This document shows positions 1-64,000 of a DNA stretch of 64,000 nucleotides, piece after piece (position 1 is the stretch's first letter; the number at the start of each line of letters is the position of its first letter). Location of the stretch: positions 496,001-560,000 of the forward strand of contig NZ_LWBP01000001.1 of assembly GCF_002078015.1 (NCBI RefSeq), given 5' to 3'. The DNA comes from Niastella populi. GTDB taxonomy: Bacteria > Bacteroidota > Bacteroidia > Chitinophagales > Chitinophagaceae. Position numbers and translations under genes: made by a program. The notes under the pieces are model-generated. The model searched no databases, had not been told where the DNA came from, and saw nothing but the letters and a program-made list of their open reading frames with translations.

Positions 1-1
1 T

Positions 2-1942
2 ACCGGCCAATACCTGCAGGCCCTCAGGCAAAACCCTACGGCGCCGGTAAAAAATCCTGATGGCACCTGGTTCCAGGAGTTAAGTAAATTCGAGTATCAA
101 AGCCCCGTATCGGATCTGCATGAAAGTGATGGACAAACCAATGAAGCGCTCACGCGGTTCAACGGTTCCCTGGCGTACACACCGGTTAAAGGGTTGAAAT
201 TATCGGCTTTATTCTCTTATTCGAAATGGATGCAGGAATATGGTTATGCCGAAACCAAACAACACGTTTCCACACTCAGGGATAGCCGCAACGGTTATGC
301 CCGCACAGGCGGCGCCGAATCGATAGACCGGTTGATGGAACTGACGGCTGAATATTCAAAGTCGCTGTTGAACCACAACTTCACGTTGTTGGGCGGATAC
401 AGTTACCAGGAGAATGATTACAACAATCATTTCATGGAGAACTGGGACTTTCCTACAGATATCTTTGGCTGGCATAACATAGGGTTGGGAAGGGCTATCA
501 GCAGTGGCGATTTTGTAAACCTTATCAGGAATTTCCGGTCAGAAACCAACCTGATCGGTTTCTTTGGCAGGCTTTCCTACAATTATGATCAGAAGTACCT
601 GTTCATGGCCAGCATTCGCCGCGAAGCGGCCAGCCAGTTATGGGGCACCAATAATAAATGGGGCGTATTTCCCGCGGTATCTGCCGGCTGGCGCATCAGC
701 CGCGAAGCATTTATGGATGGACAGGATATCATCAACGACCTGAAGTTAAGAGCAGGGTATGGGGTTACCGGTTCACAGCCTTCCGACCTTTTCCGCGGTG
801 TGGCATTGCTTGGTTACAGCGGTTTTGTTTTGTCGAATGGCGCATGGATCCAAACGCTGGTGCCTACGCAAAACGCCAATCCCGATCTGAAATGGGAAGA
901 AAAACGCGAAACGAATATCGGCCTCGACTTCAGCTTATTGAATAACCGCATCGGCGGTAGCATCGATCTGTACAACCGCCAGATCCATAACCTGCTTTAT
1001 TTATTCGAAGTGCCCAGTCCGCCAAACCTGTACAATCGTACACTCGCCAACGTTGGTACGCTGGAAAATAAAGGGATCGAGATCTCGCTGAATTTTGTTC
1101 CCGTCTCCAAAAAAGATTTTCAATGGAATTCCACACTTAACTTTTCTACCAATTCCAATAAGCTGAAGAGCCTTTCGAATGATCTTTATAAAACATCCAC
1201 CGATTACCTGCGGGTAGGCGCTATTTTTCCGCCCATACAAACCTTCTCGCACCTGTTGAAGGTTGGCGGACCGGTTGGTGATTTTTATGGATACAAAGTG
1301 ATAGATGTGGGTAACGACCCGGCAGATGTAGCCAACTATGGGCAATGGATCTATGAAGGTAAGGATGGCAAGCCCGTAAACTATACCGCATTTGGCCATT
1401 CGTTTGAAGATAAAAAAGTAATCGGCAACGGCCTGCCCAAATATTACCTGGCATGGAACAACAACTTCCGGTATAAGAACTGGGACCTGGCCATCACACA
1501 ACGGGGCGCTTTCAAATTCCAGGTGGCGAACCTGCAGCGGATGATGTTTGAGAACCCAACGCAGGCGCAATACAATCTTTTGAAGAATGCGTATGACCCC
1601 GTATTCGGCAAAACACAGTTGAAATCGCCGGTTGAATTCAATAGCTATTATATTGAAAATGGCGATTTCTGGAAGATCGATAACATAACGCTCGGGTATA
1701 ATGTAAAGACAGCCGGTTTAAAGTATATCAGGTCGGCCCGGTTTTATATAGCCACCCTGAACACATTTATTATTACAGGTTATAAGGGTATAGATCCTGA
1801 AGTGAGTTTACGCAATGGTACTTCTTCCGCCCAGTCGGGCGTGGTACAGGTGCCCACTTCAGGTCTCGATCCCGGAATGGATTCGCCGTTCAAATATCCA
1901 ACCACCCGTTCTTTCAGTGTTGGACTAAACGTTACATTCTAA
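2..1942 (+). CDS. SusC/RagA-family TonB-dependent outer membrane receptor, 3' part
   Basis: The frame is open from the left edge, so the signal peptide, carboxypeptidase-like domain and TonB plug lie outside the window; about 646 residues of the C-terminal beta-barrel remain. The barrel is recognised by alternating aromatic/polar strands, by segments such as RAGYGVTGSQP and NPDLKWEEKRETNIGLDFSL, and by the C-terminal FSVGLNVTF ending in Phe, typical of outer membrane barrels. SusC proteins form a TonB-powered pore for oligosaccharides, capped by the SusD lipoprotein encoded 18 bp downstream. With the following susD and GH31 genes it forms a utilisation locus. The substrate cannot be read from the barrel; the GH31 enzyme suggests alpha-linked xylose or glucose. 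Confidence 0.93.
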   Translation, partial: TGQYLQALRQNPTAPVKNPDGTWFQELSKFEYQSPVSDLHESDGQTNEALTRFNGSLAYTPVKGLKLSALFSYSKWMQEYGYAETKQHVSTLRDSRNGYARTGGAESIDRLMELTAEYSKSLLNHNFTLLGGYSYQENDYNNHFMENWDFPTDIFGWHNIGLGRAISSGDFVNLIRNFRSETNLIGFFGRLSYNYDQKYLFMASIRREAASQLWGTNNKWGVFPAVSAGWRISREAFMDGQDIINDLKLRAGYGVTGSQPSDLFRGVALLGYSGFVLSNGAWIQTLVPTQNANPDLKWEEKRETNIGLDFSLLNNRIGGSIDLYNRQIHNLLYLFEVPSPPNLYNRTLANVGTLENKGIEISLNFVPVSKKDFQWNSTLNFSTNSNKLKSLSNDLYKTSTDYLRVGAIFPPIQTFSHLLKVGGPVGDFYGYKVIDVGNDPADVANYGQWIYEGKDGKPVNYTAFGHSFEDKKVIGNGLPKYYLAWNNNFRYKNWDLAITQRGAFKFQVANLQRMMFENPTQAQYNLLKNAYDPVFGKTQLKSPVEFNSYYIENGDFWKIDNITLGYNVKTAGLKYIRSARFYIATLNTFIITGYKGIDPEVSLRNGTSSAQSGVVQVPTSGLDPGMDSPFKYPTTRSFSVGLNVTF

Positions 1943-1960
1943 CCTTTAATTGAAAAAGAA

Positions 1961-3607
1961 ATGAAGAAGACAAACTATTATATAGTGCCGGGCATGCTGT
2001 CGATCCTGATCACCGCCATGTTGTTCAGTGCCTGCACCAAACTGAAAAGCGATTCTTACAACCAGATCATTTCAGGTGAATTCGTTCCTGCCGGCTCCGA
2101 CCTGCCGGCGCTGGCGGGTGCTGCCTATGTTGACTGGCGCGGCCTGCTGTTACAATGGAATACGGTATACAGGGCGCAGGAAGTTTCAGGCGATCAAATG
2201 CTAACACCCGCCCGGCCGAATGGCTGGGTCGACGGTGGTGTTTACCGGCGCATTCACGAGCATAAATGGACAACCGAAGATGATATTGTGATCAATATCT
2301 GGACGAGGGCCTACCAGGGGATCACCAATTGTAACCGCATCATTTACCAGGTACAATCAGGCGCCATACCCGTTGCAGAAAAAGATACTGCCGCGCTGGT
2401 TTCTGAAATGAAATTGCTGCGCGCATCCTATTACTGGATCTTATGTGACATCTATGGCAATGTACCAATCGTTGACAGGTTTGATGTACCGGCCGGATTT
2501 CTGCCCAAACAAAATAAAAGAAAGGAAGTATATGATTTTATAGTGAGTGATCTGCTGGCCAATATTCCACGGGTGACCGATGAAGTGAGCACGAAGACCT
2601 ATGGTAAGTTCAATAAGTGGGCGGGCCTTGCTTTGCTGGCGAAAATGTACCTGAATGCGGAAGTATATTCCGGTACGCCGCAATGGGATAAATGCCGGGT
2701 TGTTTGCGATACGATCATCAACTTCGCGGTAAGCTCGGGTAAGATTGCCCTCGAGGCTAATCAAAAGAATGTATTTGTAACAAACAACGAGAATTCAAAA
2801 GAGATCATTTTTGCCCTGCCTTTCGATTCAAAATACGTAAACGAGTGGAATTCTTTTGATATTCATATGCAAACGCTGCAGCCCCAAAACCAAAAAACAT
2901 ACAACCTGCAGTCTTCTCCCTGGGGCGGCGTATGCGCGGTACCGCAGTTTATAAACACATTTGATCCCGGGGACAGCCGTTTGCTCGATAACTACATAAG
3001 AGGTCAGCAATTTTCGGCAACCGGCGATAGCCTTTTTGGCGCCATGGGCGCGTTTGTTGGTAAACCGCTGGCTTATCGCAATGAACTGCCCGGAGTAGAC
3101 CTGTCGGAAGAAGTAGATGGTTTTCGCCTCGGAAAATTTGAAATAGCTATGAATGCCACGAACCGGCTGAGCAACGACTGGCCGCTTTTCAGGTATGCCG
3201 ATATCCTGATGATGAAAGCGGAATGTTTGTTAAGGCTGGGAAGTGCCGATGAGGCTGCTGTAATTGTTACGCAGGTGCGTCAGCGCGCATTCAAATTAAA
3301 CCCGGCAAAAGCGGTGGTAACCGGCGTGCAACTGGCAGGCGGAAGCACATATGACTACGGGCTTCGGAATCACCTGACCTCAACTTTTGAAGGCGGCGCC
3401 GATATTCAGTATGGCCGTTTTCTCGATGAACTGGGTTGGGAGTTTAACCAGGAGGCACGCAGAAGAACGGATATGATCCGGTTCAATGTATTTACAAAAA
3501 AATCATGGTTATCGCACTCACCGAATGGGGACTATCGCAGTTTATATCCCATTCCAAAAACTGAGATAGATAAAAATGCCAACCTGAAACCGAACCCGGG
3601 TTATTAG
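1961..3607 (+). CDS. SusD/RagB-family surface glycan-binding lipoprotein
   Basis: A 548-residue protein with a lipoprotein signal: charged MKKTNYY, a hydrophobic stretch, then LFSAC with the lipidated Cys at residue 25. The body has the all-alpha TPR-like SusD pattern (ELGWEFNQEARRRTDMIRF, PLFRYADILMMKAECLLRLG), and the C-terminal YPIPKTEIDKNANLKPNPGY is characteristic of the family. It would sit on the cell surface as the lid of the SusC pore and bind the oligosaccharide before import. It follows the susC stop by 18 bp, so the pair is co-transcribed. Length is normal and no defects are seen. Confidence 0.95.
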   Translation: MKKTNYYIVPGMLSILITAMLFSACTKLKSDSYNQIISGEFVPAGSDLPALAGAAYVDWRGLLLQWNTVYRAQEVSGDQMLTPARPNGWVDGGVYRRIHEHKWTTEDDIVINIWTRAYQGITNCNRIIYQVQSGAIPVAEKDTAALVSEMKLLRASYYWILCDIYGNVPIVDRFDVPAGFLPKQNKRKEVYDFIVSDLLANIPRVTDEVSTKTYGKFNKWAGLALLAKMYLNAEVYSGTPQWDKCRVVCDTIINFAVSSGKIALEANQKNVFVTNNENSKEIIFALPFDSKYVNEWNSFDIHMQTLQPQNQKTYNLQSSPWGGVCAVPQFINTFDPGDSRLLDNYIRGQQFSATGDSLFGAMGAFVGKPLAYRNELPGVDLSEEVDGFRLGKFEIAMNATNRLSNDWPLFRYADILMMKAECLLRLGSADEAAVIVTQVRQRAFKLNPAKAVVTGVQLAGGSTYDYGLRNHLTSTFEGGADIQYGRFLDELGWEFNQEARRRTDMIRFNVFTKKSWLSHSPNGDYRSLYPIPKTEIDKNANLKPNPGY

Positions 3608-3624
3608 TGATAATTTTTGAATTT

Positions 3625-3676
3625 GGGATGTTGAGATTTCACCTGGCTTCAGCCTTCCGATAAATCTCGAAATCCC
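3625..3676. repeat. Imperfect inverted repeat between susD and GH31 genes
   Basis: Arms 3625-3639 and 3662-3676 match at 13 of 15 positions and are separated by 22 bases. There is no T-tract directly after it. It may act as an mRNA processing or stability hairpin that lowers expression of the downstream enzyme relative to susCD; this role is inference. Confidence 0.45.
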
Positions 3677-3712
3677 AGAATCAGAAAACTCAAAATCAAC
3701 AAAGGACGTTAA

Positions 3713-6094
3713 ATGAATAAAAGGATCTTTCTATTCTCCCTGCTGCTGACCGGTACGATAACTACTTCCTGGTCACAATCTTTTAAGCAAACCCCCAACG
3801 GCATCAAAACCAACATTCAGTCAATGAATGTGGAAGTGCAGTTTTTTACGCCCCGGATAGTGCGCATAATAAAATCGCCTGCAGGTGCTGCAACAAAAAG
3901 CGCAAGTCTTTCGGTTATTGCCACGCCGCAAAAGAGCACATTGACAGTAGCTGCGCAGCATAATGAATTGACGGTGCGAAGCAGTGCATTACAGGTAAAG
4001 ATCGATAAGAATTCGGGCGCCATTCGTTTTTACGAGGTAAAGGGAAATTTATTATTACAGGAAAAGGAGAACGGTACCCGCTTTGCACCCGGCAGGGATA
4101 CGGGCAGTTATGAAGTGGAGCAGCTGTTTCAGTTAAGTGCAGGTGAGCCGGTGTACGGTTTAGGCCAGCATCAGCAGGGTGTTCTGAACCAGCGCGGCCG
4201 GCAGGTACAACTTAAACAAAACAACATGCAGATAGCCGTACCCTTCTTTCAGTCGGTAAAAGGGTATGGCGTATACTGGGATAATTATTCAACAACAAAT
4301 TTTAAGGATGGTATTGACGGCGCCTCTTTTCAATCGGAAGTGGCTGATGCTGCAGATTATTATTTCATTTATGGAGGAAATGCCGACAAGGTAATTGCCG
4401 GTTACCGCCAGCTTACGGGGCAGGCGCCGCTTTTTCCCCGCTGGACGTTCGGTTACTGGCAAAGCCGGGAACGATATAAAAGCCAGGATGAAACGATTGG
4501 GGTTGTACGAAAATACAGGGAGCTGGGCGTTCCTTTAGATGGTATTGTGCAGGACTGGCAATACTGGAGCGAGGATGAAAGTTATTGGAATTCTACCGAG
4601 TTTGGCAATCCGCGTTTTCCCGAACCACGGAAGATGGTAGATAGTGTACATAAAATGAATGCGCACATCATTATTTCGGTATGGCCTTCGTTCGGAAATA
4701 AAACGAAGATATACCAGGCGTTCAAAGAGCGGAATATGTTGTTTGGAGATTTTGTTACCTGGCCTGTAAACCAGAACGTAGAAGTGTATGATGCATTCAA
4801 CCCGCACGCCCGGGATATTTACTGGAGTTACATGAACAAAAACATTTTCTCCATCGGTATCGACGGCTGGTGGCTCGATTCAACCGAGCCTGATCACCTG
4901 AAAGAAAAGGAAAGCGATGAAGCGCACAAAACATACCTCGGCACTTACCGGAAAGTACGGAACGCATACCCGCTTATACACACCGGCGGTGTATACAAAC
5001 ATCAAAGGGATGCAACTGACAATAAAAGGGTCTTTATTCTGGCCAGGTCGGCTTTCGCCGGTCAGCAGCGGTTTGGCACCATGATGTGGTCGGGTGATGT
5101 GCAATCGGGATGGAACGTTTTCCGCAAACAGATCTCCGGCGGGCTCAATCTTTCTTTATCGGGCCTGCCGTACTGGAACAGTGATATCGGCGGTTTCTTT
5201 TCAGGTAGAAATTATCCAAAAGGCGTGAATGATGCTGCCTTTCATGAACTGTATGTACGCTGGTTGCAGTTCGGCGCTTTTTGCCCAATGATGCGTTCTC
5301 ATGGAACAGACACGCCCCGGGAGATCTATCAGTTCGGCGCCAAAGGCGACTGGGCTTATGATGCAATTAAAAAGTTCATCGATCTCCGTTACCGGTTGCT
5401 GGCTTATAATTACTCCCACGCATGGCAGGTAACTGCCCGTGCAGGCACCATGATGCGCGCCCTGGTAATGGATTTTGCCGCTGATGAAAAAGTATGGAAT
5501 ATCGACAACGAGTATATGTTTGGAAAATCACTGTTGGTATGCCCCGTAACCGATTCCATGTATACAGGCAGAAAGAACGGTGAAACCACGGTTGATCTTC
5601 AAACGATCAAAAAACAAAAATTGTATTTGCCTGCAGGTACCAGCTGGTTCGACTTCTGGACCGGTGAAAAGCTGCAGGGCGGGCAGGAGGTGGAAAAAGA
5701 AACACCTGTTGACGTTATGCCTTTATATGTAAAAGCAGGATCGATCATCCCGTTAAGCCCGCTTCAGCAATACGCGGGCGAAAAGAAAGAAGATACACTG
5801 GAAGTGAGGATCTACGAAGGCGCCGATGGTAATTTTACTTTGTATGAAGATGAAGGCGACAATTACAATTATGAAAAGGGAAAGTATGCCACCATTGAAT
5901 TTGTATGGAATAACAAAGCCGGTACGTTGACGATCAAAGACCGTAAGGGCAGTTTTCAGGGAATGCGCGAACGTAAAACATTTAATGTGGTTCTGGTGAA
6001 CAGCAAAAATGGAACTGGCATGGAAATACCCCGGCAGGTTGATAGGGTAATACATTATACAGGCAAAACGGCGGTCAACACCATCAGGCCGTAA
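3713..6094 (+). CDS. Glycoside hydrolase family 31 (alpha-xylosidase/alpha-glucosidase type)
   Basis: A 793-residue secreted or periplasmic enzyme with a signal peptide (about residues 1-21, ending TSWSQ). An N-terminal beta-sandwich leads into the catalytic barrel (PLFPRWTFGYWQSRERY, then VPLDGIVQDWQYW). The nucleophile motif WLDSTEPD has Asp389 as the expected nucleophile, and WSGD has Asp462 as the expected acid/base. GH31 enzymes retain configuration and release alpha-linked xylose, glucose or other sugars. The LDSTEPD form is one I associate with alpha-xylosidase-like members rather than starch alpha-glucosidases, but I cannot fix the substrate. There is no PA14 insertion and length is normal. 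It is the last gene of the susCD locus and is followed by a strong terminator. Confidence 0.92.
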   Translation: MNKRIFLFSLLLTGTITTSWSQSFKQTPNGIKTNIQSMNVEVQFFTPRIVRIIKSPAGAATKSASLSVIATPQKSTLTVAAQHNELTVRSSALQVKIDKNSGAIRFYEVKGNLLLQEKENGTRFAPGRDTGSYEVEQLFQLSAGEPVYGLGQHQQGVLNQRGRQVQLKQNNMQIAVPFFQSVKGYGVYWDNYSTTNFKDGIDGASFQSEVADAADYYFIYGGNADKVIAGYRQLTGQAPLFPRWTFGYWQSRERYKSQDETIGVVRKYRELGVPLDGIVQDWQYWSEDESYWNSTEFGNPRFPEPRKMVDSVHKMNAHIIISVWPSFGNKTKIYQAFKERNMLFGDFVTWPVNQNVEVYDAFNPHARDIYWSYMNKNIFSIGIDGWWLDSTEPDHLKEKESDEAHKTYLGTYRKVRNAYPLIHTGGVYKHQRDATDNKRVFILARSAFAGQQRFGTMMWSGDVQSGWNVFRKQISGGLNLSLSGLPYWNSDIGGFFSGRNYPKGVNDAAFHELYVRWLQFGAFCPMMRSHGTDTPREIYQFGAKGDWAYDAIKKFIDLRYRLLAYNYSHAWQVTARAGTMMRALVMDFAADEKVWNIDNEYMFGKSLLVCPVTDSMYTGRKNGETTVDLQTIKKQKLYLPAGTSWFDFWTGEKLQGGQEVEKETPVDVMPLYVKAGSIIPLSPLQQYAGEKKEDTLEVRIYEGADGNFTLYEDEGDNYNYEKGKYATIEFVWNNKAGTLTIKDRKGSFQGMRERKTFNVVLVNSKNGTGMEIPRQVDRVIHYTGKTAVNTIRP

Positions 6095-6119
6095 ACAAAT
6101 GAACCTGAAATTAAAGTAA

Positions 6120-6166
6120 CAACAGTGAGCCTGCTGGAATCTCACTGTTGTTTATTTTTGGTTTTT
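6120..6166 (+). terminator. Rho-independent terminator after GH31 gene
   Basis: A perfect 10-bp stem, CAACAGTGAG (6120-6129) with CTCACTGTTG (6141-6150), has an 11-base loop and is followed by a T-rich stretch (6150-6166). It lies 26 bases after the GH31 stop and closes the first utilisation locus. Confidence 0.85.
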
Positions 6167-6611
6167 CTATAGGTGTCTGTACCAATATTATCGCTACCCT
6201 TTTTTTGGGTAAATATGTCGTCAAAAAACAGGATTACAACCGCGTTGAAAGGAGTTTTATTGATGGGAGTCAGGATTTATAGGGAGAAACCCATATAAAG
6301 GAACTACAGGTAAAATATTAGGTTCAAATAAAATGCCACGATGCCTGTCTGCCGGGCTTTATACGTAAGGGGTGTGTAGAGATTCCGGGCGAAGCTGGTT
6401 GTGCGCGTATATGCGCAGCAATAAAATGAATCATGCAAACGTCGTTGGCGATAGCCGTTAAGAACAACCGTACTGAAGATAATGGTTGAATTAAGCTTAT
6501 TTATAATGCTAGTTTTCATGCTCTTCCGACATAATTAATGTGTATTCCTGCCAATACTTTTTCCGCGCAATTTCCGTTTGTAGCGGAAATATTTCTTCAA
6601 CCCTTTGAAAC
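6167..6611. other. Intergenic region, no gene seen
   Basis: No convincing reading frame was found; the one minus-strand frame of 71 codons has no domain or signal. A small hairpin (atttccg 6570-6576 with cggaaat 6584-6590) sits just upstream of the leucine-rich-repeat gene and probably lies in its leader. Confidence 0.5.
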
Positions 6612-9011
6612 ATGTCGAAATTAAATCTTATTACTGAGCAGGAAGCCAACGAACGATTTCAGATCTTAAAATACATCAGGGGAAAATTGGGCAAAACAGG
6701 ACGGTATTTGTTGCTGGAAGGCAATGTGGAGATGGAGGGCGATACCGACCTGCAGGTGCTTTGTTCCAATGCGAAAGCGAACGGGGTAATTGTGCATGGT
6801 GATCTGACAATAAAGGGCATCCTGTATCAGCCAGACATAGATCATGGGGAAACCTTGTTCGTTACCGGAAACGTGAACGCCAAAAGCGTCAATAAAGGCG
6901 GCGCTGAATTTTATATCCTCGGCAACCTGGCGGTGGAGCAAACCATTTACGGCTATTACAACCATGGCAGCCTGGTAGTGGAAGGCGATACGGAAGCCGT
7001 TACCATATTTGCCGAAGATCATTATTTCAGGTTTGGCGGCGATGTGCAGGGACTAGTGATTGATACCGGCAAAATAGATGGGGTAGAAGCTGATTATAAG
7101 ACAACCGAGCCGCTTTTAGACGAGTTGATCAAAAACGATCATTACAGCGATACCGGAACGCTTAGTCAATACATCAACACCGGGCGGCATATTGTCGATC
7201 CTGAATATATTTCTGCATTGAAACGGAACTGGGTGTATGATGCGGCAAATACGGTTGCTGCAAAACCGCAGTTGATCAGTTTGCCTGAAGCCAGGGACCG
7301 GTTCAACCTTAACAGGTATGAACCCTTTGGTGAATTCAATTTCGATAAGATCATCCTGCTCGACGGCCATGCTTTTATTGATGGCGATCTGAACCAGGAA
7401 TGGACTGCAAAAACCCTGGAAGCACTGGGTGAAGGGCCGGGGCTTAATGATACACTTATACTGGTAAATGGTACGCTTACCGTGGCCGGCGCCATAAGAC
7501 CATCTGATGAAAGTTTCCCTTTTTTGCTGGTGTTGGGCAATGTGCAATGCGATGTGCTGCTGAGTTATGATGAATGTATTCATATTACCGGTGATGCCGA
7601 TATCACCTATGCCTTCGACGGAAACTACAATGACGGCAGTATCGTCATAGAAGGGAAAACGCGTGTACCCTATGTCCTGAATTCGGATCACAGTTCAAGG
7701 ATAGATCCGGAAGGCGCTATCCTGATCAATTACTTTGGCGATTTCGACGATTTCTTCGATTACGATTATACCAGAAAGGATTTTGAGCGGGTGATCGTGT
7801 CTTCCGTGCTTGACCAGAAAGGGAGAATCATCCCGCCGGCATTTATCAAACTCCTGAAAGCCGGGAAATCGCCTTTAAAAAAAGGAGCGCGTCCCGCGCG
7901 GCTGATCCTCGAAGAAGAATTAAAAAAAACGGGCACCGCAACGGCTGATGTAGTGGAGCTTGACCTGAGCGGTAAAAAACTGAAGGAGTTCCCGTTGGCA
8001 TTGACAAAACTCACTTCACTCAGGAAACTCATCCTGAACGACAACTATATTGAAAGCATACCGGCGGGTATAAGCAACCTGGCGAACCTCGAAGAATTTC
8101 ATGTCGAAAAATGCGGGTTGAAAAACCTGGCGCCGGAGATTGGGCTGTTACCCAACCTGAAAATATTGAATGTGGCCAATAATGGTGAACTGGCATTGCC
8201 TGAAAGCATCAATAAGCTGTCATCGCTGCGCACACTGAATATCTCCTATAATAAAGGTTTTGGTTTACCGGGCGATGTGGGCAAACTGACAAGTCTGGAA
8301 GAACTGATATGTTACCAGTGCAGTACCGCAGCGCCCATCGAATTTCCTCCCGCTATAACCCGGTTAAAAGGATTGAAGTGTTTGCTGATGGGCAGCAATT
8401 CTATTTTATCTGTTCCTGAAAGTTTTCTCGAGCTGCAAAACCTGGAGGAATTGAACCTGAATGGGAGTTTGAGTTATTTAAATGCACTGCCAGCGTTTTC
8501 AAAATTGAAAAATTTAAAGGTGCTGCATGCCAGCGGGTTGATCAACTATACTGCAAGTCCTGCGGCAAAGCAAAGTTTGCTGCGATCATTCTTTACCATC
8601 ACCAGCCTCGAAGTATTGCATCTCGACCGCCATGGTGAGCGGAAAGAAAAGTTCATAAAGATGAACGAATTTGAAGAAATGCAAAACAACCTTGCGCATG
8701 ATCCCGAACGGCTGGCAGAACTAAATGCCAGGCTAACGCGGGTGCCCAATATCGTATATGGCGATGGCAAAAAAGGTACCCTGCGCGAAGCGTTAAAAGC
8801 GGAGCAGCTCGAAGGCATTTCAAATTTACGAAACCTTAAAGTGCTTGACCTTTCTTTTAACGGCCTCACCAGTTTGCCGGAAGAAATATTTGCATTGAAG
8901 GGCCTGCGATCTTTAGACCTTCAGTACAACAGGTTACCGGCAGATGAACAGTTAAAGATCAGCAGCAACCTGCCGGGCTGCGAAATAAATTTTCAGCACA
9001 ATGCAGGTTAA
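6612..9011 (+). CDS. Leucine-rich-repeat protein with duplicated beta-solenoid-like N-terminus
   Basis: A 799-residue protein with no signal peptide, so probably cytoplasmic. Residues about 30-190 and 240-390 are two copies of one module rich in short GN/GD-turn strands (GDLTIKG, VTGNVNAKSV, GSLVVEGDT in copy 1; NGTLTVAGA, VLGNVQCDVL, GSIVIEGKT in copy 2), resembling a right-handed beta-solenoid or bactofilin-like fold. Residues about 440-795 are plant/SHOC2-like leucine-rich repeats of about 23 residues (LDLSGKKLKEFP, LRKLILNDNYIESIP, LKVLDLSFNGLTSLPEEIF), interrupted by a non-repeat helical insert near 690-730. Such repeats usually bind proteins; the partner is unknown. It stands alone after a terminator. 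Confidence 0.8.
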   Translation: MSKLNLITEQEANERFQILKYIRGKLGKTGRYLLLEGNVEMEGDTDLQVLCSNAKANGVIVHGDLTIKGILYQPDIDHGETLFVTGNVNAKSVNKGGAEFYILGNLAVEQTIYGYYNHGSLVVEGDTEAVTIFAEDHYFRFGGDVQGLVIDTGKIDGVEADYKTTEPLLDELIKNDHYSDTGTLSQYINTGRHIVDPEYISALKRNWVYDAANTVAAKPQLISLPEARDRFNLNRYEPFGEFNFDKIILLDGHAFIDGDLNQEWTAKTLEALGEGPGLNDTLILVNGTLTVAGAIRPSDESFPFLLVLGNVQCDVLLSYDECIHITGDADITYAFDGNYNDGSIVIEGKTRVPYVLNSDHSSRIDPEGAILINYFGDFDDFFDYDYTRKDFERVIVSSVLDQKGRIIPPAFIKLLKAGKSPLKKGARPARLILEEELKKTGTATADVVELDLSGKKLKEFPLALTKLTSLRKLILNDNYIESIPAGISNLANLEEFHVEKCGLKNLAPEIGLLPNLKILNVANNGELALPESINKLSSLRTLNISYNKGFGLPGDVGKLTSLEELICYQCSTAAPIEFPPAITRLKGLKCLLMGSNSILSVPESFLELQNLEELNLNGSLSYLNALPAFSKLKNLKVLHASGLINYTASPAAKQSLLRSFFTITSLEVLHLDRHGERKEKFIKMNEFEEMQNNLAHDPERLAELNARLTRVPNIVYGDGKKGTLREALKAEQLEGISNLRNLKVLDLSFNGLTSLPEEIFALKGLRSLDLQYNRLPADEQLKISSNLPGCEINFQHNAG

Positions 9012-9141
9012 CGCGGAACACGGACCGCGGAACGCCGGTTCCCGGAATTTGTTCTTTACGGATTATAGCATTCCACCCGAAATTCGGGAATGGCGGGTTA
9101 TGTTCGGCCGTAACCTATAAGCATTTCACCGGTCAGTGAGC

Positions 9142-9816
9142 TTATTTGATCCCCAGCATTGGTTTGCTGATAATGAATTTGTCGATTAGTCCTGATGGAT
9201 TTGTACCGTCGAACTCATCAAAGCCAAGCACAAAGGCAGGTGCGGGCATAAAAAAGCGGATAGCGTTGGTTACCTCTTCAAGATATTCCGTTGCGTATCC
9301 GTTGGTTATTTTGCTTGTTTGAATGGCAGTGTCCCAGTTGGTCGATTGTTCCGATCTCAGCGCCAGGAAAGGGATGATAAAGGGAACGTATTTACTGAAG
9401 GCCGGGTTTTCTTCGTAGCTTAACCTTGAGTCGGGCCACATATGCATTTCCCTGAAAGCTGATGAGGCGCCCATGGTATACACCGCCCGTTCTTCTTTAA
9501 TATTCCGGAACATTTCCTCTTTGTTCTTATTGACGGCCATTTTTATAAAGGAATCTGTCCACACTGTGAGCCCTTTCCTGTTGATGGTAAAGTAGGGGTG
9601 AAATGAATTGGCGATACAAACGCCACCCACACGACCGATCACCATTTGATACAGGTTATTGAAGGCCTGCACATCGCCTGAAGTTCGGTTGGGATTGTTT
9701 GTAATACCGTAGAGATAATAAAAGCTGAAATCTTCTAACTCGAGGTTCGTGTCGCTTACAAATGAAGAAGGAATGGCTTCTTCCTGCGTTTTTTTGAACA
9801 GACTTAATAACGCCAT
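9142..9816 (-). CDS. Conserved-looking hypothetical protein, 224 residues
   Basis: I do not recognise the family. It begins with ATG, has no signal peptide or membrane segment, and is rich in aromatic residues (FSFYYLYGITN, FFMPAPAFVLGFDEFDG). Composition is that of a soluble globular alpha/beta protein. It converges with the leucine-rich-repeat gene, the 3' ends being 130 bases apart with a weak hairpin between them (9069-9092). Codon use matches the neighbours, and the length and absence of a better overlapping frame support a real gene. Confidence 0.7.
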   Translation of the reverse strand: MALLSLFKKTQEEAIPSSFVSDTNLELEDFSFYYLYGITNNPNRTSGDVQAFNNLYQMVIGRVGGVCIANSFHPYFTINRKGLTVWTDSFIKMAVNKNKEEMFRNIKEERAVYTMGASSAFREMHMWPDSRLSYEENPAFSKYVPFIIPFLALRSEQSTNWDTAIQTSKITNGYATEYLEEVTNAIRFFMPAPAFVLGFDEFDGTNPSGLIDKFIISKPMLGIK

Positions 9817-10291
9817 GGTTTTTACTGGATTTGGATTTTAACTATAACGTAAATATATATTATATATAGTATTCTTGCAAGTTATAATCGTTAAACCCAC
9901 ATATATTTACGGTAAATCGACTAATACGACCGTTAGTTGGTCTGCTATTAAAAATTATTTTTATCCATCTGATGAAAGCAGCGAACGCAGGTCGACGCTG
10001 GTATTCTCGCGGCGGAAGGCCCAGGCGGCCGAACTGACGGTACCAGGATTACTGTATTTGTGGAAATGCGTCAAAAACGACAGGGCCATATTTTATACAA
10101 AGTTCCCCTGTTGCAGGGCATCCGGGTATGTTGGTTCACCTTTTCATCTATGCCCTGCAAAACAAGAATGCCTTGCCGTATTAGCCGGGTTTTAACGGTA
10201 TTTTAGCACTGCCTGCATCAAAAATCATCAGACCTTAGCGTTACTGAACGGGCCTGAGCTGTAGCATAATTATATTTATAAAAATCGTTTT
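9817..10291. other. Intergenic region with only weak coding signals
   Basis: A plus-strand frame of 106 codons (9875-10195) has no domain and an odd, Cys- and Arg-rich composition, so I do not call it. A 42-codon minus-strand frame (9961-10089) looks slightly more protein-like and is listed separately at low confidence. Sequence near 9840-9870 is AT-rich and may hold the promoter of the minus-strand gene 9142-9816. Confidence 0.5.
9961..10089 (-). CDS. Possible 42-residue small protein
   Basis: An ATG-started frame (start 10087-10089, TAA at 9961-9963) encodes a 42-residue peptide containing THFHKYSNPGTVSSAAWAFR. Base use is compatible with local genes, but it is short, matches nothing I know and overlaps a longer plus-strand frame. 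It could equally be a remnant of a larger gene or chance. Confidence 0.25.
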   Translation of the reverse strand: MALSFLTHFHKYSNPGTVSSAAWAFRRENTSVDLRSLLSSDG

Positions 10292-11065
10292 ATGGATATT
10301 CATGCCGGTCAGCAACGAAGGTTTCCCGCGGTGGCCACGGCGCTGGTGTTGTTTGCACTATGCATTTACCCGGGCCAATACCTGCTCGCAAAACAATTTC
10401 CACAAATAGGCGGACTTGTACAACTTAAACCGGGTTTGGTATTCCTGGAAATTCCGCTTCAATTGCCATTTGTAATAGACCTGCTGCTAGCGCCGGTGTT
10501 GTTCCTCGTTTTATATCCGCTGGTAATATTGTTTTCCCCGGGTGGCACCGGAGTGTGGTTCAGGCTAAGAGCCGCTATGACCGGCTTGTTTGCATTACTG
10601 TGTTGCATTCTTATTGGCGGACTGACCTATTATTTCCTGCAGCCCCATCTTACGCCGGAGGTTCGCAACGGCATCAATTCCATGGGCATGGCAGTAGATC
10701 TGCATATTGCCTATCCCGGTTATGAAGCCCTTGCTTTGCGGGGAAGTATGATCCTGTTTATTTGTTTCGTTGTCGGGATGGTAATATTAATAAAGAAATT
10801 GAGAAAACAGCCGTCAACACCATTGACCCGCGAACAACGCATGACGCCGTATGAACGCATGTTGCAGGAACGGCGAATGAATACGCAGTATGGCGTACAG
10901 GAACCGCGGAGGATGCCACAGCAGGAGCAGGTAATTGAAAGCCGCAGTTACCTCCCTGTTGAACGTGAACCCGTTCAACAGATGCACGGAAATCACTCTT
11001 ATTTTTGCCATAGTCAGCCTGTAAGAATATTTAAACCGGAGGCAATGTATTTTATGCCGAAGTGA
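10292..11065 (+). CDS. Hypothetical membrane protein with four transmembrane segments
   Basis: A 257-residue protein, not recognised. Hydrophobic segments lie at about residues 11-31, 60-86, 96-118 and 148-170. The last is followed by a basic LIKKLRK, which places the roughly 85-residue tail in the cytoplasm by the positive-inside rule. The tail is rich in Arg, Gln, Met and Pro (TPYERMLQERRM, EPRRMPQQEQVIESR) and looks disordered. No enzymatic motif is visible. It precedes the GH130 gene by 100 bases on the same strand, but a functional link is only a guess. Confidence 0.72.
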   Translation: MDIHAGQQRRFPAVATALVLFALCIYPGQYLLAKQFPQIGGLVQLKPGLVFLEIPLQLPFVIDLLLAPVLFLVLYPLVILFSPGGTGVWFRLRAAMTGLFALLCCILIGGLTYYFLQPHLTPEVRNGINSMGMAVDLHIAYPGYEALALRGSMILFICFVVGMVILIKKLRKQPSTPLTREQRMTPYERMLQERRMNTQYGVQEPRRMPQQEQVIESRSYLPVEREPVQQMHGNHSYFCHSQPVRIFKPEAMYFMPK

Positions 11066-11165
11066 TAATCTGCCGGTAATAAATGTTATTCTGCCATATG
11101 TTTCTCATATCATGGGGTTATTAGGTTATCTTCACCTATTATCAACTTTGAATTAATTCCCATAT

Positions 11166-12626
11166 ATGAGGTTACAGGTAAGCAGGACAAATGTTCGTTT
11201 GAGCCCGGATGTAAGAAAGGTGATCCCACGGTTTTTCAATACCGGCGACGAGCGTTCACGGACATTGATCAGCAGGGTATTGTCATTGCCGGAAGAGGAA
11301 GCCAAAGCATTATTGCACCAGGTACAGCATGAATTCAGTAACCGCTATAGTAATATCGGGCTTGTATTTGAAAAGCATTTTGATCTGGTGAAACATTATG
11401 TGCCGGAGAAAATAATGCCGGTGTTGTCAATAGAAAAAAAGTTACTCATAGGGTCTTATTTTACTATGGAGTATTCACTGGAGCATGCCGCGCTGTTCAA
11501 TCCATCGATAGTGGAAGCTCCTGACCAGTCAGACGCTGGCGAAGGGGAAAGAAATGTGATCATAAGTTTCAGGGCAACCGGTGAAGGCCATGTTTCATCG
11601 CTTGTTTTTAAACAGGCAAAACTGAACGAAAAGGATGGGATACAATTCGGGCCTTCAGGAAAATATTTATCCGAAGGCCGGGTTACACAAAAGAAACGGA
11701 ATGAGAAAGGGGCTTTTAAGGAATTGCTTTCTCAAACACTACTGCCTGTTGACATCCGGGAAGATATCTTGAGCCGGTTACCCGATACGTTTTCCTATAA
11801 AGAAATTGAAGCAACGTTAAAAACCGCTTTGCATCAGCTTGAGTCCGGCATGGCAAAGAACAAGCTCAGATACGATATTCTGAGTTTGGTAAATACTACT
11901 TATGAACTGCATTTTCAATCAGACTCCCTGTTGTCGGAAAGGGTTATTTTTCCCGTGACTTTCACTGAAAAGAACGGCATCGAAGATGCGCGGTTTATCA
12001 AGTTCACCGCTGAAGACGGTTCCATTAAATACATGGCCACGTACACGGCTTATGACGGTTCTTTTATTTTACCTCACCTGATCGAAACCAGGGATTTCCT
12101 GCATTTTAAAATGTCTGCGCTTCATGGAAAAGCTGCGGTAAATAAAAACCTCGCTTTGTTTCCGCGAATGATCAATGGGCATTATGCCATGATCGCACGG
12201 ATCGATGGCGTAAATAATTACATCATGTTTTCAGATGATCTGTATTTATGGGAAACGGCTACTTTATTGCAGCAGCCAATGTATCCGTGGGAGTTTATTC
12301 AGATCGGCAATGCGGGATCGCCTATAGAAACCACAAGAGGGTGGCTTATAATTACACATGGTGTAGGGCCTATGCGGAAATATTGTCTGGGCGCAAGCCT
12401 GTTCGATCTTAACGACCCTGCAAAAGAACTGGGTCGACTGAAATATCCGTTGCTTATGCCCGAGGAAGATGAACGGCATGGTTATGTTCCTAATGTGGTT
12501 TATTCATGCGGCTCAATAATTCACGGGGATAAATTATTTATTCCTTATGCGGTTTCTGATTATGCAACCTCATTTGCCACGGTGCCGCTGGAAGCATTGC
12601 TTGATGAAATAATGGCTGCCGGATGA
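11166..12626 (+). CDS. Glycoside hydrolase/phosphorylase family 130 protein
   Basis: A 486-residue cytoplasmic protein without a signal peptide. An N-terminal helical region of about 95 residues precedes a five-bladed propeller with GH130 features: ALFNPSIV, FRATGEGHVSS, ALFPRMINGHYAMIARIDG, IQIGNAGSPIETTRGWLIITHG and FIPYAVSDYATSFATV. GH130 members cleave beta-mannosidic bonds, mostly by phosphorolysis and in some subfamilies by hydrolysis; I cannot choose between them here. Its 3' end meets the 3' end of a minus-strand glycosyltransferase operon only 7 bases away. That arrangement suggests that making and breaking down a manno-oligosaccharide are linked. Confidence 0.85.
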   Translation: MRLQVSRTNVRLSPDVRKVIPRFFNTGDERSRTLISRVLSLPEEEAKALLHQVQHEFSNRYSNIGLVFEKHFDLVKHYVPEKIMPVLSIEKKLLIGSYFTMEYSLEHAALFNPSIVEAPDQSDAGEGERNVIISFRATGEGHVSSLVFKQAKLNEKDGIQFGPSGKYLSEGRVTQKKRNEKGAFKELLSQTLLPVDIREDILSRLPDTFSYKEIEATLKTALHQLESGMAKNKLRYDILSLVNTTYELHFQSDSLLSERVIFPVTFTEKNGIEDARFIKFTAEDGSIKYMATYTAYDGSFILPHLIETRDFLHFKMSALHGKAAVNKNLALFPRMINGHYAMIARIDGVNNYIMFSDDLYLWETATLLQQPMYPWEFIQIGNAGSPIETTRGWLIITHGVGPMRKYCLGASLFDLNDPAKELGRLKYPLLMPEEDERHGYVPNVVYSCGSIIHGDKLFIPYAVSDYATSFATVPLEALLDEIMAAG

Positions 12627-12633
12627 TCACTTT

Positions 12634-13653
12634 TTATAATCCACACTGCTTGCGGGCTATATTTTCGTACAGTTGCATATAATGTTCGGCCATTACCCGG
12701 CTGCTGAATTTCGTTAAGGCATGTTTCCGGCATGCCTCTCTGCTGATGTTCTTAATATTCCCGGTAGCTGATACGGCTTCCGCAATATTTTGAACTAAAA
12801 ATCCCGTTTTTCCATGTTTGATCAATTCATTCATAGAGCCGCGGTTAAAGGCGATCACAGGTGTGCCGCACATCATCGATTCTGCCACGCTAAGCCCGAA
12901 CGGTTCTTCAAAACTTATCGGGTGCAGCAATGCTTTTGCATTTCCCATCAGTTCATTACGTTCCTGCGGCCCAACATTGCCCCTGTATATAACCGATGTA
13001 TCGTTCAGGTGCGGAGTTACTTTTTCGTGGAAATATTTTTCGTCCTGGATAAGGCCGCAAATAATCAATTGTGTATTTGTCTGACTGGCTATCTGAATGG
13101 CTTCATAGGCGCCCTTATGCGGATGTATCCGCCCGAAATACAAAAAATAATCTCCCTTTCCCTGTCCTAAGTCAAATTGCTGCTCATTTATACCATTATA
13201 AACAGTGTCGAGGTACTGCAGCGCAGGATGCCTGTCGCTATGGCTTATTGAAACATAAAATGAGTTGCCGTTGTATTTCTTATATACCGGAATAATATCT
13301 TCAGATGAAAAACCGTGGATCGTTGTAATAACCGGTTTTCTGATGAGCTTTGACCAGGTGAGGGGCAGGAAGTCAAAATGATTATGGATGATGTCGAACC
13401 CCGAAGCCTGTTCCATCAGATTTGAAATGTGAAGGCATTCCCACACTTTTGCATCTGCAGGTTGTTCGCCTAATGGCCGTTGACAAACAGATTGCAGCTT
13501 CGCCGCGGTTACAGAGTCCCCGGTGGCAAACAGGGTAACGTCCATGCCATTCCTTACCAATTCTTCCGTCAGGTCAGACGCAACCTGTTCCCATGGTCCG
13601 TATTGTGCTGGTGGCGTTCGCCAGGTTATTGGAGAAAGCACTGCTATTTTCAT
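12634..13653 (-). CDS. Glycosyltransferase family 4 protein
   Basis: A 339-residue GT-B glycosyltransferase. The N-terminal domain opens with KIAVLSPITWRTPPAQYGPWE, a glycine-containing acceptor-side loop like that of many GT4 enzymes. The C-terminal domain has the donor-site signature FEEPFGLSVAESMMCGTPVI, with the two Glu of the EX7E motif, and FGRIHPHKGAYEAI before it. GT4 enzymes retain configuration and use nucleotide sugars. It is the third gene of a minus-strand operon, 3 bases after the six-hairpin gene. The sugar donor is not known; the GH130 neighbour suggests mannose. Confidence 0.9.
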   Translation of the reverse strand: MKIAVLSPITWRTPPAQYGPWEQVASDLTEELVRNGMDVTLFATGDSVTAAKLQSVCQRPLGEQPADAKVWECLHISNLMEQASGFDIIHNHFDFLPLTWSKLIRKPVITTIHGFSSEDIIPVYKKYNGNSFYVSISHSDRHPALQYLDTVYNGINEQQFDLGQGKGDYFLYFGRIHPHKGAYEAIQIASQTNTQLIICGLIQDEKYFHEKVTPHLNDTSVIYRGNVGPQERNELMGNAKALLHPISFEEPFGLSVAESMMCGTPVIAFNRGSMNELIKHGKTGFLVQNIAEAVSATGNIKNISREACRKHALTKFSSRVMAEHYMQLYENIARKQCGL

Positions 13654-13656
13654 ATT

Positions 13657-14736
13657 CTATAATGTTGAAGCTACTACTTCATGCGATAACCAGTAAGCTA
13701 AGGTGCTTTCTGCTCCCTGGTTCAGATTGATCCCTTCGCTGTGTAAACCATCTGCACATCCGCCGGTTGAAAAATCGTATAAAGAAAGGCCTTTGTCGTT
13801 ATCGCCCAGGAACCAGCGGTAACTTTTATACATGCGCGACAGGTAAATGGGGTCGCCCGTCAGCCTGTAGGCCTGTTGATAGTACAGGACCATTGCCATT
13901 GCATCGATTCCCTGTTGATCGAACTGGGCAATATGGCCGTCCTGGCTGCACCAGCCATCGTTGCCGATGGGCCGTAATATATCATTATAAAATACTTTTG
14001 ATTCCAGAAAATGCATCGATTCAAGGGCTATGGTCAGATACTCTTCTTTTTGCGTAACCTCATAAGCATTCAATAACGCCAGTGGCAATATGGCATTGTC
14101 ATAGGTGAGAACAGGTTCAAACCAATGCCAGTCCCCATTTTTATTATTCTTGTACATCCGGGTCATTTTATCAGACATGCCGGTTACCATATTTCTTTTC
14201 CGGTCATCGGGGTAATGATACTTGATGAACTGGCAAATGCCAATAATGGTATTTGCTATTCCGCGGATGGAAGTAAGCTCATTTACATGAGGGTAAGCTT
14301 TTGAAAAGATCTCCTGCCCGGTTCTTACCAACGCATTCGACGGGCCTTCATTGATGAGGTAGCCAAGCGCCATTATGGTTCTGCCGAAAGAATCTTCCGA
14401 TCCCCGCTCTTCCGTGCTGGTTCTGCTATAACTCAGGAAATTGCGGAAGAAACCATCATCTGTTTGCATGTAATGTATAAAGCTCAGGTAAACGGGCAGC
14501 ATAAGCGCGGCGGTCTGATCTTTTTTGTTTTTGCAGGCCCATACGGCCCATAATAAAGCCCGTGCATTGTCATCGATACAATAACCTTCTTTTCTGTTAG
14601 GTATGTCGAACAGGGCATGTTGAATGATGCCTGTATTATCGGTTAACTTTTGTAAATGTTTAAGGTTCAGTGCGGGCATTTCAGCCCTTGTAATTACAAC
14701 CGGTTCCGCCAGAAGTAGAATGTCTTCTGTTTCCAT
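13657..14736 (-). CDS. Six-hairpin (alpha/alpha-barrel) glycosidase-like protein
   Basis: A 359-residue protein without a signal peptide. Regular helical repeats and conserved blocks (EGYCIDDNARALLWA, SEDSFGRTIMALGYL, WHWFEPVLTYDNAILPLALL, DGWCSQDGHIAQFDQQGIDA, GINLNQGAESTLAYW) indicate an (alpha/alpha)6 toroid. Proteins of this type are found beside, or fused to, GT4 domains and are often labelled glycosyltransferase for that reason. Acidic and aromatic residues in the conserved blocks could form a sugar-binding cleft. Its place between two GT4 genes, with gaps of 3 and 19 bases, indicates a role in the same glycan pathway; the reaction is unknown. Confidence 0.8.
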   Translation of the reverse strand: METEDILLLAEPVVITRAEMPALNLKHLQKLTDNTGIIQHALFDIPNRKEGYCIDDNARALLWAVWACKNKKDQTAALMLPVYLSFIHYMQTDDGFFRNFLSYSRTSTEERGSEDSFGRTIMALGYLINEGPSNALVRTGQEIFSKAYPHVNELTSIRGIANTIIGICQFIKYHYPDDRKRNMVTGMSDKMTRMYKNNKNGDWHWFEPVLTYDNAILPLALLNAYEVTQKEEYLTIALESMHFLESKVFYNDILRPIGNDGWCSQDGHIAQFDQQGIDAMAMVLYYQQAYRLTGDPIYLSRMYKSYRWFLGDNDKGLSLYDFSTGGCADGLHSEGINLNQGAESTLAYWLSHEVVASTL

Positions 14737-14755
14737 ATATAAATGTATTTAAAGT

Positions 14756-15958
14756 TTAGCTGATCAAAATTTTGTTGGAATCACTATTGTCAACCTGTTT
14801 GTGAAGTGTTTTTTCGAATAATATACTGTGTTTTGCCGCAACATTTTCCCAAACGGTATCCCTTGTTCTCAAAAATGAGTACAGGCCCATTTGTTTTCTC
14901 ACGTGCTCGTTTTGCAGCAGGTAAATTGCATTTTCGGCTAACTCATGTTCGTAGCCGTTTTCAATGATAATACCGGTTTTGTCGTCGAGCATTTCTTTTG
15001 CCAGTACAAATGAATTGGAGATTATTGCGCAACCTGCGCTCATGGCGTACAGGAATGTGCCGCTTACCGCCTGATGGGGATCTTTGGAGGTGAACAGATA
15101 GATATCTGTCAATGCCAGGTATTCCATCAGTTTTTTGGTTGGAACATATTCGTTAACCAGCCGTACGTTTTTTTGAAGGTTGTTATCGTCGATTAACTGT
15201 TGAAGATAATTGCGGTATTTTTCACCTTCCTCCTGCAAAAGATTTGGGTGAGTAAGGCCTAATACGATATACATGGCCTCGGGGAAGGCAGCACTGATCT
15301 CCTTCATGGCCAGTATGCCTTTTTCGATTCCTTTATTCGGGCTTAACAGACCGAAAGTAGTTAGCACCAGGTTGTTTTTCAGATCGTATTTGATCTTTAA
15401 TTTATCTGGCTTTATGGGGCTGTTTTTATGAGTGCCGTGTGGGATGATCTTTATCTTTTCCGTATCCACAAAATAATCCTCTTTTAATAACCTGGCCGAA
15501 TTTGCGGTCATTACAATTATTTTATGCGCAAGCCTGGCAATCGTTTGAACGATTTTCAATCGTTCGGTATCGGGCGTTGGAAGTACTGTGTGAAAACGTA
15601 TTACAAAAGGTTTTTCAAGCATTATCAAAAAGCCCAGCAGGAATGAACCCATGTCGCCGCCATATAAACCAAACTCATGTTCAATACAAACAAGTTCTAT
15701 GCTCTTATCTTTATTGATCTGGTTTGCGGTTTCAATACACGAATTCAGGTCGTAACTATTCATGACCATAGTTACAGGGAATTTATAAGAATCGGCAACA
15801 GGTTTTTTGTCTATGGCGCAAACATTCACCAGGTAGTTATCACCTATTTCTGGCTCAATAGCATGAATGAGATCCTGGGTAAAACTGGCTATGCCGCATT
15901 TTACCGGGGGAAAAGTACTTATAAATAGAATTTTAGATCTTGGAACAGATGTTATCAT
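14756..15958 (-). CDS. Glycosyltransferase family 4 protein
   Basis: A 400-residue GT-B enzyme, first gene of the three-gene operon. It starts with KILFISTFPPVKCGIASFTQ, the GT4 N-terminal strand and glycine loop. The C-terminal donor domain shows TTFGLLSPNKGIEKGILAMK, VRLVNEYVPTKKLMEYLALT and a late EMLDDKTGIIIENG segment. The canonical EX7E segment is altered: the region reads DPHQAVSGTFLYAMSAGCAI, with Gln where the first Glu is expected. This class is seen with the six-hairpin protein in other Bacteroidota. The 426 bases upstream hold no gene and presumably contain the promoter. Confidence 0.88.
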   Translation of the reverse strand: MITSVPRSKILFISTFPPVKCGIASFTQDLIHAIEPEIGDNYLVNVCAIDKKPVADSYKFPVTMVMNSYDLNSCIETANQINKDKSIELVCIEHEFGLYGGDMGSFLLGFLIMLEKPFVIRFHTVLPTPDTERLKIVQTIARLAHKIIVMTANSARLLKEDYFVDTEKIKIIPHGTHKNSPIKPDKLKIKYDLKNNLVLTTFGLLSPNKGIEKGILAMKEISAAFPEAMYIVLGLTHPNLLQEEGEKYRNYLQQLIDDNNLQKNVRLVNEYVPTKKLMEYLALTDIYLFTSKDPHQAVSGTFLYAMSAGCAIISNSFVLAKEMLDDKTGIIIENGYEHELAENAIYLLQNEHVRKQMGLYSFLRTRDTVWENVAAKHSILFEKTLHKQVDNSDSNKILIS

Positions 15959-16384
15959 TAATAAGATGATTTTAATAGTTAATTAATAGGCTGTAACTTT
16001 TGTTAGGCCTGCAGTGGCAGTGTCAATTGTAATCCTTGCAAGTAATAAGTTTAACTCGTATTGCTTACATTCCGGAGTGAGCACAGATGAAGGATCAGTG
16101 GGGTGACTTCAGCAAAGTGATTAAAGGTAGTCTATTTGCGGCAGACTAACTATTATATTATTCGGCCTTATAGCGTTGATATTGTGACGGTCGGCAAGAT
16201 GTTTGTTTAAGTGTTGACAGCTGCCTGTAAGCATGCTGTAGTCATTTCAGGGGCGAATTGAATGAAATAGCTAAACAATCGAGATCGATCTGTTACAGAT
16301 GATGGGTGAAAACAATGTTCCCAGGCCTATACAGGTGAAGGATTCTATTTTATTTTGATTTATATCGATACAATACAAATAGCA
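15959..16384. other. Intergenic region upstream of the glycosyltransferase operon
   Basis: No frame above 25 codons with protein-like composition was found on either strand, and no strong hairpin or repeat. It should hold the promoter of the minus-strand GT4 operon, but I could not place a convincing TAnnTTTG element on that strand. Confidence 0.5.
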
Positions 16385-16949
16385 TCATAACGTAACCCCC
16401 GCCGTTCTTTCAAACAACACCGGGTAATCAACCACCAACCCCATTTCATCCACTTTGATGTCAGCTTCAAAATCATTGGGAATATTCTCATAGTGATATT
16501 CGGTTGGCGACAGACAGGTGTATTTCTGGCGAACAGGTTTTATCGTCTGCTGCAACAGATCGAAGTAAATAACCTGTACTTCCTGCGTTTCTCCTTTCTG
16601 TAAATTAAGTCTCCAGATGGGGAGGGTATTCGTAAAAAGGAGTGAGGGGAATATCTACATCGATACACCCATTGAATTGTTCAGCTTTTTTACCGTTGTG
16701 CGTCCAGTTACCTCTGCCATCGCCGGCAAATTTTATGATCTGCACCTGCTTGCTGTACAAACAATTTATTTCAAGTACAACAGCTTCCCAGCGTTCATTT
16801 GTTTTTATGTGGTATTCTACTTTGTAAATTTTTCCCTCGTAAGTGCCTACAATGGTAGAGGTGATGTTGGCGCCGATTGAAAGCGACTCGATCAGGCAGT
16901 TTTCCATGGAATTGTATTCTCTTCCGGTCCAAAGGATGTTAGTTAACAT
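16385..16949 (-). pseudogene. Putative glycolipid-binding domain protein, split by a +1 frameshift
   Basis: The first frame (start 16949) reads WTGREYNSMENCLIES, WEAVVLEINCLYS and GCIDVDIPLTPF, which matches the DUF1089/putative glycolipid-binding family, and then runs out at 16605. Skipping one base in the A5 run at 16634-16638 (T5 on the coding strand) gives TPFTNTLPIWRLNL and continues through YTCLSPTEYHYENIPNDFEA to VDYPVLFERTAGVTL with a TGA at 16385-16387. The repaired product is 187 residues, the usual family length. Either the gene is recently inactivated or one base was added in a homopolymer during sequencing. The intact downstream frame favours a recent event or an error. Confidence 0.85.
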
Positions 16950-17017
16950 GGTTACTTTAATTTAGAGGAATTGTACCTGCAAAATCACGGCCACGCCGGT
17001 GAAATATGGTGTCATAG

Positions 17018-17902
17018 TTAGGAAATAGCCGGAATTATCACCTGCACGGCGCCGGGTAAACATTTCGCCTGCAGAGAATAGATCTTGCCCAGGTACTCAC
17101 CATCAACCTGGAAATGCACATGATGTTTTGATCTTATTTCAACACCCGTTGTGGTGAACAGTTCCGTTTTCTCCGGGTCAAAATCTTCGTGCGTGATCAT
17201 CATTTTTATGATCTCACTGAACGCAATTTTTTTGATCACGATGATCTCAAAGCGGCCGTCATCCAGTTTTCCATCCGGATTGATCACGGCGCCTGTTCCG
17301 TATTTGGTGGCATTGGCGATCACTACCATCACCGCTTCCCGTTTAACCGTTTGTTTTTCGCCGGCAATGATCACCTCCATGTGCCGGTGGCGGAGCAGTA
17401 CCTTGAACGCTGCCTTCATATAACCCCACATGCCCCGTTTGTTGAAGGTTTCAAAGGTCTTAACCACAAACGCATTGAAACCGATATCGCTGAGGTGAAT
17501 GCACAGTTCTTTGTTGATGCGGATGAGGTCGATCTTTTTGACCTGTCCCTGCGTAATGATGTCCAGCGCTTTTTCGGCATCTACCGGTATGCCCAGTTCT
17601 TTCGCCATTCCATTGGCTGAACCGGCGGGTAGTACGCCCACCGGCAAACCGCTGTTCAGCACGCTTTCGGTTACCAGTTTGAGCGTGCCATCGCCGCCAA
17701 CGGCGATGATGCGGTCGGGACCATGCTTTTTTATTTGTTCCTGCACCTGCTCCCGGGAACAGGGATTGGTGAGGTTATAGAGAATGACGATGTATGGTTT
17801 GTTGTCAAAATACTCATGGATAGTTTTTTCCCAGTCCGTTTTCGTATTGCCTGCAGCGGAGTTTATGATAAATAAAAGTTTCTGTTGCGGGTTGGTATGC
17901 AT
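17018..17902 (-). CDS. Diacylglycerol/sphingosine-kinase family lipid kinase
   Basis: A 294-residue protein from the ATG at 17900-17902. A longer frame starts with TTG at 17947, but the family's first strand (KLLFIINSAAGNTKTDW) begins right after the ATG, so I prefer the shorter form. The nucleotide-binding signature VGGDGTL lies at residues 68-74, followed by LPVGVLPAGSANGMAKELGI, as in DagK, YegS and LCB5 proteins. The C-terminal beta-sandwich ends with HHVHFQVDGEYLG. These enzymes phosphorylate diacylglycerol or related lipids at the inner membrane face with ATP. It is divergent from an App1-type phosphatase that could reverse the reaction. Confidence 0.9.
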   Translation of the reverse strand: MHTNPQQKLLFIINSAAGNTKTDWEKTIHEYFDNKPYIVILYNLTNPCSREQVQEQIKKHGPDRIIAVGGDGTLKLVTESVLNSGLPVGVLPAGSANGMAKELGIPVDAEKALDIITQGQVKKIDLIRINKELCIHLSDIGFNAFVVKTFETFNKRGMWGYMKAAFKVLLRHRHMEVIIAGEKQTVKREAVMVVIANATKYGTGAVINPDGKLDDGRFEIIVIKKIAFSEIIKMMITHEDFDPEKTELFTTTGVEIRSKHHVHFQVDGEYLGKIYSLQAKCLPGAVQVIIPAIS

Positions 17903-17958
17903 ATTGGAACTGGTATATAAAAGAGTAGTGATCCGAATATAATACAAGCTTTTAACCG

Positions 17959-18915
17959 ATGATAATAAAAGTATACCAGGGGTATGGCCATACGCATGAT
18001 CTGCTCATTTACGGGCACATACTGAAGCGGCAGCCTGCTGCCGGAACCCATTATTCAAATAATTTGCTGGTGAATATTTACTATTTGATCAGTCTGTTTT
18101 TTGTGAAACCTTTTCCCCAAACCCGGGTAAGGCTAAAATGGGGGAGCCGCGAATGGTCGGGCATTACCGACGAAGAAGGTTTTTTCAGGTTCGAGTGGGA
18201 ATCGGATGTGGAGCTTGCTTACGGCTGGCACAAGGTGACCATCGACGCCCTGAATGAATGGGACACGGTGATCGCCAGCGGTACCGGCAGGATCTATATA
18301 CCGCACAGTACCCAGTTCGTTTTTGTTTCCGATATCGATGATACGGTGATGGTTTCTCACTCGGCTACTACATTCAGGCGGATCCGGGCGCTGCTGAAAC
18401 ATCCCCGTTCGCGCAAACAGTTTCAGCACATGGCTGAATACTACCAGGCGCTTACGATGGCTCACACAGATGCCAATACGCCCAATCCGTTCTTTTATGT
18501 ATCGAGCAGTGAATGGAACCTCTATGATTACCTCACTGAATTCTTTAAACAAAACCGGCTTCCCGAAGGCATATTCCTGTTAAGTGAATTGAAACGGATA
18601 TGGGAATTGTTCAGGAGCGGAAAAACCAAACATGCCGGTAAACAGGTCCGGATCGAACGGCTCCTGAGCGTTTTTCCCAAACAACGGTTTATTTTAATTG
18701 GCGATAATTCGCAAAAAGACCCGGCTATATATGCCGCGCTTGCGAAAAAATTCCCGCAGCGCATCTTCGCAATTTATATTCGCAATGTGCGCAGGGAAAG
18801 AACCGCCGCTGCCCGCGCGCTGTTGCAGGCTGCAGAACAGCATGGCGTTTATACCCTGCTGTTTGACCGCACAGCCGAAGCAAAAGCACATTCGGAACGG
18901 GTGGGATTGTTATAA
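17959..18915 (+). CDS. App1-type phosphatidate phosphatase domain protein (DUF2183)
   Basis: A 318-residue protein. An N-terminal beta-rich region (about 1-115; KVYQGYGHTHDLLIYGHIL, WSGITDEEGFFRFEW) precedes a HAD-like catalytic domain with FVSDIDDTV, where Asp125, Asp127 and Thr129 form the DxDxT motif. Later blocks FFYVSSSEWNLYDYLTEF and RFILIGDNSQKDPAIYAALA carry the other HAD residues. In yeast, App1 dephosphorylates phosphatidate to diacylglycerol; bacterial members are inferred to do likewise. The gene starts 56 bases from the divergent lipid kinase, so the two share a control region. No signal peptide is present. Confidence 0.87.
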   Translation: MIIKVYQGYGHTHDLLIYGHILKRQPAAGTHYSNNLLVNIYYLISLFFVKPFPQTRVRLKWGSREWSGITDEEGFFRFEWESDVELAYGWHKVTIDALNEWDTVIASGTGRIYIPHSTQFVFVSDIDDTVMVSHSATTFRRIRALLKHPRSRKQFQHMAEYYQALTMAHTDANTPNPFFYVSSSEWNLYDYLTEFFKQNRLPEGIFLLSELKRIWELFRSGKTKHAGKQVRIERLLSVFPKQRFILIGDNSQKDPAIYAALAKKFPQRIFAIYIRNVRRERTAAARALLQAAEQHGVYTLLFDRTAEAKAHSERVGLL

Positions 18916-19245
18916 CGCCGAACGCCGGATGCCGAATGCAAAATGCATAACGGCGCGCGGGCGTTTGGTCTGATAGTAAAATATTAAATTCTCGAGCAGG
19001 CGTTAAGCTTTCAGCGTTCAGCGTTCTGCTTTCTTCAGCTTTCTGTTGTATGAACCGGAACGCAAATGCCGGTGCCGAAAACCCGCAGGGAAGGGTGTGG
19101 AAAGGCGGCGGCTGGATGGGCGCTGATTTTTGCTGTGAGCCTTCATTCAACGCCAGCCTCGAAGCGAGCGGCCGCGGGCCCGACCAGGGATTCAGGGTTT
19201 GCAGGGGAAATGGAAGTAGCCAATAAGGTATAGATAACCTCTTCC
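18916..19245. other. Intergenic region, no gene seen
   Basis: Frames on both strands here have repetitive, low-quality compositions (for instance 18725-19150 minus, which runs back into the App1 gene) and no family resemblance. Short GC-rich near-repeats of the form gccgaacgccggatgccg are present at 18916-18935, without a terminator T-tract. Confidence 0.45.
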
Positions 19246-20748
19246 TTATTCATCCTCATTGCGTTTTATTCGCCAGCGTACAAACAACTGCACGTTAAGC
19301 GGGCGGCTTTTGTTCAGGCTTTTATCTTTGAACGGGCCGGTAATTGGCATCAACAGGCTAGCGCCCACATCCAATGCGTTGATGCGGTAAGCCATCTCCA
19401 GCTTCCCGGTAATGAAAGATGAAGCCATATATAGGTTCCTGGCCGTATCATTCTTCATGCCAAACAACGTATCTGAAAGCAGTTCGCCACCGGGTTGCCG
19501 GTTGTTCCGGCGGTAAACCAGCCCCTCCCCATTCAGGTGGTAACCAATGCCGGCGCCTATCATAAACTTTTCGCTGAAGTGAAAATTGTATTGCAGGCTG
19601 CCATACCAGCTGGTTGTTTTAAGCAGTCTGTCACTTTTTACACTTCGGATGGTATCGTAGCGAACGACAGAATCAGGTCGTAATTGAAGAACATATTCAG
19701 TATCGGTGCGGAAGTCTTTTTTGTTATAGTAGTACCATTCAGCAGGTTTTATCAGCAACATGAGTTCATGTCTGCCATTGGCGGTGAGGCTTACCCACGC
19801 ACCGGGAATGAGCGGGTTATAAAGCTGGCTGCGGGTGTCGATGCCGGTAAAGTAATAGTTGGTTTCGTATAACGGTAAAGCGCCTTTCCAATGCAGCCCG
19901 TATTGCCAGTTCCAGTCGGTTCCTTCTGAATCGTAATCAACCCTGTTACCGGAAGAAGCGGGCACTGTACGCGCTTTCTTTTTGGAAGCAGCAGGCGGAA
20001 CTGTTGTTTTGGGGGCAACGGGTTTGTCCTTTATCTGAAGCGTATCGATGGTAGTGGTGTCGACAGGCACCAGGCCCACTTGAATATGCGGTATTCCCTT
20101 TAATGTATGACGGTTTCGTGTTTCAGTATCGTCGGGCGGGCTGCCTTGCTGAACATGCGGTTTAGGCGCTAATGCCAGCCGGTTCAATGAATCGCCGGGC
20201 GTAAATACAAGTGTGCTGTCTGCTGTATGTGCGCTGTCTGCAGTTATTTTAGCGGTATCGGTTTTCGTTATTTTTTCTGGCAGTGGCGGTGTGTGTTTTT
20301 CAGTATTGGGTTTTGATACTGGTTTTTTATGCGAAGCAATGGCCGCCTTGCGCACGGGTGGTTTGGTGTTATTGGTTTTGGTAACCGGCGGGGTTGTTTT
20401 TTTTTGTTTGGGCGGATTGTCCTGGAAAATTACATATCCATTATACATGGAATAATACAGCGAGGTGTTTTGCCGTATCTGTTGCAATAACTGCCCGATG
20501 GAGTAGGTGCCTTTTTTCAGATCGATCAGCTTTGTGCCTTTGACTTTCGTTGAGTTGAAGGAAAACCTGATCCTGCTGATTCTGTGAACATATCTGGTAA
20601 GCGAATCAAGCGTTATGGGTTTGTCAAAATGGAATTGCACCCGCTGACTGCCGGGGGCGCCTGACCTGTTCTGCGCAAAAGAACTTCCGCACGCTGTGAG
20701 TATTATAAGTACGAACAGCGCTGAAAGCCTTTTATTAATTACATCCAT
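19246..20748 (-). CDS. STN-domain protein with a Thr/Pro/Lys linker and beta-rich C-terminus
   Basis: About 500 residues, started at the ATG 20746-20748 (a GTG lies one codon earlier). The signal peptide runs to GSSFAQ and contains LTACGSS, a possible lipobox. Residues about 35-105 resemble the STN domain of secretins and FecA-type receptors (VQFHFDKPITLDSLTRYV, YSIGQLLQQIRQNTSLYYSM). A linker of about 160 residues is rich in Thr, Pro, Lys and Asp. The last 220 residues alternate aromatic and polar residues (WYGSLQYNFHFSEKFMIGAG, VQLFVRWRIK), which suggests a small outer membrane barrel. It overlaps the anti-sigma gene by 14 bases and probably signals to it. Confidence 0.72.
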   Translation of the reverse strand: MDVINKRLSALFVLIILTACGSSFAQNRSGAPGSQRVQFHFDKPITLDSLTRYVHRISRIRFSFNSTKVKGTKLIDLKKGTYSIGQLLQQIRQNTSLYYSMYNGYVIFQDNPPKQKKTTPPVTKTNNTKPPVRKAAIASHKKPVSKPNTEKHTPPLPEKITKTDTAKITADSAHTADSTLVFTPGDSLNRLALAPKPHVQQGSPPDDTETRNRHTLKGIPHIQVGLVPVDTTTIDTLQIKDKPVAPKTTVPPAASKKKARTVPASSGNRVDYDSEGTDWNWQYGLHWKGALPLYETNYYFTGIDTRSQLYNPLIPGAWVSLTANGRHELMLLIKPAEWYYYNKKDFRTDTEYVLQLRPDSVVRYDTIRSVKSDRLLKTTSWYGSLQYNFHFSEKFMIGAGIGYHLNGEGLVYRRNNRQPGGELLSDTLFGMKNDTARNLYMASSFITGKLEMAYRINALDVGASLLMPITGPFKDKSLNKSRPLNVQLFVRWRIKRNEDE

Positions 20749-21298
20749 CACCTGATATTATGACCTGATTTTTGTTTTTGTCTATACTGTATTCAAATGC
20801 GAGCGTATACCCGAGTATATCAAGTATTTCTTCCAGTGATTTGTTATCGAACCGGGTGGTTATTTTACAATTGTCGAGTTTGTTGTTTTCTATAATGATC
20901 GTTACCCCGTATGCTTTTTCAATAAAACCGGCCGCCTCTTTGAATGGGGTATTACTGAATTCAAAGTTCCTGTTGTTAAGGTAAGCAATGGTGCCATCGT
21001 GCAGGGTATCGGTTTTCGGCGGGTTGTCGTTCGTATGCATCTCCTGCGTTGCGGCAGGTTTTTCTTTTTTACCGGGAACCACATACATGATCAATGCCAC
21101 GATCGCCACCACGGTAGCGCCGGCGCCGGCCATAAACAGCTTTCCTTTCAGGCCGCCGAACCTGTTTTGGGCAGCGGGGGCGGCAGGTGCATGTTGCAGC
21201 ATCTGCTTCATATTTTCCCAGGCGTCCTCAACCGGTACATCCGGCTCTGGGTAGGTTTTGCCGCCCGGTTGGTCGATATGTAATTTTTTCTTATCCAA
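20735..21298 (-). CDS. Short FecR-like anti-sigma factor with DUF4974 domain
   Basis: About 187 residues from a TTG at 21296-21298 that overlaps the sigma-factor stop (TTGGATAA); a longer TTG start at 21322 is possible. A cytoplasmic segment of about 55 residues (PVEDAWENMKQMLQHA) leads to one membrane helix (LFMAGAGATVVAIVALIMYV). The periplasmic part is a DUF4974/STN-like domain ending FEYSIDKNKNQVIISGDGC. The FecR core domain normally between helix and DUF4974 is missing, so the protein is roughly half the usual length. By analogy it holds the sigma factor at the membrane until a signal arrives, here probably from the STN protein encoded next. Confidence 0.8.
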   Translation of the reverse strand: MDKKKLHIDQPGGKTYPEPDVPVEDAWENMKQMLQHAPAAPAAQNRFGGLKGKLFMAGAGATVVAIVALIMYVVPGKKEKPAATQEMHTNDNPPKTDTLHDGTIAYLNNRNFEFSNTPFKEAAGFIEKAYGVTIIIENNKLDNCKITTRFDNKSLEEILDILGYTLAFEYSIDKNKNQVIISGDGCN

Positions 21299-21824
21299 TG
21301 TTCCTGGCGTTATGCTGTTCAAAAATTACTTTCAGTCTGGTGCGGCATTCATTCAGGTGCCATTTAACGGTGCCTTCTTTCATCTCAAGCAAACCCGTGA
21401 TTTCTTTTATGGAAAAACCTTCGAGATAATACAGGCTGCAAACATACCTGGTGTTGGCAGGCAGTTGATCGAGATAATAATAAATATCTTTCCACTCGAG
21501 CTGTTTAAAGGGATTGTTTACGACGGCATCGCCGGCGTTTTCGGTAAGCTCGAATGTGAGCTTGTTCTTTTTATCCCTGATAAGAGTAAGGGCTGCATTC
21601 CTCACGGTGGTATATGCCCAGTTGAAGAAATCGCCTTTAGCGGGGGCGTATTGATGAATATTTTTAAAAACCTTTAACATGCCGTTGTTTACCGCCGTAA
21701 TGATATCATGATTGTCTGTAAAAAAACATTTACATAATGCAAACATAGCCGGGTAAAACTGCCTGTACAGTTTTTCCTGGCTTTGTGCATCGTTCTTTTT
21801 ACAGCCCTCTATTAGTTTATCCAA
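21291..21824 (-). CDS. ECF-family RNA polymerase sigma factor
   Basis: A 177-residue sigma-70-like factor. Region 2 covers about residues 8-80 (YRQFYPAMFALCKCFF, FFNWAYTTVRNAALTLIRDK). Region 4 covers about 110-170 (YYYLDQLPANTRYVCSLYYL, then EGTVKWHLNECRTRLK as the recognition helix). The start must be TTG (21822-21824), because an in-frame TAG lies two codons upstream. It begins TTG GAT AAA, almost the same as the anti-sigma start. It is the first gene of a sigma, anti-sigma, STN-protein unit with overlapping junctions, the usual form of cell-surface signalling operons. Targets cannot be told from the sequence. Confidence 0.92.
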   Translation of the reverse strand: MDKLIEGCKKNDAQSQEKLYRQFYPAMFALCKCFFTDNHDIITAVNNGMLKVFKNIHQYAPAKGDFFNWAYTTVRNAALTLIRDKKNKLTFELTENAGDAVVNNPFKQLEWKDIYYYLDQLPANTRYVCSLYYLEGFSIKEITGLLEMKEGTVKWHLNECRTRLKVIFEQHNARNIG

Positions 21825-21842
21825 ATTCTACGGAATTTAAGC

Positions 21843-21868
21843 AACCGTCCCGTTTTAGCGGGACGGTT
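21843..21868 (-). terminator. Perfect 10-bp hairpin between lipoprotein and sigma genes
   Basis: AACCGTCCCG (21843-21852) pairs perfectly with CGGGACGGTT (21859-21868) around a 6-base loop. It lies 25 bases after the lipoprotein stop and 19 bases before the sigma start. It lacks a clear T-tract on the minus strand, so it may be a weak terminator of the lipoprotein transcript or a structure in the sigma leader. Confidence 0.5.
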
Positions 21869-21869
21869 T

Positions 21870-21877
21870 CAAATGTA
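21870..21877 (-). promoter_or_regulatory. Possible Bacteroidota -7 element for the sigma operon
   Basis: The minus strand reads TACATTTG here, fitting TAnnTTTG. No TTG-type -33 element is visible at the right distance, and the predicted transcription start would fall inside the adjacent hairpin, so support is weak. Confidence 0.3.
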
Positions 21878-21892
21878 CCATTTAAAATAAGC

Positions 21893-22738
21893 TTAGTTAA
21901 TGGTTAGTGGAGAAATAGTTACCCCACTGGTATATGGCCAGTTAAAACTATACTGATTGCCCGTTTTTGTAAAGGAACCGGTATAGGTTATGCCATTGAC
22001 CACCACTTTGAAAACATGGTTGCCGTTCTGCACCGGCATAATCGCCCGCACCGATGTGGCCGGCACCTGTCCGCCGTTGCAATTTCGGGGAATCTGCACC
22101 CCCGGGTATTTAAAAATATAACCGGAGCTGTCAACCCCGCCAATGATCACATTCGTAAGCAGATAATTGTTGGTACAGGGGTAACTGTTTCCTGTAGTTG
22201 CTTTTATCAGCAAACCCGACACGTTGCCGCTGTCGATCTTTACAGGCGTAATATGAATTTGATCGCCGTGTAAAGAATAGATTGAATCGCGGGGAATGGT
22301 ATCATGTGGAATGGTGTCTTTAGGCAAACAATTACCAAAACGGCAGGTGTCGATACCGGTGGAATCGTGGCAGTTCCAGGTAGAGTCATAACAATGGCCG
22401 GTAGAATCGCAATATATGCTGTCGCTAACGTTTACAGTTATCCTGGCAACGGTACCGCCTGTGGTGGCTGTGATCTGGTAAGCGCCTGCTCTTCCAAACA
22501 GGATCTTTGCGATATTGCCATCGCTTGTTAACTGAACATTTGAAGCGGGCGAAACATTCCATTTGGCGGTTTGTCCCGAATAGTTCTCAACCGAAAACAG
22601 AACGGGTTCGCCTTTTTTGATACCCTCGGTCTTTTCCGCCGCAACCGGATGGGGATCGCTGCTGCGTTCTTTCTGACAGGATACATAGCCGACGATCCCG
22701 GCAAAAAGCAGGATTGGGATCAGAATTTTTTTCATCAT
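21893..22738 (-). CDS. Lipoprotein with PKD-like domain and Cys-(x)DST repeats
   Basis: A 281-residue protein with a lipoprotein signal (ILLFAGIVGYVSC, Cys21). Residues about 45-108 form a PKD/Ig-like sandwich (KWNVSPASNVQLTSDGNIAK, GAYQITATTGG). Then comes an unusual segment, residues 106-140, in which Cys110, Cys116, Cys123, Cys132 and Cys137 alternate with DST triplets, followed by DTIPHDTIPRDSI. Residues 150-281 form another beta-rich domain. I do not recognise the full-length family. Asp/Ser/Thr with Cys suggests metal binding or disulfides in an exposed linker. It lies upstream of the sigma operon, separated from it by a hairpin. Confidence 0.75.
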   Translation of the reverse strand: MMKKILIPILLFAGIVGYVSCQKERSSDPHPVAAEKTEGIKKGEPVLFSVENYSGQTAKWNVSPASNVQLTSDGNIAKILFGRAGAYQITATTGGTVARITVNVSDSIYCDSTGHCYDSTWNCHDSTGIDTCRFGNCLPKDTIPHDTIPRDSIYSLHGDQIHITPVKIDSGNVSGLLIKATTGNSYPCTNNYLLTNVIIGGVDSSGYIFKYPGVQIPRNCNGGQVPATSVRAIMPVQNGNHVFKVVVNGITYTGSFTKTGNQYSFNWPYTSGVTISPLTIN

Positions 22739-22830
22739 TCTTTAATTTTTAGGTAAGTGTACAGTGTGATCACGCCTGCAGTCATATAAACTACCCGGGG
22801 GCGGCCAAAGGTTGGAAACAGCCTGAAAAT

Positions 22831-22865
22831 TTTTTAAAAAGAAAACCCTCCCGGTGGCGGGAGGG
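22831..22865 (-). terminator. Rho-independent terminator after the 51-residue membrane protein
   Basis: On the minus strand CCCTCCCG (22865-22858) pairs with CGGGAGGG (22853-22846) around CCAC and is followed by TTTTCTTTTTT. It lies 22 bases after the stop of the small membrane protein gene, which supports that gene being real. Confidence 0.85.
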
Positions 22866-22887
22866 CAGGTATCATAAGTGTATGCTT

Positions 22888-23043
22888 TCAGATCACGATA
22901 AAAGTGAAGATCCAGATAATGGCAAGGATCATGACCGCCTGGTAATAAGGCCAAACAGGCCCCAGATCGATCTCCTGATCAAATTTTGCCAGGCTGACAA
23001 ACATGCCCACTATGGGTATCCAGTATATTAGTTTATTGTTCAT
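22888..23043 (-). CDS. Small membrane protein, 51 residues
   Basis: An ATG-started frame (23041-23043, TGA at 22888-22890) encodes MNNKLIYWIPIVGMFVSLAK, a short polar loop (FDQEIDLGPVWPYYQ) and a second hydrophobic helix (AVMILAIIWIFTFIVI). Two membrane segments joined by an acidic loop form a small hairpin protein of a type common in Bacteroidota but usually missed in annotation. A strong terminator follows directly. The function is not known. Confidence 0.65.
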   Translation of the reverse strand: MNNKLIYWIPIVGMFVSLAKFDQEIDLGPVWPYYQAVMILAIIWIFTFIVI

Positions 23044-23130
23044 AAACCAACCGTTCCAGACTAACAAAGGTACGTCAATTACTCATGCACCGCCATACTT
23101 GCAAAAATTACTTTCCGGCCAACGGTTCAG

Positions 23131-24996
23131 CTAGTCCATATTAAAAGAATAACTGATGCTATCATTGCTTTCGAGATTCAATACCACTACCCGCTGTTTA
23201 CCAGCCCTGAGCGTTGTTTCTTCCAGGTCTGCCTTTGCCGCAGCATTATACAGGATAGTAATGCTTTCGCCGGCTTTTTGCAGTATCACTTTGCCGGGTG
23301 AAATAAGTTGAACGGAATCGGTACTGTTCAGCAACAGGGGAATATATTCAGTGAACCTGCCGCGATGTTGAACTTCTATTATAATATTCTTCTCTTTAAA
23401 GGCAATTGATTTTTTCCCGTCGTTACCTAAAGCATATGAGATCATTAAGGTGCCTGCTTTCAGGTCACGATTGCCGGGAGCGGGTTCGATGGTTTTATTG
23501 TTTATAGAAAAAATGGCATTCAGCGTATCGGCTTCAAATAATTTTCCGCTTTCGGGTTTTGTGCCCCAGGCGGCATTCTCTGTATCGGTTTGCGATTGTA
23601 AAAAGGAACCGGCTTTGGGGTGCCATAAAAGGCCGATGCCGTAACGCTGCTGCGGTTTTAAGCGGGGACCTGAATTGAAACAGGCATAATAGCCGGGCTG
23701 GCGTACATAGGTAAATACAGTGGGCTGGCGACTATCCATTTTCTGATGAATGAATTTGTCGCTTTTTATATATGGCAGCTTTTTATACGCTGCTTCTTTT
23801 TGTTGTGGTGAAGGATACCACTGAAAATGTGAGCGGTGCAAAAACGCATAGGGTGAAAACGTGCTGAATTCTCCCGGTGCAAGCGGCGGCACGTTGGGCC
23901 AGTTTTCTTCCAGTTTTTTCCTGGCCCCGGCTATGGCCTTTTGTTTTTCTTCGCTGTTCAAATTGAACGCCCTGATGCCTTCTACGGCTTCGCCAAGCGG
24001 ACTGATGGTAAAATAGCTCATGGTAGTGGTTGCCTTTTGCCGCATTTCTATGGCCCGGTTAATGGTGAAGTATATTGAACCGGGTTCCGGCACCGCATTA
24101 TAGCCGATCCAGTTATAAAACCTTTTTTCTTCTTCAATAAAACTGCCGGCAAGCGGTGTGCCGCGGCTGTAGTGGTACGCCATCCACAGGTTACTGTGAT
24201 GGGTATTGAAGTTATAGCCGAAATCGGTGCCGCCGGCTTCGTAAAAAAATCCGGCCGGGCTTTGAAAATCACTGGCCGATCGTTTTATGCGCTCCGGCAG
24301 CAGTTTGCTTATGTCTGCATCGGGAAAAAGCGACAAATACGCCAAAGCGCCTGCCCATACATTGGTGTACTGGTTTGAATAGTTCCTGCCATGTTGATAC
24401 AGGTCTTCCATCGTAAGAACGGCCATGATAGCCTTCCGGTCGGCATCGATGGTATTTTGCAGAACAGCGGCGTCGATGGGCGGCCCTGCTTTAAGCAGCC
24501 GCAGCGTTTCACCCATAAACTTTGTGGCAAAGGCGGTGGCCGGCAAATTCCATTTTAATGCGCCGTACTCACTAAAGCGGCCATCTGTATGTTGTATCCG
24601 GCACCAGAACGATAAAGCGGCTTCCAGTCTAACGCGCAGGGCAGGAGATGAGTAGTAGATATTCCATGGCCGGTTGGTGCAATAGAACCAGGCAAGGGAA
24701 AGGATGTTCTCCATAATGCGGGCATTGTAGGGCTTGTTGTCATTGGGAGAACGCCATACGTGAATATTGATAAAACCCTTGTCGGCACCGGTTTCTGTAA
24801 CGCTGTTGGCAAACGTATGAAAATGTTTCAGGTAATAGGGAATATCCAGTTCCTGATCGGTAAAATCGGAAGGTTTGAATTTCGACAGATCGATACCGGG
24901 TATTTCAGTCCATCGTGATTGTGCGGTTGTTGTGAATACGGATAATGCCAGCATCGTTACGATGGCAATGCGGCAGGCAATTCGTGGCATAAGCAT
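23131..24996 (-). CDS. Secreted heparinase II/III-like or (alpha/alpha)-toroid polysaccharide-active protein
   Basis: About 621 residues from the ATG at 24994-24996; an upstream TTG is less likely, and an ATG two codons later is also possible. A signal peptide (RIACRIAIVTMLALSVFTTT) is followed by a helical domain, about residues 45-370, with Trp/Tyr-rich helices (ENILSLAWFYCTNRPWNIYY, GRFSEYGALKWNLPATAFAT). The last 200 residues form a beta-sandwich (KAGTLMISYALGNDGKKSIA). This order fits chondroitin/heparinase-type lyases, with FGYNFNTHHSNLWMAYHY as a possible active-site segment. I cannot confirm a family or substrate. It stands alone, with no SusCD pair beside it. Confidence 0.65.
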   Translation of the reverse strand: MLMPRIACRIAIVTMLALSVFTTTAQSRWTEIPGIDLSKFKPSDFTDQELDIPYYLKHFHTFANSVTETGADKGFINIHVWRSPNDNKPYNARIMENILSLAWFYCTNRPWNIYYSSPALRVRLEAALSFWCRIQHTDGRFSEYGALKWNLPATAFATKFMGETLRLLKAGPPIDAAVLQNTIDADRKAIMAVLTMEDLYQHGRNYSNQYTNVWAGALAYLSLFPDADISKLLPERIKRSASDFQSPAGFFYEAGGTDFGYNFNTHHSNLWMAYHYSRGTPLAGSFIEEEKRFYNWIGYNAVPEPGSIYFTINRAIEMRQKATTTMSYFTISPLGEAVEGIRAFNLNSEEKQKAIAGARKKLEENWPNVPPLAPGEFSTFSPYAFLHRSHFQWYPSPQQKEAAYKKLPYIKSDKFIHQKMDSRQPTVFTYVRQPGYYACFNSGPRLKPQQRYGIGLLWHPKAGSFLQSQTDTENAAWGTKPESGKLFEADTLNAIFSINNKTIEPAPGNRDLKAGTLMISYALGNDGKKSIAFKEKNIIIEVQHRGRFTEYIPLLLNSTDSVQLISPGKVILQKAGESITILYNAAAKADLEETTLRAGKQRVVVLNLESNDSISYSFNMD

Positions 24997-25165
24997 AATG
25001 GTTTTCAGATACAAGTTATTACTTCCCTTTGCTTCAACGATGCCAAAATTACAAATTGATAAAATAGCTTATTACAATGCTAAATTGGAATGATGAAAAA
25101 GGCGGGTCATCCGCCAGTTGGCGAATGCCCCACCCTTGCCACATTAGTAGCTCCCGTTAGTTGAA

Positions 25166-27331
25166 TTATTGTTTTAACTGTAATAACTTACCCGTTAATT
25201 TTTTATCGCCCATCCTGAGAATATAAATTAACCGGGCGGCTTTCATCGATGGCAGGCTTGCCTGGAACATATTGGCGCCCGGCTGAATACGTCCCTGATA
25301 AACTGTTTTTACTTTCTGGCCAAGCAGGTTGAACACTTCCAGGCTTCCGTACCCGCCCTCAGCAGCGTTTACCACAAACTTCACATTATCGCTGAAAGGA
25401 TTGGGAAACGCTTTGATGGTAGTTTGCCCTGTCCTTAAAGTAGTTGGTGATGGCTGCGTTTCGTTTTGAGTTGTAGTGGTAGTTATCAATCTGGCCCCTG
25501 ATTGTGAACAGTCGGATATGTCGCAATTTGCGGCGGATGAAATACAACCGGAGCTCAGTTGTTTAACCTTTATACCGGTTACCGAACCTGCGGCCACGTT
25601 ATTGAACACTGCCGATGACTGCCAGCTATCTCCGTTATCGATGCTATATTCATAATTTGCACCAAGCGGGGACGTTATTGTTACACTGCCTGTTGCGGGT
25701 CCGCACAACGAAGGCTGTACAATGCAAACACCAGGCGCATCAGGTGCGTTTGTATTTACGGTAACAGTTACATTGTCGGTATTACTGCAACCACTTGAAG
25801 TATTTGTTTTTGTTACGGTATAAACAGTGGTTGAAGATGGATCGGCGGTGGGGTTGCTGATGGCTGCATCACTTAAGCCCGTGGCTGGCGACCATGCATA
25901 ACTGAACCCGGCTTCCGGTGCTACGCCAATTTGTTTGCCGCTTGCATTGGAGGTACAGGTTTTGGTGAAGTCGTCGCCTGCGTTTGCAACGACTGCCTCA
26001 TTATTCACCGTTACCGTCACCTGGTCGGTATGGCTGCAACCACTCGATGTATTTGTTTTTGTTACAGTATAAACAGTGGTTGAAGATGGGTTGGCTGTCG
26101 GATTGCTGATGGCTGCATCATTTAAACCGGTGGTTGGCGCCCATGAATAGGTGAACCCGGCTTGCGATGCTACCCCAATTTGTTTTCCGCCTGCATTGGA
26201 AGTACAGGTTTTTGTGAAGTCGTCGCCTGCGTTTGCTACAACTGCCTCATTATTTACCGTTACCGTCACCTGGTCGGTATTGCTGCAACCTGAGGCGGTG
26301 TTGGTTTTTGTTACTGTATAGGTTGTGGTAGACGATGGGTTAGCAGTAGGGTTGCTGACAGTGGCATTACTTAAACCGGTGGTTGGCGCCCATGAATAGG
26401 TGAACCCGGCTTCCGATGCTACCCCAATTTGTTTTCCGCTTGCATTGGCAATACAGGTTTTGGTAAAGTCATCCCCGGCGTTGGCAATAACGGGTGCAGA
26501 AGCTGTAACGTTTGTAGATCTTGTGGAAGTACAATTTAAAATGTCGGTAATTGTAACGGTATACTTTCCTGCCACCAGGCCGGTAAGGTCCTGGTTGGTT
26601 GACTGGCCTGAAGGAATCGCGCCGCCTTCACTGGCGGTCCAGGAATAAGTATACGGCGCTTTTCCACCCAGCGGGGTCATGTTGATAGCACCCGGCACGG
26701 CGCAGGTAGCGTTGGTAACACTAAAGCCGGCGTCGAGCCCGGTGTTGATTTGTATGGAATCGAGTGTACCGCACTTGGGATTGATGGTAGCTGAATTGAT
26801 AGAAGCGCAGGTGCTGTTTGGAGAAGCGTCTGTCCATGCCAGGAACAGATCTTTTATCGTTAACGACTGGCCACATATATAACCAATTTGATTGAACCGC
26901 AAAGTTGTGGTCGTATTTTTCGCTACCGGGCCTCCGCAACCCTGAATTGCCTGAGTAGAAGAAATGGTACCGTTACTGTTCCGTATTACGAGTGTGCCCC
27001 AGAAAGCAAAAGCGGTTCTTGTTGAACCTGTTTTGTTATTGATAGACAGATTTAATGTCCTGTATACCGAATCGCCCGATACGCATACATTACAAAGGTC
27101 AGCGCCCGGTAAGGCAGCGCCTACAAGCGTAAGGTCCTTGGAAGTACAGGACGAAGCGGAAGGAAAAGTTGAAGTTGTTTGTGCAAAGGCCCGGGAAGAA
27201 AACAAACAGGCCAGTAAAAAAAGAAAGTGCAGGTTTTTAATGATCAAATCGTAAAAAGTTCTATGGAGAATATATACTGCAACCTGATTTTGCGGCAGGT
27301 TATCGGTTTGGGTAGAAAAAGGAGAGGTCAT
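25166..27331 (-). CDS. Type IX-secreted surface protein with three 83-residue repeats
   Basis: 721 residues as called. The real start is unclear: a signal peptide (KNLHFLFLLACLFSSRAFAQ) begins only at residue 32, and a TTG at residue 29 (27245-27247) may be the true start. After an N-terminal region of about 200 residues with paired Cys come a PKD/SprB-like repeat and three near-identical 83-residue repeats, each starting ANAGDDFTKTC and ending NTDQVTVTVNN. The C-terminal 80 residues (KAFPNPFSDNVKFVVNAAEG, GQKVKTVYQGRIQPGANM) are a type A T9SS sorting domain. The protein should be exported to and anchored on the cell surface, probably for adhesion. Confidence 0.85.
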   Translation of the reverse strand: MTSPFSTQTDNLPQNQVAVYILHRTFYDLIIKNLHFLFLLACLFSSRAFAQTTSTFPSASSCTSKDLTLVGAALPGADLCNVCVSGDSVYRTLNLSINNKTGSTRTAFAFWGTLVIRNSNGTISSTQAIQGCGGPVAKNTTTTLRFNQIGYICGQSLTIKDLFLAWTDASPNSTCASINSATINPKCGTLDSIQINTGLDAGFSVTNATCAVPGAINMTPLGGKAPYTYSWTASEGGAIPSGQSTNQDLTGLVAGKYTVTITDILNCTSTRSTNVTASAPVIANAGDDFTKTCIANASGKQIGVASEAGFTYSWAPTTGLSNATVSNPTANPSSTTTYTVTKTNTASGCSNTDQVTVTVNNEAVVANAGDDFTKTCTSNAGGKQIGVASQAGFTYSWAPTTGLNDAAISNPTANPSSTTVYTVTKTNTSSGCSHTDQVTVTVNNEAVVANAGDDFTKTCTSNASGKQIGVAPEAGFSYAWSPATGLSDAAISNPTADPSSTTVYTVTKTNTSSGCSNTDNVTVTVNTNAPDAPGVCIVQPSLCGPATGSVTITSPLGANYEYSIDNGDSWQSSAVFNNVAAGSVTGIKVKQLSSGCISSAANCDISDCSQSGARLITTTTTQNETQPSPTTLRTGQTTIKAFPNPFSDNVKFVVNAAEGGYGSLEVFNLLGQKVKTVYQGRIQPGANMFQASLPSMKAARLIYILRMGDKKLTGKLLQLKQ
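25745..26490 (-). repeat. Three tandem 249-bp direct repeats inside the T9SS protein gene
   Basis: The units differ by scattered, mostly synonymous changes and encode the 83-residue repeats. Repeats at this identity recombine readily, so the copy number may vary between strains or be miscounted in an assembly. Confidence 0.85.
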
Positions 27332-27978
27332 AATAAAAATTTTTAAGTTCAGGGATAGTTGTTATTGGGTAGGAGCATTGAGGAACCTTTGTTCAGGAAA
27401 TGTTCAGCAATGGTTTGATATGGATAAAAGGTAAAATAATGGATAGTATGTAAGAGTTGCCGGGCGCTCTTGCCCTGTGGCAGGCATAAGAATGCCATTT
27501 ATGCCGGGATGTCTCCAAATGACCTGTTATCATAACGCGATCGTTTAATGCATAGAGATAGATTACCCATTCAGCAACCCGGTGTATTCGCACACGGGTG
27601 CCGGTAAGTATTAAGAGCGTTGAAATCAATAAGAATGAATGCAGAAAAGAAAAAGGGAAAAGCAGGGGATATTGGGTACCCTTTACGGTTCTGCCATAAT
27701 AAAAAATAAAGCACGGAGCCGGTGAGATATCGAAATACTATAGAATACGAAAAAGTTACTTCATGTGAGCACAGACGTTAGTATATACGCAGCTTCAGAT
27801 GGAGGATATTAAATTGCTTGTTGAAGATATAACAAAATATTACATGTGTTATTTTAATTTTTCAGCTAATCGGTGATTTAACACCCATTATTTAATATTC
27901 TTGATCGGGGTCAAACAACCTTTAGGTAAGTAATAACCGGGATCATAATTTCGAATGATGCCGGTCAGGAAACCGGTC
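27332..27978. other. Intergenic region of 650 bases, no gene seen
   Basis: One 78-codon minus-strand frame (27393-27629) has no domain. The stretch is AT-rich and lies upstream of the T9SS protein gene and downstream of the GH130 gene, both on the minus strand. No clear terminator or RNA structure was recognised. Confidence 0.45.
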
Positions 27979-29094
27979 TTATCTGCCAACAGCCGGATCA
28001 AAAATAGCCACAGCTACCCGGCTGTCGGCGCAGCCATAATACAGGAACCATTTATTATTATAGTACACAAGGCCTTCCACAAATACGGTTCCCGCAGGAT
28101 ATTGCCCGCTTTTTTCAAAGGGTTCTGTTGGTACAAAAAATGGCTTGTCGAGCCTGCCAATAACTTTTGTGGGATCGTTCACATCGAATAAGACCTGACC
28201 GGCGGCATAGGTATTGGCCGTATAGGCGGTGTCACGGCCTTCGCGTGGCTTGTTCTTCCCATTATATAAAACGAGTATTCCTTTATCGGTAATAATTGCC
28301 GGCGGGCCGCATTCGGTAAGGTCGCTGTCGAAGTAATTCGGCCGGGTGCGAACAACAGCCTTCAGTTCGCCTTTCTCGTCGAGCATGGGTTCCCAGTTTA
28401 TCAAATCGTCGGAGGTGGCGATGTTCATGAACCTTTCGCCCCAGTACATCAGGTATTTGCCGTTTATTCGGGCGATCACCTGGCGGCCGTTCACGAGTTT
28501 GGTAACTATTGAGGCCGACTTGCTGGCCATATCTTTGAACCTGCCCTGGTAAGCTTTATAAAATGCAGGTCCATGTTTGGTCCAGCTGGTGAGGTTTTTC
28601 GATGTGGCAACGGCCAGCCGGGGTACTTTTTTATTCCATTGCGTATACAACATCACATAAGTGCCGTCTTCCGTTACGGCAATACGCGGGTCTTCGCAGC
28701 CGCCCGGCCATTCAAATTCTTTCTGGTTATCGTTGGCGGGAAAAAATACGGGTGTCGGCCGGCGTTTCATGTTGATGCCGTCCTTGCTTTCAGCAATACC
28801 TAACCGGGATGTTCGCTCACCGATGCCTTTGCCTGATTTGTCTTCTGCCCGGTAGAGCACATAAATTTTGTTGTCTTTTATAGTGGCAGCCGGGTTAAAA
28901 ACATCGTTTGACTCCCAGGCAACCTTTGTTTTGCTCATGGGATCGTTGAAAACGCTGTTGGCATTGGGTGAAAGCACCGGGTTGGCATTGGCCGGCCTTA
29001 CAAATGGGCCAAACGCCCAGTCGGGCAGCGGCGCCTGCGCCATAACGTTTATTAAGCCGGCCAGTAATAAGGTTGTTGCAAGCGTTCGTTTCAT
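27979..29094 (-). CDS. Secreted glycoside hydrolase family 130 protein
   Basis: A 371-residue protein with a signal peptide (LATTLLLAGLINVMAQ). The five-bladed propeller carries VFNPAATIKDNKIYVLYRAE, RTSRLGIAESKDGI, GCEDPRIAVTEDGTYVMLYT, DLTECGPPAIITDKGILVLY and VFVEGLVYYNNKWFLYYGCA, which are GH130 blade motifs. CEDPR and the Glu of TECGPP are conserved. The signal peptide points to the periplasm or outside, where free phosphate is less dependable, so a hydrolytic beta-mannosidase is more likely than a phosphorylase; this is inference. It differs clearly from the cytoplasmic GH130 protein at 11.2 kb. It stands alone on the minus strand, divergent from pcm. Confidence 0.87.
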   Translation of the reverse strand: MKRTLATTLLLAGLINVMAQAPLPDWAFGPFVRPANANPVLSPNANSVFNDPMSKTKVAWESNDVFNPAATIKDNKIYVLYRAEDKSGKGIGERTSRLGIAESKDGINMKRRPTPVFFPANDNQKEFEWPGGCEDPRIAVTEDGTYVMLYTQWNKKVPRLAVATSKNLTSWTKHGPAFYKAYQGRFKDMASKSASIVTKLVNGRQVIARINGKYLMYWGERFMNIATSDDLINWEPMLDEKGELKAVVRTRPNYFDSDLTECGPPAIITDKGILVLYNGKNKPREGRDTAYTANTYAAGQVLFDVNDPTKVIGRLDKPFFVPTEPFEKSGQYPAGTVFVEGLVYYNNKWFLYYGCADSRVAVAIFDPAVGR

Positions 29095-29260
29095 AATGGC
29101 ATGTTGGGTTACTGAATTGCTGTAAAAAAGCGCGGTAAGTTAAGGAAAAACAGCAAATTGCCAGTAAGCATCGTGGGCCGGATGTCATAAAAAAAGCCCC
29201 CGGATTCCCGGGCATGGCAGAATAATTGATGCAATGTAAGTACAGGCTCAATGACCCCAT

Positions 29261-29947
29261 ATGAAAGAGCGGCAACATGATAAAAAAATTTATCTGCATG
29301 GTTATGTCGACACGTTAAGACAGTCGAGGCTCAGGCAACGGCTGGCTGACAGTATTGCTAAAAAAGGCATTTCCGATACAAGGGTGCTGCAAGCCATCGG
29401 CCAGTTGCCAAGGCATGTGTTTATGCCGGCCGATATGGAAAACATGGCGTATGTCGACCGCGCGTTTCCCATAGGTGAAGGGCAAACCATTTCGCAGCCA
29501 TATACGGTGGCTTACCAAACGCAGTTGCTGCAGGTGCAACCGGGCGATAAAATTATGGAAGTAGGCACCGGCAGCGCTTACCAGGCCGCCATCCTGGCGG
29601 TGATGGGGGCTGAGGTATACACCATCGAACGGCAAAAAAAACTGTACGACCGCATCCGCAACTTTAATTTTCTTACCAATTTTCCCAATCTGCATTTTTG
29701 TTATGGCGATGGCTTCAGGGGGTGGCCCGCAGAAGCGCCATTCGATAGAATACTGATAACTGCTGCGCCGGAAGAGCTGCCGGTTCAATTAATTGAACAA
29801 CTGTGTATTGGCGGTTTGTTGGTAGCCCCGGTAGGAAAACAGGGAAGCCAGCGCATGATACGCGTAACCCGCGAGGCCGGCCGGCATTTCAGGGAGGAAG
29901 TATTCGATCATTTTTCATTTGTTCCCATGTTGGAAGGAAGGGTTTAA
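29261..29947 (+). CDS. pcm: Protein-L-isoaspartate O-methyltransferase
   Basis: A 228-residue SAM-dependent enzyme that methylates L-isoaspartyl residues so that damaged proteins can be repaired. Family blocks appear in order: LPRHVFMPADMENMAYVDRA, GQTISQPYTVAYQTQLLQ, the SAM-binding EVGTGSAYQAAILAVMGA, TIERQKKLYDR, YGDGFRGWPAEAPFDRILIT and GGLLVAPVG. The length is right and no signal peptide is present. It is followed by an unrelated methyltransferase, for which a promoter overlaps the end of this gene. Confidence 0.95.
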   Translation: MKERQHDKKIYLHGYVDTLRQSRLRQRLADSIAKKGISDTRVLQAIGQLPRHVFMPADMENMAYVDRAFPIGEGQTISQPYTVAYQTQLLQVQPGDKIMEVGTGSAYQAAILAVMGAEVYTIERQKKLYDRIRNFNFLTNFPNLHFCYGDGFRGWPAEAPFDRILITAAPEELPVQLIEQLCIGGLLVAPVGKQGSQRMIRVTREAGRHFREEVFDHFSFVPMLEGRV

Positions 29948-29958
29948 CGATAGTTTTG
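29930..29958 (+). promoter_or_regulatory. Candidate Bacteroidota promoter for the methyltransferase gene
   Basis: TTG at 29930-29932 and TAGTTTTG at 29951-29958 (fits TAnnTTTG) are 18 bases apart, close to the usual spacing. The -33 part lies inside the end of pcm, and the next start codon is 85 bases downstream. Confidence 0.42.
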
Positions 29959-30042
29959 TAACTTCATAAGCCTCGTGCCTTATTTAACGCCATACGCTAC
30001 CACTGAAGACCCTCTCCATTCTTAACTTCAAAAATGTGAACC

Positions 30043-30888
30043 ATGAATGAAACAACACCCGTGCAGTCAACTGCAGTTAATGCCAACAAAGCATTATGGG
30101 AAAAAGGCGATTTTACCCGCATAGCAGAAACCATGCGTGACAGTGGTGCGGCGCTGATCGACAAATTGGGCATCACCCCTGGTATGGATGTACTCGATCT
30201 TGGATGTGGCGACGGTACTACAGCCCTTCCTGCCGCCCGGCTTGGGGCCAATGTAACCGGGGTAGATATTGCCAGCAACCTGGTGAAGGCGGGTAACAAA
30301 CGAATAAAGGAGGAAGGGCTAACGAATATAACTATCCGCGAAGGCGACGCCACCAACCTCGAAGGCATACCAGATGAAAGTTTCGACCTCGTCGTAAGCA
30401 TTTTCGGCGCAATGTTCGCCCCCAAACCATTCGATGTAGCCAAAGAAATGGTACGCGTAACGCGCACCGGCGGCCGGATCGTAATGGGCAACTGGATCCC
30501 CGGCGATCCCACGCTGGTGGCGCAGATCTTAAAGATCAGTTCTGCCTACACGCCGCCGCCGCCGGAAGGTTTTATAAGCCCCATGCTTTGGGGTGTGGAA
30601 GGCAATATCACTGAGCGTTTTGGAAGCGCCGGTATCCCGCCTGAAAATATTTCATTCGAAAAAGATACCTATACTTTCATTGCGCTGTTTTCGCCGGTTG
30701 AACTGGTTGAAAAGTTTAAGACTTTTTATGGCCCAACCATGAATGCTTTCGAAGCCGCAGAAAAAAATGGTAAAGCCGCTGAGTTGCAACGCGAGCTGGA
30801 AGAATTGTTTATCCGCGAGAACAAAAGCGGTGATCCTGGCAAAACTTCCATTCCCGCTACCTTTATGCGGGTGACGGTGAAAAAATAA
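30043..30888 (+). CDS. Class I SAM-dependent methyltransferase
   Basis: A 281-residue protein with the seven-strand methyltransferase fold. Motif I is VLDLGCGDGTTALPAARLGA (about residues 50-69), followed by NVTGVDIASNLVKAGNKRI, IREGDATNLEGIPDESFDLV and VRVTRTGGRIVMGNW. A PPPP run in AYTPPPPEGF probably needs EF-P for smooth translation. The C-terminal domain (about 180-281) is helical. The substrate is not identifiable; small molecules such as quinones or sterol-like lipids are possible for this subgroup. It is followed by a terminator. Confidence 0.9.
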   Translation: MNETTPVQSTAVNANKALWEKGDFTRIAETMRDSGAALIDKLGITPGMDVLDLGCGDGTTALPAARLGANVTGVDIASNLVKAGNKRIKEEGLTNITIREGDATNLEGIPDESFDLVVSIFGAMFAPKPFDVAKEMVRVTRTGGRIVMGNWIPGDPTLVAQILKISSAYTPPPPEGFISPMLWGVEGNITERFGSAGIPPENISFEKDTYTFIALFSPVELVEKFKTFYGPTMNAFEAAEKNGKAAELQRELEELFIRENKSGDPGKTSIPATFMRVTVKK

Positions 30889-30905
30889 AACCGAAAGGTC
30901 ATACG

Positions 30906-30940
30906 AAGCCTTCAGCACGCAATTGTTGAAGGCTTTTTTG
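30906..30940 (+). terminator. Rho-independent terminator after the methyltransferase gene
   Basis: AAGCCTTCA (30906-30914) pairs with TGAAGGCTT (30927-30935) around a 12-base loop and runs into TTTTTT. It starts 18 bases after the stop codon. Confidence 0.85.
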
Positions 30941-31012
30941 TTTTGAGCTGTAAGTGTTGTATTATAGCGAAAATTTAAGGGTATTGACCTTTCATCGTGA
31001 ATCATCATCAAC

Positions 31013-31870
31013 ATGTCTAAAAAAGCGAGCACCATTCCCGTTCAATCATTGACAAAAGAGTTTGACGAAGGAATTGCTGTAGGAAGAATGTCGTCTGGTA
31101 ATTTTCGCTCCGCTGATGAAGCCCGGCATTCGCATCGTCACGACTTCCATATTTTCATCCTGCAGCTAAAAGGATCATCCTTTTACGAAGTTGATTTTGA
31201 AAAACGTCAGTTGAACAGATCCGCCATTCTGTATATTCATCCCAACCAGGTACATCGTTTTGATAACGTAAAAAATGCCGATTTTTATTTGCTGGCCATC
31301 AGCAACGATAACCTCAATGCCGCTTACCTGAAACTGCTCGATGAAATTACCCCGGCCCGATCGCTGGTTTTACCCGGTGCAGAACTGGCTGTTTTTATTC
31401 AGGCGATATCATTATGCATAACCCTTTTTGAAAGAAAAGACAATAAACTCCGGCTGCCGTTGCTAAGAGATAGTTGTAATACGTTTGTCGGTTTGTTTGT
31501 TTCTCAATATACCCGGCAATTGAAACCTGCAGAAGGAACTTCGCGTTTTGAAGAGATCACCAGGGCGTTTAAACTGTCGTTGGACAAACATTTTATCCAG
31601 TACAAACGTCCATCCGATTACGCCGGTATTTTGAATATTTCCGCCGCTTACCTGAATGAATGCGTGCGCAACGTAACCGGTTTTCCCGTCAGCTATCATA
31701 TTCAGCAACGGGTTATAATGGAAGCAAAACGGCTCCTGTATCATTCGGGCAAATCGGTAAAAGAGATCGCCGATGAACTGGGGTATGATGATTATCCTTA
31801 TTTTTCCCGCCTGTTTACCAAAGTTACCGGAATGACCGCCCTTACTTTCCGGAATAAAAACCGCGATTAG
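31013..31870 (+). CDS. AraC-family transcriptional regulator
   Basis: A 285-residue protein with an N-terminal cupin-like sensing domain (SHRHDFHIFILQLKGSSFYE, ILYIHPNQVHRFDNV) and a C-terminal pair of helix-turn-helix motifs (about residues 185-285; YAGILNISAAYLNECVRNVT, VKEIADELGYDDYPYFSRLF). The last motif is the AraC signature. It precedes a siderophore-interacting flavoprotein gene by 76 bases on the same strand, so it probably controls that gene. The ligand is unknown. Confidence 0.93.
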   Translation: MSKKASTIPVQSLTKEFDEGIAVGRMSSGNFRSADEARHSHRHDFHIFILQLKGSSFYEVDFEKRQLNRSAILYIHPNQVHRFDNVKNADFYLLAISNDNLNAAYLKLLDEITPARSLVLPGAELAVFIQAISLCITLFERKDNKLRLPLLRDSCNTFVGLFVSQYTRQLKPAEGTSRFEEITRAFKLSLDKHFIQYKRPSDYAGILNISAAYLNECVRNVTGFPVSYHIQQRVIMEAKRLLYHSGKSVKEIADELGYDDYPYFSRLFTKVTGMTALTFRNKNRD

Positions 31871-31946
31871 TCCAATAGCTACGCCGGTACGTTCATTTCC
31901 CAACACGACAAGGCTTTTTACTTTGCAGCATAAATAAAAAGTAAAA

Positions 31947-32666
31947 ATGCCAAAAGCGCCGAAATGGTTGAACGATACGGTTGAGTCGTTGTTGAGCGGT
32001 AAAATGCCTATGTTGCAGGTAATCGCTGCCGAATATATCAATCCTGCAATAAAACGAATACGTTTTCACGGTGATATAAGCAGGCTCAATTTCCATGTTG
32101 GCTATGCCATGGCTGTTCGGGTAAGCGGTACCGAATACCGGAACTATACCGTATCGTACCATGATGCGGAGAAAGGTATTGTGGAAATGATCGCTCACCT
32201 GCATGGTAATGCGCCGGGAAGCATTTATGTCGATAGCCTTACAACCGGCGATGCGCTCAGGCTGGTTCCGCCCCGCGGTAAGAAAATGTACGATAGTGCT
32301 GTGAAGCAACATTTCTTTTTCGGCGATGAAACTTCGCTGGGACTGGCCTGTTCCCTGCAGCAATCCCTGCAAAAAAACGATCAACGCTATCGTTTTTATT
32401 TTGAACTTGATCATGAAAACAAAAACGTGCCCGCTCTTTTGGGACTGGATAATTATACTTTGGTGGCAAAGGGAACAACGTTTTTCGATGCAGCCCTTGT
32501 CAATGAACTTCCGCTTTTCAGGATCAGGAACTGGCACCGGGGGAATTTCATTTTAACCGGGAATGCAAGGTCGGTACAAACGATACGAAAGGTGTTAAAA
32601 CAAAACAATATTTCAGGAAACATCCTGGCACAGGCCTACTGGGCCGAAGGCAAAACAGGTTTATAA
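31947..32666 (+). CDS. Siderophore-interacting protein (FAD-dependent ferric reductase type)
   Basis: A 239-residue cytoplasmic flavoprotein. The N-terminal barrel has the FAD-binding RNYTVSYHD and a phosphate-contacting LVPPRGKKM. The C-terminal NAD(P)H-type domain holds HFFFGDETSLGLACSLQQ and FILTGNARSVQTIRKVL, and ends QAYWAEGKTGL, typical of the SIP family. Such proteins reduce ferric siderophores in the cytoplasm to release iron. No siderophore transporter is adjacent; the nearest TonB-dependent receptor that is not SusC-like is 26 kb away. Its 3' end overlaps the convergent chitinase gene by 31 bases. Confidence 0.9.
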   Translation: MPKAPKWLNDTVESLLSGKMPMLQVIAAEYINPAIKRIRFHGDISRLNFHVGYAMAVRVSGTEYRNYTVSYHDAEKGIVEMIAHLHGNAPGSIYVDSLTTGDALRLVPPRGKKMYDSAVKQHFFFGDETSLGLACSLQQSLQKNDQRYRFYFELDHENKNVPALLGLDNYTLVAKGTTFFDAALVNELPLFRIRNWHRGNFILTGNARSVQTIRKVLKQNNISGNILAQAYWAEGKTGL

Positions 32667-33868
32667 CTGAAAGATCTTTTTGGCACATAGTCATTCCCAT
32701 GCACCTGAAAAGGCGCCTCACCGGATATGCCCAAAACGCCGCCATACCCCGATAAGTCGTTCCAGTATAAATGATCGCTGCGATGGCGAACAGCGGCGGC
32801 AATAGCTTTCAAAAGTCTTTGGCGGGAATCGTCCTGCCGCAGTTCCCAGATCAGTAATCCGTTCAAACCTTTGTCGATGGCGTAATTGGTTTTGAGCGTT
32901 ACGGAGCGTTCATCATCGAAAGTGGCAAACAATTTTTGGGTTGAACTAAAACACCAGGGCGCTTTGGCAACATCATCCCAATAAAAAGTAAACCCGTTTT
33001 CTTTTGTAAAACGTTGCCGGTACGTTTTGTAAACGGCGAAGCCTTTAAATTTTGCTGGTTGGTACAATCCATTATTCCTGGTGCTGTTCACCGTATAGGT
33101 GCGCGAATAAAATGCGGCGCCGATAACCACTTTGTTTCGGTCAATGCGTAAGGAATCCAAAAAACGGATGGTATTGTCGATAGAAATAGTTTGCGAAGGA
33201 GTGGAGTACAACGCTGTATGGTGGCCGGTGAACGGGCTTTTCCTGTTCACCATATCGTAACTCATTAAATGAACCCTGTCGGCCAGCGACATTACCTTTT
33301 TCCACTCTATTGAATTGTATAAATATTCGGGAAATACGCCGGCGGCAAAACTAAGCTCATACTTTTTACCCAGCACATTGCGCAGGGCCTTCATCAGTTC
33401 GGTAAAGTTTTGTTTATCGGCAACGTTATAGGGGTGGCCGGCCGGGCCTTCATCGATGGCGGGGTATTCCCAGTCGATGTCGATACCATCGAGCCTGTAT
33501 TTTTGTAGTATATCAAGTACCGATTGGGCAAAAGCGGTTCTGTTAGCCGGCACGGCAAACAGATCTGAGCAGGGTTTACAACCGCCCCAGCCGCCAAAGG
33601 CCAGCGCCACTTTTAAATGCGGGTGCTTTTTTTTCAGGGATACCAGTTTTTTCAAAATGTTTCCGGCTGCGGCGCTCACATGCAGCCGGTTATTCTTCAG
33701 CAACGCAAAACTGTAAATAATATGGGTGAGCGACTGAATGTTATAGCGATCGATATCGGTGGCATTGCCGCTGTAATAGGCAATAACGGAAAACCGGCGG
33801 GTGGTATCCGCTGCGGCGCCCGTTAAGCAATATCCCATGCCCAATAGTATCAGTAACAATATGCGCAT
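32636..33868 (-). CDS. Glycoside hydrolase family 18 chitinase-like enzyme
   Basis: A 410-residue protein with a signal peptide (RILLLILLGMGYCLTGAAA). The barrel shows the DGIDIDWE motif at residues 127-134, with Glu134 the catalytic acid and Asp132 its partner, preceded by VALAFGGWGG (SxGG-like). Later blocks VHLMSYDMVN and GLLIWELRQDD fit GH18. GH18 enzymes cut chitin or related beta-1,4-GlcNAc chains with substrate assistance by the N-acetyl group. No chitin-binding module or T9SS tail is visible, so it is probably periplasmic or soluble. Confidence 0.93.
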   Translation of the reverse strand: MRILLLILLGMGYCLTGAAADTTRRFSVIAYYSGNATDIDRYNIQSLTHIIYSFALLKNNRLHVSAAAGNILKKLVSLKKKHPHLKVALAFGGWGGCKPCSDLFAVPANRTAFAQSVLDILQKYRLDGIDIDWEYPAIDEGPAGHPYNVADKQNFTELMKALRNVLGKKYELSFAAGVFPEYLYNSIEWKKVMSLADRVHLMSYDMVNRKSPFTGHHTALYSTPSQTISIDNTIRFLDSLRIDRNKVVIGAAFYSRTYTVNSTRNNGLYQPAKFKGFAVYKTYRQRFTKENGFTFYWDDVAKAPWCFSSTQKLFATFDDERSVTLKTNYAIDKGLNGLLIWELRQDDSRQRLLKAIAAAVRHRSDHLYWNDLSGYGGVLGISGEAPFQVHGNDYVPKRSFSYKPVLPSAQ

Positions 33869-34022
33869 CCATTCCTGCGTAAAATTTCCATGCCACGCGC
33901 CCGCAGGAAAGGTATAGAGGGGTAACAGATATAATAGATATTTAATCAGTACTGCTTTCCCATAAAAAAAGGTGGCGTATTTTAGCGAAATTCAAAAAGC
34001 GCCTTAACAGGGTGATACATTA

Positions 34023-34295
34023 ATGGCAGTTATTCTACTTTTTACAGGCAAAGGTTTTTCTCTGATGCTGGGGTGGGTAGGCTCGTTCGCTTATTTGCTG
34101 GCGTATTTACTGCTCAGCCTTAACAAACTGAAAGCCGGTCAGAAGGCATACCATGTTTTGAATATCGTAGGGGCATTAGGCCTCACCGTAAATGCCCTTT
34201 TTATTCAGGATTATCCTAATGTACTGGTAAATATCGTTTGGGGATCGATCGCTTTGATGGCTATTTTACTAATTGTGCGGAAGCGGTCAGATTGA
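34023..34295 (+). CDS. CBU_0592-like small membrane protein
   Basis: A 90-residue protein with three hydrophobic segments. The pattern LGWVGSFAYLLAYLLLSL, YHVLNIVGALGLTVNALF and DYPNVLVNIVWGSIALMA fits the CBU_0592 family of small inner membrane proteins, whose function is unknown. Its 3' end overlaps the convergent TetR gene by 35 bases. Confidence 0.8.
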   Translation: MAVILLFTGKGFSLMLGWVGSFAYLLAYLLLSLNKLKAGQKAYHVLNIVGALGLTVNALFIQDYPNVLVNIVWGSIALMAILLIVRKRSD

Positions 34296-34878
34296 GCAGC
34301 GATATGGCCTGTTTCTTATACAACGCCAGTTTTTGTTTATACTCCTCTTTATCACTTACAAGGCATAAATAATAATAGGCGCCGTCGACCAGTACGAATA
34401 TCAGGTCGGCAGTTAGTGCCGGATCTTTTACCGAAAGAATGCCCTGGGCCTTACAATCCATGATCAGTTGTTGCAGGTTCTGCCGTAACGTATCCAACAG
34501 CCTTTTGTACTTTTCTTTAATGGTTTTATCGCGAAAGGCAAGCGCATAACAGCTATACGAAACGCTGTCATCGAAAAGCGTATTCCATTTTGCCGAGAAA
34601 ATATTATCGATCACCTTCAACAGGGCCTTCTTCGGCTCGGTGGCGTCTTCCGTGGGAATGTTATAGATCAGCAGGTATTTATCGAGTATATATTCAATCA
34701 ATCCATATACAAGCGATTCTTTTGTTTGGAAATAATGCAACACCAGGCTGGGATTCATATCGAGCAATGCGGCAGTTTTCGCTATGGAAGCATTCTCCAG
34801 CCCTTCTTTTTTTGCCAGTTTGTAAAATGCTTTGATGATCTCTTTCTGACGCGGTGTTTTTAAACTTTTCCTGCCCAT
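34261..34878 (-). CDS. TetR-family transcriptional regulator
   Basis: A 205-residue regulator from the ATG at 34876-34878; a longer frame to 34908 exists, but MGRKSLKTPRQKEIIKAFYK is the usual TetR beginning. The DNA-binding domain has the helix-turn-helix ASIAKTAALLDMNPSLVLHY followed by FQTKESLVYGLIEYIL. The C-terminal ligand domain is all-helical (ALAFRDKTIKEKYKRLLDTL). It is divergent from the second susC gene with 229 bases between the start codons and may control it. A candidate palindromic operator lies in that gap. Confidence 0.9.
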   Translation of the reverse strand: MGRKSLKTPRQKEIIKAFYKLAKKEGLENASIAKTAALLDMNPSLVLHYFQTKESLVYGLIEYILDKYLLIYNIPTEDATEPKKALLKVIDNIFSAKWNTLFDDSVSYSCYALAFRDKTIKEKYKRLLDTLRQNLQQLIMDCKAQGILSVKDPALTADLIFVLVDGAYYYLCLVSDKEEYKQKLALYKKQAISLLNLTASAQLVK

Positions 34879-35002
34879 ACAATAAGTTACAGTAATTATT
34901 GCCGACAAATATAATGTTACTGCCTGTTCAAATGCGCCGGTAATCCGGAAATTTTTTTCATGTTAATTAATTACGAACTTATTATTAGCAAATAAATAAA
35001 TT

Positions 35003-35022
35003 AATTGAACGAACAGTCAATT
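35003..35022. promoter_or_regulatory. Candidate palindromic operator for the TetR regulator
   Basis: AATTGA (35003-35008) and TCAATT (35017-35022) are perfect inverted arms 8 bases apart, in the control region shared by the TetR gene and susC. Size and place fit a TetR-type operator. The region is AT-rich, so chance is possible. Confidence 0.35.
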
Positions 35023-35107
35023 TATTTTTAGCGGTTGTTTTTTTCTTCATATTTGACAAATCAAAGATCTACATCAAAACGCATTTATAATTCCAAACAT
35101 TTCAAGT

Positions 35108-38100
35108 ATGAAACTAGCTGCCTGTATGGCTTTTCTTTTGGCGCTGCTTTCTTCTGCCTGTTTCGCTCAAACAACCCTGCCTGCAGGGAATAATAAAGTA
35201 ACAGGCGTTGTTCATTCTGCCAAAGACAGTAGTGTATTAAGTAGCGTTTCCATAATGGTAAAAGGTAGTACCAGGGGCACTACCACCAATACGGCCGGAA
35301 CGTATTCCATTACCGCCGGCACCGGCGAGGTGCTGGTGTTTTCATTATTAGGCCATATCACCCGCGAAGTGCCTGTGGCTGGCAGCACTTCCATCGATGT
35401 GTATATGCAGGTGGGTGAAATGAACCAGTTGAGCGAGGTAGTGGTTACTACCGCGCTTGGTATAAAGAAGCAACAAAAAGCATTGGGTTATGCTGTGCAG
35501 GAAGTGAGCGGCGAAACCATGGCCAAAACAAAAGTACCAACAGCCATAGGCGCATTAACGGGGAAAGTGGCCGGTTTGAACGTAAAGAACACTACCGACC
35601 TGTTCCAGAACCCTGAAATTACTTTAAGAGGCGTTACCCCGCTTATTGTGATCGATGGCATACCCGATCCCAATGCTGACCCTTATAAACTCAATGCCGA
35701 TGATATTGAAAGTATCTCTGTATTGAAAGGCCCGGCAGCCGGTGCATTGTACGGCGCCCTGGGAATCAATGGCGCTATTTTGTATACCACCAAAAAAGGC
35801 AGAAAAGGAAAACTCACCGTTGAGGTAAACTCTTCTACCATGTTTCAAACCGGTTTTACCAAAGTGCCCAAAGTGCAAACGCAATATGGTAATGGCGATG
35901 CCGGAAAATACGCTTATATAAATGGTTCAGGTAATGGAACCGAAGGCGGTGGCTGGATCTGGGGCCCTAAGCTTGACCAGAAAGACCCATCCACACCGAG
36001 CGGTTATTATGAAACCACGCAATATAACAGCCCGGTTGACCCTGCTACAGGAAAACTGGTGCCGCTTCCCTGGATCTCGAGGGGGAAAGACAATATCAAA
36101 AATTTCTTCCGTACAGGTATATTGTCAACCAACAGCGTATCGGCCTCGGTAGGCAGCGAAAAAGGTTCGTTCAGAATGTCGGCTTCGCATATTGCACAGA
36201 AAGGCGTGGTGCCCAATACGGGAGTGAACAACACTTCCTTCTCCTTTGGCGGTAACTATGCGCTTACCTCGAAGTTGAGCATGGATGCAAAACTTACTTA
36301 CAACAGGGAGTACTCCGACAATTACCCCACCGTTGGTTATGGCCCGCCAAACATTTTGTATAACCTGTTATTATGGATTGGGCCCGATGTAGATATCCGT
36401 GACCTGAAAGATTATTGGGTGAAAGGCAAAGAAGGGCTGCAACAAAAGAACTATAACCTCTCCTGGTACAACAATCCCTATTTTGTAGTGAATGAGTTGT
36501 TGAACGGTTATAAAAGGAGCAACAGTTTCGGGCAAACCACATTCGACTACCAGATCACTAACGATCTTTCGGCCCGGCTGCGTACGGGTTTTAACCAGTT
36601 TTCATCAGATAAAGATGTGAAAGAGCCTTATAGCTATATAGCGTACGATTATATCTCCAAAGGGAATTACTCGGTTACAACCGCCAGTTATTTTGATATC
36701 ACCACTGATCTTATTATAAATTACAAACACAGGTTCAGCAATAACTTCAATATCAACGTAACGGCCGGGGGCGCCAATGCTTACCGAAATGAAAAGCAGC
36801 TATATACCAGTACCGACGGTTTAACCATACCCGGTTACTACAATATGAGCAATTCGATCAGTCCGATCGTTTCTTCCAACTATTTAAGAGAACGCAGAAC
36901 AGCCAGTGTATATGGAATGGCCGACATTGAAGCTTTCCGTTTCCTGTACTTCAACTTTACCGGCAGGTACGATAAAACATCTACCTTACCCCTGCAGAAC
37001 AATGGGTTCTTCTATCCGTCTGCAGGTATTTCTGCCGTTTTATCCGATGTATTACAACTGCCGCAACCCATTTCGTTCTTAAAAACAAGAGCGAGCTGGG
37101 CAAAAGTGAATACCGGCTTTATTTCCAATGGCAGCGATCCTTATGCGCATATCCTTACCTATAACATTGGCGCCAAATGGAATAACGTACCTTCTTTACG
37201 CTGGCCTGCACGCGCAATTCAACCCGACCTCGTACCTGCTACCGTAAAATCGGGTGAATATGGGGTGGCTGCGGGGTTTTTCGGCAACAGGATCACAATA
37301 GATGCCACTTATTTCAGGAACAGGGAGTATAACAAGATCGTAGAAGTGGCCCAGTCCCAGGCAAGCGGTTTTACAAGTATGCTTAAGAATGCCAATGTAT
37401 ATGAGCGAAAAGGATGGGAGTTTATGATCAACGGTGTTCCGGTAAAAACAAAAGATTTCAAATGGGAAACCGGTGTTAATTTAAGCACCATGCACGTGTG
37501 GCTGAAAGATGCTACCGATGATCCGGACGGTTATTATCAAAATATCAAAGAAGGAAGCAGAACCGATAAGATCTTTATTTCCGCGTCGCGCGCGCCCGAC
37601 GGACAGGCCATTTATAATTCGAACGGTATGCAGGCCACCGATCCGTATGCACGGTTCTTTGGGCACAGTGATGCCGACTGGATCTATGGATGGCAAAATA
37701 CCTTTACGTACAAAAACCTTTCATTGAGCTTTTCGGTAGACGGCCGGTTAGGCGGATTGATCTATTCCACTACCAACCAAAAAATGTGGTGGGGTGGTAC
37801 CGCGCCCGGTACGGTAAACAATTTCCGTGACGATGCCAATGCAGGTAAAAGCACGTATGTAGGTCCCGGTGTAGTGGTAGAATCGGGCAAGGTAGACTAC
37901 GATGCGCATGGCAACATTATTTCAGATACCAGGAAGTTTGCACCGAATACAAAAGCTGTTAACTATATCGGCTTTATGCAAACAACAAGCGGACAAATGC
38001 TGAACAACTATTTCTATTATAAAGGTACTTACCTGAAAATGCGCGAGCTGGTGTTGACCTATAATGTTCCCGGCAAATTCACAAAGGGCGTGTTTAATTC

Positions 38101-38236
38101 GGCATCCGTTTCGTTCATCGGAAATAATTTATTCCTGCTTGCCAAAATGCCGAATGTTGATCCGGATTCTGAAAGAGATCAACTGCAAACGCCTTCCATG
38201 AGAAGTATGGGTATCAATATCAACTTTAAGTTTTAA
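35108..38236 (+). CDS. SusC/RagA-family TonB-dependent outer membrane receptor
   Basis: A complete 1042-residue receptor. A signal peptide (FLLALLSSACFAQ) is followed by a carboxypeptidase-like beta-sandwich (VTGVVHSAKDSSVLSSVSIM), a TonB-box region ending LSEVVVTTALGIKKQQKALG, and the plug domain with IESISVLKGPAAGALYGALG. The barrel ends SMGININFKF with a C-terminal Phe. It would import a small polymer or oligomer through the outer membrane using TonB. It is followed 20 bases later by a susD gene and then a phosphodiesterase-like gene instead of a glycosidase, so the ligand may carry phosphate. It is divergent from a TetR gene. Confidence 0.95.
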   Translation: MKLAACMAFLLALLSSACFAQTTLPAGNNKVTGVVHSAKDSSVLSSVSIMVKGSTRGTTTNTAGTYSITAGTGEVLVFSLLGHITREVPVAGSTSIDVYMQVGEMNQLSEVVVTTALGIKKQQKALGYAVQEVSGETMAKTKVPTAIGALTGKVAGLNVKNTTDLFQNPEITLRGVTPLIVIDGIPDPNADPYKLNADDIESISVLKGPAAGALYGALGINGAILYTTKKGRKGKLTVEVNSSTMFQTGFTKVPKVQTQYGNGDAGKYAYINGSGNGTEGGGWIWGPKLDQKDPSTPSGYYETTQYNSPVDPATGKLVPLPWISRGKDNIKNFFRTGILSTNSVSASVGSEKGSFRMSASHIAQKGVVPNTGVNNTSFSFGGNYALTSKLSMDAKLTYNREYSDNYPTVGYGPPNILYNLLLWIGPDVDIRDLKDYWVKGKEGLQQKNYNLSWYNNPYFVVNELLNGYKRSNSFGQTTFDYQITNDLSARLRTGFNQFSSDKDVKEPYSYIAYDYISKGNYSVTTASYFDITTDLIINYKHRFSNNFNINVTAGGANAYRNEKQLYTSTDGLTIPGYYNMSNSISPIVSSNYLRERRTASVYGMADIEAFRFLYFNFTGRYDKTSTLPLQNNGFFYPSAGISAVLSDVLQLPQPISFLKTRASWAKVNTGFISNGSDPYAHILTYNIGAKWNNVPSLRWPARAIQPDLVPATVKSGEYGVAAGFFGNRITIDATYFRNREYNKIVEVAQSQASGFTSMLKNANVYERKGWEFMINGVPVKTKDFKWETGVNLSTMHVWLKDATDDPDGYYQNIKEGSRTDKIFISASRAPDGQAIYNSNGMQATDPYARFFGHSDADWIYGWQNTFTYKNLSLSFSVDGRLGGLIYSTTNQKMWWGGTAPGTVNNFRDDANAGKSTYVGPGVVVESGKVDYDAHGNIISDTRKFAPNTKAVNYIGFMQTTSGQMLNNYFYYKGTYLKMRELVLTYNVPGKFTKGVFNSASVSFIGNNLFLLAKMPNVDPDSERDQLQTPSMRSMGININFKF

Positions 38237-38256
38237 AGACCACAAAAATTACTACA

Positions 38257-39735
38257 ATGAAACGTTTTAATATAATAGCTGGTGTCATGATGGTAGCGGT
38301 TTTTGTATCCTGTAAAAAGTTCGATTCATTCCAGGAAAACCCCAACAATCCAACAACCGCCGATCCTTCGCTGTTGCTGACAAACCTGGAAATGAATTCT
38401 TTTTCAACCATCGCTACCGATGCTGCGCTGGCCAGCCGCCAGTTGGTTTATACCCAGTCATCGAGCAATGCGCAATACTACGGCTGGCAACGCAGCGGCA
38501 TGAGCTATTCCAATATAAGCCAGGCCGTTAAAATGGAGCTGGAAGCTGCCCGGGTGGGAAAATCAAATTACAGGTATCTCGGTAAGTTCTTCAAGTCATA
38601 TTATGCCATATTGATGACGCAAACATTTGGTGATATTCCTTATTCCCAAATGATGCAGTCGCTTACAAATAACAAATTCGACAGCACCGCCACCCGGCCG
38701 GTATACGATAAACAGCAGGAGGTTTACCTGAATGTATTGAACGAGCTGAAGATCGCGAGCGATTCATTGTCCGGCAGCAGTGTGGCCATCACAGGCGATA
38801 TCATTTACGGCGGAAATATCGATAAATGGAAAAGGCTGATCAATTCATTTACCTTACGGGTATTGATGAGCCTTTCGAAAAAGGAAAGCAATGCCACATT
38901 GAACATAAAACAACGCTTCGATGAAATTGTATCCAACCCGGCCAAATACCCCTTGCTGGCTTCCAACAGCGATAACGGTCAATTGAAATACTATAACGTT
39001 ACCGGCAACCAGTACCCGTTTTACAACAGTAATAGTATGAAAACGGATTATTACCTCGATAGTACGTTCGTTGATATCTTACAGGACCTGCAAGACCCGC
39101 GCCTGTTTGTATATGGCCAGCCAACTGTGGCTTCGGGACTACCGGCTAATGATTTTGATGCTTATGATGGTTTGTCGGGCAGTGCAAATCTTTCTGCCAA
39201 TACAGTTAAAAAAGGGCAGGGGAAAGCCTCCCAGATCAACCGGCGCTATGCTTATGAGGCCATTAACGAACCCAGTTTATTGATTGGGTATGCCGAAGTA
39301 CAGTTCCTGCTGGCTGAAGCGGCGGTACGCGGCTGGATCGGCGGCAATGCGGGGGACTATTATAAAAAAGGCATAGAGGCTTCCCTGAATTTTTCGAACT
39401 TTGGCAACACGTATTCGTCAGCGGATATTCAGACCTATTTAAACCAGCCGGCTATTGCCCTGCAACCAGGCAATGAGATCAGCCAGATCATTACCCAAAA
39501 ATATATCAGCATGTTTATGAATACGGGCTGGCAGGCATTCTATGAACAACGCCGCACCGGTACGCCGGTGTTTGAAACAGCAGGCGGCGGCATTTTAAAC
39601 GGCGGCAAAGTGCCCAAAAGATGGATGTACCCAACCGATGAATACAATAACAACCGGGTGAATGTTGAAAATGCAGTAAAAGACCAGTATCCCGATGGGG
39701 ATAATATCAATGGCGTTATGTGGCTGCTGCAATAA
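38257..39735 (+). CDS. SusD/RagB-family nutrient-binding lipoprotein
   Basis: A 492-residue lipoprotein with a short signal (NIIAGVMMVAVFVSC, Cys19) followed by KKFDSFQENPNNPTTADPSL, the start typical of the SusD-like subgroup often named SusD/RagB nutrient-binding. Helical repeats include SYYAILMTQTFGDIPYSQMM-type and VQFLLAEAAVRGWI segments; the end, RVNVENAVKDQYPDGDNING, fits the family. It is the surface lid for the SusC protein encoded immediately upstream. Confidence 0.93.
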   Translation: MKRFNIIAGVMMVAVFVSCKKFDSFQENPNNPTTADPSLLLTNLEMNSFSTIATDAALASRQLVYTQSSSNAQYYGWQRSGMSYSNISQAVKMELEAARVGKSNYRYLGKFFKSYYAILMTQTFGDIPYSQMMQSLTNNKFDSTATRPVYDKQQEVYLNVLNELKIASDSLSGSSVAITGDIIYGGNIDKWKRLINSFTLRVLMSLSKKESNATLNIKQRFDEIVSNPAKYPLLASNSDNGQLKYYNVTGNQYPFYNSNSMKTDYYLDSTFVDILQDLQDPRLFVYGQPTVASGLPANDFDAYDGLSGSANLSANTVKKGQGKASQINRRYAYEAINEPSLLIGYAEVQFLLAEAAVRGWIGGNAGDYYKKGIEASLNFSNFGNTYSSADIQTYLNQPAIALQPGNEISQIITQKYISMFMNTGWQAFYEQRRTGTPVFETAGGGILNGGKVPKRWMYPTDEYNNNRVNVENAVKDQYPDGDNINGVMWLLQ

Positions 39736-39820
39736 CCTTTATATGGGTTACCGGTTACCGGTTCCCTGTTGCCGGGAAGGTTCGCTATATTTTATAAATC
39801 GTAATTAAGTTTTTGAGAAT

Positions 39821-41047
39821 ATGAGAAAATACCTGGCGTTATTACTTATAGTGAATATAACAATCCGCGGTTATGCGCAGCCTGTTAAAAAGGCGGTATT
39901 TGTCATTGTTGACGGTATTGCCGCGGATGTTATAGAAAAACAGCCTACACCCTTTTTAGATGCAATTGCCAAAAAGGGCGGTTATACAAAGGCGCATGTG
40001 GGCGGCGAAAAAGACGGCTATTCCCAAACGCCTACCATTTCGGCGGTTGGTTATAACAGCTTGCTTACCGGTACCTGGGTAAACAAACATAACGTCTGGG
40101 GCAATGATATCAAGGCGCCCAACTATAATTACCATACCATCTTCCGTTTCTTTGAAGAGCAGTACCCGCAAAAGAAAACGGCCGTTTTTTCAAGCTGGGA
40201 AGATAACCGCACGAAACTGGTAGGCGAGCACCTGCCGGCTACGGGTAACCTGAAACTGGATTACCGTTTCGACGGGTTGGAACTGGATACCATCAATTAC
40301 CCGCACGATAAGAAGCGCGATTTTATGCACCGCATCGATGAAGCTGTTATTGATAAAGCCACCGCCACTATAAAAAATGAAGCGCCAGACCTGTCGTGGG
40401 TGTACCTGGAGTATACCGATGACATGGGGCATATGTATGGCGATAGCCCGGAGTTTTACCGGGCGGTTGACCTCATGGATAAACAAATGGGACGCCTGTG
40501 GGAGGCCATCGAACACCGCCGGAAGAAATTTAAAGAAGATTGGGTGATCTATATAACCACCGACCATGGCAGGGATGCCCGTACCGGAAAAGGGCATGGC
40601 GGGCAGAGCGACCGGGAAAGAAGTACCTGGATGGTGACCAACGCAAAAGGGCTGAACGATCATTTTAAAAAAGGAACTCCGGGCATAGTTGATATTATGC
40701 CTTCCATTGCAAATTTTTTAGGTCTTCGCATTCCGCGGAACCGGCTTATGGAAATAGATGGCATCTCATTGACCGGGCCGTTATCTGCCACTTCACCCAA
40801 CGCCATTCTGGAAAACGGGAAGCTGAATATTACCTGGAAAGCAGCTGGTAAGGGCGATGCAAAAATTTGGGTAACCACAACCAATAAATTTAAGGAAGGC
40901 GGTGAGGATGAGTATACATTGATGGCTACCGTACCGGTACAATCGCAGCGTGCGGTGGTTGATGTAACAAACCTTCCATCTTCTTTTTATAAAATTGTAA
41001 TTGAAACCCCCGATAATTTTTTGAACAGGTGGGTGATAGTTAAGTAA
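39821..41047 (+). CDS. Secreted alkaline-phosphatase-superfamily phosphodiesterase/pyrophosphatase
   Basis: A 408-residue protein with a signal peptide (KYLALLLIVNITIRGYAQ). It has the type I phosphodiesterase/nucleotide pyrophosphatase core: AVFVIVDGIAAD (metal Asp31), SQTPTISAVGYNSLLTG with Thr70 or Thr72 as the likely nucleophile, VYLEYTDDMGHMYG and ITTDHGRDA as metal ligands, and GHGGQSDRERSTWMV. A C-terminal region of about 90 residues is a fibronectin-like sandwich. It lies 85 bases after susD and is probably in the same transcript. It would release phosphate or cut a phosphodiester from material captured by SusCD; the substrate is unknown. Confidence 0.87.
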   Translation: MRKYLALLLIVNITIRGYAQPVKKAVFVIVDGIAADVIEKQPTPFLDAIAKKGGYTKAHVGGEKDGYSQTPTISAVGYNSLLTGTWVNKHNVWGNDIKAPNYNYHTIFRFFEEQYPQKKTAVFSSWEDNRTKLVGEHLPATGNLKLDYRFDGLELDTINYPHDKKRDFMHRIDEAVIDKATATIKNEAPDLSWVYLEYTDDMGHMYGDSPEFYRAVDLMDKQMGRLWEAIEHRRKKFKEDWVIYITTDHGRDARTGKGHGGQSDRERSTWMVTNAKGLNDHFKKGTPGIVDIMPSIANFLGLRIPRNRLMEIDGISLTGPLSATSPNAILENGKLNITWKAAGKGDAKIWVTTTNKFKEGGEDEYTLMATVPVQSQRAVVDVTNLPSSFYKIVIETPDNFLNRWVIVK

Positions 41048-41058
41048 GCCACACAGAT

Positions 41059-41125
41059 GAGGTGTGCCACAGTTATCCCGTTCATCGGGAGCGAACTGTG
41101 GCACACCTCCGTTTATTTTAAAGAT
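41059..41125. terminator. Long hairpin after the phosphodiesterase gene
   Basis: A perfect 16-bp stem (41059-41074 with 41094-41109) encloses a smaller TCCCG/CGGGA stem and is followed by GTTTATTTT. It starts 11 bases after the stop codon. The stem is much longer than needed for termination, so it may also be a copy of an intergenic repeat family. Confidence 0.75.
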
Positions 41126-41539
41126 TAATTTTCAAAAAGGGTGTTTTCACGGTGCTTTATATATAAAATAATTGTATTACCTTGGCTGCCCTAAGCACCC
41201 CAGCTAAGTTTTGTTTAATTGATATATCGATCAACCTGCCTGATTTTAGCTTTATCTATTACGAACATCTTTTCTGATCATTGACGTAAAAGGCTATTGG
41301 CAATAATAGTCTGACGGTTTGTTCTTCTCTGTGTGGTACAATTTGAATTGTACCAGGTAGCATTCTATTCTGGTAAGGCAAATGAATTAGTGCATTTCAT
41401 GCATGATGGTTCCTGTAAGCTAGTGAAAAGTGGAGTTCTGCTACCACTGCAAAAAACGATCTGTCCTGCTGCAGATAATTTCAGCGGGGGCACATCCCGA
41501 AAAGCCTTACGAGTAGGGGTAACTTAAAACATTTCATTT
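41126..41539. other. Intergenic region, no gene seen
   Basis: One 64-codon frame (41333-41527) has no recognisable features. The stretch is AT-rich and presumably holds the promoter of the 406-residue protein gene; no clear TAnnTTTG element was found close to it. Confidence 0.45.
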
Positions 41540-42760
41540 ATGAGCACGTTTTTAGACTTGCAAAACGGCTGGTACAACGGCTTCACACAGGCAATGGGGC
41601 AAAATGTAAATGCATTTCAGATCATTGAACCGGCGCCGCCGATCGCCAGCGGAGCGGCCGCCAATTCTACATTATGGGCTTATTATAATAACATTCCACC
41701 ATTATCGCTTACGCAGCAGTTTATGGCCAGTGGCGGCAACCAGTTTTACAGTAATTACAGGGAATTGATGTCGGCCCTGGTGCCTTCAAGGAATATCGAT
41801 GTGCAGGGTGATATCGGCGCTGATAATTTCAAGAGATGGCAGCGGTATGTTCAGAACCTGGCTACATTCCCCAGTATGAACCAGATCCCTACCTTATTCA
41901 GGAACTGGGCTATGATCAATGCGCCAAAAGTTGCCAATATCGGTTCTTCAGATTACGCAGCTATTTTACTTGACCCTATTGCTACCGCTCAAAATGAGCT
42001 CACACTTATTTACACCGATGTGAACGGGCTTCCGGTTCCTTTCAACTGGAGCCTCAATTACGATGATATGACCAATCAGTTGAAGGGCGCCAACTCAAGA
42101 AATATCAGCTTCGATAGCAATAGTATGGATACCAACGTGAGCACCGCATGGACAAAAGGATCCAATGCTGGTTTCTTCGGGTTGTGGGGCGGCAGTACAA
42201 CTACTTCTTCTATAAGTGAGCAGTTCGCTGCCAGCCATGTAACGGTAAACGCAACGTTTACGAATGTGCTGGTGTTTGCCAATACACCGGGTTTGTGGTA
42301 TAATTCAGGCGCTATGGGACTGGCCTTTGCCAACAAGACCGGCAATCCCTGGAGCCCGCAGTCGTCCATCAACTGGGAGAATACTTTCGGTGGTAATGGC
42401 AACCTGCAACGTTTTGCTGCCAATCTTATCATTGCGGCGGGTATGACCGTTACCGTAAAATCCGACGCTGTTTATTCTACGTTAGACCAGCAAACCATTA
42501 CCTCCAGCGGTCATTCGGGGTTCTGGCCATTCTATTCCGGTTCCAGCGGCAGTTCGGTAACCAATACCGCCACATTCGATCAGCAGGGGCATATGACTAT
42601 CACAACCACCAGCATAGCCGGGGTACCGGTGGTACTTGGCGCCAATATACTTTCTGTATCACAATTCGTAGGGCATTCCGCAGCTCCGGCAGCCGCCATG
42701 TTCTCTGCAGCGAAGAGCTTCAAAGCTGAAAAGTTAGCACTGGCTGACGAAATGGCCTGA
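41540..42760 (+). CDS. Unrecognised 406-residue protein, Ser/Thr/Asn-rich
   Basis: I do not recognise this protein. It has no signal peptide or lipobox, begins MSTFLDLQNGWYNGFTQAMG, and is low in charged residues and rich in Ser, Thr, Asn, Gly and aromatics. Residues about 1-170 look helical. Residues 170-375 look beta-rich, with alternating patterns (SHVTVNATFTNVLVFANTPG, GHMTITTTSIAGVPVVLGAN) and a Gly/Ser-rich turn HSGFWPFYSGSSGSSVTN. The C-terminus returns to a basic helix. An amphipathic, beta-rich protein with no leader could be a pore-forming or lectin-like toxin or a contractile-injection cargo, but nothing proves it. It is a single gene closed by a terminator. Confidence 0.7.
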   Translation: MSTFLDLQNGWYNGFTQAMGQNVNAFQIIEPAPPIASGAAANSTLWAYYNNIPPLSLTQQFMASGGNQFYSNYRELMSALVPSRNIDVQGDIGADNFKRWQRYVQNLATFPSMNQIPTLFRNWAMINAPKVANIGSSDYAAILLDPIATAQNELTLIYTDVNGLPVPFNWSLNYDDMTNQLKGANSRNISFDSNSMDTNVSTAWTKGSNAGFFGLWGGSTTTSSISEQFAASHVTVNATFTNVLVFANTPGLWYNSGAMGLAFANKTGNPWSPQSSINWENTFGGNGNLQRFAANLIIAAGMTVTVKSDAVYSTLDQQTITSSGHSGFWPFYSGSSGSSVTNTATFDQQGHMTITTTSIAGVPVVLGANILSVSQFVGHSAAPAAAMFSAAKSFKAEKLALADEMA

Positions 42761-42821
42761 AAAGAAAACCTGAAGAAATATGAGTAACGGCTTGTTGTTC
42801 GATCAGCCTGCGGTATAAATA

Positions 42822-42858
42822 AAAAGCCCTGAGCTCTTTTAAAGAATTCAGGGCTTTT
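42822..42858. terminator. Bidirectional terminator between convergent genes
   Basis: AAAAGCCCTGA (42822-42832) pairs with TCAGGGCTTTT (42848-42858) around a 15-base loop, with A- and T-runs on the two sides. It can end both the plus-strand 406-residue gene and the minus-strand phytochrome operon. Confidence 0.88.
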
Positions 42859-42876
42859 AAGTTTATTTCGTTTTTA

Positions 42877-43281
42877 TCAAACACTACAATACTTCTGCAT
42901 CAGCATTTTGATCATCTCTTTGAAACCTTCAAATGAATCGGGTTTGGTGATGATCTGGGTGGCGCCGATGCGGAAACACTCGTTCGATAAACGGCTGTCG
43001 TTATAGGTTGAGTAGATCACGACCGGAATATGACTGAACCGGTCGCTTTTTTTGATGAGCTCCAGCGTTTCCTTTCCATTGAGCTGGGGCATGTTCTGGT
43101 CAAGCACCACCAGGTCGGGCAGGTGAGGGGCGCCCTCCAGCGCCTGCATTATTTGCACGCCGTTGTCTACCGCATCGAAATGGATATTGCTGTCTGCGAT
43201 CAATGCCTTAACGATCTCGGTAAAGATCATTTTATCATCTTCATCATCTTCAGCCAGCAGTATTCTTTTATGATTGATCAT
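42877..43281 (-). CDS. Single-domain response regulator
   Basis: A 134-residue CheY-like receiver without an output domain. The acidic pocket is LLAEDDEDD (Glu11, Asp12, Asp13), the phosphorylated Asp61 lies in VLDQNMPQLNG, the Thr/Ser switch region is VVIYST, and Lys113 is in IITKPDSF. Its start overlaps the stop of the CheB/CheR kinase by 4 bases (ATGA type), so it is co-translated with it and is probably phosphorylated by that kinase. This receiver subgroup (Rcp1-like) is commonly paired with phytochromes. Confidence 0.93.
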   Translation of the reverse strand: MINHKRILLAEDDEDDKMIFTEIVKALIADSNIHFDAVDNGVQIMQALEGAPHLPDLVVLDQNMPQLNGKETLELIKKSDRFSHIPVVIYSTYNDSRLSNECFRIGATQIITKPDSFEGFKEMIKMLMQKYCSV

Positions 43282-46200
43282 TCGTTATCTGGTTTGTTGG
43301 ATGATTGTACCAGCGGCAGCAGGATCGAGAAAACCGCGCCTTCGCCTTTCCGGCTGTTTGCCGTAATAAGCCCGTCATGTTTCTCCACTATCTTTTTCAC
43401 GATCGACAGGCCAATGCCCGTACCCTCGAATTTATCTTTTGAATTCAGGCGCTGGAACAGGTCAAAGATACGTGTCCTGAACTGTTCATCGAAGCCGATG
43501 CCATTATCCTTTACTTCTATATGGCACCAGGCCCCGTTTTCATCGGGCGCCGCGGAAAAGGATTTCTCATTTACCCGCCATGCGGTGATGGAAATAACCG
43601 GCGCTACAGTTGCGCGGGTGAATTTGAGCGCATTGCCAATGAGGTTCTGGAACACCTGCTGAATATGCGGTTTAATCACTTCCAGTGCGGGCATCTCCGA
43701 TACCGTTATCTCTGCATTCTTTTCCCTGATAACCATTTCAAAATCTTCGCGTACATCCCTGATGATCTGCGCTACATCTGTTTTTTCGAAACCCGAGAAA
43801 TCGCTGGAAAGCTTCGAGAAATGCAGGATATTGTTCACCAGGGCTTTCATGCGCATGGCAGATTGCATGATCTTCCCAAGGTACACCACGGTGTCGGCAG
43901 GCAGATCGTTTTCATGCCGGTCTTTCACCATTTTGGTAAGCATATGGATCTTGCGCAGCGGTTCCTGCAGGTCGTGGCTGGCCACCGAAGCAAATAATTG
44001 CAGATCGTGATTGCTCGATTCCAGTTCGAGGTTCATTGTCTGTAGCTGTTCGGTACGCTGTTTCACTTTTTCTTCCAGCTCTTCGTTCATGCGTTTTATC
44101 TTCTGTTCTGCTTTGCGCAGGGCGGTAAGGTCGAGCATGGAGCCCAGCATGCGGTAAGGTACGCCGAATTCATTGTGCAGAATGTAACCCCTGTCGAGCA
44201 CATTGGCATAATCGCCATCTGCTTTCAGAAAGCGGTATTCCTGGCTCCACTGGTTGCAGTTATCGTGAATGGCGGTATGCACGCTGTTTTTTACAGCCTG
44301 CCGGTCACTGGGATGCACATGTTGCAGCCACTCTTTACGCGTCATTATGGTTTCTTCATAACCGAATGTTTTGCGGAAGGCATCGCTCCACCATACCTTG
44401 TCCACGGTAAGGTCCCAATCCCACAGCGCATCGTTGGTGGCGCGGGCTACCAGCCTGAAGCGTTCTTCACTGAACGAGAGCTCGCGGGTGCGATCTTTTA
44501 CTTTATCTTCCAGCTCTTTATTGAGTTTGCGAAGATTTTCCTTCACTTCGTTCAGTTCGCTGTAGTTCCTGCGGATCTTGTGAACCGCTTTCTTTTTATC
44601 GGTAATGTCGGTAAACGTTACCACAAGCCCTTCAGGCATTTTAGCTGCCGTCAGTTCAAACCACATATCCATGTCGTCCAGCATGAGGTCGCGGTGCAGT
44701 TGGGTGTCATCCAGCGCAACCGATAAATAATCCCCAAAAAGTTCGGGGGTGCTGATGACAGGCGCGGCGCTGCGCAGGCTTTTGCCCGTGAGCGGCCCGT
44801 CGCCGGCGCCAAACCATTGCTGCGCTTTTTCGTTTGCCGCATCTATCACAAAATCAATGGTCTTTCCGCGAACGTCTGTAACGGTATGCAACGCAAAAAT
44901 GGCGCTGGTAGTGGCATTGAATACGCTGCGAATGATATTGTTCAGGTTGGTAATGGTAGTGATGTCAACGAAGGTGATGATGATGCCGGCGTATTTTTTC
45001 TCGCGGGTGATATAGGGCATAATACGAAGCAGGAAATTCTTTCCCTGCTGCAGGGTCACCTCTTTTTCCACTACCGTACGGTTGCGTTCTACATTCCTGA
45101 TATCATCGAGCAACTGGTTGTATTTGAAATTATTCGAAATATCGGAGAACGGCCGGCCCAGGTCAGAGTCGATCAGGTTGATGATCTCTGTTGACGCCGG
45201 ATTGAACTTTCGAATGTTCAGGTTCGTATCGAGGAAGATCTGTGCAATGTTTGTACTGCGGAAATAGTTGTTCAGGTCGTCGTTGAGTTCTACCAGTTCC
45301 TTTATCTTAAGCTGGTGCTCGGTGTTCAGCGTATACAGTTCTTCGTTCAGCGATTGCAGTTCTTCATTGGAGCTTTGCAATTCCTCGTTCGAAGAAAGCA
45401 GTTCTTCGTTCGAGCTTTGCAGTTCTTCGTTGGCGGTTTCGAGGTCTTCTACCGCGAGCTGCAGGCTGTTTTTGGTTTCGGCCAGTTCCGCTTCAAGGTT
45501 GCGCACATAATCATAGTCGGTTTCCTGATCAGGCGATTCGGGAAGGCGTTCGGTTTGTATAACGGCCCTGTGAAACATTACCAGCGTGTAATCGTGGCCG
45601 GTTGCGGTTACCGAAGGCTTCACCAAAACGTTCACGGCGCGGGTATTGTCGCCTTTTCCAAACACCACATAGTTGAGGTGTACAGGTTTATTGTTCTTCC
45701 ATGCCTTGCGTACTTCCCGGTTCACGACAATGGAAAGGTCCTGTGGCAGCATTCGCACCAGGTTCAGGTTGAGCATTTTTTTAGGCAGGGAAAGCAGGTT
45801 CTCGTAATTGCCCATGGTTTCATGGATCTCGAAGTTGCGGTCGACATAAAAGGCAATGAAACCGAGGTCTTCGAGCAGGGCCGTGCGCATCTCTTTCCAG
45901 AGGTCTTTCTGCCCTTTGGTGCCCACATCTACATGGCTGGAATGGCTGTCGCGCGGCATTCTTACGGGCGTGAAATTATCGCTGAAGCTTACCCGCTGTT
46001 TTACGTCGGCCAGTTTTTTGAAGATCTTCCACTTCATGCTTACCTGCTGCATGGAGCTGCTTTTGCTGAACGGCGGGTTTTCGCTGGGGCCAAGGAAAAG
46101 AAACCCGTCTTTGTTCAGTGAAAATTGCAGCATGGCGTAGATCCTGTCCTGCAGCACGCTGTTCATATAAATAAGCATGTTGCGGCAGGTAACCAGGTCG

Positions 46201-47411
46201 TTCTTGATAAAGGGCGGGTCCTTGGTGATATCGTGGCGCGCGAAAACGATCTGTTTGCGCAGCCGTTGTATAATGAGCCAGCCCTTCGACTTCTTTACGA
46301 AATATTTTTCAAGCAGGTCTTTGGGTACATCGTTTTCGATAGTAAAAGGGTAGAGGCCGTTTGAAGCGATATCGAGATTGGCCGCATCGATGTCGGAAGC
46401 AAATATCTTTATATCGATCTCTTTGCCGGTTTGCTCAAGCACCTGGTCAATGGCAATGGCAATAGAGTAGGCTTCTTCACCGGTGCTGCAGGCAGAAACC
46501 CAAACTTTCAGCTGCTCGCCGCTTTCTTTGGAGGCGAGCAGTTCGGGCAGCACTTTTTCAGAAAGCACTTTATAAGCATCCGTATCGCGGAAGAACCTGG
46601 TAACGCTGATGAGGAAATCATGCGCCATTTCCCTGCATTCTTCGGGACTGCTTTGCAGCAGTTTCAAAAAATCTTCCGGTTCTTCAATGCTGTGCTGCAT
46701 CATTCTCTTATTGATGCGCCGCAGAATGGTAGGCGTTTTATAATAATGGAAATCGTGCCCCGCGTTCTTGTTGATCAGTTCGAAGATCTGCAGCAGGGTT
46801 TTTTCATCGGGCTCTTTGGCCCTGATATGTTGTTCGGTTTGGAAAATTTCTTTTACGATCGCTTCGGCGATGCCGGAAGGTGTGTCTACCACATCGGCAT
46901 AACCGGAAGCCAGGGCGCTGTTGGGCATGCCGTCGAATTTGGCCGATGAAGGGTCCTGCACCATTACACAACCGCCATTCTCTTTTATGGCGGCAATGCC
47001 CCGGGTGCCGTCTGTACCGGTTCCGGAAAGTATTACGGCGATCGCTTTTTCTTTTTTCTCAACAGCCAGCGAATGAAGGAATACGTCTATGGCGTTGTTG
47101 GGGCCTTTTTCAATGACTTTATCGCTTAACATCAGTTTCCCCTTCACCATACGGATCTGTTTGTTGTTGGGGATCACATATACACAGTTTTCCGTCACCG
47201 GCATATTATGGGCCGCTTCCAGCACTTTCATGTGGGTTCTTCTGCCCACGAGATCAACCAGCAGGCTTTTGTAATCGGGCGAAAGATGCTGGATCACTAC
47301 AAACGACATATTGCCTGTCTGCGGCATATGGTCAAAGAATTCCTGGATAGCTTCCAGGCCGCCTGCAGAAGCCCCTACGGTTATCACATAATGTTTACGG
47401 GTTGCTTTCAT
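43278..47411 (-). CDS. CheB-CheR-PAS-histidine kinase fusion protein
   Basis: 1377 residues. Residues 5-190 are a CheB methylesterase with an intact triad: Ser15 (GASAGG), His42 (QHLSP) and Asp134 (GTGTDG). Residues about 205-480 are a CheR methyltransferase (RFFRDTDAYKVL, VWVSACSTGEEAYSIAIAID, NDLVTCRNMLIYM). Residues about 640-720 are a long coiled coil of SSNEELQ heptads, followed by three PAS domains (about 720-840, 850-970, 1010-1120). The kinase core has His1146 in ASHDLQEPLRKI, then an ATPase domain with IGNALKF, DNGIGFD and GTGIGLSIVKK. No receiver is fused; it is the next gene. It lies 4 bases after the phytochrome gene, implying that it receives the light signal. Confidence 0.95.
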   Translation of the reverse strand: MKATRKHYVITVGASAGGLEAIQEFFDHMPQTGNMSFVVIQHLSPDYKSLLVDLVGRRTHMKVLEAAHNMPVTENCVYVIPNNKQIRMVKGKLMLSDKVIEKGPNNAIDVFLHSLAVEKKEKAIAVILSGTGTDGTRGIAAIKENGGCVMVQDPSSAKFDGMPNSALASGYADVVDTPSGIAEAIVKEIFQTEQHIRAKEPDEKTLLQIFELINKNAGHDFHYYKTPTILRRINKRMMQHSIEEPEDFLKLLQSSPEECREMAHDFLISVTRFFRDTDAYKVLSEKVLPELLASKESGEQLKVWVSACSTGEEAYSIAIAIDQVLEQTGKEIDIKIFASDIDAANLDIASNGLYPFTIENDVPKDLLEKYFVKKSKGWLIIQRLRKQIVFARHDITKDPPFIKNDLVTCRNMLIYMNSVLQDRIYAMLQFSLNKDGFLFLGPSENPPFSKSSSMQQVSMKWKIFKKLADVKQRVSFSDNFTPVRMPRDSHSSHVDVGTKGQKDLWKEMRTALLEDLGFIAFYVDRNFEIHETMGNYENLLSLPKKMLNLNLVRMLPQDLSIVVNREVRKAWKNNKPVHLNYVVFGKGDNTRAVNVLVKPSVTATGHDYTLVMFHRAVIQTERLPESPDQETDYDYVRNLEAELAETKNSLQLAVEDLETANEELQSSNEELLSSNEELQSSNEELQSLNEELYTLNTEHQLKIKELVELNDDLNNYFRSTNIAQIFLDTNLNIRKFNPASTEIINLIDSDLGRPFSDISNNFKYNQLLDDIRNVERNRTVVEKEVTLQQGKNFLLRIMPYITREKKYAGIIITFVDITTITNLNNIIRSVFNATTSAIFALHTVTDVRGKTIDFVIDAANEKAQQWFGAGDGPLTGKSLRSAAPVISTPELFGDYLSVALDDTQLHRDLMLDDMDMWFELTAAKMPEGLVVTFTDITDKKKAVHKIRRNYSELNEVKENLRKLNKELEDKVKDRTRELSFSEERFRLVARATNDALWDWDLTVDKVWWSDAFRKTFGYEETIMTRKEWLQHVHPSDRQAVKNSVHTAIHDNCNQWSQEYRFLKADGDYANVLDRGYILHNEFGVPYRMLGSMLDLTALRKAEQKIKRMNEELEEKVKQRTEQLQTMNLELESSNHDLQLFASVASHDLQEPLRKIHMLTKMVKDRHENDLPADTVVYLGKIMQSAMRMKALVNNILHFSKLSSDFSGFEKTDVAQIIRDVREDFEMVIREKNAEITVSEMPALEVIKPHIQQVFQNLIGNALKFTRATVAPVISITAWRVNEKSFSAAPDENGAWCHIEVKDNGIGFDEQFRTRIFDLFQRLNSKDKFEGTGIGLSIVKKIVEKHDGLITANSRKGEGAVFSILLPLVQSSNKPDNE

Positions 47412-47415
47412 TTCA

Positions 47416-48930
47416 TTATGCCAGTGGTTCGGGATTTATCAATTCATACATGAAGCTGCGCAGGTTATCCGCAGCCATTGTTTCTTCCTGCAGCCAGGGT
47501 TTCGAAAATCCTTTCACATGTTCCTGCCACAGTTTAAAAGAGTGGCGCGGGTGGTAGATGCGCGGATCATTGTCGAAAAATATGCGTTCTTCCGGGTTGC
47601 CGCCCCAGCTGGTAGTGCGAATGAATTCTTTGCGGAACAGGATGACGTATTCATCCTGCGCCGCCTGGATCGGGATCACGAGGATACCGCTGGCGATTTC
47701 CTGGTATTCCGACGCAATATCATAGATGCCCGACAGCGAGTCGGTGTACCAAACCTTACGCAGTTGTTTCAGGTGAAGCCAAAGCATCAGGTCTTCCAAC
47801 TGGGAGGCATCGGGCACATCGCCGGCCGACCAGGTTTTATTCTTATAAGTAATTATCACGCCCTGGGCGCCGAACAGGTCCATTACACCCGGTTGCTCCT
47901 TCAGCAGGCTTTTAATGAGGTCTTTACTTTGGTAAATGTTCTCGATAAGCTGTGTGTAAAGGCTGTTGATGCGCGCGCTGAGGTCGAGGAACTTCTGGTG
48001 GTGCAGCAGGTTGATTCGTGCTGAAATAACGGTCGACAACAATTCCAGCACCGTGCAAAGCTGGCTGTCGATGCGTCTTGCCGTTTTATGATGACAGGCA
48101 ATGAGGCCCCACAAATTGCCGTCTTTCAAAAGCCTTACCGACATGGAGGCCATAACGTTCATGTTCCTGAGGTATTCCACATGCACCGCCGCCACCCCGC
48201 GGAGATTGCATTCCGACATGTCGAGGAAAGAATTGGTAATGGGATTGATCACGGGGTACAACTTCACCGGTTTGAATTCCCTGTTGGGGATGAACCGGTA
48301 AGGGTTCTTCTGGTACATGTCGCGTGCGGGTTTGGGAATATCCGATGCCGGGAACGTGAAGCCGAGATACGATTCCATATCCGGTTCCATTGCTTCCGCC
48401 AGCACGTTGCCGTTCCAGTCGCGGTCGAATGCATAGATCATTATTTTATCAAAACCGCTGATCGCTTTCAGTTCTACGGCGGCGATGTTACATACTTCCT
48501 GAATATCGGGCGCCGTTTCAATTTTGCTGATAGAATTTCGGAGCGACTGGTACAGGGCGGTGAAAGATGCTTCGGTGCCTTCTGCCGGCTGGTTCTCCAT
48601 TTCCACTATCACCATCTGGTCGTATACATGCAACATGGTATAATAGTGTTGCCCGTTCAATTCCCACTGTGTGGTGTATTTGCCGTTTCCTTTTTCAAGG
48701 TGTTCGTGCAATACCCCGAGGGCAGATGTGCCGATGACATCCTGTATGTGTTTCCCCACCAGGTTCCTGAATGGGGTTTGAAACATGGCGGCAGCGTTTT
48801 CGCCAAGCTGTTCAATGTTGAGTGTTTGCCGGTCGAGCACAAGCAGGATCCCGTACTCCTGTATCGTATTGATGATGTGAATGGGTATATTTCCGCAAAA
48901 TTCCGAGTCGTATTTAGAAAACTGGCTCAT
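47416..48930 (-). CDS. Bacteriophytochrome photosensory module (PAS-GAF-PHY) without kinase domain
   Basis: 504 residues. The PAS domain starts SEFCGNIPIHIINTIQEYGI; Cys12 is at the place of the biliverdin-binding Cys of bacteriophytochromes. The GAF domain has FPASDIPKPAR (Asp197, Ile198, Pro199) and LRGVAAVHVEYLRNMNVMAS, with His250 and Tyr253, both chromophore-pocket residues. The PHY domain has TTSWGGNPEE and the tongue motif PRHSF (461-465) with SKPWLQEE. The protein ends about 20 residues after the PHY spine helix, so the usual histidine kinase is absent. A 17-base overlap with the heme oxygenase gene and a 4-base gap to the CheB/CheR kinase gene tie the three together. Confidence 0.95.
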   Translation of the reverse strand: MSQFSKYDSEFCGNIPIHIINTIQEYGILLVLDRQTLNIEQLGENAAAMFQTPFRNLVGKHIQDVIGTSALGVLHEHLEKGNGKYTTQWELNGQHYYTMLHVYDQMVIVEMENQPAEGTEASFTALYQSLRNSISKIETAPDIQEVCNIAAVELKAISGFDKIMIYAFDRDWNGNVLAEAMEPDMESYLGFTFPASDIPKPARDMYQKNPYRFIPNREFKPVKLYPVINPITNSFLDMSECNLRGVAAVHVEYLRNMNVMASMSVRLLKDGNLWGLIACHHKTARRIDSQLCTVLELLSTVISARINLLHHQKFLDLSARINSLYTQLIENIYQSKDLIKSLLKEQPGVMDLFGAQGVIITYKNKTWSAGDVPDASQLEDLMLWLHLKQLRKVWYTDSLSGIYDIASEYQEIASGILVIPIQAAQDEYVILFRKEFIRTTSWGGNPEERIFFDNDPRIYHPRHSFKLWQEHVKGFSKPWLQEETMAADNLRSFMYELINPEPLA

Positions 48931-49525
48931 ACTTGTCGATCCATACTTTGAATTTTAAAAAAGTTTGCCTGGCTGTTTCGGCTGTTGCTTCCTGATCTTC
49001 TTTTCGGGTAAGTGCAAGCAGATAAGTGCGGAATTTCTTCCACATTTCGAGCGCTTGTTCCCCATAACAATTGAAAAAGGAAAATCCTTTTCCTGCAGGA
49101 AGATCCGGCAACTGCGACCTGATCATGTTCGCGGTGATCACTCCACCCAGTGTCGATCCTTCCAGCACGTAAGCTGCGCCCAGTGCGCGTGCATAGCTGT
49201 CGATCACCGGTGTTTTCACCTGTACCGGTTGCCATTGGCTGTCACCGCCAAGGTCCCTGATATCCTGTAAAAGCGCATTGGCTTTTCGCCGTTGTTCAAT
49301 ATCGGGGATACGCTCATTTTTCAAATATTGTTCCATTTCAGTTTCGAGGGAATGGTAGTACCCATGGAACATCCTGAGAAGGTGTATGTATTGTTGCCGG
49401 TTGCGAATTCTTTTAATGATGCCTGCCAGCTTTTTTTCGAGGTCGGCGTGTTCTGTCTTTGTGTGCAATTTTATAAATTCCGGAAATGTGAGGTCTTCCA
49501 CTGCTGCAATTTTTTTGCGGCACAA
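48914..49525 (-). CDS. bphO: Biliverdin-producing heme oxygenase
   Basis: A 203-residue all-helical protein. FIKLHTKTEHADLEKKL holds the likely heme-ligating His26, and LGAAYVLEGSTLGGVITA is the conserved distal helix of bacterial BphO proteins. The enzyme cuts heme to biliverdin, CO and iron. The start is not ATG: TTG at 49523-49525 as called, or GTG eight codons later. No in-frame ATG lies upstream near enough. The gene overlaps the phytochrome start by 17 bases, so chromophore synthesis and apoprotein synthesis are coupled, as in other bphO-bphP operons. Confidence 0.92.
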   Translation of the reverse strand: MCRKKIAAVEDLTFPEFIKLHTKTEHADLEKKLAGIIKRIRNRQQYIHLLRMFHGYYHSLETEMEQYLKNERIPDIEQRRKANALLQDIRDLGGDSQWQPVQVKTPVIDSYARALGAAYVLEGSTLGGVITANMIRSQLPDLPAGKGFSFFNCYGEQALEMWKKFRTYLLALTRKEDQEATAETARQTFLKFKVWIDKYEPVF

Positions 49526-49714
49526 GATAGGGCGAACACCGCATTTTGTATTATGTTGCGATATATATAGAAAATAATTATGCCGTGGCTACGTGGAGGA
49601 GGATTGATCATTACGACAAAAGCGCGGGGTGAGGCTGGTTGTGAATAGGAGCGGAAACAGGATATGAGCAGCATGCAGTATGATGAACCATTTTAACATG
49701 CCCATACCTGTAAG

Positions 49715-50917
49715 TTATAAAAAGATCGAACGCAGTTCCCGGCAAACCTGTTCTATCTCTTCTTCGGTATTGTAATAATGTACAGATGCGCGAACGATGC
49801 CATCGAGCCCTTTGCGGTTCATGTAATATAGTGTCGATTTGGCCAGGCCAATATGTACATTGATATTTTTCGCCGCCAGCTTTGTCCTTACTTCTGTTGC
49901 CGGAATACCGGTTACCGAAAAAGTAACGATGCCGCACAATTCATCGCCCTGGTCGTGTACGGTAATACCATCGAGTTCACCGAGTCGGTTCCTGAATAAA
50001 GAGGCTACATGCCGAACCCGTTGCCATATGCGGTCTATACCTATGTTCAATGCATACTCCACCGCTTTCTGTAAGCCCAGCACAACAGCAGGATTCTTTT
50101 CATACCATTCAAAACGCCGTGCATCGGGCCGCACCGTAAAGTTTTGGGTATCTATACTGGTAACCGTACGGCCATCGAAGCACATCAGTTTCAGTTTATC
50201 CTGCATCGCTTTTCGAACATACAAAAAGCCTGACCCGCGCGGCCCGCGCAGATACTTGCGCCCGGTTACTGCCAGCATATCGCAGCCAATGGCAGCTACA
50301 TTCAGGGGAATTTGTCCGGCCGACTGGCAGGCATCCAATAAATAAACAATATTGTGTTTACGGGCCACTTTGCCAATGGCTGCCACAGGTAATACATTGC
50401 CCGCGGTACTGGGAATATGGGTTGCAGCTATCAGTTTGGTACGGGGTGTGATGGCCGCTTCCAATGCATCGGTTTGAAAATTGCCTGCCGCATCATTGGA
50501 AATCATTTTAATGACGATGCCATATAACTTTTGCGCATTCAGCAATCCCAGCATATTGGAAATATATTCCATTTCGGTAGTGATCACCTCGTCGCCCGGT
50601 TGAAACGGGAGCCCGTTAAAAGCAATATCCCAGGCAGCGCTGGCATTTTCGGTGAGGGCGATTTCATCGGGGTTCGAATTGATCAGTTGAGCGATCAGCG
50701 TATGCGTATGATCGAGCCGGTTGCGGTGCCGGGCTTCCATTTCATAACCGCCATACAACGCTTCCTCACGCAGAAAATCGACCATCGTTCTCACTACAAC
50801 GTCAGGCGGCAGGGAGGCGCCTGCATTGTTAAAGTGAATGCGTTCAGCGGTGCCGGCGGTTTCGGCACGGAAAGCACTGATCTCCGCTTCATTGAAAGGT
50901 TGTATTTCCATAAACAT
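49715..50917 (-). CDS. Aminotransferase class V (cysteine-desulfurase-like) PLP enzyme
   Basis: A 400-residue protein from the ATG at 50915-50917; the frame extends to a TTG at 50941, and an ATG two codons later is possible. The fold markers are HFNNAGASLPP, ENASAAWDIAFNGL, ATHIPSTAGNVLP, LLDACQSAGQ (Asp195, contacts PLP nitrogen) and AVTGRKYLRGPRGSGFLYVR (Lys221, PLP Schiff base). The C-terminal domain ends RASVHYYNTEEEIEQVCREL. The mobile loop with an active-site Cys that marks true desulfurases could not be found, so an aminotransferase or lyase role is as likely. It is transcribed in the same direction as bphO, 189 bases upstream of it. Confidence 0.88.
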   Translation of the reverse strand: MFMEIQPFNEAEISAFRAETAGTAERIHFNNAGASLPPDVVVRTMVDFLREEALYGGYEMEARHRNRLDHTHTLIAQLINSNPDEIALTENASAAWDIAFNGLPFQPGDEVITTEMEYISNMLGLLNAQKLYGIVIKMISNDAAGNFQTDALEAAITPRTKLIAATHIPSTAGNVLPVAAIGKVARKHNIVYLLDACQSAGQIPLNVAAIGCDMLAVTGRKYLRGPRGSGFLYVRKAMQDKLKLMCFDGRTVTSIDTQNFTVRPDARRFEWYEKNPAVVLGLQKAVEYALNIGIDRIWQRVRHVASLFRNRLGELDGITVHDQGDELCGIVTFSVTGIPATEVRTKLAAKNINVHIGLAKSTLYYMNRKGLDGIVRASVHYYNTEEEIEQVCRELRSIFL

Positions 50918-51147
50918 TCCGTATGCATGAAGCACATACAATGCAAAACAACGGGATTTGACAACATGGGAACAGAGGCAGATCGGTGAATTCCGGGTGG
51001 ATCAGATCACTTCCTGATTGTGTGCCGCCGGTGACATAAAGGGTTGCGGTAATTTAATTATTGATAAGTTCTAACGGGCACAGGAATATCTCTTCCTGAA
51101 ACATAAATTGATCGATAAAATGTATCTTCATTCAAAGCTGATAAAAA

Positions 51148-52050
51148 ATGAAAGCAGTTGTATATGAACGATATGGATCGCCCGATGTACTTGAGCTGAA
51201 AAATATCGAAAAGCCGGTACCCAAAGACAATGAAGTGCTGGTAAAAATATATGCGACAACGGTAACCGCCGGCGACTGGCGAATGCGAAAAGCCGATCCT
51301 TTTCTGGTAAGGATATTTGCTGGTCTTTTCAAGCCATCGAAAGTAAAAATATTGGGTTTTGAGGTAGCCGGGGTGATAGAAGAAGTGGGTGCGAAGGTGA
51401 GATCATTTAAGCCCGGCGACAGCGTATTCGCTGACTGTGAATTTAAATTCGGCGGCTATGCCGAATACAAATGCTTCCCGGAAAATAATTCAGTCATTGT
51501 TTTAAAACCTTCCAATGTAACGTTCGAAGAGGCCGCAGCGGTTCCTATCGGCGGTCTTACGGCATTGAGATTTCTTAAACAGGCGGGGGTAAAAACGGGG
51601 GATAATATCCTCATTTATGGCGCCTCGGGAAGTGTAGGCACGTATGCCATTCAAATTGGCAAATACTTTGGCGCCCATATTACAGCTGTATGCGGTACCG
51701 CCAATACAGAGATGGTAAGATCACTTGGCGCAGACCATGTTGTTGATTATACTAAAACAGATTTTACGCAACTCGACGCCCGGTTCGATATTGTTTTTGA
51801 TGCTGTTGGAAAAACTTCCAAACCGGCCTGTAATAAACTGCTGAAGCCTGGCGGCAGGTATATTTCTGTAAAAGGAAATCCAAAAAGAAATGCAAACGAT
51901 CTGCTGTTTTTAAAAGACCTTATGGAATCGGGCAAATTAAAACCTGTGATCGACAGAAAGTACACGCTGGAGACCATCAGGGAGGCGCATGCCTATGTAG
52001 AGGGGTTTCATAAGAAAGGAAATGTCGTGGTGAACGTGACAGGCGGGTGA
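51148..52050 (+). CDS. NAD(P)-dependent MDR oxidoreductase (quinone-reductase type)
   Basis: A 300-residue medium-chain dehydrogenase/reductase. It begins MKAVVYERYGSPDVLELKNI, has VLVKIYATTVTAGDWRMRKA, VAGVIEEVGAKVRSFKPGD and the nucleotide-binding IYGASGSVGTYAIQIGKYFG. Catalytic and structural zinc ligands are missing, as in quinone oxidoreductases and related enone reductases. It would reduce a small quinone or enone with NADPH. It stands alone, divergent from the aminotransferase gene. Confidence 0.92.
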   Translation: MKAVVYERYGSPDVLELKNIEKPVPKDNEVLVKIYATTVTAGDWRMRKADPFLVRIFAGLFKPSKVKILGFEVAGVIEEVGAKVRSFKPGDSVFADCEFKFGGYAEYKCFPENNSVIVLKPSNVTFEEAAAVPIGGLTALRFLKQAGVKTGDNILIYGASGSVGTYAIQIGKYFGAHITAVCGTANTEMVRSLGADHVVDYTKTDFTQLDARFDIVFDAVGKTSKPACNKLLKPGGRYISVKGNPKRNANDLLFLKDLMESGKLKPVIDRKYTLETIREAHAYVEGFHKKGNVVVNVTGG

Positions 52051-52266
52051 TTTTTTGTTAAATATTCGAAATGAGGAAGTTAGACTGTAATGTGCCGTTT
52101 TCAAATTATCGCTAAATGGCATATCTTCGCATTACTTATTTCGTCCCTGCACCTATCTTGATTTTGTTTTTTTTCAACATTTGTGAAGGAAAGATGGTAA
52201 GCCTGGTGGCTGTTACTTTGCGACAGCATATCCATAAATTGTTAATACCACAATTTTCTATTAGTT

Positions 52267-53343
52267 ATGTTACGATCAGTCATTACAGGTACAGGTTCTT
52301 ATATTCCTCCGGTAATAAAGAAAAACAGCGATTTTGCCAGGGAAAATTTTCATAGTGAACCCGAAAAAGCTATCAATCTCCCATCACTGGAAATTATTGA
52401 AAAATTCAGGCAGATTACAGGGATAGAAGAACGCAGGTATGCCCCCGAAAATATAAATGCATCAGATATGGCGGCATTTGCTGCCAGTATGGCCATTAAA
52501 GATAGTGGTATCGATCCCGAATCGATCGATCAGATAATTGTGGCCCATAATTATGGAAATGTCGTAAACCAAACCGTGCAGTCGGATGCCGTGCCTTCAC
52601 TTGCGGCCAGGGTCAAACACAAGCTGGGCATCCGTAATCCCTATTGTACGGCATATGATATCCTGTTTGGTTGCCCCGGTTGGGTACAGGGATTGATACT
52701 GGCCGAAACCGCAATGAAAGCAGGAAGTGCAAAAACATGTCTTATTATCGGTACAGAAACATTATCGCGGGTGATAGACCGCTACGACCGCGATAGCATG
52801 ATCTTTTCAGATGGAGCCGGCGCCTGCATCGTTGAATATAAAGAAGTGGGGGATGAGCCTGCAGGGATCTTGGGGGCTGCCTCCCGATCCGATTGTACCG
52901 ACGAGGTTGATTTTATAAATTTTGGCCCGTCGTATTATTCTGAAGCGGAAGATAATACCCGCTATATAAAAATGAAAGGCCGTAAAGTTTATGAATATGC
53001 CTTGAAGCACGTTCCGCAGGAAATGAAGCACTGCCTCGAAAAAAGCGGTGTTTCTATCGACCGGTTAAAAAAGGTTTTCATTCACCAGGCGAACGAAAAA
53101 ATGGATGAAGCCATAATAAAAGCCTTTTATAGCTTGTATGGTATTCAAAAGGCGCCCGAGCATATTATGCCAATGACCATTCACTGGCTGGGTAACAGTT
53201 CGGTTGCCACCATTCCTACCTTGTATGACCTCGTGCGCAAAAACGAGTTAACTGATCACGCCCTTGTACCCGGTGATGTGGTGTTATTTGCTTCGGTGGG
53301 CGCAGGAATGAATATAAATGCGGTTTGTTATCAGCTTGTATAA
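52267..53343 (+). CDS. 3-oxoacyl-ACP synthase III-like enzyme
   Basis: A 358-residue thiolase-fold protein with the whole KAS III triad: Cys136 in ILFGCPGWVQG, His273 in FIHQANEKMD and Asn310 in WLGNSSVATIP. MLRSVITGTGSYIPP is the usual first strand, and MIFSDGAGACIVE is the family's central block. KAS III starts fatty-acid chains from acyl-CoA and malonyl-ACP. A lone copy away from plsX, acpP or fabD suggests a specialised paralogue, for example one that uses branched or long acyl groups for a secondary lipid. A terminator follows the gene. Confidence 0.92.
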   Translation: MLRSVITGTGSYIPPVIKKNSDFARENFHSEPEKAINLPSLEIIEKFRQITGIEERRYAPENINASDMAAFAASMAIKDSGIDPESIDQIIVAHNYGNVVNQTVQSDAVPSLAARVKHKLGIRNPYCTAYDILFGCPGWVQGLILAETAMKAGSAKTCLIIGTETLSRVIDRYDRDSMIFSDGAGACIVEYKEVGDEPAGILGAASRSDCTDEVDFINFGPSYYSEAEDNTRYIKMKGRKVYEYALKHVPQEMKHCLEKSGVSIDRLKKVFIHQANEKMDEAIIKAFYSLYGIQKAPEHIMPMTIHWLGNSSVATIPTLYDLVRKNELTDHALVPGDVVLFASVGAGMNINAVCYQLV

Positions 53344-53374
53344 ACAGAACAATCATATTGTCGCAAATACATTG

Positions 53375-53398
53375 ACTCCCGGTTGGGAGTTTTTTTTT
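53375..53398 (+). terminator. Rho-independent terminator after the KAS III-like gene
   Basis: ACTCCC (53375-53380) pairs with GGGAGT (53385-53390) around GGTT and is followed by eight T. It lies 31 bases after the stop codon. Confidence 0.88.
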
Positions 53399-53531
53399 GC
53401 CCTGACTATGAACGGCGGGCGTGGGCACTTTTACCGGCACCCGGTAAATTGCAATGACGTTCAGGTAAATAGCCGGAGTAAAGGCGGGCCCGCACTCATG
53501 GGTTCCAATATTATCAAATTGTTAAGCGAAT

Positions 53532-53560
53532 GTTATCAATTCAATGGCCCCTTACTTTTG
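53532..53560 (+). promoter_or_regulatory. Candidate promoter of the porin gene
   Basis: TACTTTTG at 53553-53560 fits TAnnTTTG and lies 35 bases before the start codon. The -33 element near 53532 (TGTTAT) is poor. The same octamer precedes the propeller gene at 63.2 kb. Confidence 0.4.
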
Positions 53561-53595
53561 CGCCCAGTTAACAATTTGTTCATCAAAAATTAACA

Positions 53596-54795
53596 ATGAA
53601 TAAAATCATTGTGGTATTATTGGCAATACCCTCGCTGGTTTGGGGCCAAACGAGCGACTCAGCTGCGGATGCGAACAAGGATAACCCCTGGTATAAAAGG
53701 TTCACTATCAGGGGATATGTGCAGGTCAGGTACAACAGGCTGCTGGAAACCAATCCAAACCTGAAAAATGACCAGGGCGATAAGTCAATCGGCAAAAACG
53801 GCGGGATGTCGATCCGCCGCGCACGAATAATCCTGAGCGGGCAGCTCAATAATCACGTATATTTCTATTTCCAACCCGATTTCGCGGCGTCTCCTTCTTC
53901 AGATGACCTGCACTTCGGCCAGATAAGGGACGCCTATATTGACGTGTCATTCGATAAAAAACGGGAATACCGGGTGCGGCTCGGACAAAGCAAGGTACCG
54001 TATGGCTTCGAGGCTATGCAGTCCAGCTCGAACCGCATGCCGCTCGACAGAAGCGATGGCATCAACAGCGCTTTTGTAAACGAACGCGATCTGGGCGCTT
54101 ACTTTTATTATGCACCTGCAAAGATCAGGGCCCGGTTTGCCTGGCTCTTAAGCGAAGGGTTAAAAGGCTCGGGCGACTATGGCGTGGCGGCATTCGGGGT
54201 GCTCAACGGCCAGGGCGCCAACCGCCCCGAAAAGAATGAAGGAATGCATGTGGTAGCAAGGCTGTCTTATCCTTTCGCAATCAAAAAACAGATCATAGAA
54301 GCCGGTATACAGGCCTATAGCGGCATGTTCACGCTTACCGACAGGCATTTATCGGGTAAGGTAAAGATCGAGGATGACCATACGTATGAAGATAAGCGCG
54401 TAGCGGCCAGTTTTATTCTTTACCCGCAGCCATTCGGTTTTCAGGCCGAATACAATATAGGCCGCGGCCCGCAGTATGATCCGGCACTGGACTCCATTGT
54501 GCATAAAAGCTTACAGGGTGGTTATGTGATGGCTTCCTTCCGAAAGAAGATCAACCGGCAGGTTTTCATCCCTTTCAGCCGTTTTCATTATTACGATGGC
54601 GGTAAAAAGTTCGAACAGGATGCAAGAGCCTATTTAGTGCGCGAGTTGGAAATTGGGTTGGAATGGCAACCCTCAAAATATTTTGAGCTGGTAGCCATGT
54701 ACACCATCTCGCACCGCCGCACAGCCGATTTTATGAATGAGAACAATGATCAGAAAGGCAACCTGTTGCGGCTGCAGGCGCAGTTGAATTTCTGA
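53596..54795 (+). CDS. Porin of the phosphate-selective O/P (OprP) family
   Basis: A 399-residue outer membrane protein with a signal peptide (KIIVVLLAIPSLVWGQ). Typical blocks are FTIRGYVQVRYNRLLETN, GGMSIRRARIILSGQLNNHV, YIDVSFDKKREYRVRLGQSK, VPYGFEAMQSSSNRMPLDRS and AYFYYAPAKIRARFAW; it ends LLRLQAQLNF with a C-terminal Phe. The family forms trimeric channels, some selective for phosphate or pyrophosphate. No Pst or Pho genes lie beside it, so selectivity is not shown. It is a single gene after a terminator. Confidence 0.92.
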   Translation: MNKIIVVLLAIPSLVWGQTSDSAADANKDNPWYKRFTIRGYVQVRYNRLLETNPNLKNDQGDKSIGKNGGMSIRRARIILSGQLNNHVYFYFQPDFAASPSSDDLHFGQIRDAYIDVSFDKKREYRVRLGQSKVPYGFEAMQSSSNRMPLDRSDGINSAFVNERDLGAYFYYAPAKIRARFAWLLSEGLKGSGDYGVAAFGVLNGQGANRPEKNEGMHVVARLSYPFAIKKQIIEAGIQAYSGMFTLTDRHLSGKVKIEDDHTYEDKRVAASFILYPQPFGFQAEYNIGRGPQYDPALDSIVHKSLQGGYVMASFRKKINRQVFIPFSRFHYYDGGKKFEQDARAYLVRELEIGLEWQPSKYFELVAMYTISHRRTADFMNENNDQKGNLLRLQAQLNF

Positions 54796-54888
54796 TGATA
54801 GAATTGTGAATATCTATTTTTAGCTGAATATTTTTAGCAGGTTCGTTTATAAGTGTTTGTTAGTACATTTAGTGCAAACAAACCTTAT

Positions 54889-57855
54889 ATGAGAAAGCTG
54901 ACCTTGTCCTTCTTACTGGCGGTGCTATGCCTTACCGCCAGCTCCCAAACAGATATTTTCACTTTAATGGAGCGCACTGATCTTCGGCTCAGTGAAATTG
55001 AACGCATCGCCAACCGTTACTTCGACAGTGTTGGCACCGGCAGGGGAACCGGTTATAAACAGTATCAACGCTGGTTATATGAAAGAAAATTTCACATTGA
55101 TGAAAACGGTTTCTTTATCAATGCTGAAACAGAAGCGGCGCGCTATAAAGCGGCGAAGCAATTGATGAAAGCCCGCCAATCCGACCCTTCTGCAAGAGGC
55201 ACCTTTGGCACCTGGACTGAACTGGGGCCGCAAAACTGGACCTACACAAGCGGCTGGAATCCCGGCGTAGGCCGAATTACCTCGGTAGCCATTCACCCTG
55301 CAAACCACGCCGTAATTTATGTAAGCTCACCCGGCGGCGGTATTTGGAAAAGCACCAACAGCGGAGCTTCATGGACCCCGCTCGTTGATTTTACCTCCCC
55401 GGACTGGATGAACATTTTCAACCTTTGTATCGACCCTTTGAACCAAAGTGTTGTTTATGCTGCAGTACAGGGCGGGGGCGTTATCAAATCGACCAATGCG
55501 GGCGTTACCTGGGCGGCAACAGGTTCGGGCCCTTCCACTACCAGGAAAGTAGTGGTGCATCCTGCCAATAGTTCTATCGTATTTGCCACCGCCAATAACG
55601 GTATCTTCCGTTCAACAAATGGTGGTTCTACCTGGACGCAGGTGCATACAGAATCAAAAGAGGATCTCGAATTTCACCCAACCGATCCCAATATTATGTA
55701 TACTTCCGGTTCCGGCGGTACCAGCTGTTTTTGGCGGTCTGTCGACAATGGCGTTACCTGGACGGCCGTTACCGTGGCTAACGGTATCACCAACGTGGGA
55801 AGATCGTTGATCGGCGTATCGCCTGCCGATCCCGCTGTTGTATACGTTGTGCAGGCCAATGGCAGCTCATTTGGTAAAATGTACAGATCTGCCAATGCCG
55901 GCCAGACATTTGTTACCACGGTTACGGGCAACGCTGCCAGCGGCACCAACTATTTCGGTTATGAAACAACAGGTACCGGTACCGGTGGTCAGGCCACCTA
56001 TGATATGGCTATTTGTGTAAATCCTGTCAATATCAATGAAGTGATGATCGCAGGTATAATTTGCTGGAAGTCTACCAATGGCGGTACTTCCTTCGTTGCG
56101 CAAACTGCCTGGAGTTATCCGAACTCGGTAGGTTATAACCATGCCGATGTACACGCGCTCGAATGGATCGGCGCCACCATTTACTCTGGCAGCGATGGCG
56201 GTATCTACAAAAGCAATAATAATGGCGGCGACTGGATCGATCTTTCTGCCGGGCTGGGCATCAGGCAGTTCTACCGCATAGCCTGTTCCAAAACTGATCC
56301 CGATGTGATCACCGGCGGTGCGCAGGACAACGGTTCTTCTTTCAGAAGAACGGACAGCAGCTGGAAAGACTGGCTGGGCGCCGATGGCATGGATTGCATC
56401 ATCAGTCCCACCAATGCGAATATTGCTATCGGTACCTCTCAAAACGGGGCCATCTATAAAACAACCAATGCCGGCCAGTCGCGCAGCAATCTTACGCAGC
56501 CTTCAAGCGGCAACTGGATAACGCCGCTGGTAATGCACCCCACCAATCAGAATACAGTGTATGGCGGGTGGACGGGCATTTACAGGTCGGTGAACGGCGG
56601 TACCAACTGGACCAGGATTTCAGGCACCATAATAAACAGCAAAATGAATTGCCTGGCGGTAGCGCCCGGTGACACCAATTATATTTACGGGTCTGTAGGC
56701 GCTAAATTATTCCGCACCAACAATGGCGGTGCTACCTGGGATTCGGTAACGGTGCCTGCATCGATCAACGCCATTTATGTAAGCCAGGTAAACCCTTCGA
56801 AGATCTACCTGGCCCTTAACAGCACTTCCAACCGGGTTTTTGTATCCACCAACAGGGGTACAACGCTCACCAACATTTCTAACGGATTGCCGGCCCTGGT
56901 TGCCCGGTCGATCGTTGTCGACAACAATCCTTCCGAAAGTATTTATGTAGGTATGAACGTGGGCGTATATTATCGTGATAATGTCGATACCAACTGGGTT
57001 GAGCATGCAAGCGGGCTGCCACTGGTTGCCGTGAACGAAGTGGAGATCCAGAAATCTTCAGGCAAACTGCGCGTAGCTACCTACGGAAGAGGTGTGTGGG
57101 AAACCAGTTTGTGGTCACCCATACTGGTGGGCACTACCGATATAACCGATGACGGCGGCTTAATTCTGGCGCAGCATATGACCGGTTCTCCGGCCAATGA
57201 GGATTATACCAAAGTGATCGATAACAACAATACTACCAAATACCTGACCTTCAATTGTTCAACCTGGGTGCGTTACAGCGCGGCCAATACCTGGGTACCG
57301 AAAGGCTACAGCATCGTATCGGGTAATGATGCACCTGACAGGGATCCCAGAAACTGGACGTTACAGGCTTCTCTGGATAGTGTGAACTGGGTAACGTTGC
57401 ATACCGTTTCAAACGAATTCTTCAGCGGCAGGGCGCAGGAAAAAGTATATGTATTCAATAATGCGGCAGCCTATAAATACTACCAGGTCAACTTTAACTG
57501 TAAGGCCGGCTCGCTGTTCCAGGTAGCAGAGTTGCGCATCTATGGCATTCAACAACCGGCTATACTTACAAAAACGGCTACGCAAACAGACAGGTATGTT
57601 ACTTCACCCGATGAATTACCGGCAAGGGGTATCAAAGCTTTCCCCAATCCTGTTTCGGGCAAATTAACGATAACCGGATTGCAGCATGCACATACGATAA
57701 TCATGTATGATATGAATGGGAAACAGGTACTTACCCAGCAGGTAAACGGCAACACAAAAGTGTTGGATCTGCAAAAGTTCACCCGGGGCATTTACCAGGT
57801 GATCATCATCGATAAGGATCAGGGACATACTAACCTAAGGATCATTAAAGAATAA
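54889..57855 (+). CDS. Type IX-secreted Asp-box beta-propeller protein with discoidin-like domain
   Basis: 988 residues from ATG 54889-54891; a GTG-started form from 54853 would put 12 residues before the signal peptide (RKLTLSFLLAVLCLTASS), so the ATG is preferred. Eleven sortilin/sialidase-type Asp-box motifs occur (KSTNSGASW, KSTNAGVTW, RSTNGGSTW, RSVDNGVTW, KSTNGGTSF, RSVNGGTNW, RTNNGGATW and weaker forms), enough for one or two large propellers. Residues about 755-890 look like an F5/8 type C (discoidin) fold. The final 80 residues (KAFPNPVSGKLTITGLQHAH) are a type A T9SS tail. No sialidase Arg triad was identified, so a binding or surface role is more likely than catalysis. Confidence 0.88.
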   Translation: MRKLTLSFLLAVLCLTASSQTDIFTLMERTDLRLSEIERIANRYFDSVGTGRGTGYKQYQRWLYERKFHIDENGFFINAETEAARYKAAKQLMKARQSDPSARGTFGTWTELGPQNWTYTSGWNPGVGRITSVAIHPANHAVIYVSSPGGGIWKSTNSGASWTPLVDFTSPDWMNIFNLCIDPLNQSVVYAAVQGGGVIKSTNAGVTWAATGSGPSTTRKVVVHPANSSIVFATANNGIFRSTNGGSTWTQVHTESKEDLEFHPTDPNIMYTSGSGGTSCFWRSVDNGVTWTAVTVANGITNVGRSLIGVSPADPAVVYVVQANGSSFGKMYRSANAGQTFVTTVTGNAASGTNYFGYETTGTGTGGQATYDMAICVNPVNINEVMIAGIICWKSTNGGTSFVAQTAWSYPNSVGYNHADVHALEWIGATIYSGSDGGIYKSNNNGGDWIDLSAGLGIRQFYRIACSKTDPDVITGGAQDNGSSFRRTDSSWKDWLGADGMDCIISPTNANIAIGTSQNGAIYKTTNAGQSRSNLTQPSSGNWITPLVMHPTNQNTVYGGWTGIYRSVNGGTNWTRISGTIINSKMNCLAVAPGDTNYIYGSVGAKLFRTNNGGATWDSVTVPASINAIYVSQVNPSKIYLALNSTSNRVFVSTNRGTTLTNISNGLPALVARSIVVDNNPSESIYVGMNVGVYYRDNVDTNWVEHASGLPLVAVNEVEIQKSSGKLRVATYGRGVWETSLWSPILVGTTDITDDGGLILAQHMTGSPANEDYTKVIDNNNTTKYLTFNCSTWVRYSAANTWVPKGYSIVSGNDAPDRDPRNWTLQASLDSVNWVTLHTVSNEFFSGRAQEKVYVFNNAAAYKYYQVNFNCKAGSLFQVAELRIYGIQQPAILTKTATQTDRYVTSPDELPARGIKAFPNPVSGKLTITGLQHAHTIIMYDMNGKQVLTQQVNGNTKVLDLQKFTRGIYQVIIIDKDQGHTNLRIIKE

Positions 57856-57888
57856 TTTGTTTATGGTTTGCAGATTATAGTTTGTAGT

Positions 57889-58043
57889 TATAGTTTATAG
57901 TTTATGGTTTGTGGTTTGTGGTTTGTGGTTCATTAATTCGTGAAGCTCTCATTAATTGCAGCCTCAATTCATGCTGCATATCAGATGATCTTAATTAATC
58001 ACAAATCTCAAAGTGCGGCAGCAACCATAAACTATAAACTATA
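57889..58043. repeat. 21-bp perfect inverted repeat built of TTTATAG/TTTATGG units
   Basis: Arm 57889-57909 is the exact reverse complement of 58023-58043, with 113 bases between them. The left arm sits in a longer run of 7-base TTTATAG and GGTTTGT variants (57860-57931). It lies between two plus-strand genes and has no T-tract. The unit look suggests an expanded simple repeat or a small mobile-type intergenic element. Confidence 0.7.
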
Positions 58044-58066
58044 AACATTTTCAACTCTGGGTTACA

Positions 58067-60256
58067 ATGAAATATATTATACTTATCCTATTGGGATTGT
58101 TCTACATTCCCGTGTTTGCCCAATTGCCTGATTCAGCCGGCGTGCTGGAAGAAGTGATCGTAACCGCCAATAAATTTCCCGAAATAAGAAAAAATATTGC
58201 CCAGCCAACGTTCGTCCTTACCCAAAAGGATATAGATAAGTCACTCTCTAATAATACAGCCGGTTTGCTCGAGCACAGCGGGAAGGTATTTGTACAGCGA
58301 AGCCAGTTGGGTGGGGGCAGCCCGGTTATAAAGGGATTTGAGGCCAGCCGCATTTTACTGGTGGTTGACGGCGTTCGGTTGAACAATGCAATTTACCGAA
58401 CCGGTCATTTACAAAATGTAATAACTATCGATGACGATATCCTGGAAAGGGTAGAGGTATTGTCGGGCCCCGCATCAACCATGTATGGCTCCGATGCATT
58501 GGGAGGCGTCATTCATTTACAAACAAAAAAACCGCTGTTGGGAAAAACAGGAGGCAATGTATCGGCGCGTTATAGCAGCGCATTCAGCGAATTTACCGGC
58601 CATGCCGATGTGAACATGGGAACGCGCAAATTTGCATCGCTCACTTCATTCAGCTTTAGCGGTTATGGCAATTTACGACAGGGCGCGCAGCGAAGTTCGA
58701 AGTATGCCGAGTTTGGAAAACGGAAGGAATACATTACACAGATCGGCGGCGTCGATTCCATTGTGCAGAACGGCAATGTGAATAAGCAAACGTTGAGCGG
58801 TTATCATCAGTACGATATTTTACAAAAATTCCTGTGGCAGCCAAACCCGGCGCAATCACACGAGTTGAACCTGCAATATTCCAACAGCAATGATATTCCC
58901 CGGTACGACCGGCTTACCGATACCCGTAATGGCGCCTTACGATGGGCGGAATGGTACTATGGCCCGCAGGAACGGCTGATGGCGGCTTATAATTATCAGT
59001 CGAAAAACATAAAAGGGTTCTTCGATCAGTTGAAAACCGGCGCCAGTTATCAGCATATAGAGGAAAGCCGCATGCAGCGCGCTTACCGCAAACCCTTACG
59101 CGAGCACCGGGTAGAACGGATAAACGTATGGGCGCTGAACGTCGATCTTAAGAAAAGTACGGCACAGCACGATTGGCATGTTGGGGCCGATGCCCAGTTC
59201 AACGACCTTCGCTCCGAAGCATTCAATTATGATATCCATACCGGCGTTACTTCGCCGGGGCTGGTAAGCAGGTATCCCGATGGGAAGAACAACATGACCT
59301 ACAGCGGCGTTTATGCGCAACACGCCTTCAGGATCATACCCGGCAAACTGATCCTGAACGATGGCATCCGGTTGAATTATGTAGAGCTGAATGCGCATTT
59401 CAAAGACACGGCCCTGCTGCATTTGCCTTTCACAACGGCCACACAGCGCCACACGGCGTATAGCGTCAATGCGGGCCTCATCTTTTTGCCCCATGCAACC
59501 AGCAGCAGGATCGCGTTGAACGTTTCCACCGGTTTCAGGGCGCCCAATATCGACGACCTTGCCAAAGTATTTGAATCGGCGGGCGGCGTGCAGCTGGTAG
59601 TGCCTAACCCCGGTCTTAAACCCGAGCATACCTGGCAATTCGATCTCGATATGAGCAAACGCTTCGGTAAGTGGTTAGAAATAGAAGCAAACGCATTCTA
59701 TACCCTGTTCAGGGATGCGGTGGTGCTCGACAGGTTCAGCCTGAATGGTGCAGCCAGTGTGTTGTACGACGGGCAAATGACGCCCGTGGCCGCCAATCAG
59801 AATAAAGCACGCGCCTCGCTGTACGGCCTGCAGGGCGGTTTCACGCTCAGGCCGGTGACATACCTGAGTTTTTATTCTTATATCACCTATACATATGGCC
59901 GCTATAAGCAGGACGATAAGTCGGAAGTGCCAATGGACCATATTCCGCCTGTATTCGGAAAAACGGGGATCACAGGCCGGTATAAATTTGTGGAAGCCGA
60001 AGTGTACCTGTTGTACAATGGCACCAAAAAGCTGAAAGATTATAATCCGTATGGAGAAGATAACCTGCAGTATGCTACCCCGGATGGCATGCCGGGCTGG
60101 CAGATCTTAAATTTTTCTTCCGGTTTTAACATAAACAGGAAATATACTTTTCAGCTGGCTGTAGAAAATATCCTCGACAAAAATTACCGGGTATTCGCCT
60201 CCGGTATCAGCGGCGCCGGAAGAAACCTGGTGTTGAAACTGAGAGCGGGCTTTTGA
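58067..60256 (+). CDS. TonB-dependent receptor, heme/colicin-receptor type
   Basis: A 729-residue receptor, shorter than SusC and lacking the N-terminal sandwich. A signal peptide (YIILILLGLFYIPVFAQ) is followed by a TonB box region (LEEVIVTANK) and the plug: SQLGGGSPVIKGFEASRILL, VVDGVRLNNAIYRTGHLQNV and VEVLSGPASTMYGSDALGGV. These plug blocks resemble HmuR/HemR-type hemin receptors. The barrel ends GAGRNLVLKLRAGF. The ligand could be heme or another metal complex. Two Gfo/Idh/MocA oxidoreductase genes follow on the same strand, 49 bases away, which is unusual company for a heme receptor. Confidence 0.9.
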   Translation: MKYIILILLGLFYIPVFAQLPDSAGVLEEVIVTANKFPEIRKNIAQPTFVLTQKDIDKSLSNNTAGLLEHSGKVFVQRSQLGGGSPVIKGFEASRILLVVDGVRLNNAIYRTGHLQNVITIDDDILERVEVLSGPASTMYGSDALGGVIHLQTKKPLLGKTGGNVSARYSSAFSEFTGHADVNMGTRKFASLTSFSFSGYGNLRQGAQRSSKYAEFGKRKEYITQIGGVDSIVQNGNVNKQTLSGYHQYDILQKFLWQPNPAQSHELNLQYSNSNDIPRYDRLTDTRNGALRWAEWYYGPQERLMAAYNYQSKNIKGFFDQLKTGASYQHIEESRMQRAYRKPLREHRVERINVWALNVDLKKSTAQHDWHVGADAQFNDLRSEAFNYDIHTGVTSPGLVSRYPDGKNNMTYSGVYAQHAFRIIPGKLILNDGIRLNYVELNAHFKDTALLHLPFTTATQRHTAYSVNAGLIFLPHATSSRIALNVSTGFRAPNIDDLAKVFESAGGVQLVVPNPGLKPEHTWQFDLDMSKRFGKWLEIEANAFYTLFRDAVVLDRFSLNGAASVLYDGQMTPVAANQNKARASLYGLQGGFTLRPVTYLSFYSYITYTYGRYKQDDKSEVPMDHIPPVFGKTGITGRYKFVEAEVYLLYNGTKKLKDYNPYGEDNLQYATPDGMPGWQILNFSSGFNINRKYTFQLAVENILDKNYRVFASGISGAGRNLVLKLRAGF

Positions 60257-60305
60257 TCGATTCATTTAGTAAATTAGCTGATCATTCAAATAACGAGCTT
60301 GCTAT

Positions 60306-61484
60306 ATGAATAATAAAAAGAACCTCAGAAGGCAGTTTTTAAAAGATTCGGTCAGGGCTTCCGGCTTAATGATCATGGCGCCATTGATCGATAAGGTTAC
60401 CTGTAAAGCATCTGCACCAAAGCCAAAGGAAATAATCACTGCGCCCAACCGCATAAAGTTTGCGGTGATCGATATCGATCATCCGCATATTTATGGAATG
60501 ACCGATGCCATCAAAAGAGGCGGCGGGGAACTGGTGGCCATGTATGCCAAAAACACGGAGCTCATTCCTGCATTTAATAAAGCCTTTCCCGAGGCGAAAC
60601 CGGTAAAAAGCGAAAAGGAAATTTTAGAAGACCCTTCCATTCATCTGGTATTAAGTTCAGGCATACCCGATGAACGGGCGCCGTTGGGTATTCGCGTAAT
60701 GCAACATGGTAAAGATTATTTGACAGATAAACCGGGCATCATCACTTTGGAACAACTGGCCGCGGTAAAAAAAGTGCAAAAGGAAACAAAACGCATTTAC
60801 TCCATCATGTACAGCGAGCGTTTTGAAAATAAGGGCACGGAAAAAGCAAGCCAGCTGGTAAAGGCAGGCGCCATTGGCAAGGTGATACAAACAATCAATT
60901 TAGCGCCGCACCGCATCAATAATAATATTGGCAAAACTGGTTTGGCGGTACGGCCCCCCTGGTTCTGGGATAAAAAAAGATATGGCGGTATTCTTACCGA
61001 TATCGGTTCGCATCAGTTCGATCAGTATTTACATTTTACCGGCTCTACCGAAGCACAGGTGCTGATGTCGCAGGTAGGAAATGTGCATCACCCCGACAAA
61101 CCTTTGTTCGAAGATTTTGGCGATGTAATGTTAAGCGGTAATGGCGGCGCCGGTTATATCCGGGTCGACTGGTTTACGCCCGATGGCCTGAATACCTGGG
61201 GCGATGGAAGATTAACCATAATGGGCACCGACGGTTATATTGAAGTGAGAAAAAACACGGATATCGTTTCGGGAAATAAAGGCGGCAACCATTTATATCT
61301 TGTAGATAAAAAAGAAATGCTGCATCTCGATTGCAACAATGAAGTGTTGCCATTCGGGCCATTATTTGTCGACGATGTGCTGAACAGAACCGAAACCGCC
61401 ATGACCCAGGCGCATTGTTTCCTGGCAACAGAACTGGCGTTAAAAGCACAAAAGAGTGCAAAAGTAATGACAGTGAAAAAATAA
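60306..61484 (+). CDS. Gfo/Idh/MocA-family oxidoreductase with Tat-like signal
   Basis: 392 residues. The N-terminus NLRRQFLKDSVRASGLMIMA has a twin-Arg motif and hydrophobic region, pointing to folded export by Tat. The Rossmann part begins IKFAVIDIDHPHIYGMTDAI, with the glycine loop modified (no GxGxxG), followed by KDYLTDKPGIITLEQLAAVK, where the EKP-type block reads DKP. The C-terminal domain has GGILTDIGSHQFDQYLHFTG. These enzymes oxidise or epimerise sugars and inositols with NAD(P). The missing glycine motif makes cofactor use uncertain. It is in tandem with a second family member. Confidence 0.87.
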   Translation: MNNKKNLRRQFLKDSVRASGLMIMAPLIDKVTCKASAPKPKEIITAPNRIKFAVIDIDHPHIYGMTDAIKRGGGELVAMYAKNTELIPAFNKAFPEAKPVKSEKEILEDPSIHLVLSSGIPDERAPLGIRVMQHGKDYLTDKPGIITLEQLAAVKKVQKETKRIYSIMYSERFENKGTEKASQLVKAGAIGKVIQTINLAPHRINNNIGKTGLAVRPPWFWDKKRYGGILTDIGSHQFDQYLHFTGSTEAQVLMSQVGNVHHPDKPLFEDFGDVMLSGNGGAGYIRVDWFTPDGLNTWGDGRLTIMGTDGYIEVRKNTDIVSGNKGGNHLYLVDKKEMLHLDCNNEVLPFGPLFVDDVLNRTETAMTQAHCFLATELALKAQKSAKVMTVKK

Positions 61485-61511
61485 AACCGGTAAAACGATT
61501 GCTTCAAACCT

Positions 61512-62966
61512 ATGCCAATGAAAAAAGAAAAGAAACCAACGATCAGCCGCCGAAAATTTCTAAGTAATACAGTTAAAACCTCGGTGGGAACCGTTATTGC
61601 AGCCAACATCCCCATGATCGTTCCGGCAAGCGTATTTGGTAAGAATGCACCGAGCAACCTGATCAATATTGCCGCCATCGGCTGCGGCAGGATCTCCATA
61701 ATTCACGACATGACTTGTACAGCCAGATGCTCCGGTGCAAGAATAATGGCCGTTTGTGACGTAGATAAAAAACGCGCCGCCGCCGCACCTGCTCACGTAA
61801 AAAGGAATTACGAAAGAGCGGTGCAGTTCAATGGCGGACTGAAAGGGGATTGGGAAATAAAAGTATATCACGACTACAAAGAGCTGCTGGCAAATAAAGA
61901 GATCGATGCGGTGCTTATCAGCCTGCCCGATCACCATCATGCGGTGGTGGGCGTGCATGCCGTTAATGCCGGCAAGCATGTGTATTTACAAAAACCCGCC
62001 TCCCTTACCATTGAGGAAGGCAGGATCTTAAGCAATGCCGTGAAAAAAAGCGGAAAGATCCTGCAAATGGGAAGCCAGCAACGTTCAACGGATCCATGGC
62101 CGCAGTTTAAAAAGGTTTGTGAGCTGGTGCGCAATGGAAAGATAGGGCAATTGAAATCCGTTGAGGTAGGTTTACCCGGCGACCCCGGCGGTGGCAGCAT
62201 AACGCAAATGCCGGTACCTGCTGATCTCGATTACGACGCCTGGCTGGGAACAACGCCGGAGGTTTATTATACGCAAGACAGGGTGCATGCACAGGAAGCA
62301 ACTATACAAGGGATTACCAGCAGGCCGGGGTGGCTGCGATGCGAACAGTTCGGCGCCGGCATGATCACCGGCTGGGGCGCCCATCATATAGACACCGCGC
62401 ATTGGGGCATGGGTATGGAACTTTCCGGCCCTATAGAGATCTGGGGCAGTGCAAAATTCCCGGGCGATGATCCCGGTTATAAAGGGTTGTGGGATGTACA
62501 TGGCATTTTCAGAACGGAAGCGTTGTATGCCAACGGGGTGCATATGATCGTTTCGAACGAATTACCCAATGGGGTAAAGTTTATTGGCACCGAAGGCTGG
62601 CTGTGGGCTACTCGTGGCAATTATAAAGTTACCGATACCGATCCCGTAGCAGATAACAGCGGTATTAAACCCATCGATGCCAGCGATCCGAAAATTCTTC
62701 AGTCGGTAACAGGTAAAAATGGCATTCATTTGTACGAAAGCAGTGAACAACATGCCAACTGGTTAGATTGTATAAAAACAGGAAAACAACCTTCGGCGCC
62801 CGCTGAAGTTGGCCACCGGAGCTGCAGCGCCTGTTTGTTACATCATATGGCCATGAAACTGAAAAGAAAAATTTATTGGGACCCCGTAAGCGAAACTATA
62901 ACCAATAATGATAAGGACGCTATAGCTATGCTGTCGAGGCCCCGGAGAAAGAAATATGATTTTTAA
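61512..62966 (+). CDS. Gfo/Idh/MocA-family oxidoreductase with Tat signal
   Basis: 484 residues. SRRKFLSNTVKTSVGTVIAA is a good Tat signal. The Rossmann fold starts NLINIAAIGCGRISIIHDMT (GCGRIS in place of GxGxxG), then ARIMAVCDVDKKRAAAAPAH and AVNAGKHVYLQKPASLTIEE, where QKP carries the conserved Lys. ITGWGAHHIDTAHWGMGMEL is the substrate-side block with the conserved His pair. Secreted members of this subgroup in Bacteroidota act on glycosides through a keto intermediate, with tightly bound NAD. It follows its paralogue by 27 bases and is probably in the same operon. Confidence 0.92.
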   Translation: MPMKKEKKPTISRRKFLSNTVKTSVGTVIAANIPMIVPASVFGKNAPSNLINIAAIGCGRISIIHDMTCTARCSGARIMAVCDVDKKRAAAAPAHVKRNYERAVQFNGGLKGDWEIKVYHDYKELLANKEIDAVLISLPDHHHAVVGVHAVNAGKHVYLQKPASLTIEEGRILSNAVKKSGKILQMGSQQRSTDPWPQFKKVCELVRNGKIGQLKSVEVGLPGDPGGGSITQMPVPADLDYDAWLGTTPEVYYTQDRVHAQEATIQGITSRPGWLRCEQFGAGMITGWGAHHIDTAHWGMGMELSGPIEIWGSAKFPGDDPGYKGLWDVHGIFRTEALYANGVHMIVSNELPNGVKFIGTEGWLWATRGNYKVTDTDPVADNSGIKPIDASDPKILQSVTGKNGIHLYESSEQHANWLDCIKTGKQPSAPAEVGHRSCSACLLHHMAMKLKRKIYWDPVSETITNNDKDAIAMLSRPRRKKYDF

Positions 62967-63116
62967 TTCTAGAACTCGGCAATAAGCGAAAGCCATCTTG
63001 CTGCCGGTGCGGCCTTCACAATCGGGAATGTCTTCTTTTAGTTTATTATCAGTTTGAGCAGGTAATAACCGGGCAGGGCAAATAAGCAGCAATGCCGATG
63101 CTAATATCTTTTTCAT
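62838..63116 (-). pseudogene. Possible remnant of a secreted-protein gene
   Basis: An ATG (63114-63116) opens a convincing signal peptide, MKKILASALLLICPARLLPA followed by QTDNK, then about 30 residues including EDIPDCEGRTGSKMAFAYC. The frame then runs for 129 bases into the end of the convergent oxidoreductase gene, where it has no protein-like character. This looks like the 5' end of a secreted-protein gene that has lost its body, but a chance frame cannot be excluded. Confidence 0.3.
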
Positions 63117-63155
63117 ATGCTTTGAGGGTATGTTGAATTGAAGATAGGAACCTGC

Positions 63156-63185
63156 AAGTTTAGACAAACTAGATCCTTACTTTTG
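63156..63185 (+). promoter_or_regulatory. Candidate promoter of the YncE-like propeller gene
   Basis: TACTTTTG at 63178-63185 fits TAnnTTTG and lies 40 bases before the ATG. A poor -33 element (GTTTA near 63158-63162) is slightly too close. Confidence 0.42.
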
Positions 63186-63225
63186 TTTCAGTAATATTGG
63201 CATAAAGTAAAATAAAACCATTCAA

Positions 63226-64000
63226 ATGAAAAGGATTACAGCATCTATGGTGGCGTTTTGCCTGGCGGGGTTCCTGACAACCACTAGCGGTATACAGGCG
63301 CAAACCGGGCAGGGCCGTAAACTATTGGCGCTTTCCAAAGCCGATCATACGTTGGCTATTGTAGATCCCGGATCGTTAAAGGTGATTGCAAAAACGCCGG
63401 TAGGCGCCGATCCGCATGAAGTGATTGCTTCGGCAGATGGGAAAACAGCCTATGTGTCCAATACCGGCGGCGGTCGTTTTCATGTGTTGAATGTAATTGA
63501 CCTGGTGGCGCAAAAGACAATCGATAGTATCGATACCAGTCCGCTAAAGGGCCCGCATGGGCTGGCATTCGTTGATGGCAAATTGTGGTTTTCAGCAGAG
63601 GGGTCCAAAGCAGTAGGCCGGTACGACCCGGCCATAAAAAAAATTGATCTGGTAATAGGTACAGGGCAGGGCAGAACCCATATGGTGGAGGTTACCAGGG
63701 ATGGGCAGCACGCCTATACCACCAATACTACCGGGGGTACGGTCAGCATCTTAAACAGGGCGAATGTTGAATGGGAGCAAACAGTTGTTCAAACCTCCAA
63801 AGGAGTAGAGGGGTTTGATATAACACCTGATGGAAAAGAAATTTGGGCCGTTGCAGCAGAGAACGGTTCCATTTATATAATTGACACAGCTTCGAAATCG
63901 GTTATTAAGACAATTGATGCAAAAGCCGTAGGCGCCAACCGGCTGAAGATCTCATCTGATGGTAAGCTGGCATTGATCTCGAGCCTGCGTACCGGTGAAC
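63226..64000 (+). CDS. YncE-like seven-bladed beta-propeller protein, 5' part
   Basis: The gene runs off the right edge; 258 residues are visible. A signal peptide (ITASMVAFCLAGFLTTTSG) is followed by propeller blades of about 42 residues: AIVDPGSLKVIAKTPVGADP, ASADGKTAYVSNTGGG, HMVEVTRDGQHAYTTNTTGG, FDITPDGKEIWAVAAENGSI and SVIKTIDAKAVGANRLKISS. This pattern is that of YncE/YVTN-repeat proteins, which are periplasmic or surface propellers of mostly unknown ligand. It is transcribed in the same direction as the oxidoreductases but has its own candidate promoter. Confidence 0.88.
   Translation, partial: MKRITASMVAFCLAGFLTTTSGIQAQTGQGRKLLALSKADHTLAIVDPGSLKVIAKTPVGADPHEVIASADGKTAYVSNTGGGRFHVLNVIDLVAQKTIDSIDTSPLKGPHGLAFVDGKLWFSAEGSKAVGRYDPAIKKIDLVIGTGQGRTHMVEVTRDGQHAYTTNTTGGTVSILNRANVEWEQTVVQTSKGVEGFDITPDGKEIWAVAAENGSIYIIDTASKSVIKTIDAKAVGANRLKISSDGKLALISSLRTGE

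Follow-up and report, generated by a model that had tools for sequence, protein, structure and literature searches.

A kinase-less phytochrome paired with a CheB-CheR histidine kinase in the Chitinophagaceae, and a candidate methylation helix in its partner

Bacterial phytochromes are best known as single proteins in which the light sensor is joined to a kinase. A locus of Niastella populi, found in the 64,000-nucleotide stretch of contig NZ_LWBP01000001.1 analyzed here (positions 496,001 to 560,000; the window), raises the question of whether a phytochrome encoded apart from any kinase could signal to the neighboring kinase, which also carries both enzymes of chemotactic adaptation, and what these enzymes would act on. 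Four minus-strand open reading frames encode, in transcription order, a heme oxygenase (48914..49525, 203 aa from TTG; Pfam Heme_oxygenase E 1.9e-12; 39 bits to HemO 1j77), a kinase-less phytochrome (47416..48930, 504 aa), a CheB-CheR-PAS-coil-PAS-histidine kinase (43278..47411, 1377 aa; CheBR-HK) and a single-domain response regulator (42877..43281, 134 aa; Pfam Response_reg E 1.6e-18). A preliminary description of the locus had given a 17-base overlap, a 4-base gap and, between kinase and receiver genes, a 4-base overlap, with which the ORF coordinates agree exactly, and Pfam confirmed the domains it had assigned (Heme_oxygenase; PAS_2-GAF-PHY; CheB-CheR-PAS-kinase; Response_reg). The start of the heme oxygenase is uncertain, TTG at 49525 competing with an in-frame GTG 24 bases further in. 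A 406-aa gene at 41540-42760 had zero matches in a Pfam/NCBIfam search at E 0.001, and a Bacteroidota promoter pattern had 0 matches across the whole window.

The phytochrome shows the PAS-GAF-PHY order of the bacteriophytochrome photosensory module (Pfam; 317 bits to 9jry), and Pfam finds no domain after PHY, and thus no output domain. It scores 279 bits against the BphP kinase model NCBIfam NF041576, below the curated cut-off of 1040, and has no covalent kinase. Light sensor and kinase are therefore separate proteins, as had been proposed, the kinase being encoded by its own gene. The N-terminal Cys, the PASDIP Asp, His250, His280 and the PRxSF motif are each present in 33/33 kinase-less phytochrome rows. 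We take the cysteine, Cys12 (48895..48897, minus strand), to be the biliverdin attachment residue, as in bacteriophytochromes, and the other motifs presumably serve the photosensory module as they do there. With the bilin-binding motifs intact, biliverdin binding and red/far-red switching are predicted.

The CheBR-HK, encoded on the minus strand throughout, combines CheB, CheR and kinase in a single polypeptide and retains the catalytic motifs of all three intact, bearing out the earlier view that the kinase carries both adaptation enzymes. Pfam places a CheB methylesterase domain without a receiver at residues 10-185 (46857..47384), CheR_N and CheR methyltransferase domains at 208-462 (46026..46790), PAS_10 at 713-818 (44958..45275), PAS_4 at 853-940 (44592..44855), PAS_3 at 1006-1091 (44139..44396), HisKA at 1138-1202 (43806..44000) and HATPase_c at 1248-1368 (43308..43670). 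CheB S15, H42 and D134 correspond in the alignment to S164, H190 and D286 of the E. coli enzyme, and the CheR region is identical to E. coli CheR at 33% of 226 aligned positions. These three CheB residues, as well as CheR R275, E313 and N411, are invariant in all 31 phytochrome-linked proteins. Two-component parts are likewise present, with an invariant H1146 and the N, G1 and G2 box residues in the kinase and Response_reg in the receiver.

Our survey of the family covered 394 Chitinophagaceae genomes and 65 PHY genes, 28 kinase-less and 37 with a kinase. A CheBR-HK gene lies directly downstream of 26 of the 28 kinase-less phytochrome genes and follows 0/37 kinase-bearing ones; several of the latter are on short contigs (e.g. 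L077, 4.5 kb), so that finding none nearby weighs less there. Because of this difference (Fisher p 4e-16, kinship ignored) the pairing cannot be attributed to chance. The kinase-less phytochrome of L081 has no CheBR-HK beside it. Kinase-less phytochromes fall largely into one clade, which also holds three fused ones, and therefore reflect one origin that was kept rather than 26 independent events. In all 31 intact pairs the CheBR-HK gene directly follows the phytochrome gene on the same strand, with gaps of -17 to +60. Together with the 26/28 against 0/37, this rules out the gene order as an accident of the window. Of the four-gene order expected in relatives, the inner adjacency thus stood, whereas the outer genes were kept less consistently: a heme oxygenase is directly upstream in 21/31 intact pairs and a receiver directly downstream in only 15/31. 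No other flanking family occurs in more than 7/31 pairs. The conserved core is two genes, the kinase-less phytochrome and the CheBR-HK.

Some loci were handled separately. L002 was taken as the same locus as L054 on the basis of equal contig and gene lengths, not a letter-by-letter comparison, and excluded from counts and trees; L159 was judged to repeat the L086 locus and omitted from most counts, both being kept in the CheB-CheR and phytochrome trees and in one further tree, in whose alignment the L174 row has only 29% of columns filled; L006, which is in pieces, was excluded from pair counts and from the CheB-CheR and phytochrome trees, its kinase piece being kept in the kinase tree. A Hymenobacter plasmid match that resembled a second split system was set aside: what in a relative is a single gene appears there as two pieces that overlap, and it was therefore taken for a broken gene. 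Of 132 matching plasmid records 4 were consulted, and the analysis covered the two with gene annotation.

In the tree of CheB-CheR regions, those of phytochrome-linked proteins group together to the exclusion of 11 unlinked ones (100/100). According to the CheB-CheR and phytochrome trees, both genes also occur in a divergent form in two genomes from the same genus as the window. The phytochrome tree and that of the partner CheBR-HK have 24 of 28 splits in common (r 0.83), which is partly due to shared species history. Further, three genomes (L067, L079, L058) encode this type of phytochrome fused to a related kinase tail without CheB-CheR; the PAS-kinase tails of L067 and L079 match the ends of CheBR-HK proteins with up to 49% identity across 390 aa. 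In L051 the kinase beside the phytochrome, also without CheB-CheR, shares 45% identity with a CheBR-HK across 643 aa. The kinases of all four loci nest among 27 CheBR-HK kinases (93/92, kinase tree). With CheB-CheR absent from these four, it appears not to be needed for coupling. Linked proteins L073, L007, L041 and L133 belong to a different kinase lineage. A position of the fused forms inside the kinase-less phytochrome group is favored, not forced (AU p 0.128, for a group defined after the tree was inspected), a value compatible with either direction of fusion. Fusions, co-inheritance and strict pairing together support signaling of the phytochrome to the CheBR-HK in trans.

These data also bear on two other accounts of the pair. 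Operons may include functionally loose neighbors, and the two genes might be co-transcribed without direct contact between their products, the phytochrome acting elsewhere or serving as a pigment sink. Against the strict pairing, the shared tree history and the fusions in which this kind of phytochrome carries a related PAS-kinase tail, we consider this quite improbable. An equally slim chance is given to the idea that an ordinary fused bacteriophytochrome kinase was split and a CheB-CheR protein took the place of its kinase end. PAS-GAF-PHY is indeed homologous between kinase-less and kinase-bearing phytochromes, the AU test allows for fused forms outside the kinase-less group, and the CheBR-HK branch meets 24 of the 51 phytochrome kinases, along with four other kinases, at a fork that the tree does not resolve. 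However, 0/51 canonical phytochrome kinases fall inside that branch (93/92) and the remaining ones are more distant, so that an origin of the partner kinase from a phytochrome kinase is disfavored by the tree. Functional pairing of phytochrome and CheBR-HK, on the other hand, is very probable.

What CheB and CheR would act on is a separate matter. The chemoreceptor domain PF00015 was found 0 times in the window's own genome, and of the 28 others that encode a kinase-less phytochrome 27 lack it too. In the own genome CheB-CheR therefore need another target. Separate CheB and CheR genes are also present in this genome (L134). Between CheR and the first PAS domain of the CheBR-HK lies a coiled-coil-like region (residues 640-705; 45297..45494, minus strand) containing the 35-residue window with the highest conservation in the protein and a candidate methylation helix of five heptad-spaced Glu-Glu pairs (662/663, 669/670, 676/677, 683/684 and 690/691; 45339..45428, minus strand). 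All ten Glu are invariant in 31/31 linked proteins, and synonymous variation at 35/35 invariant codons excludes DNA-level repeats as the cause of coil conservation. The pairs are in the same register as the methylation sites of E. coli Tar. By a four-small-flank rule they score 3, 3, 3, 2 and 2 of 4 versus 4 of 4 for four Tar sites, and they have no Ala at the place given by the methylation consensus in the available part of PMC8396549. Heptad-spaced Glu-Glu runs of 4 to 7 occur in 31/31 linked and 14/14 unlinked CheB-CheR fusions (45/45; L135 and L136, two fusions of the own genome, were covered by other scans and stand outside this count). No run of three or more was found in 83 kinases without CheB-CheR, including L051 and the fused forms; this set comprises the kinases encoded at the loci examined, with many phytochrome kinases among them, rather than a general sample.

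The Glu-Glu helix is thus a plausible candidate substrate for CheB-CheR in the same protein, for which methylation of the kinase RsbK by RsbM on a signaling helix offers a precedent, going by the portion of PMC4574943 available. Coil conservation could, however, have a structural cause. The light pathway may consist of phytochrome and CheBR-HK as described, with CheB-CheR modifying another protein and the coil serving only as a stiff helix for dimerization or signal passing. The spacing of leucines, one to each heptad as expected of a dimer coil, would fit this, the separate CheB/CheR genes in a genome without chemoreceptors suggest that other targets may exist, and coupling seems to outlast CheB-CheR loss in L051. 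This option speaks less well to a coil that no other 35-residue window of the protein equals in conservation, with every paired Glu kept, and to the restriction of the longer runs to CheB-CheR proteins among the kinases compared; we consider it unlikely, though far from negligible. Methylation in cis, on the protein's own coil, is a tentative proposal that falls somewhat short of an even chance. From the intact CheB/CheR motifs and the plausible substrate helix we infer that a methylation-based memory may operate.

The mechanism we propose would begin with the heme oxygenase, which, going by its family, would supply biliverdin. The PAS-GAF-PHY protein, having the required residues, is expected to bind it and switch, and would act in trans on the neighboring CheBR-HK because it has no output domain of its own, direct contact being suggested by pairing, co-inheritance and fusions. 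Where a receiver is present, phosphate would pass to it from the CheBR-HK, a transfer we consider likely. Fused CheR may add and CheB remove methyl groups on the heptad Glu-Glu helix, and under prolonged light this could reset kinase output. Overall, we lean towards a split red/far-red two-component system in which the pairing goes together with some form of CheB-CheR adaptation.

Canonical bacteriophytochrome histidine kinases share with this system PAS-GAF-PHY with the conserved Cys, PASDIP, His and PRxSF, and heme oxygenase and receiver neighbors are common to both kinds of loci; here, in contrast, the kinase is a separate gene from another tree branch and carries CheB-CheR. Among 14 full-length CheB-CheR fusions without an adjoining phytochrome, CheB, CheR and the Glu-Glu coil are found in 14/14 and a kinase in 11/14, whereas the proteins whose gene directly follows a phytochrome gene group in a clade by themselves (100/100). 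According to the available parts of the sources, Bacillus cereus RsbK/RsbM also has a methyltransferase acting on a sensor kinase's signaling helix, but RsbM is a separate protein without a partner methylesterase (PMC4574943), while the CheBR-HK bears both CheR and CheB on its own chain and is paired with a separate phytochrome as sensor. Sensory rhodopsin and its Htr transducer, a 2:2 complex, likewise combine a separate light sensor with a methylatable partner (PMC6798134, in part), for which tuning by CheB and CheR is suggested by analogy (PMC5812497, in part); that pair is a membrane rhodopsin with a chemoreceptor, as opposed to a soluble phytochrome with a kinase, in a genome that lacks chemoreceptors. 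Ppr of Rhodocista centenaria also ties a bilin-type photosensor to chemotaxis proteins, but is one fused photosensor kinase binding CheW, and the accessible part of PMC2993699 mentions no CheB-CheR fusion. Short LOV proteins are likewise photosensors without a covalent effector and presumed to act in trans (PMC6798134, in part), though as flavin blue-light sensors they differ from this phytochrome. Among the titles and abstract openings listed in our search, which took in few subscription journals, we found no description of a phytochrome paired with a CheB-CheR kinase, nor of self-methylation of CheB-CheR fusions.

The two-protein version, the natural fusions and the version without CheB-CheR make contact and adaptation step separable for testing. 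Red light becomes the proposed input of one clade of CheB-CheR fusion kinases; in addition, a candidate substrate helix can be named for CheB/CheR enzymes in genomes without chemoreceptors. With still more caution than for methylation in cis, we hypothesize that CheB-CheR fusion kinases may write, read and erase methyl marks on their own chemoreceptor-like helix, and that in this clade a separate phytochrome would feed them red-light signals. Bacteria without chemoreceptors would thereby have a light sensor with adaptive memory that is soluble and independent of arrays. If true, this would be a compact adaptive photoreceptor of possible use in optogenetics, and the logic of self-methylation would extend to CheB-CheR fusions generally.

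The four minus-strand genes of the preliminary description, encoding a heme oxygenase (48914-49525), a phytochrome (47416-48930), a CheB-CheR-PAS-histidine kinase (CheBR-HK, 43278-47411) and a receiver (42877-43281), were confirmed by an ORF check with exactly the spacing given there (17-base overlap, 4-base gap, 4-base overlap), and Pfam returned the same domains; the observation was right. Nothing follows PHY in the phytochrome by Pfam, and the 8.6 Mb genome holds one PHY match only. The kinase reads CheB, CheR_N, CheR, PAS_10, PAS_4, PAS_3, HisKA and HATPase_c. In E. coli CheB a receiver precedes the CheB domain, whereas the window protein lacks one there, its CheB domain beginning at residue 10. 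A 406-aa protein encoded on the plus strand (41540-42760) faces the operon end and has no match at E 0.001 in Pfam or NCBIfam.

Of 394 genomes of the family, taken to be Chitinophagaceae, 59 contain a PHY match (65 matches in all), and the neighbourhoods (64 fetched, plus the window for its own locus) were typed with window-seeded profiles. These phytochromes comprise 28 kinase-less (497-558 aa) and 37 kinase-bearing proteins (728-901 aa). CheBR-HK directly follows the phytochrome in 26 of the 28 kinase-less cases; at locus L051 the next gene encodes a 795-aa PAS-kinase, and at L081 no signalling gene follows. L081 has a heme oxygenase beside its phytochrome and no kinase gene there, and the one CheB match of its genome is a 200-aa frame. 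CheB-CheR was found near none of the 37 kinase-bearing phytochromes (up to 9.5 kb on each side, some contigs being short). A phylum-wide draw matched PHY in 40 of 395 genomes (48 matches, 46 over cut-off). Only three of these 46 lie in frames below 600 aa: the window, G004, which is also counted in the family set, and G646, a genome of another family in which CheBR-HK follows the phytochrome as in the window. Outside the family, where 42 other matches lie, 16 further loci were fetched; the 17 phytochromes on them are all kinase-bearing, and none has CheB-CheR beside it. CheBR-HK also follows the phytochrome in each of six named relatives, among which L002 duplicates L054. L006 carries both genes in pieces, in order, reflecting frameshifts or sequencing error, and the Pedobacter locus L007 has neither heme oxygenase nor same-strand receiver.

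Phytochrome and CheBR-HK adjoin on one strand, with gaps of -17 to +60 bases, in 31 intact pairs, some of them closely related. The proposed four-gene order held in relatives for this pair (31/31) but only in part for its flanks: heme oxygenase lies directly upstream in 21 and the receiver directly downstream in 15, rising to 26 and 18, respectively, when the whole fetched stretch is considered. Every other flanking family occurs in at most 7 of the 31, so pair conservation is not general synteny. The conserved core is therefore two genes, phytochrome and CheBR-HK.

The two genes also appear to share a history. In the CheB-CheR tree the linked proteins, those with a phytochrome gene beside them, group into a single clade (100/100), and 11 unlinked proteins, two of which come from the window's own genome, lie outside it. 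Kinase-less phytochromes likewise share one clade, within which three kinase-bearing phytochromes are nested. Across 31 loci the two trees have 24 of 28 splits in common (r 0.83), a correlation matched in none of 2000 permutations, which leave shared species history in. For the 27 loci with heme oxygenase, 21 of 24 splits are common to the partner trees, and the tree of heme oxygenase, a short and less resolved gene, has 11 of 24 in common with each. In L059 and L062, from two genomes of the window's own genus, both genes are present in a distant version, and in both trees L007 and L133 (G646) cluster with two loci of the family, L041 and L073, as a pair moving as a unit would predict.

Of the three nested phytochromes with a kinase in the same chain (fused forms), L067 and L079 have PAS-kinase tails with up to 49% identity over 390 residues to the CheBR-HK C-terminal end, and L058 has only a related kinase (41-46% over about 255 residues). 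The separate kinase of L051, from which CheB-CheR is absent, matches the L038 CheBR-HK at 45% identity across 643 residues. In a 110-row tree all four, together with the kinases of 27 CheBR-HK proteins, form one branch (93/92, unstarred). Hence this phytochrome type and PAS-kinase end have been united in a single polypeptide, which usually marks partners. An AU test finds placement of the fused forms outside the kinase-less group compatible with the data (p 0.128), so change could have run in either direction. That the partner kinase derives from a phytochrome kinase is improbable, since none of 51 canonical phytochrome kinases falls inside the CheBR-HK branch, although 24 of them, with four other kinases, adjoin it in an unresolved fork. 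Linked proteins at L073, L007, L041 and L133 have a kinase end (HisKA and HATPase_c by Pfam) from another branch; the kinase end is thus exchangeable under a constant phytochrome-CheB-CheR front and, as L051 indicates, the kinase can stay the same where CheB-CheR is missing. The genomes of the three fused forms carry CheB-CheR fusions at other loci, placed just outside the linked clade (G068, G267) or among the unlinked (G223). Those of G068 and G267 (L203, L204) are the CheBR-HK proteins nearest the linked clade, without adjoining phytochrome; the phytochrome of these genomes is kinase-fused.

On the input side, the bilin Cys, PASDIP Asp, His250, His280 and PRxSF, which we take to have their expected functional roles in phytochromes, are kept in all 33 kinase-less rows. 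The residue directly before PASDIP (F193, window 48352-48354) shows one of the clade-specific changes, being Phe in 33/33 kinase-less versus Tyr in 48/51 kinase-bearing proteins, and may tune colour or dark reversion.

CheB S15, H42 and D134 align to E. coli S164, H190 and D286, and CheR R275, E313 and N411 to R98, E129 and N231, presumably the catalytic residues; each is invariant in 31/31 linked proteins. The chemoreceptor domain PF00015 has no match in the window's genome or in 27 of 28 further genomes that encode a kinase-less phytochrome; among 147 drawn family genomes, one exceeds the cut-off and three more have weak matches. The sole exception among the 28, G253, carries two chemoreceptor genes in a row (contig 1, 304978-307119). 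The window's own chemoreceptor-free genome also encodes CheB and CheR as separate genes, accompanied by hybrid kinases and receivers (L134, contig 198).

CheR is separated from PAS_10 by a coil (residues 640-705) that carries five Glu-Glu pairs at seven-residue spacing, from 662/663 to 690/691. Ranked by conservation, the top five 35-residue windows of the protein begin inside this coil (residues 661-666), and none of the ten Glu varies across the 31 linked proteins. All 35 codons of invariant residues show synonymous variation, so selection acts on the protein. Methylation sites follow a rule of Glx-Glx flanked by small residues, and we scanned for such pairs, scoring flanks out of 4. E. coli Tar scores 4/4 at 294/295, 301/302, 308/309 and 490/491, which we take to be its known sites, the first three sharing the seven-residue spacing of the coil; elsewhere the scan gives two at 3/4 in Tar and two at 4/4 in Tap. 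The coil pairs score 3, 3, 3, 2 and 2. At 3/4 flanks, runs of at least three occur in 31/31 linked proteins, and a run of at least two in 2 of 1072 other ORFs (at least 200 aa), of which one is a fragment of the broken L006 kinase. At 2/4 flanks, run length is 5 or 6 in the 31 linked proteins and 4 to 7 in 14/14 unlinked full-length CheB-CheR fusions; among 83 kinases lacking CheB-CheR, one has a run of two and no run of three occurs. The coil is thereby a candidate built-in substrate of CheR and CheB. Kinase-helix methylation has precedent, since PMC4574943 describes the B. cereus kinase RsbK as methylated on its signalling helix by RsbM, a negative regulator. Neither CheR nor CheB occurs in the main text of a signalling-helix paper (PMC1592074), nor CheB in a photoreceptor-kinase review (PMC6798134).

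Comparative evidence thus makes it well supported that a separate light sensor would work with CheBR-HK, and the proposed methylation-based memory, now with a specific putative substrate, is plausible.
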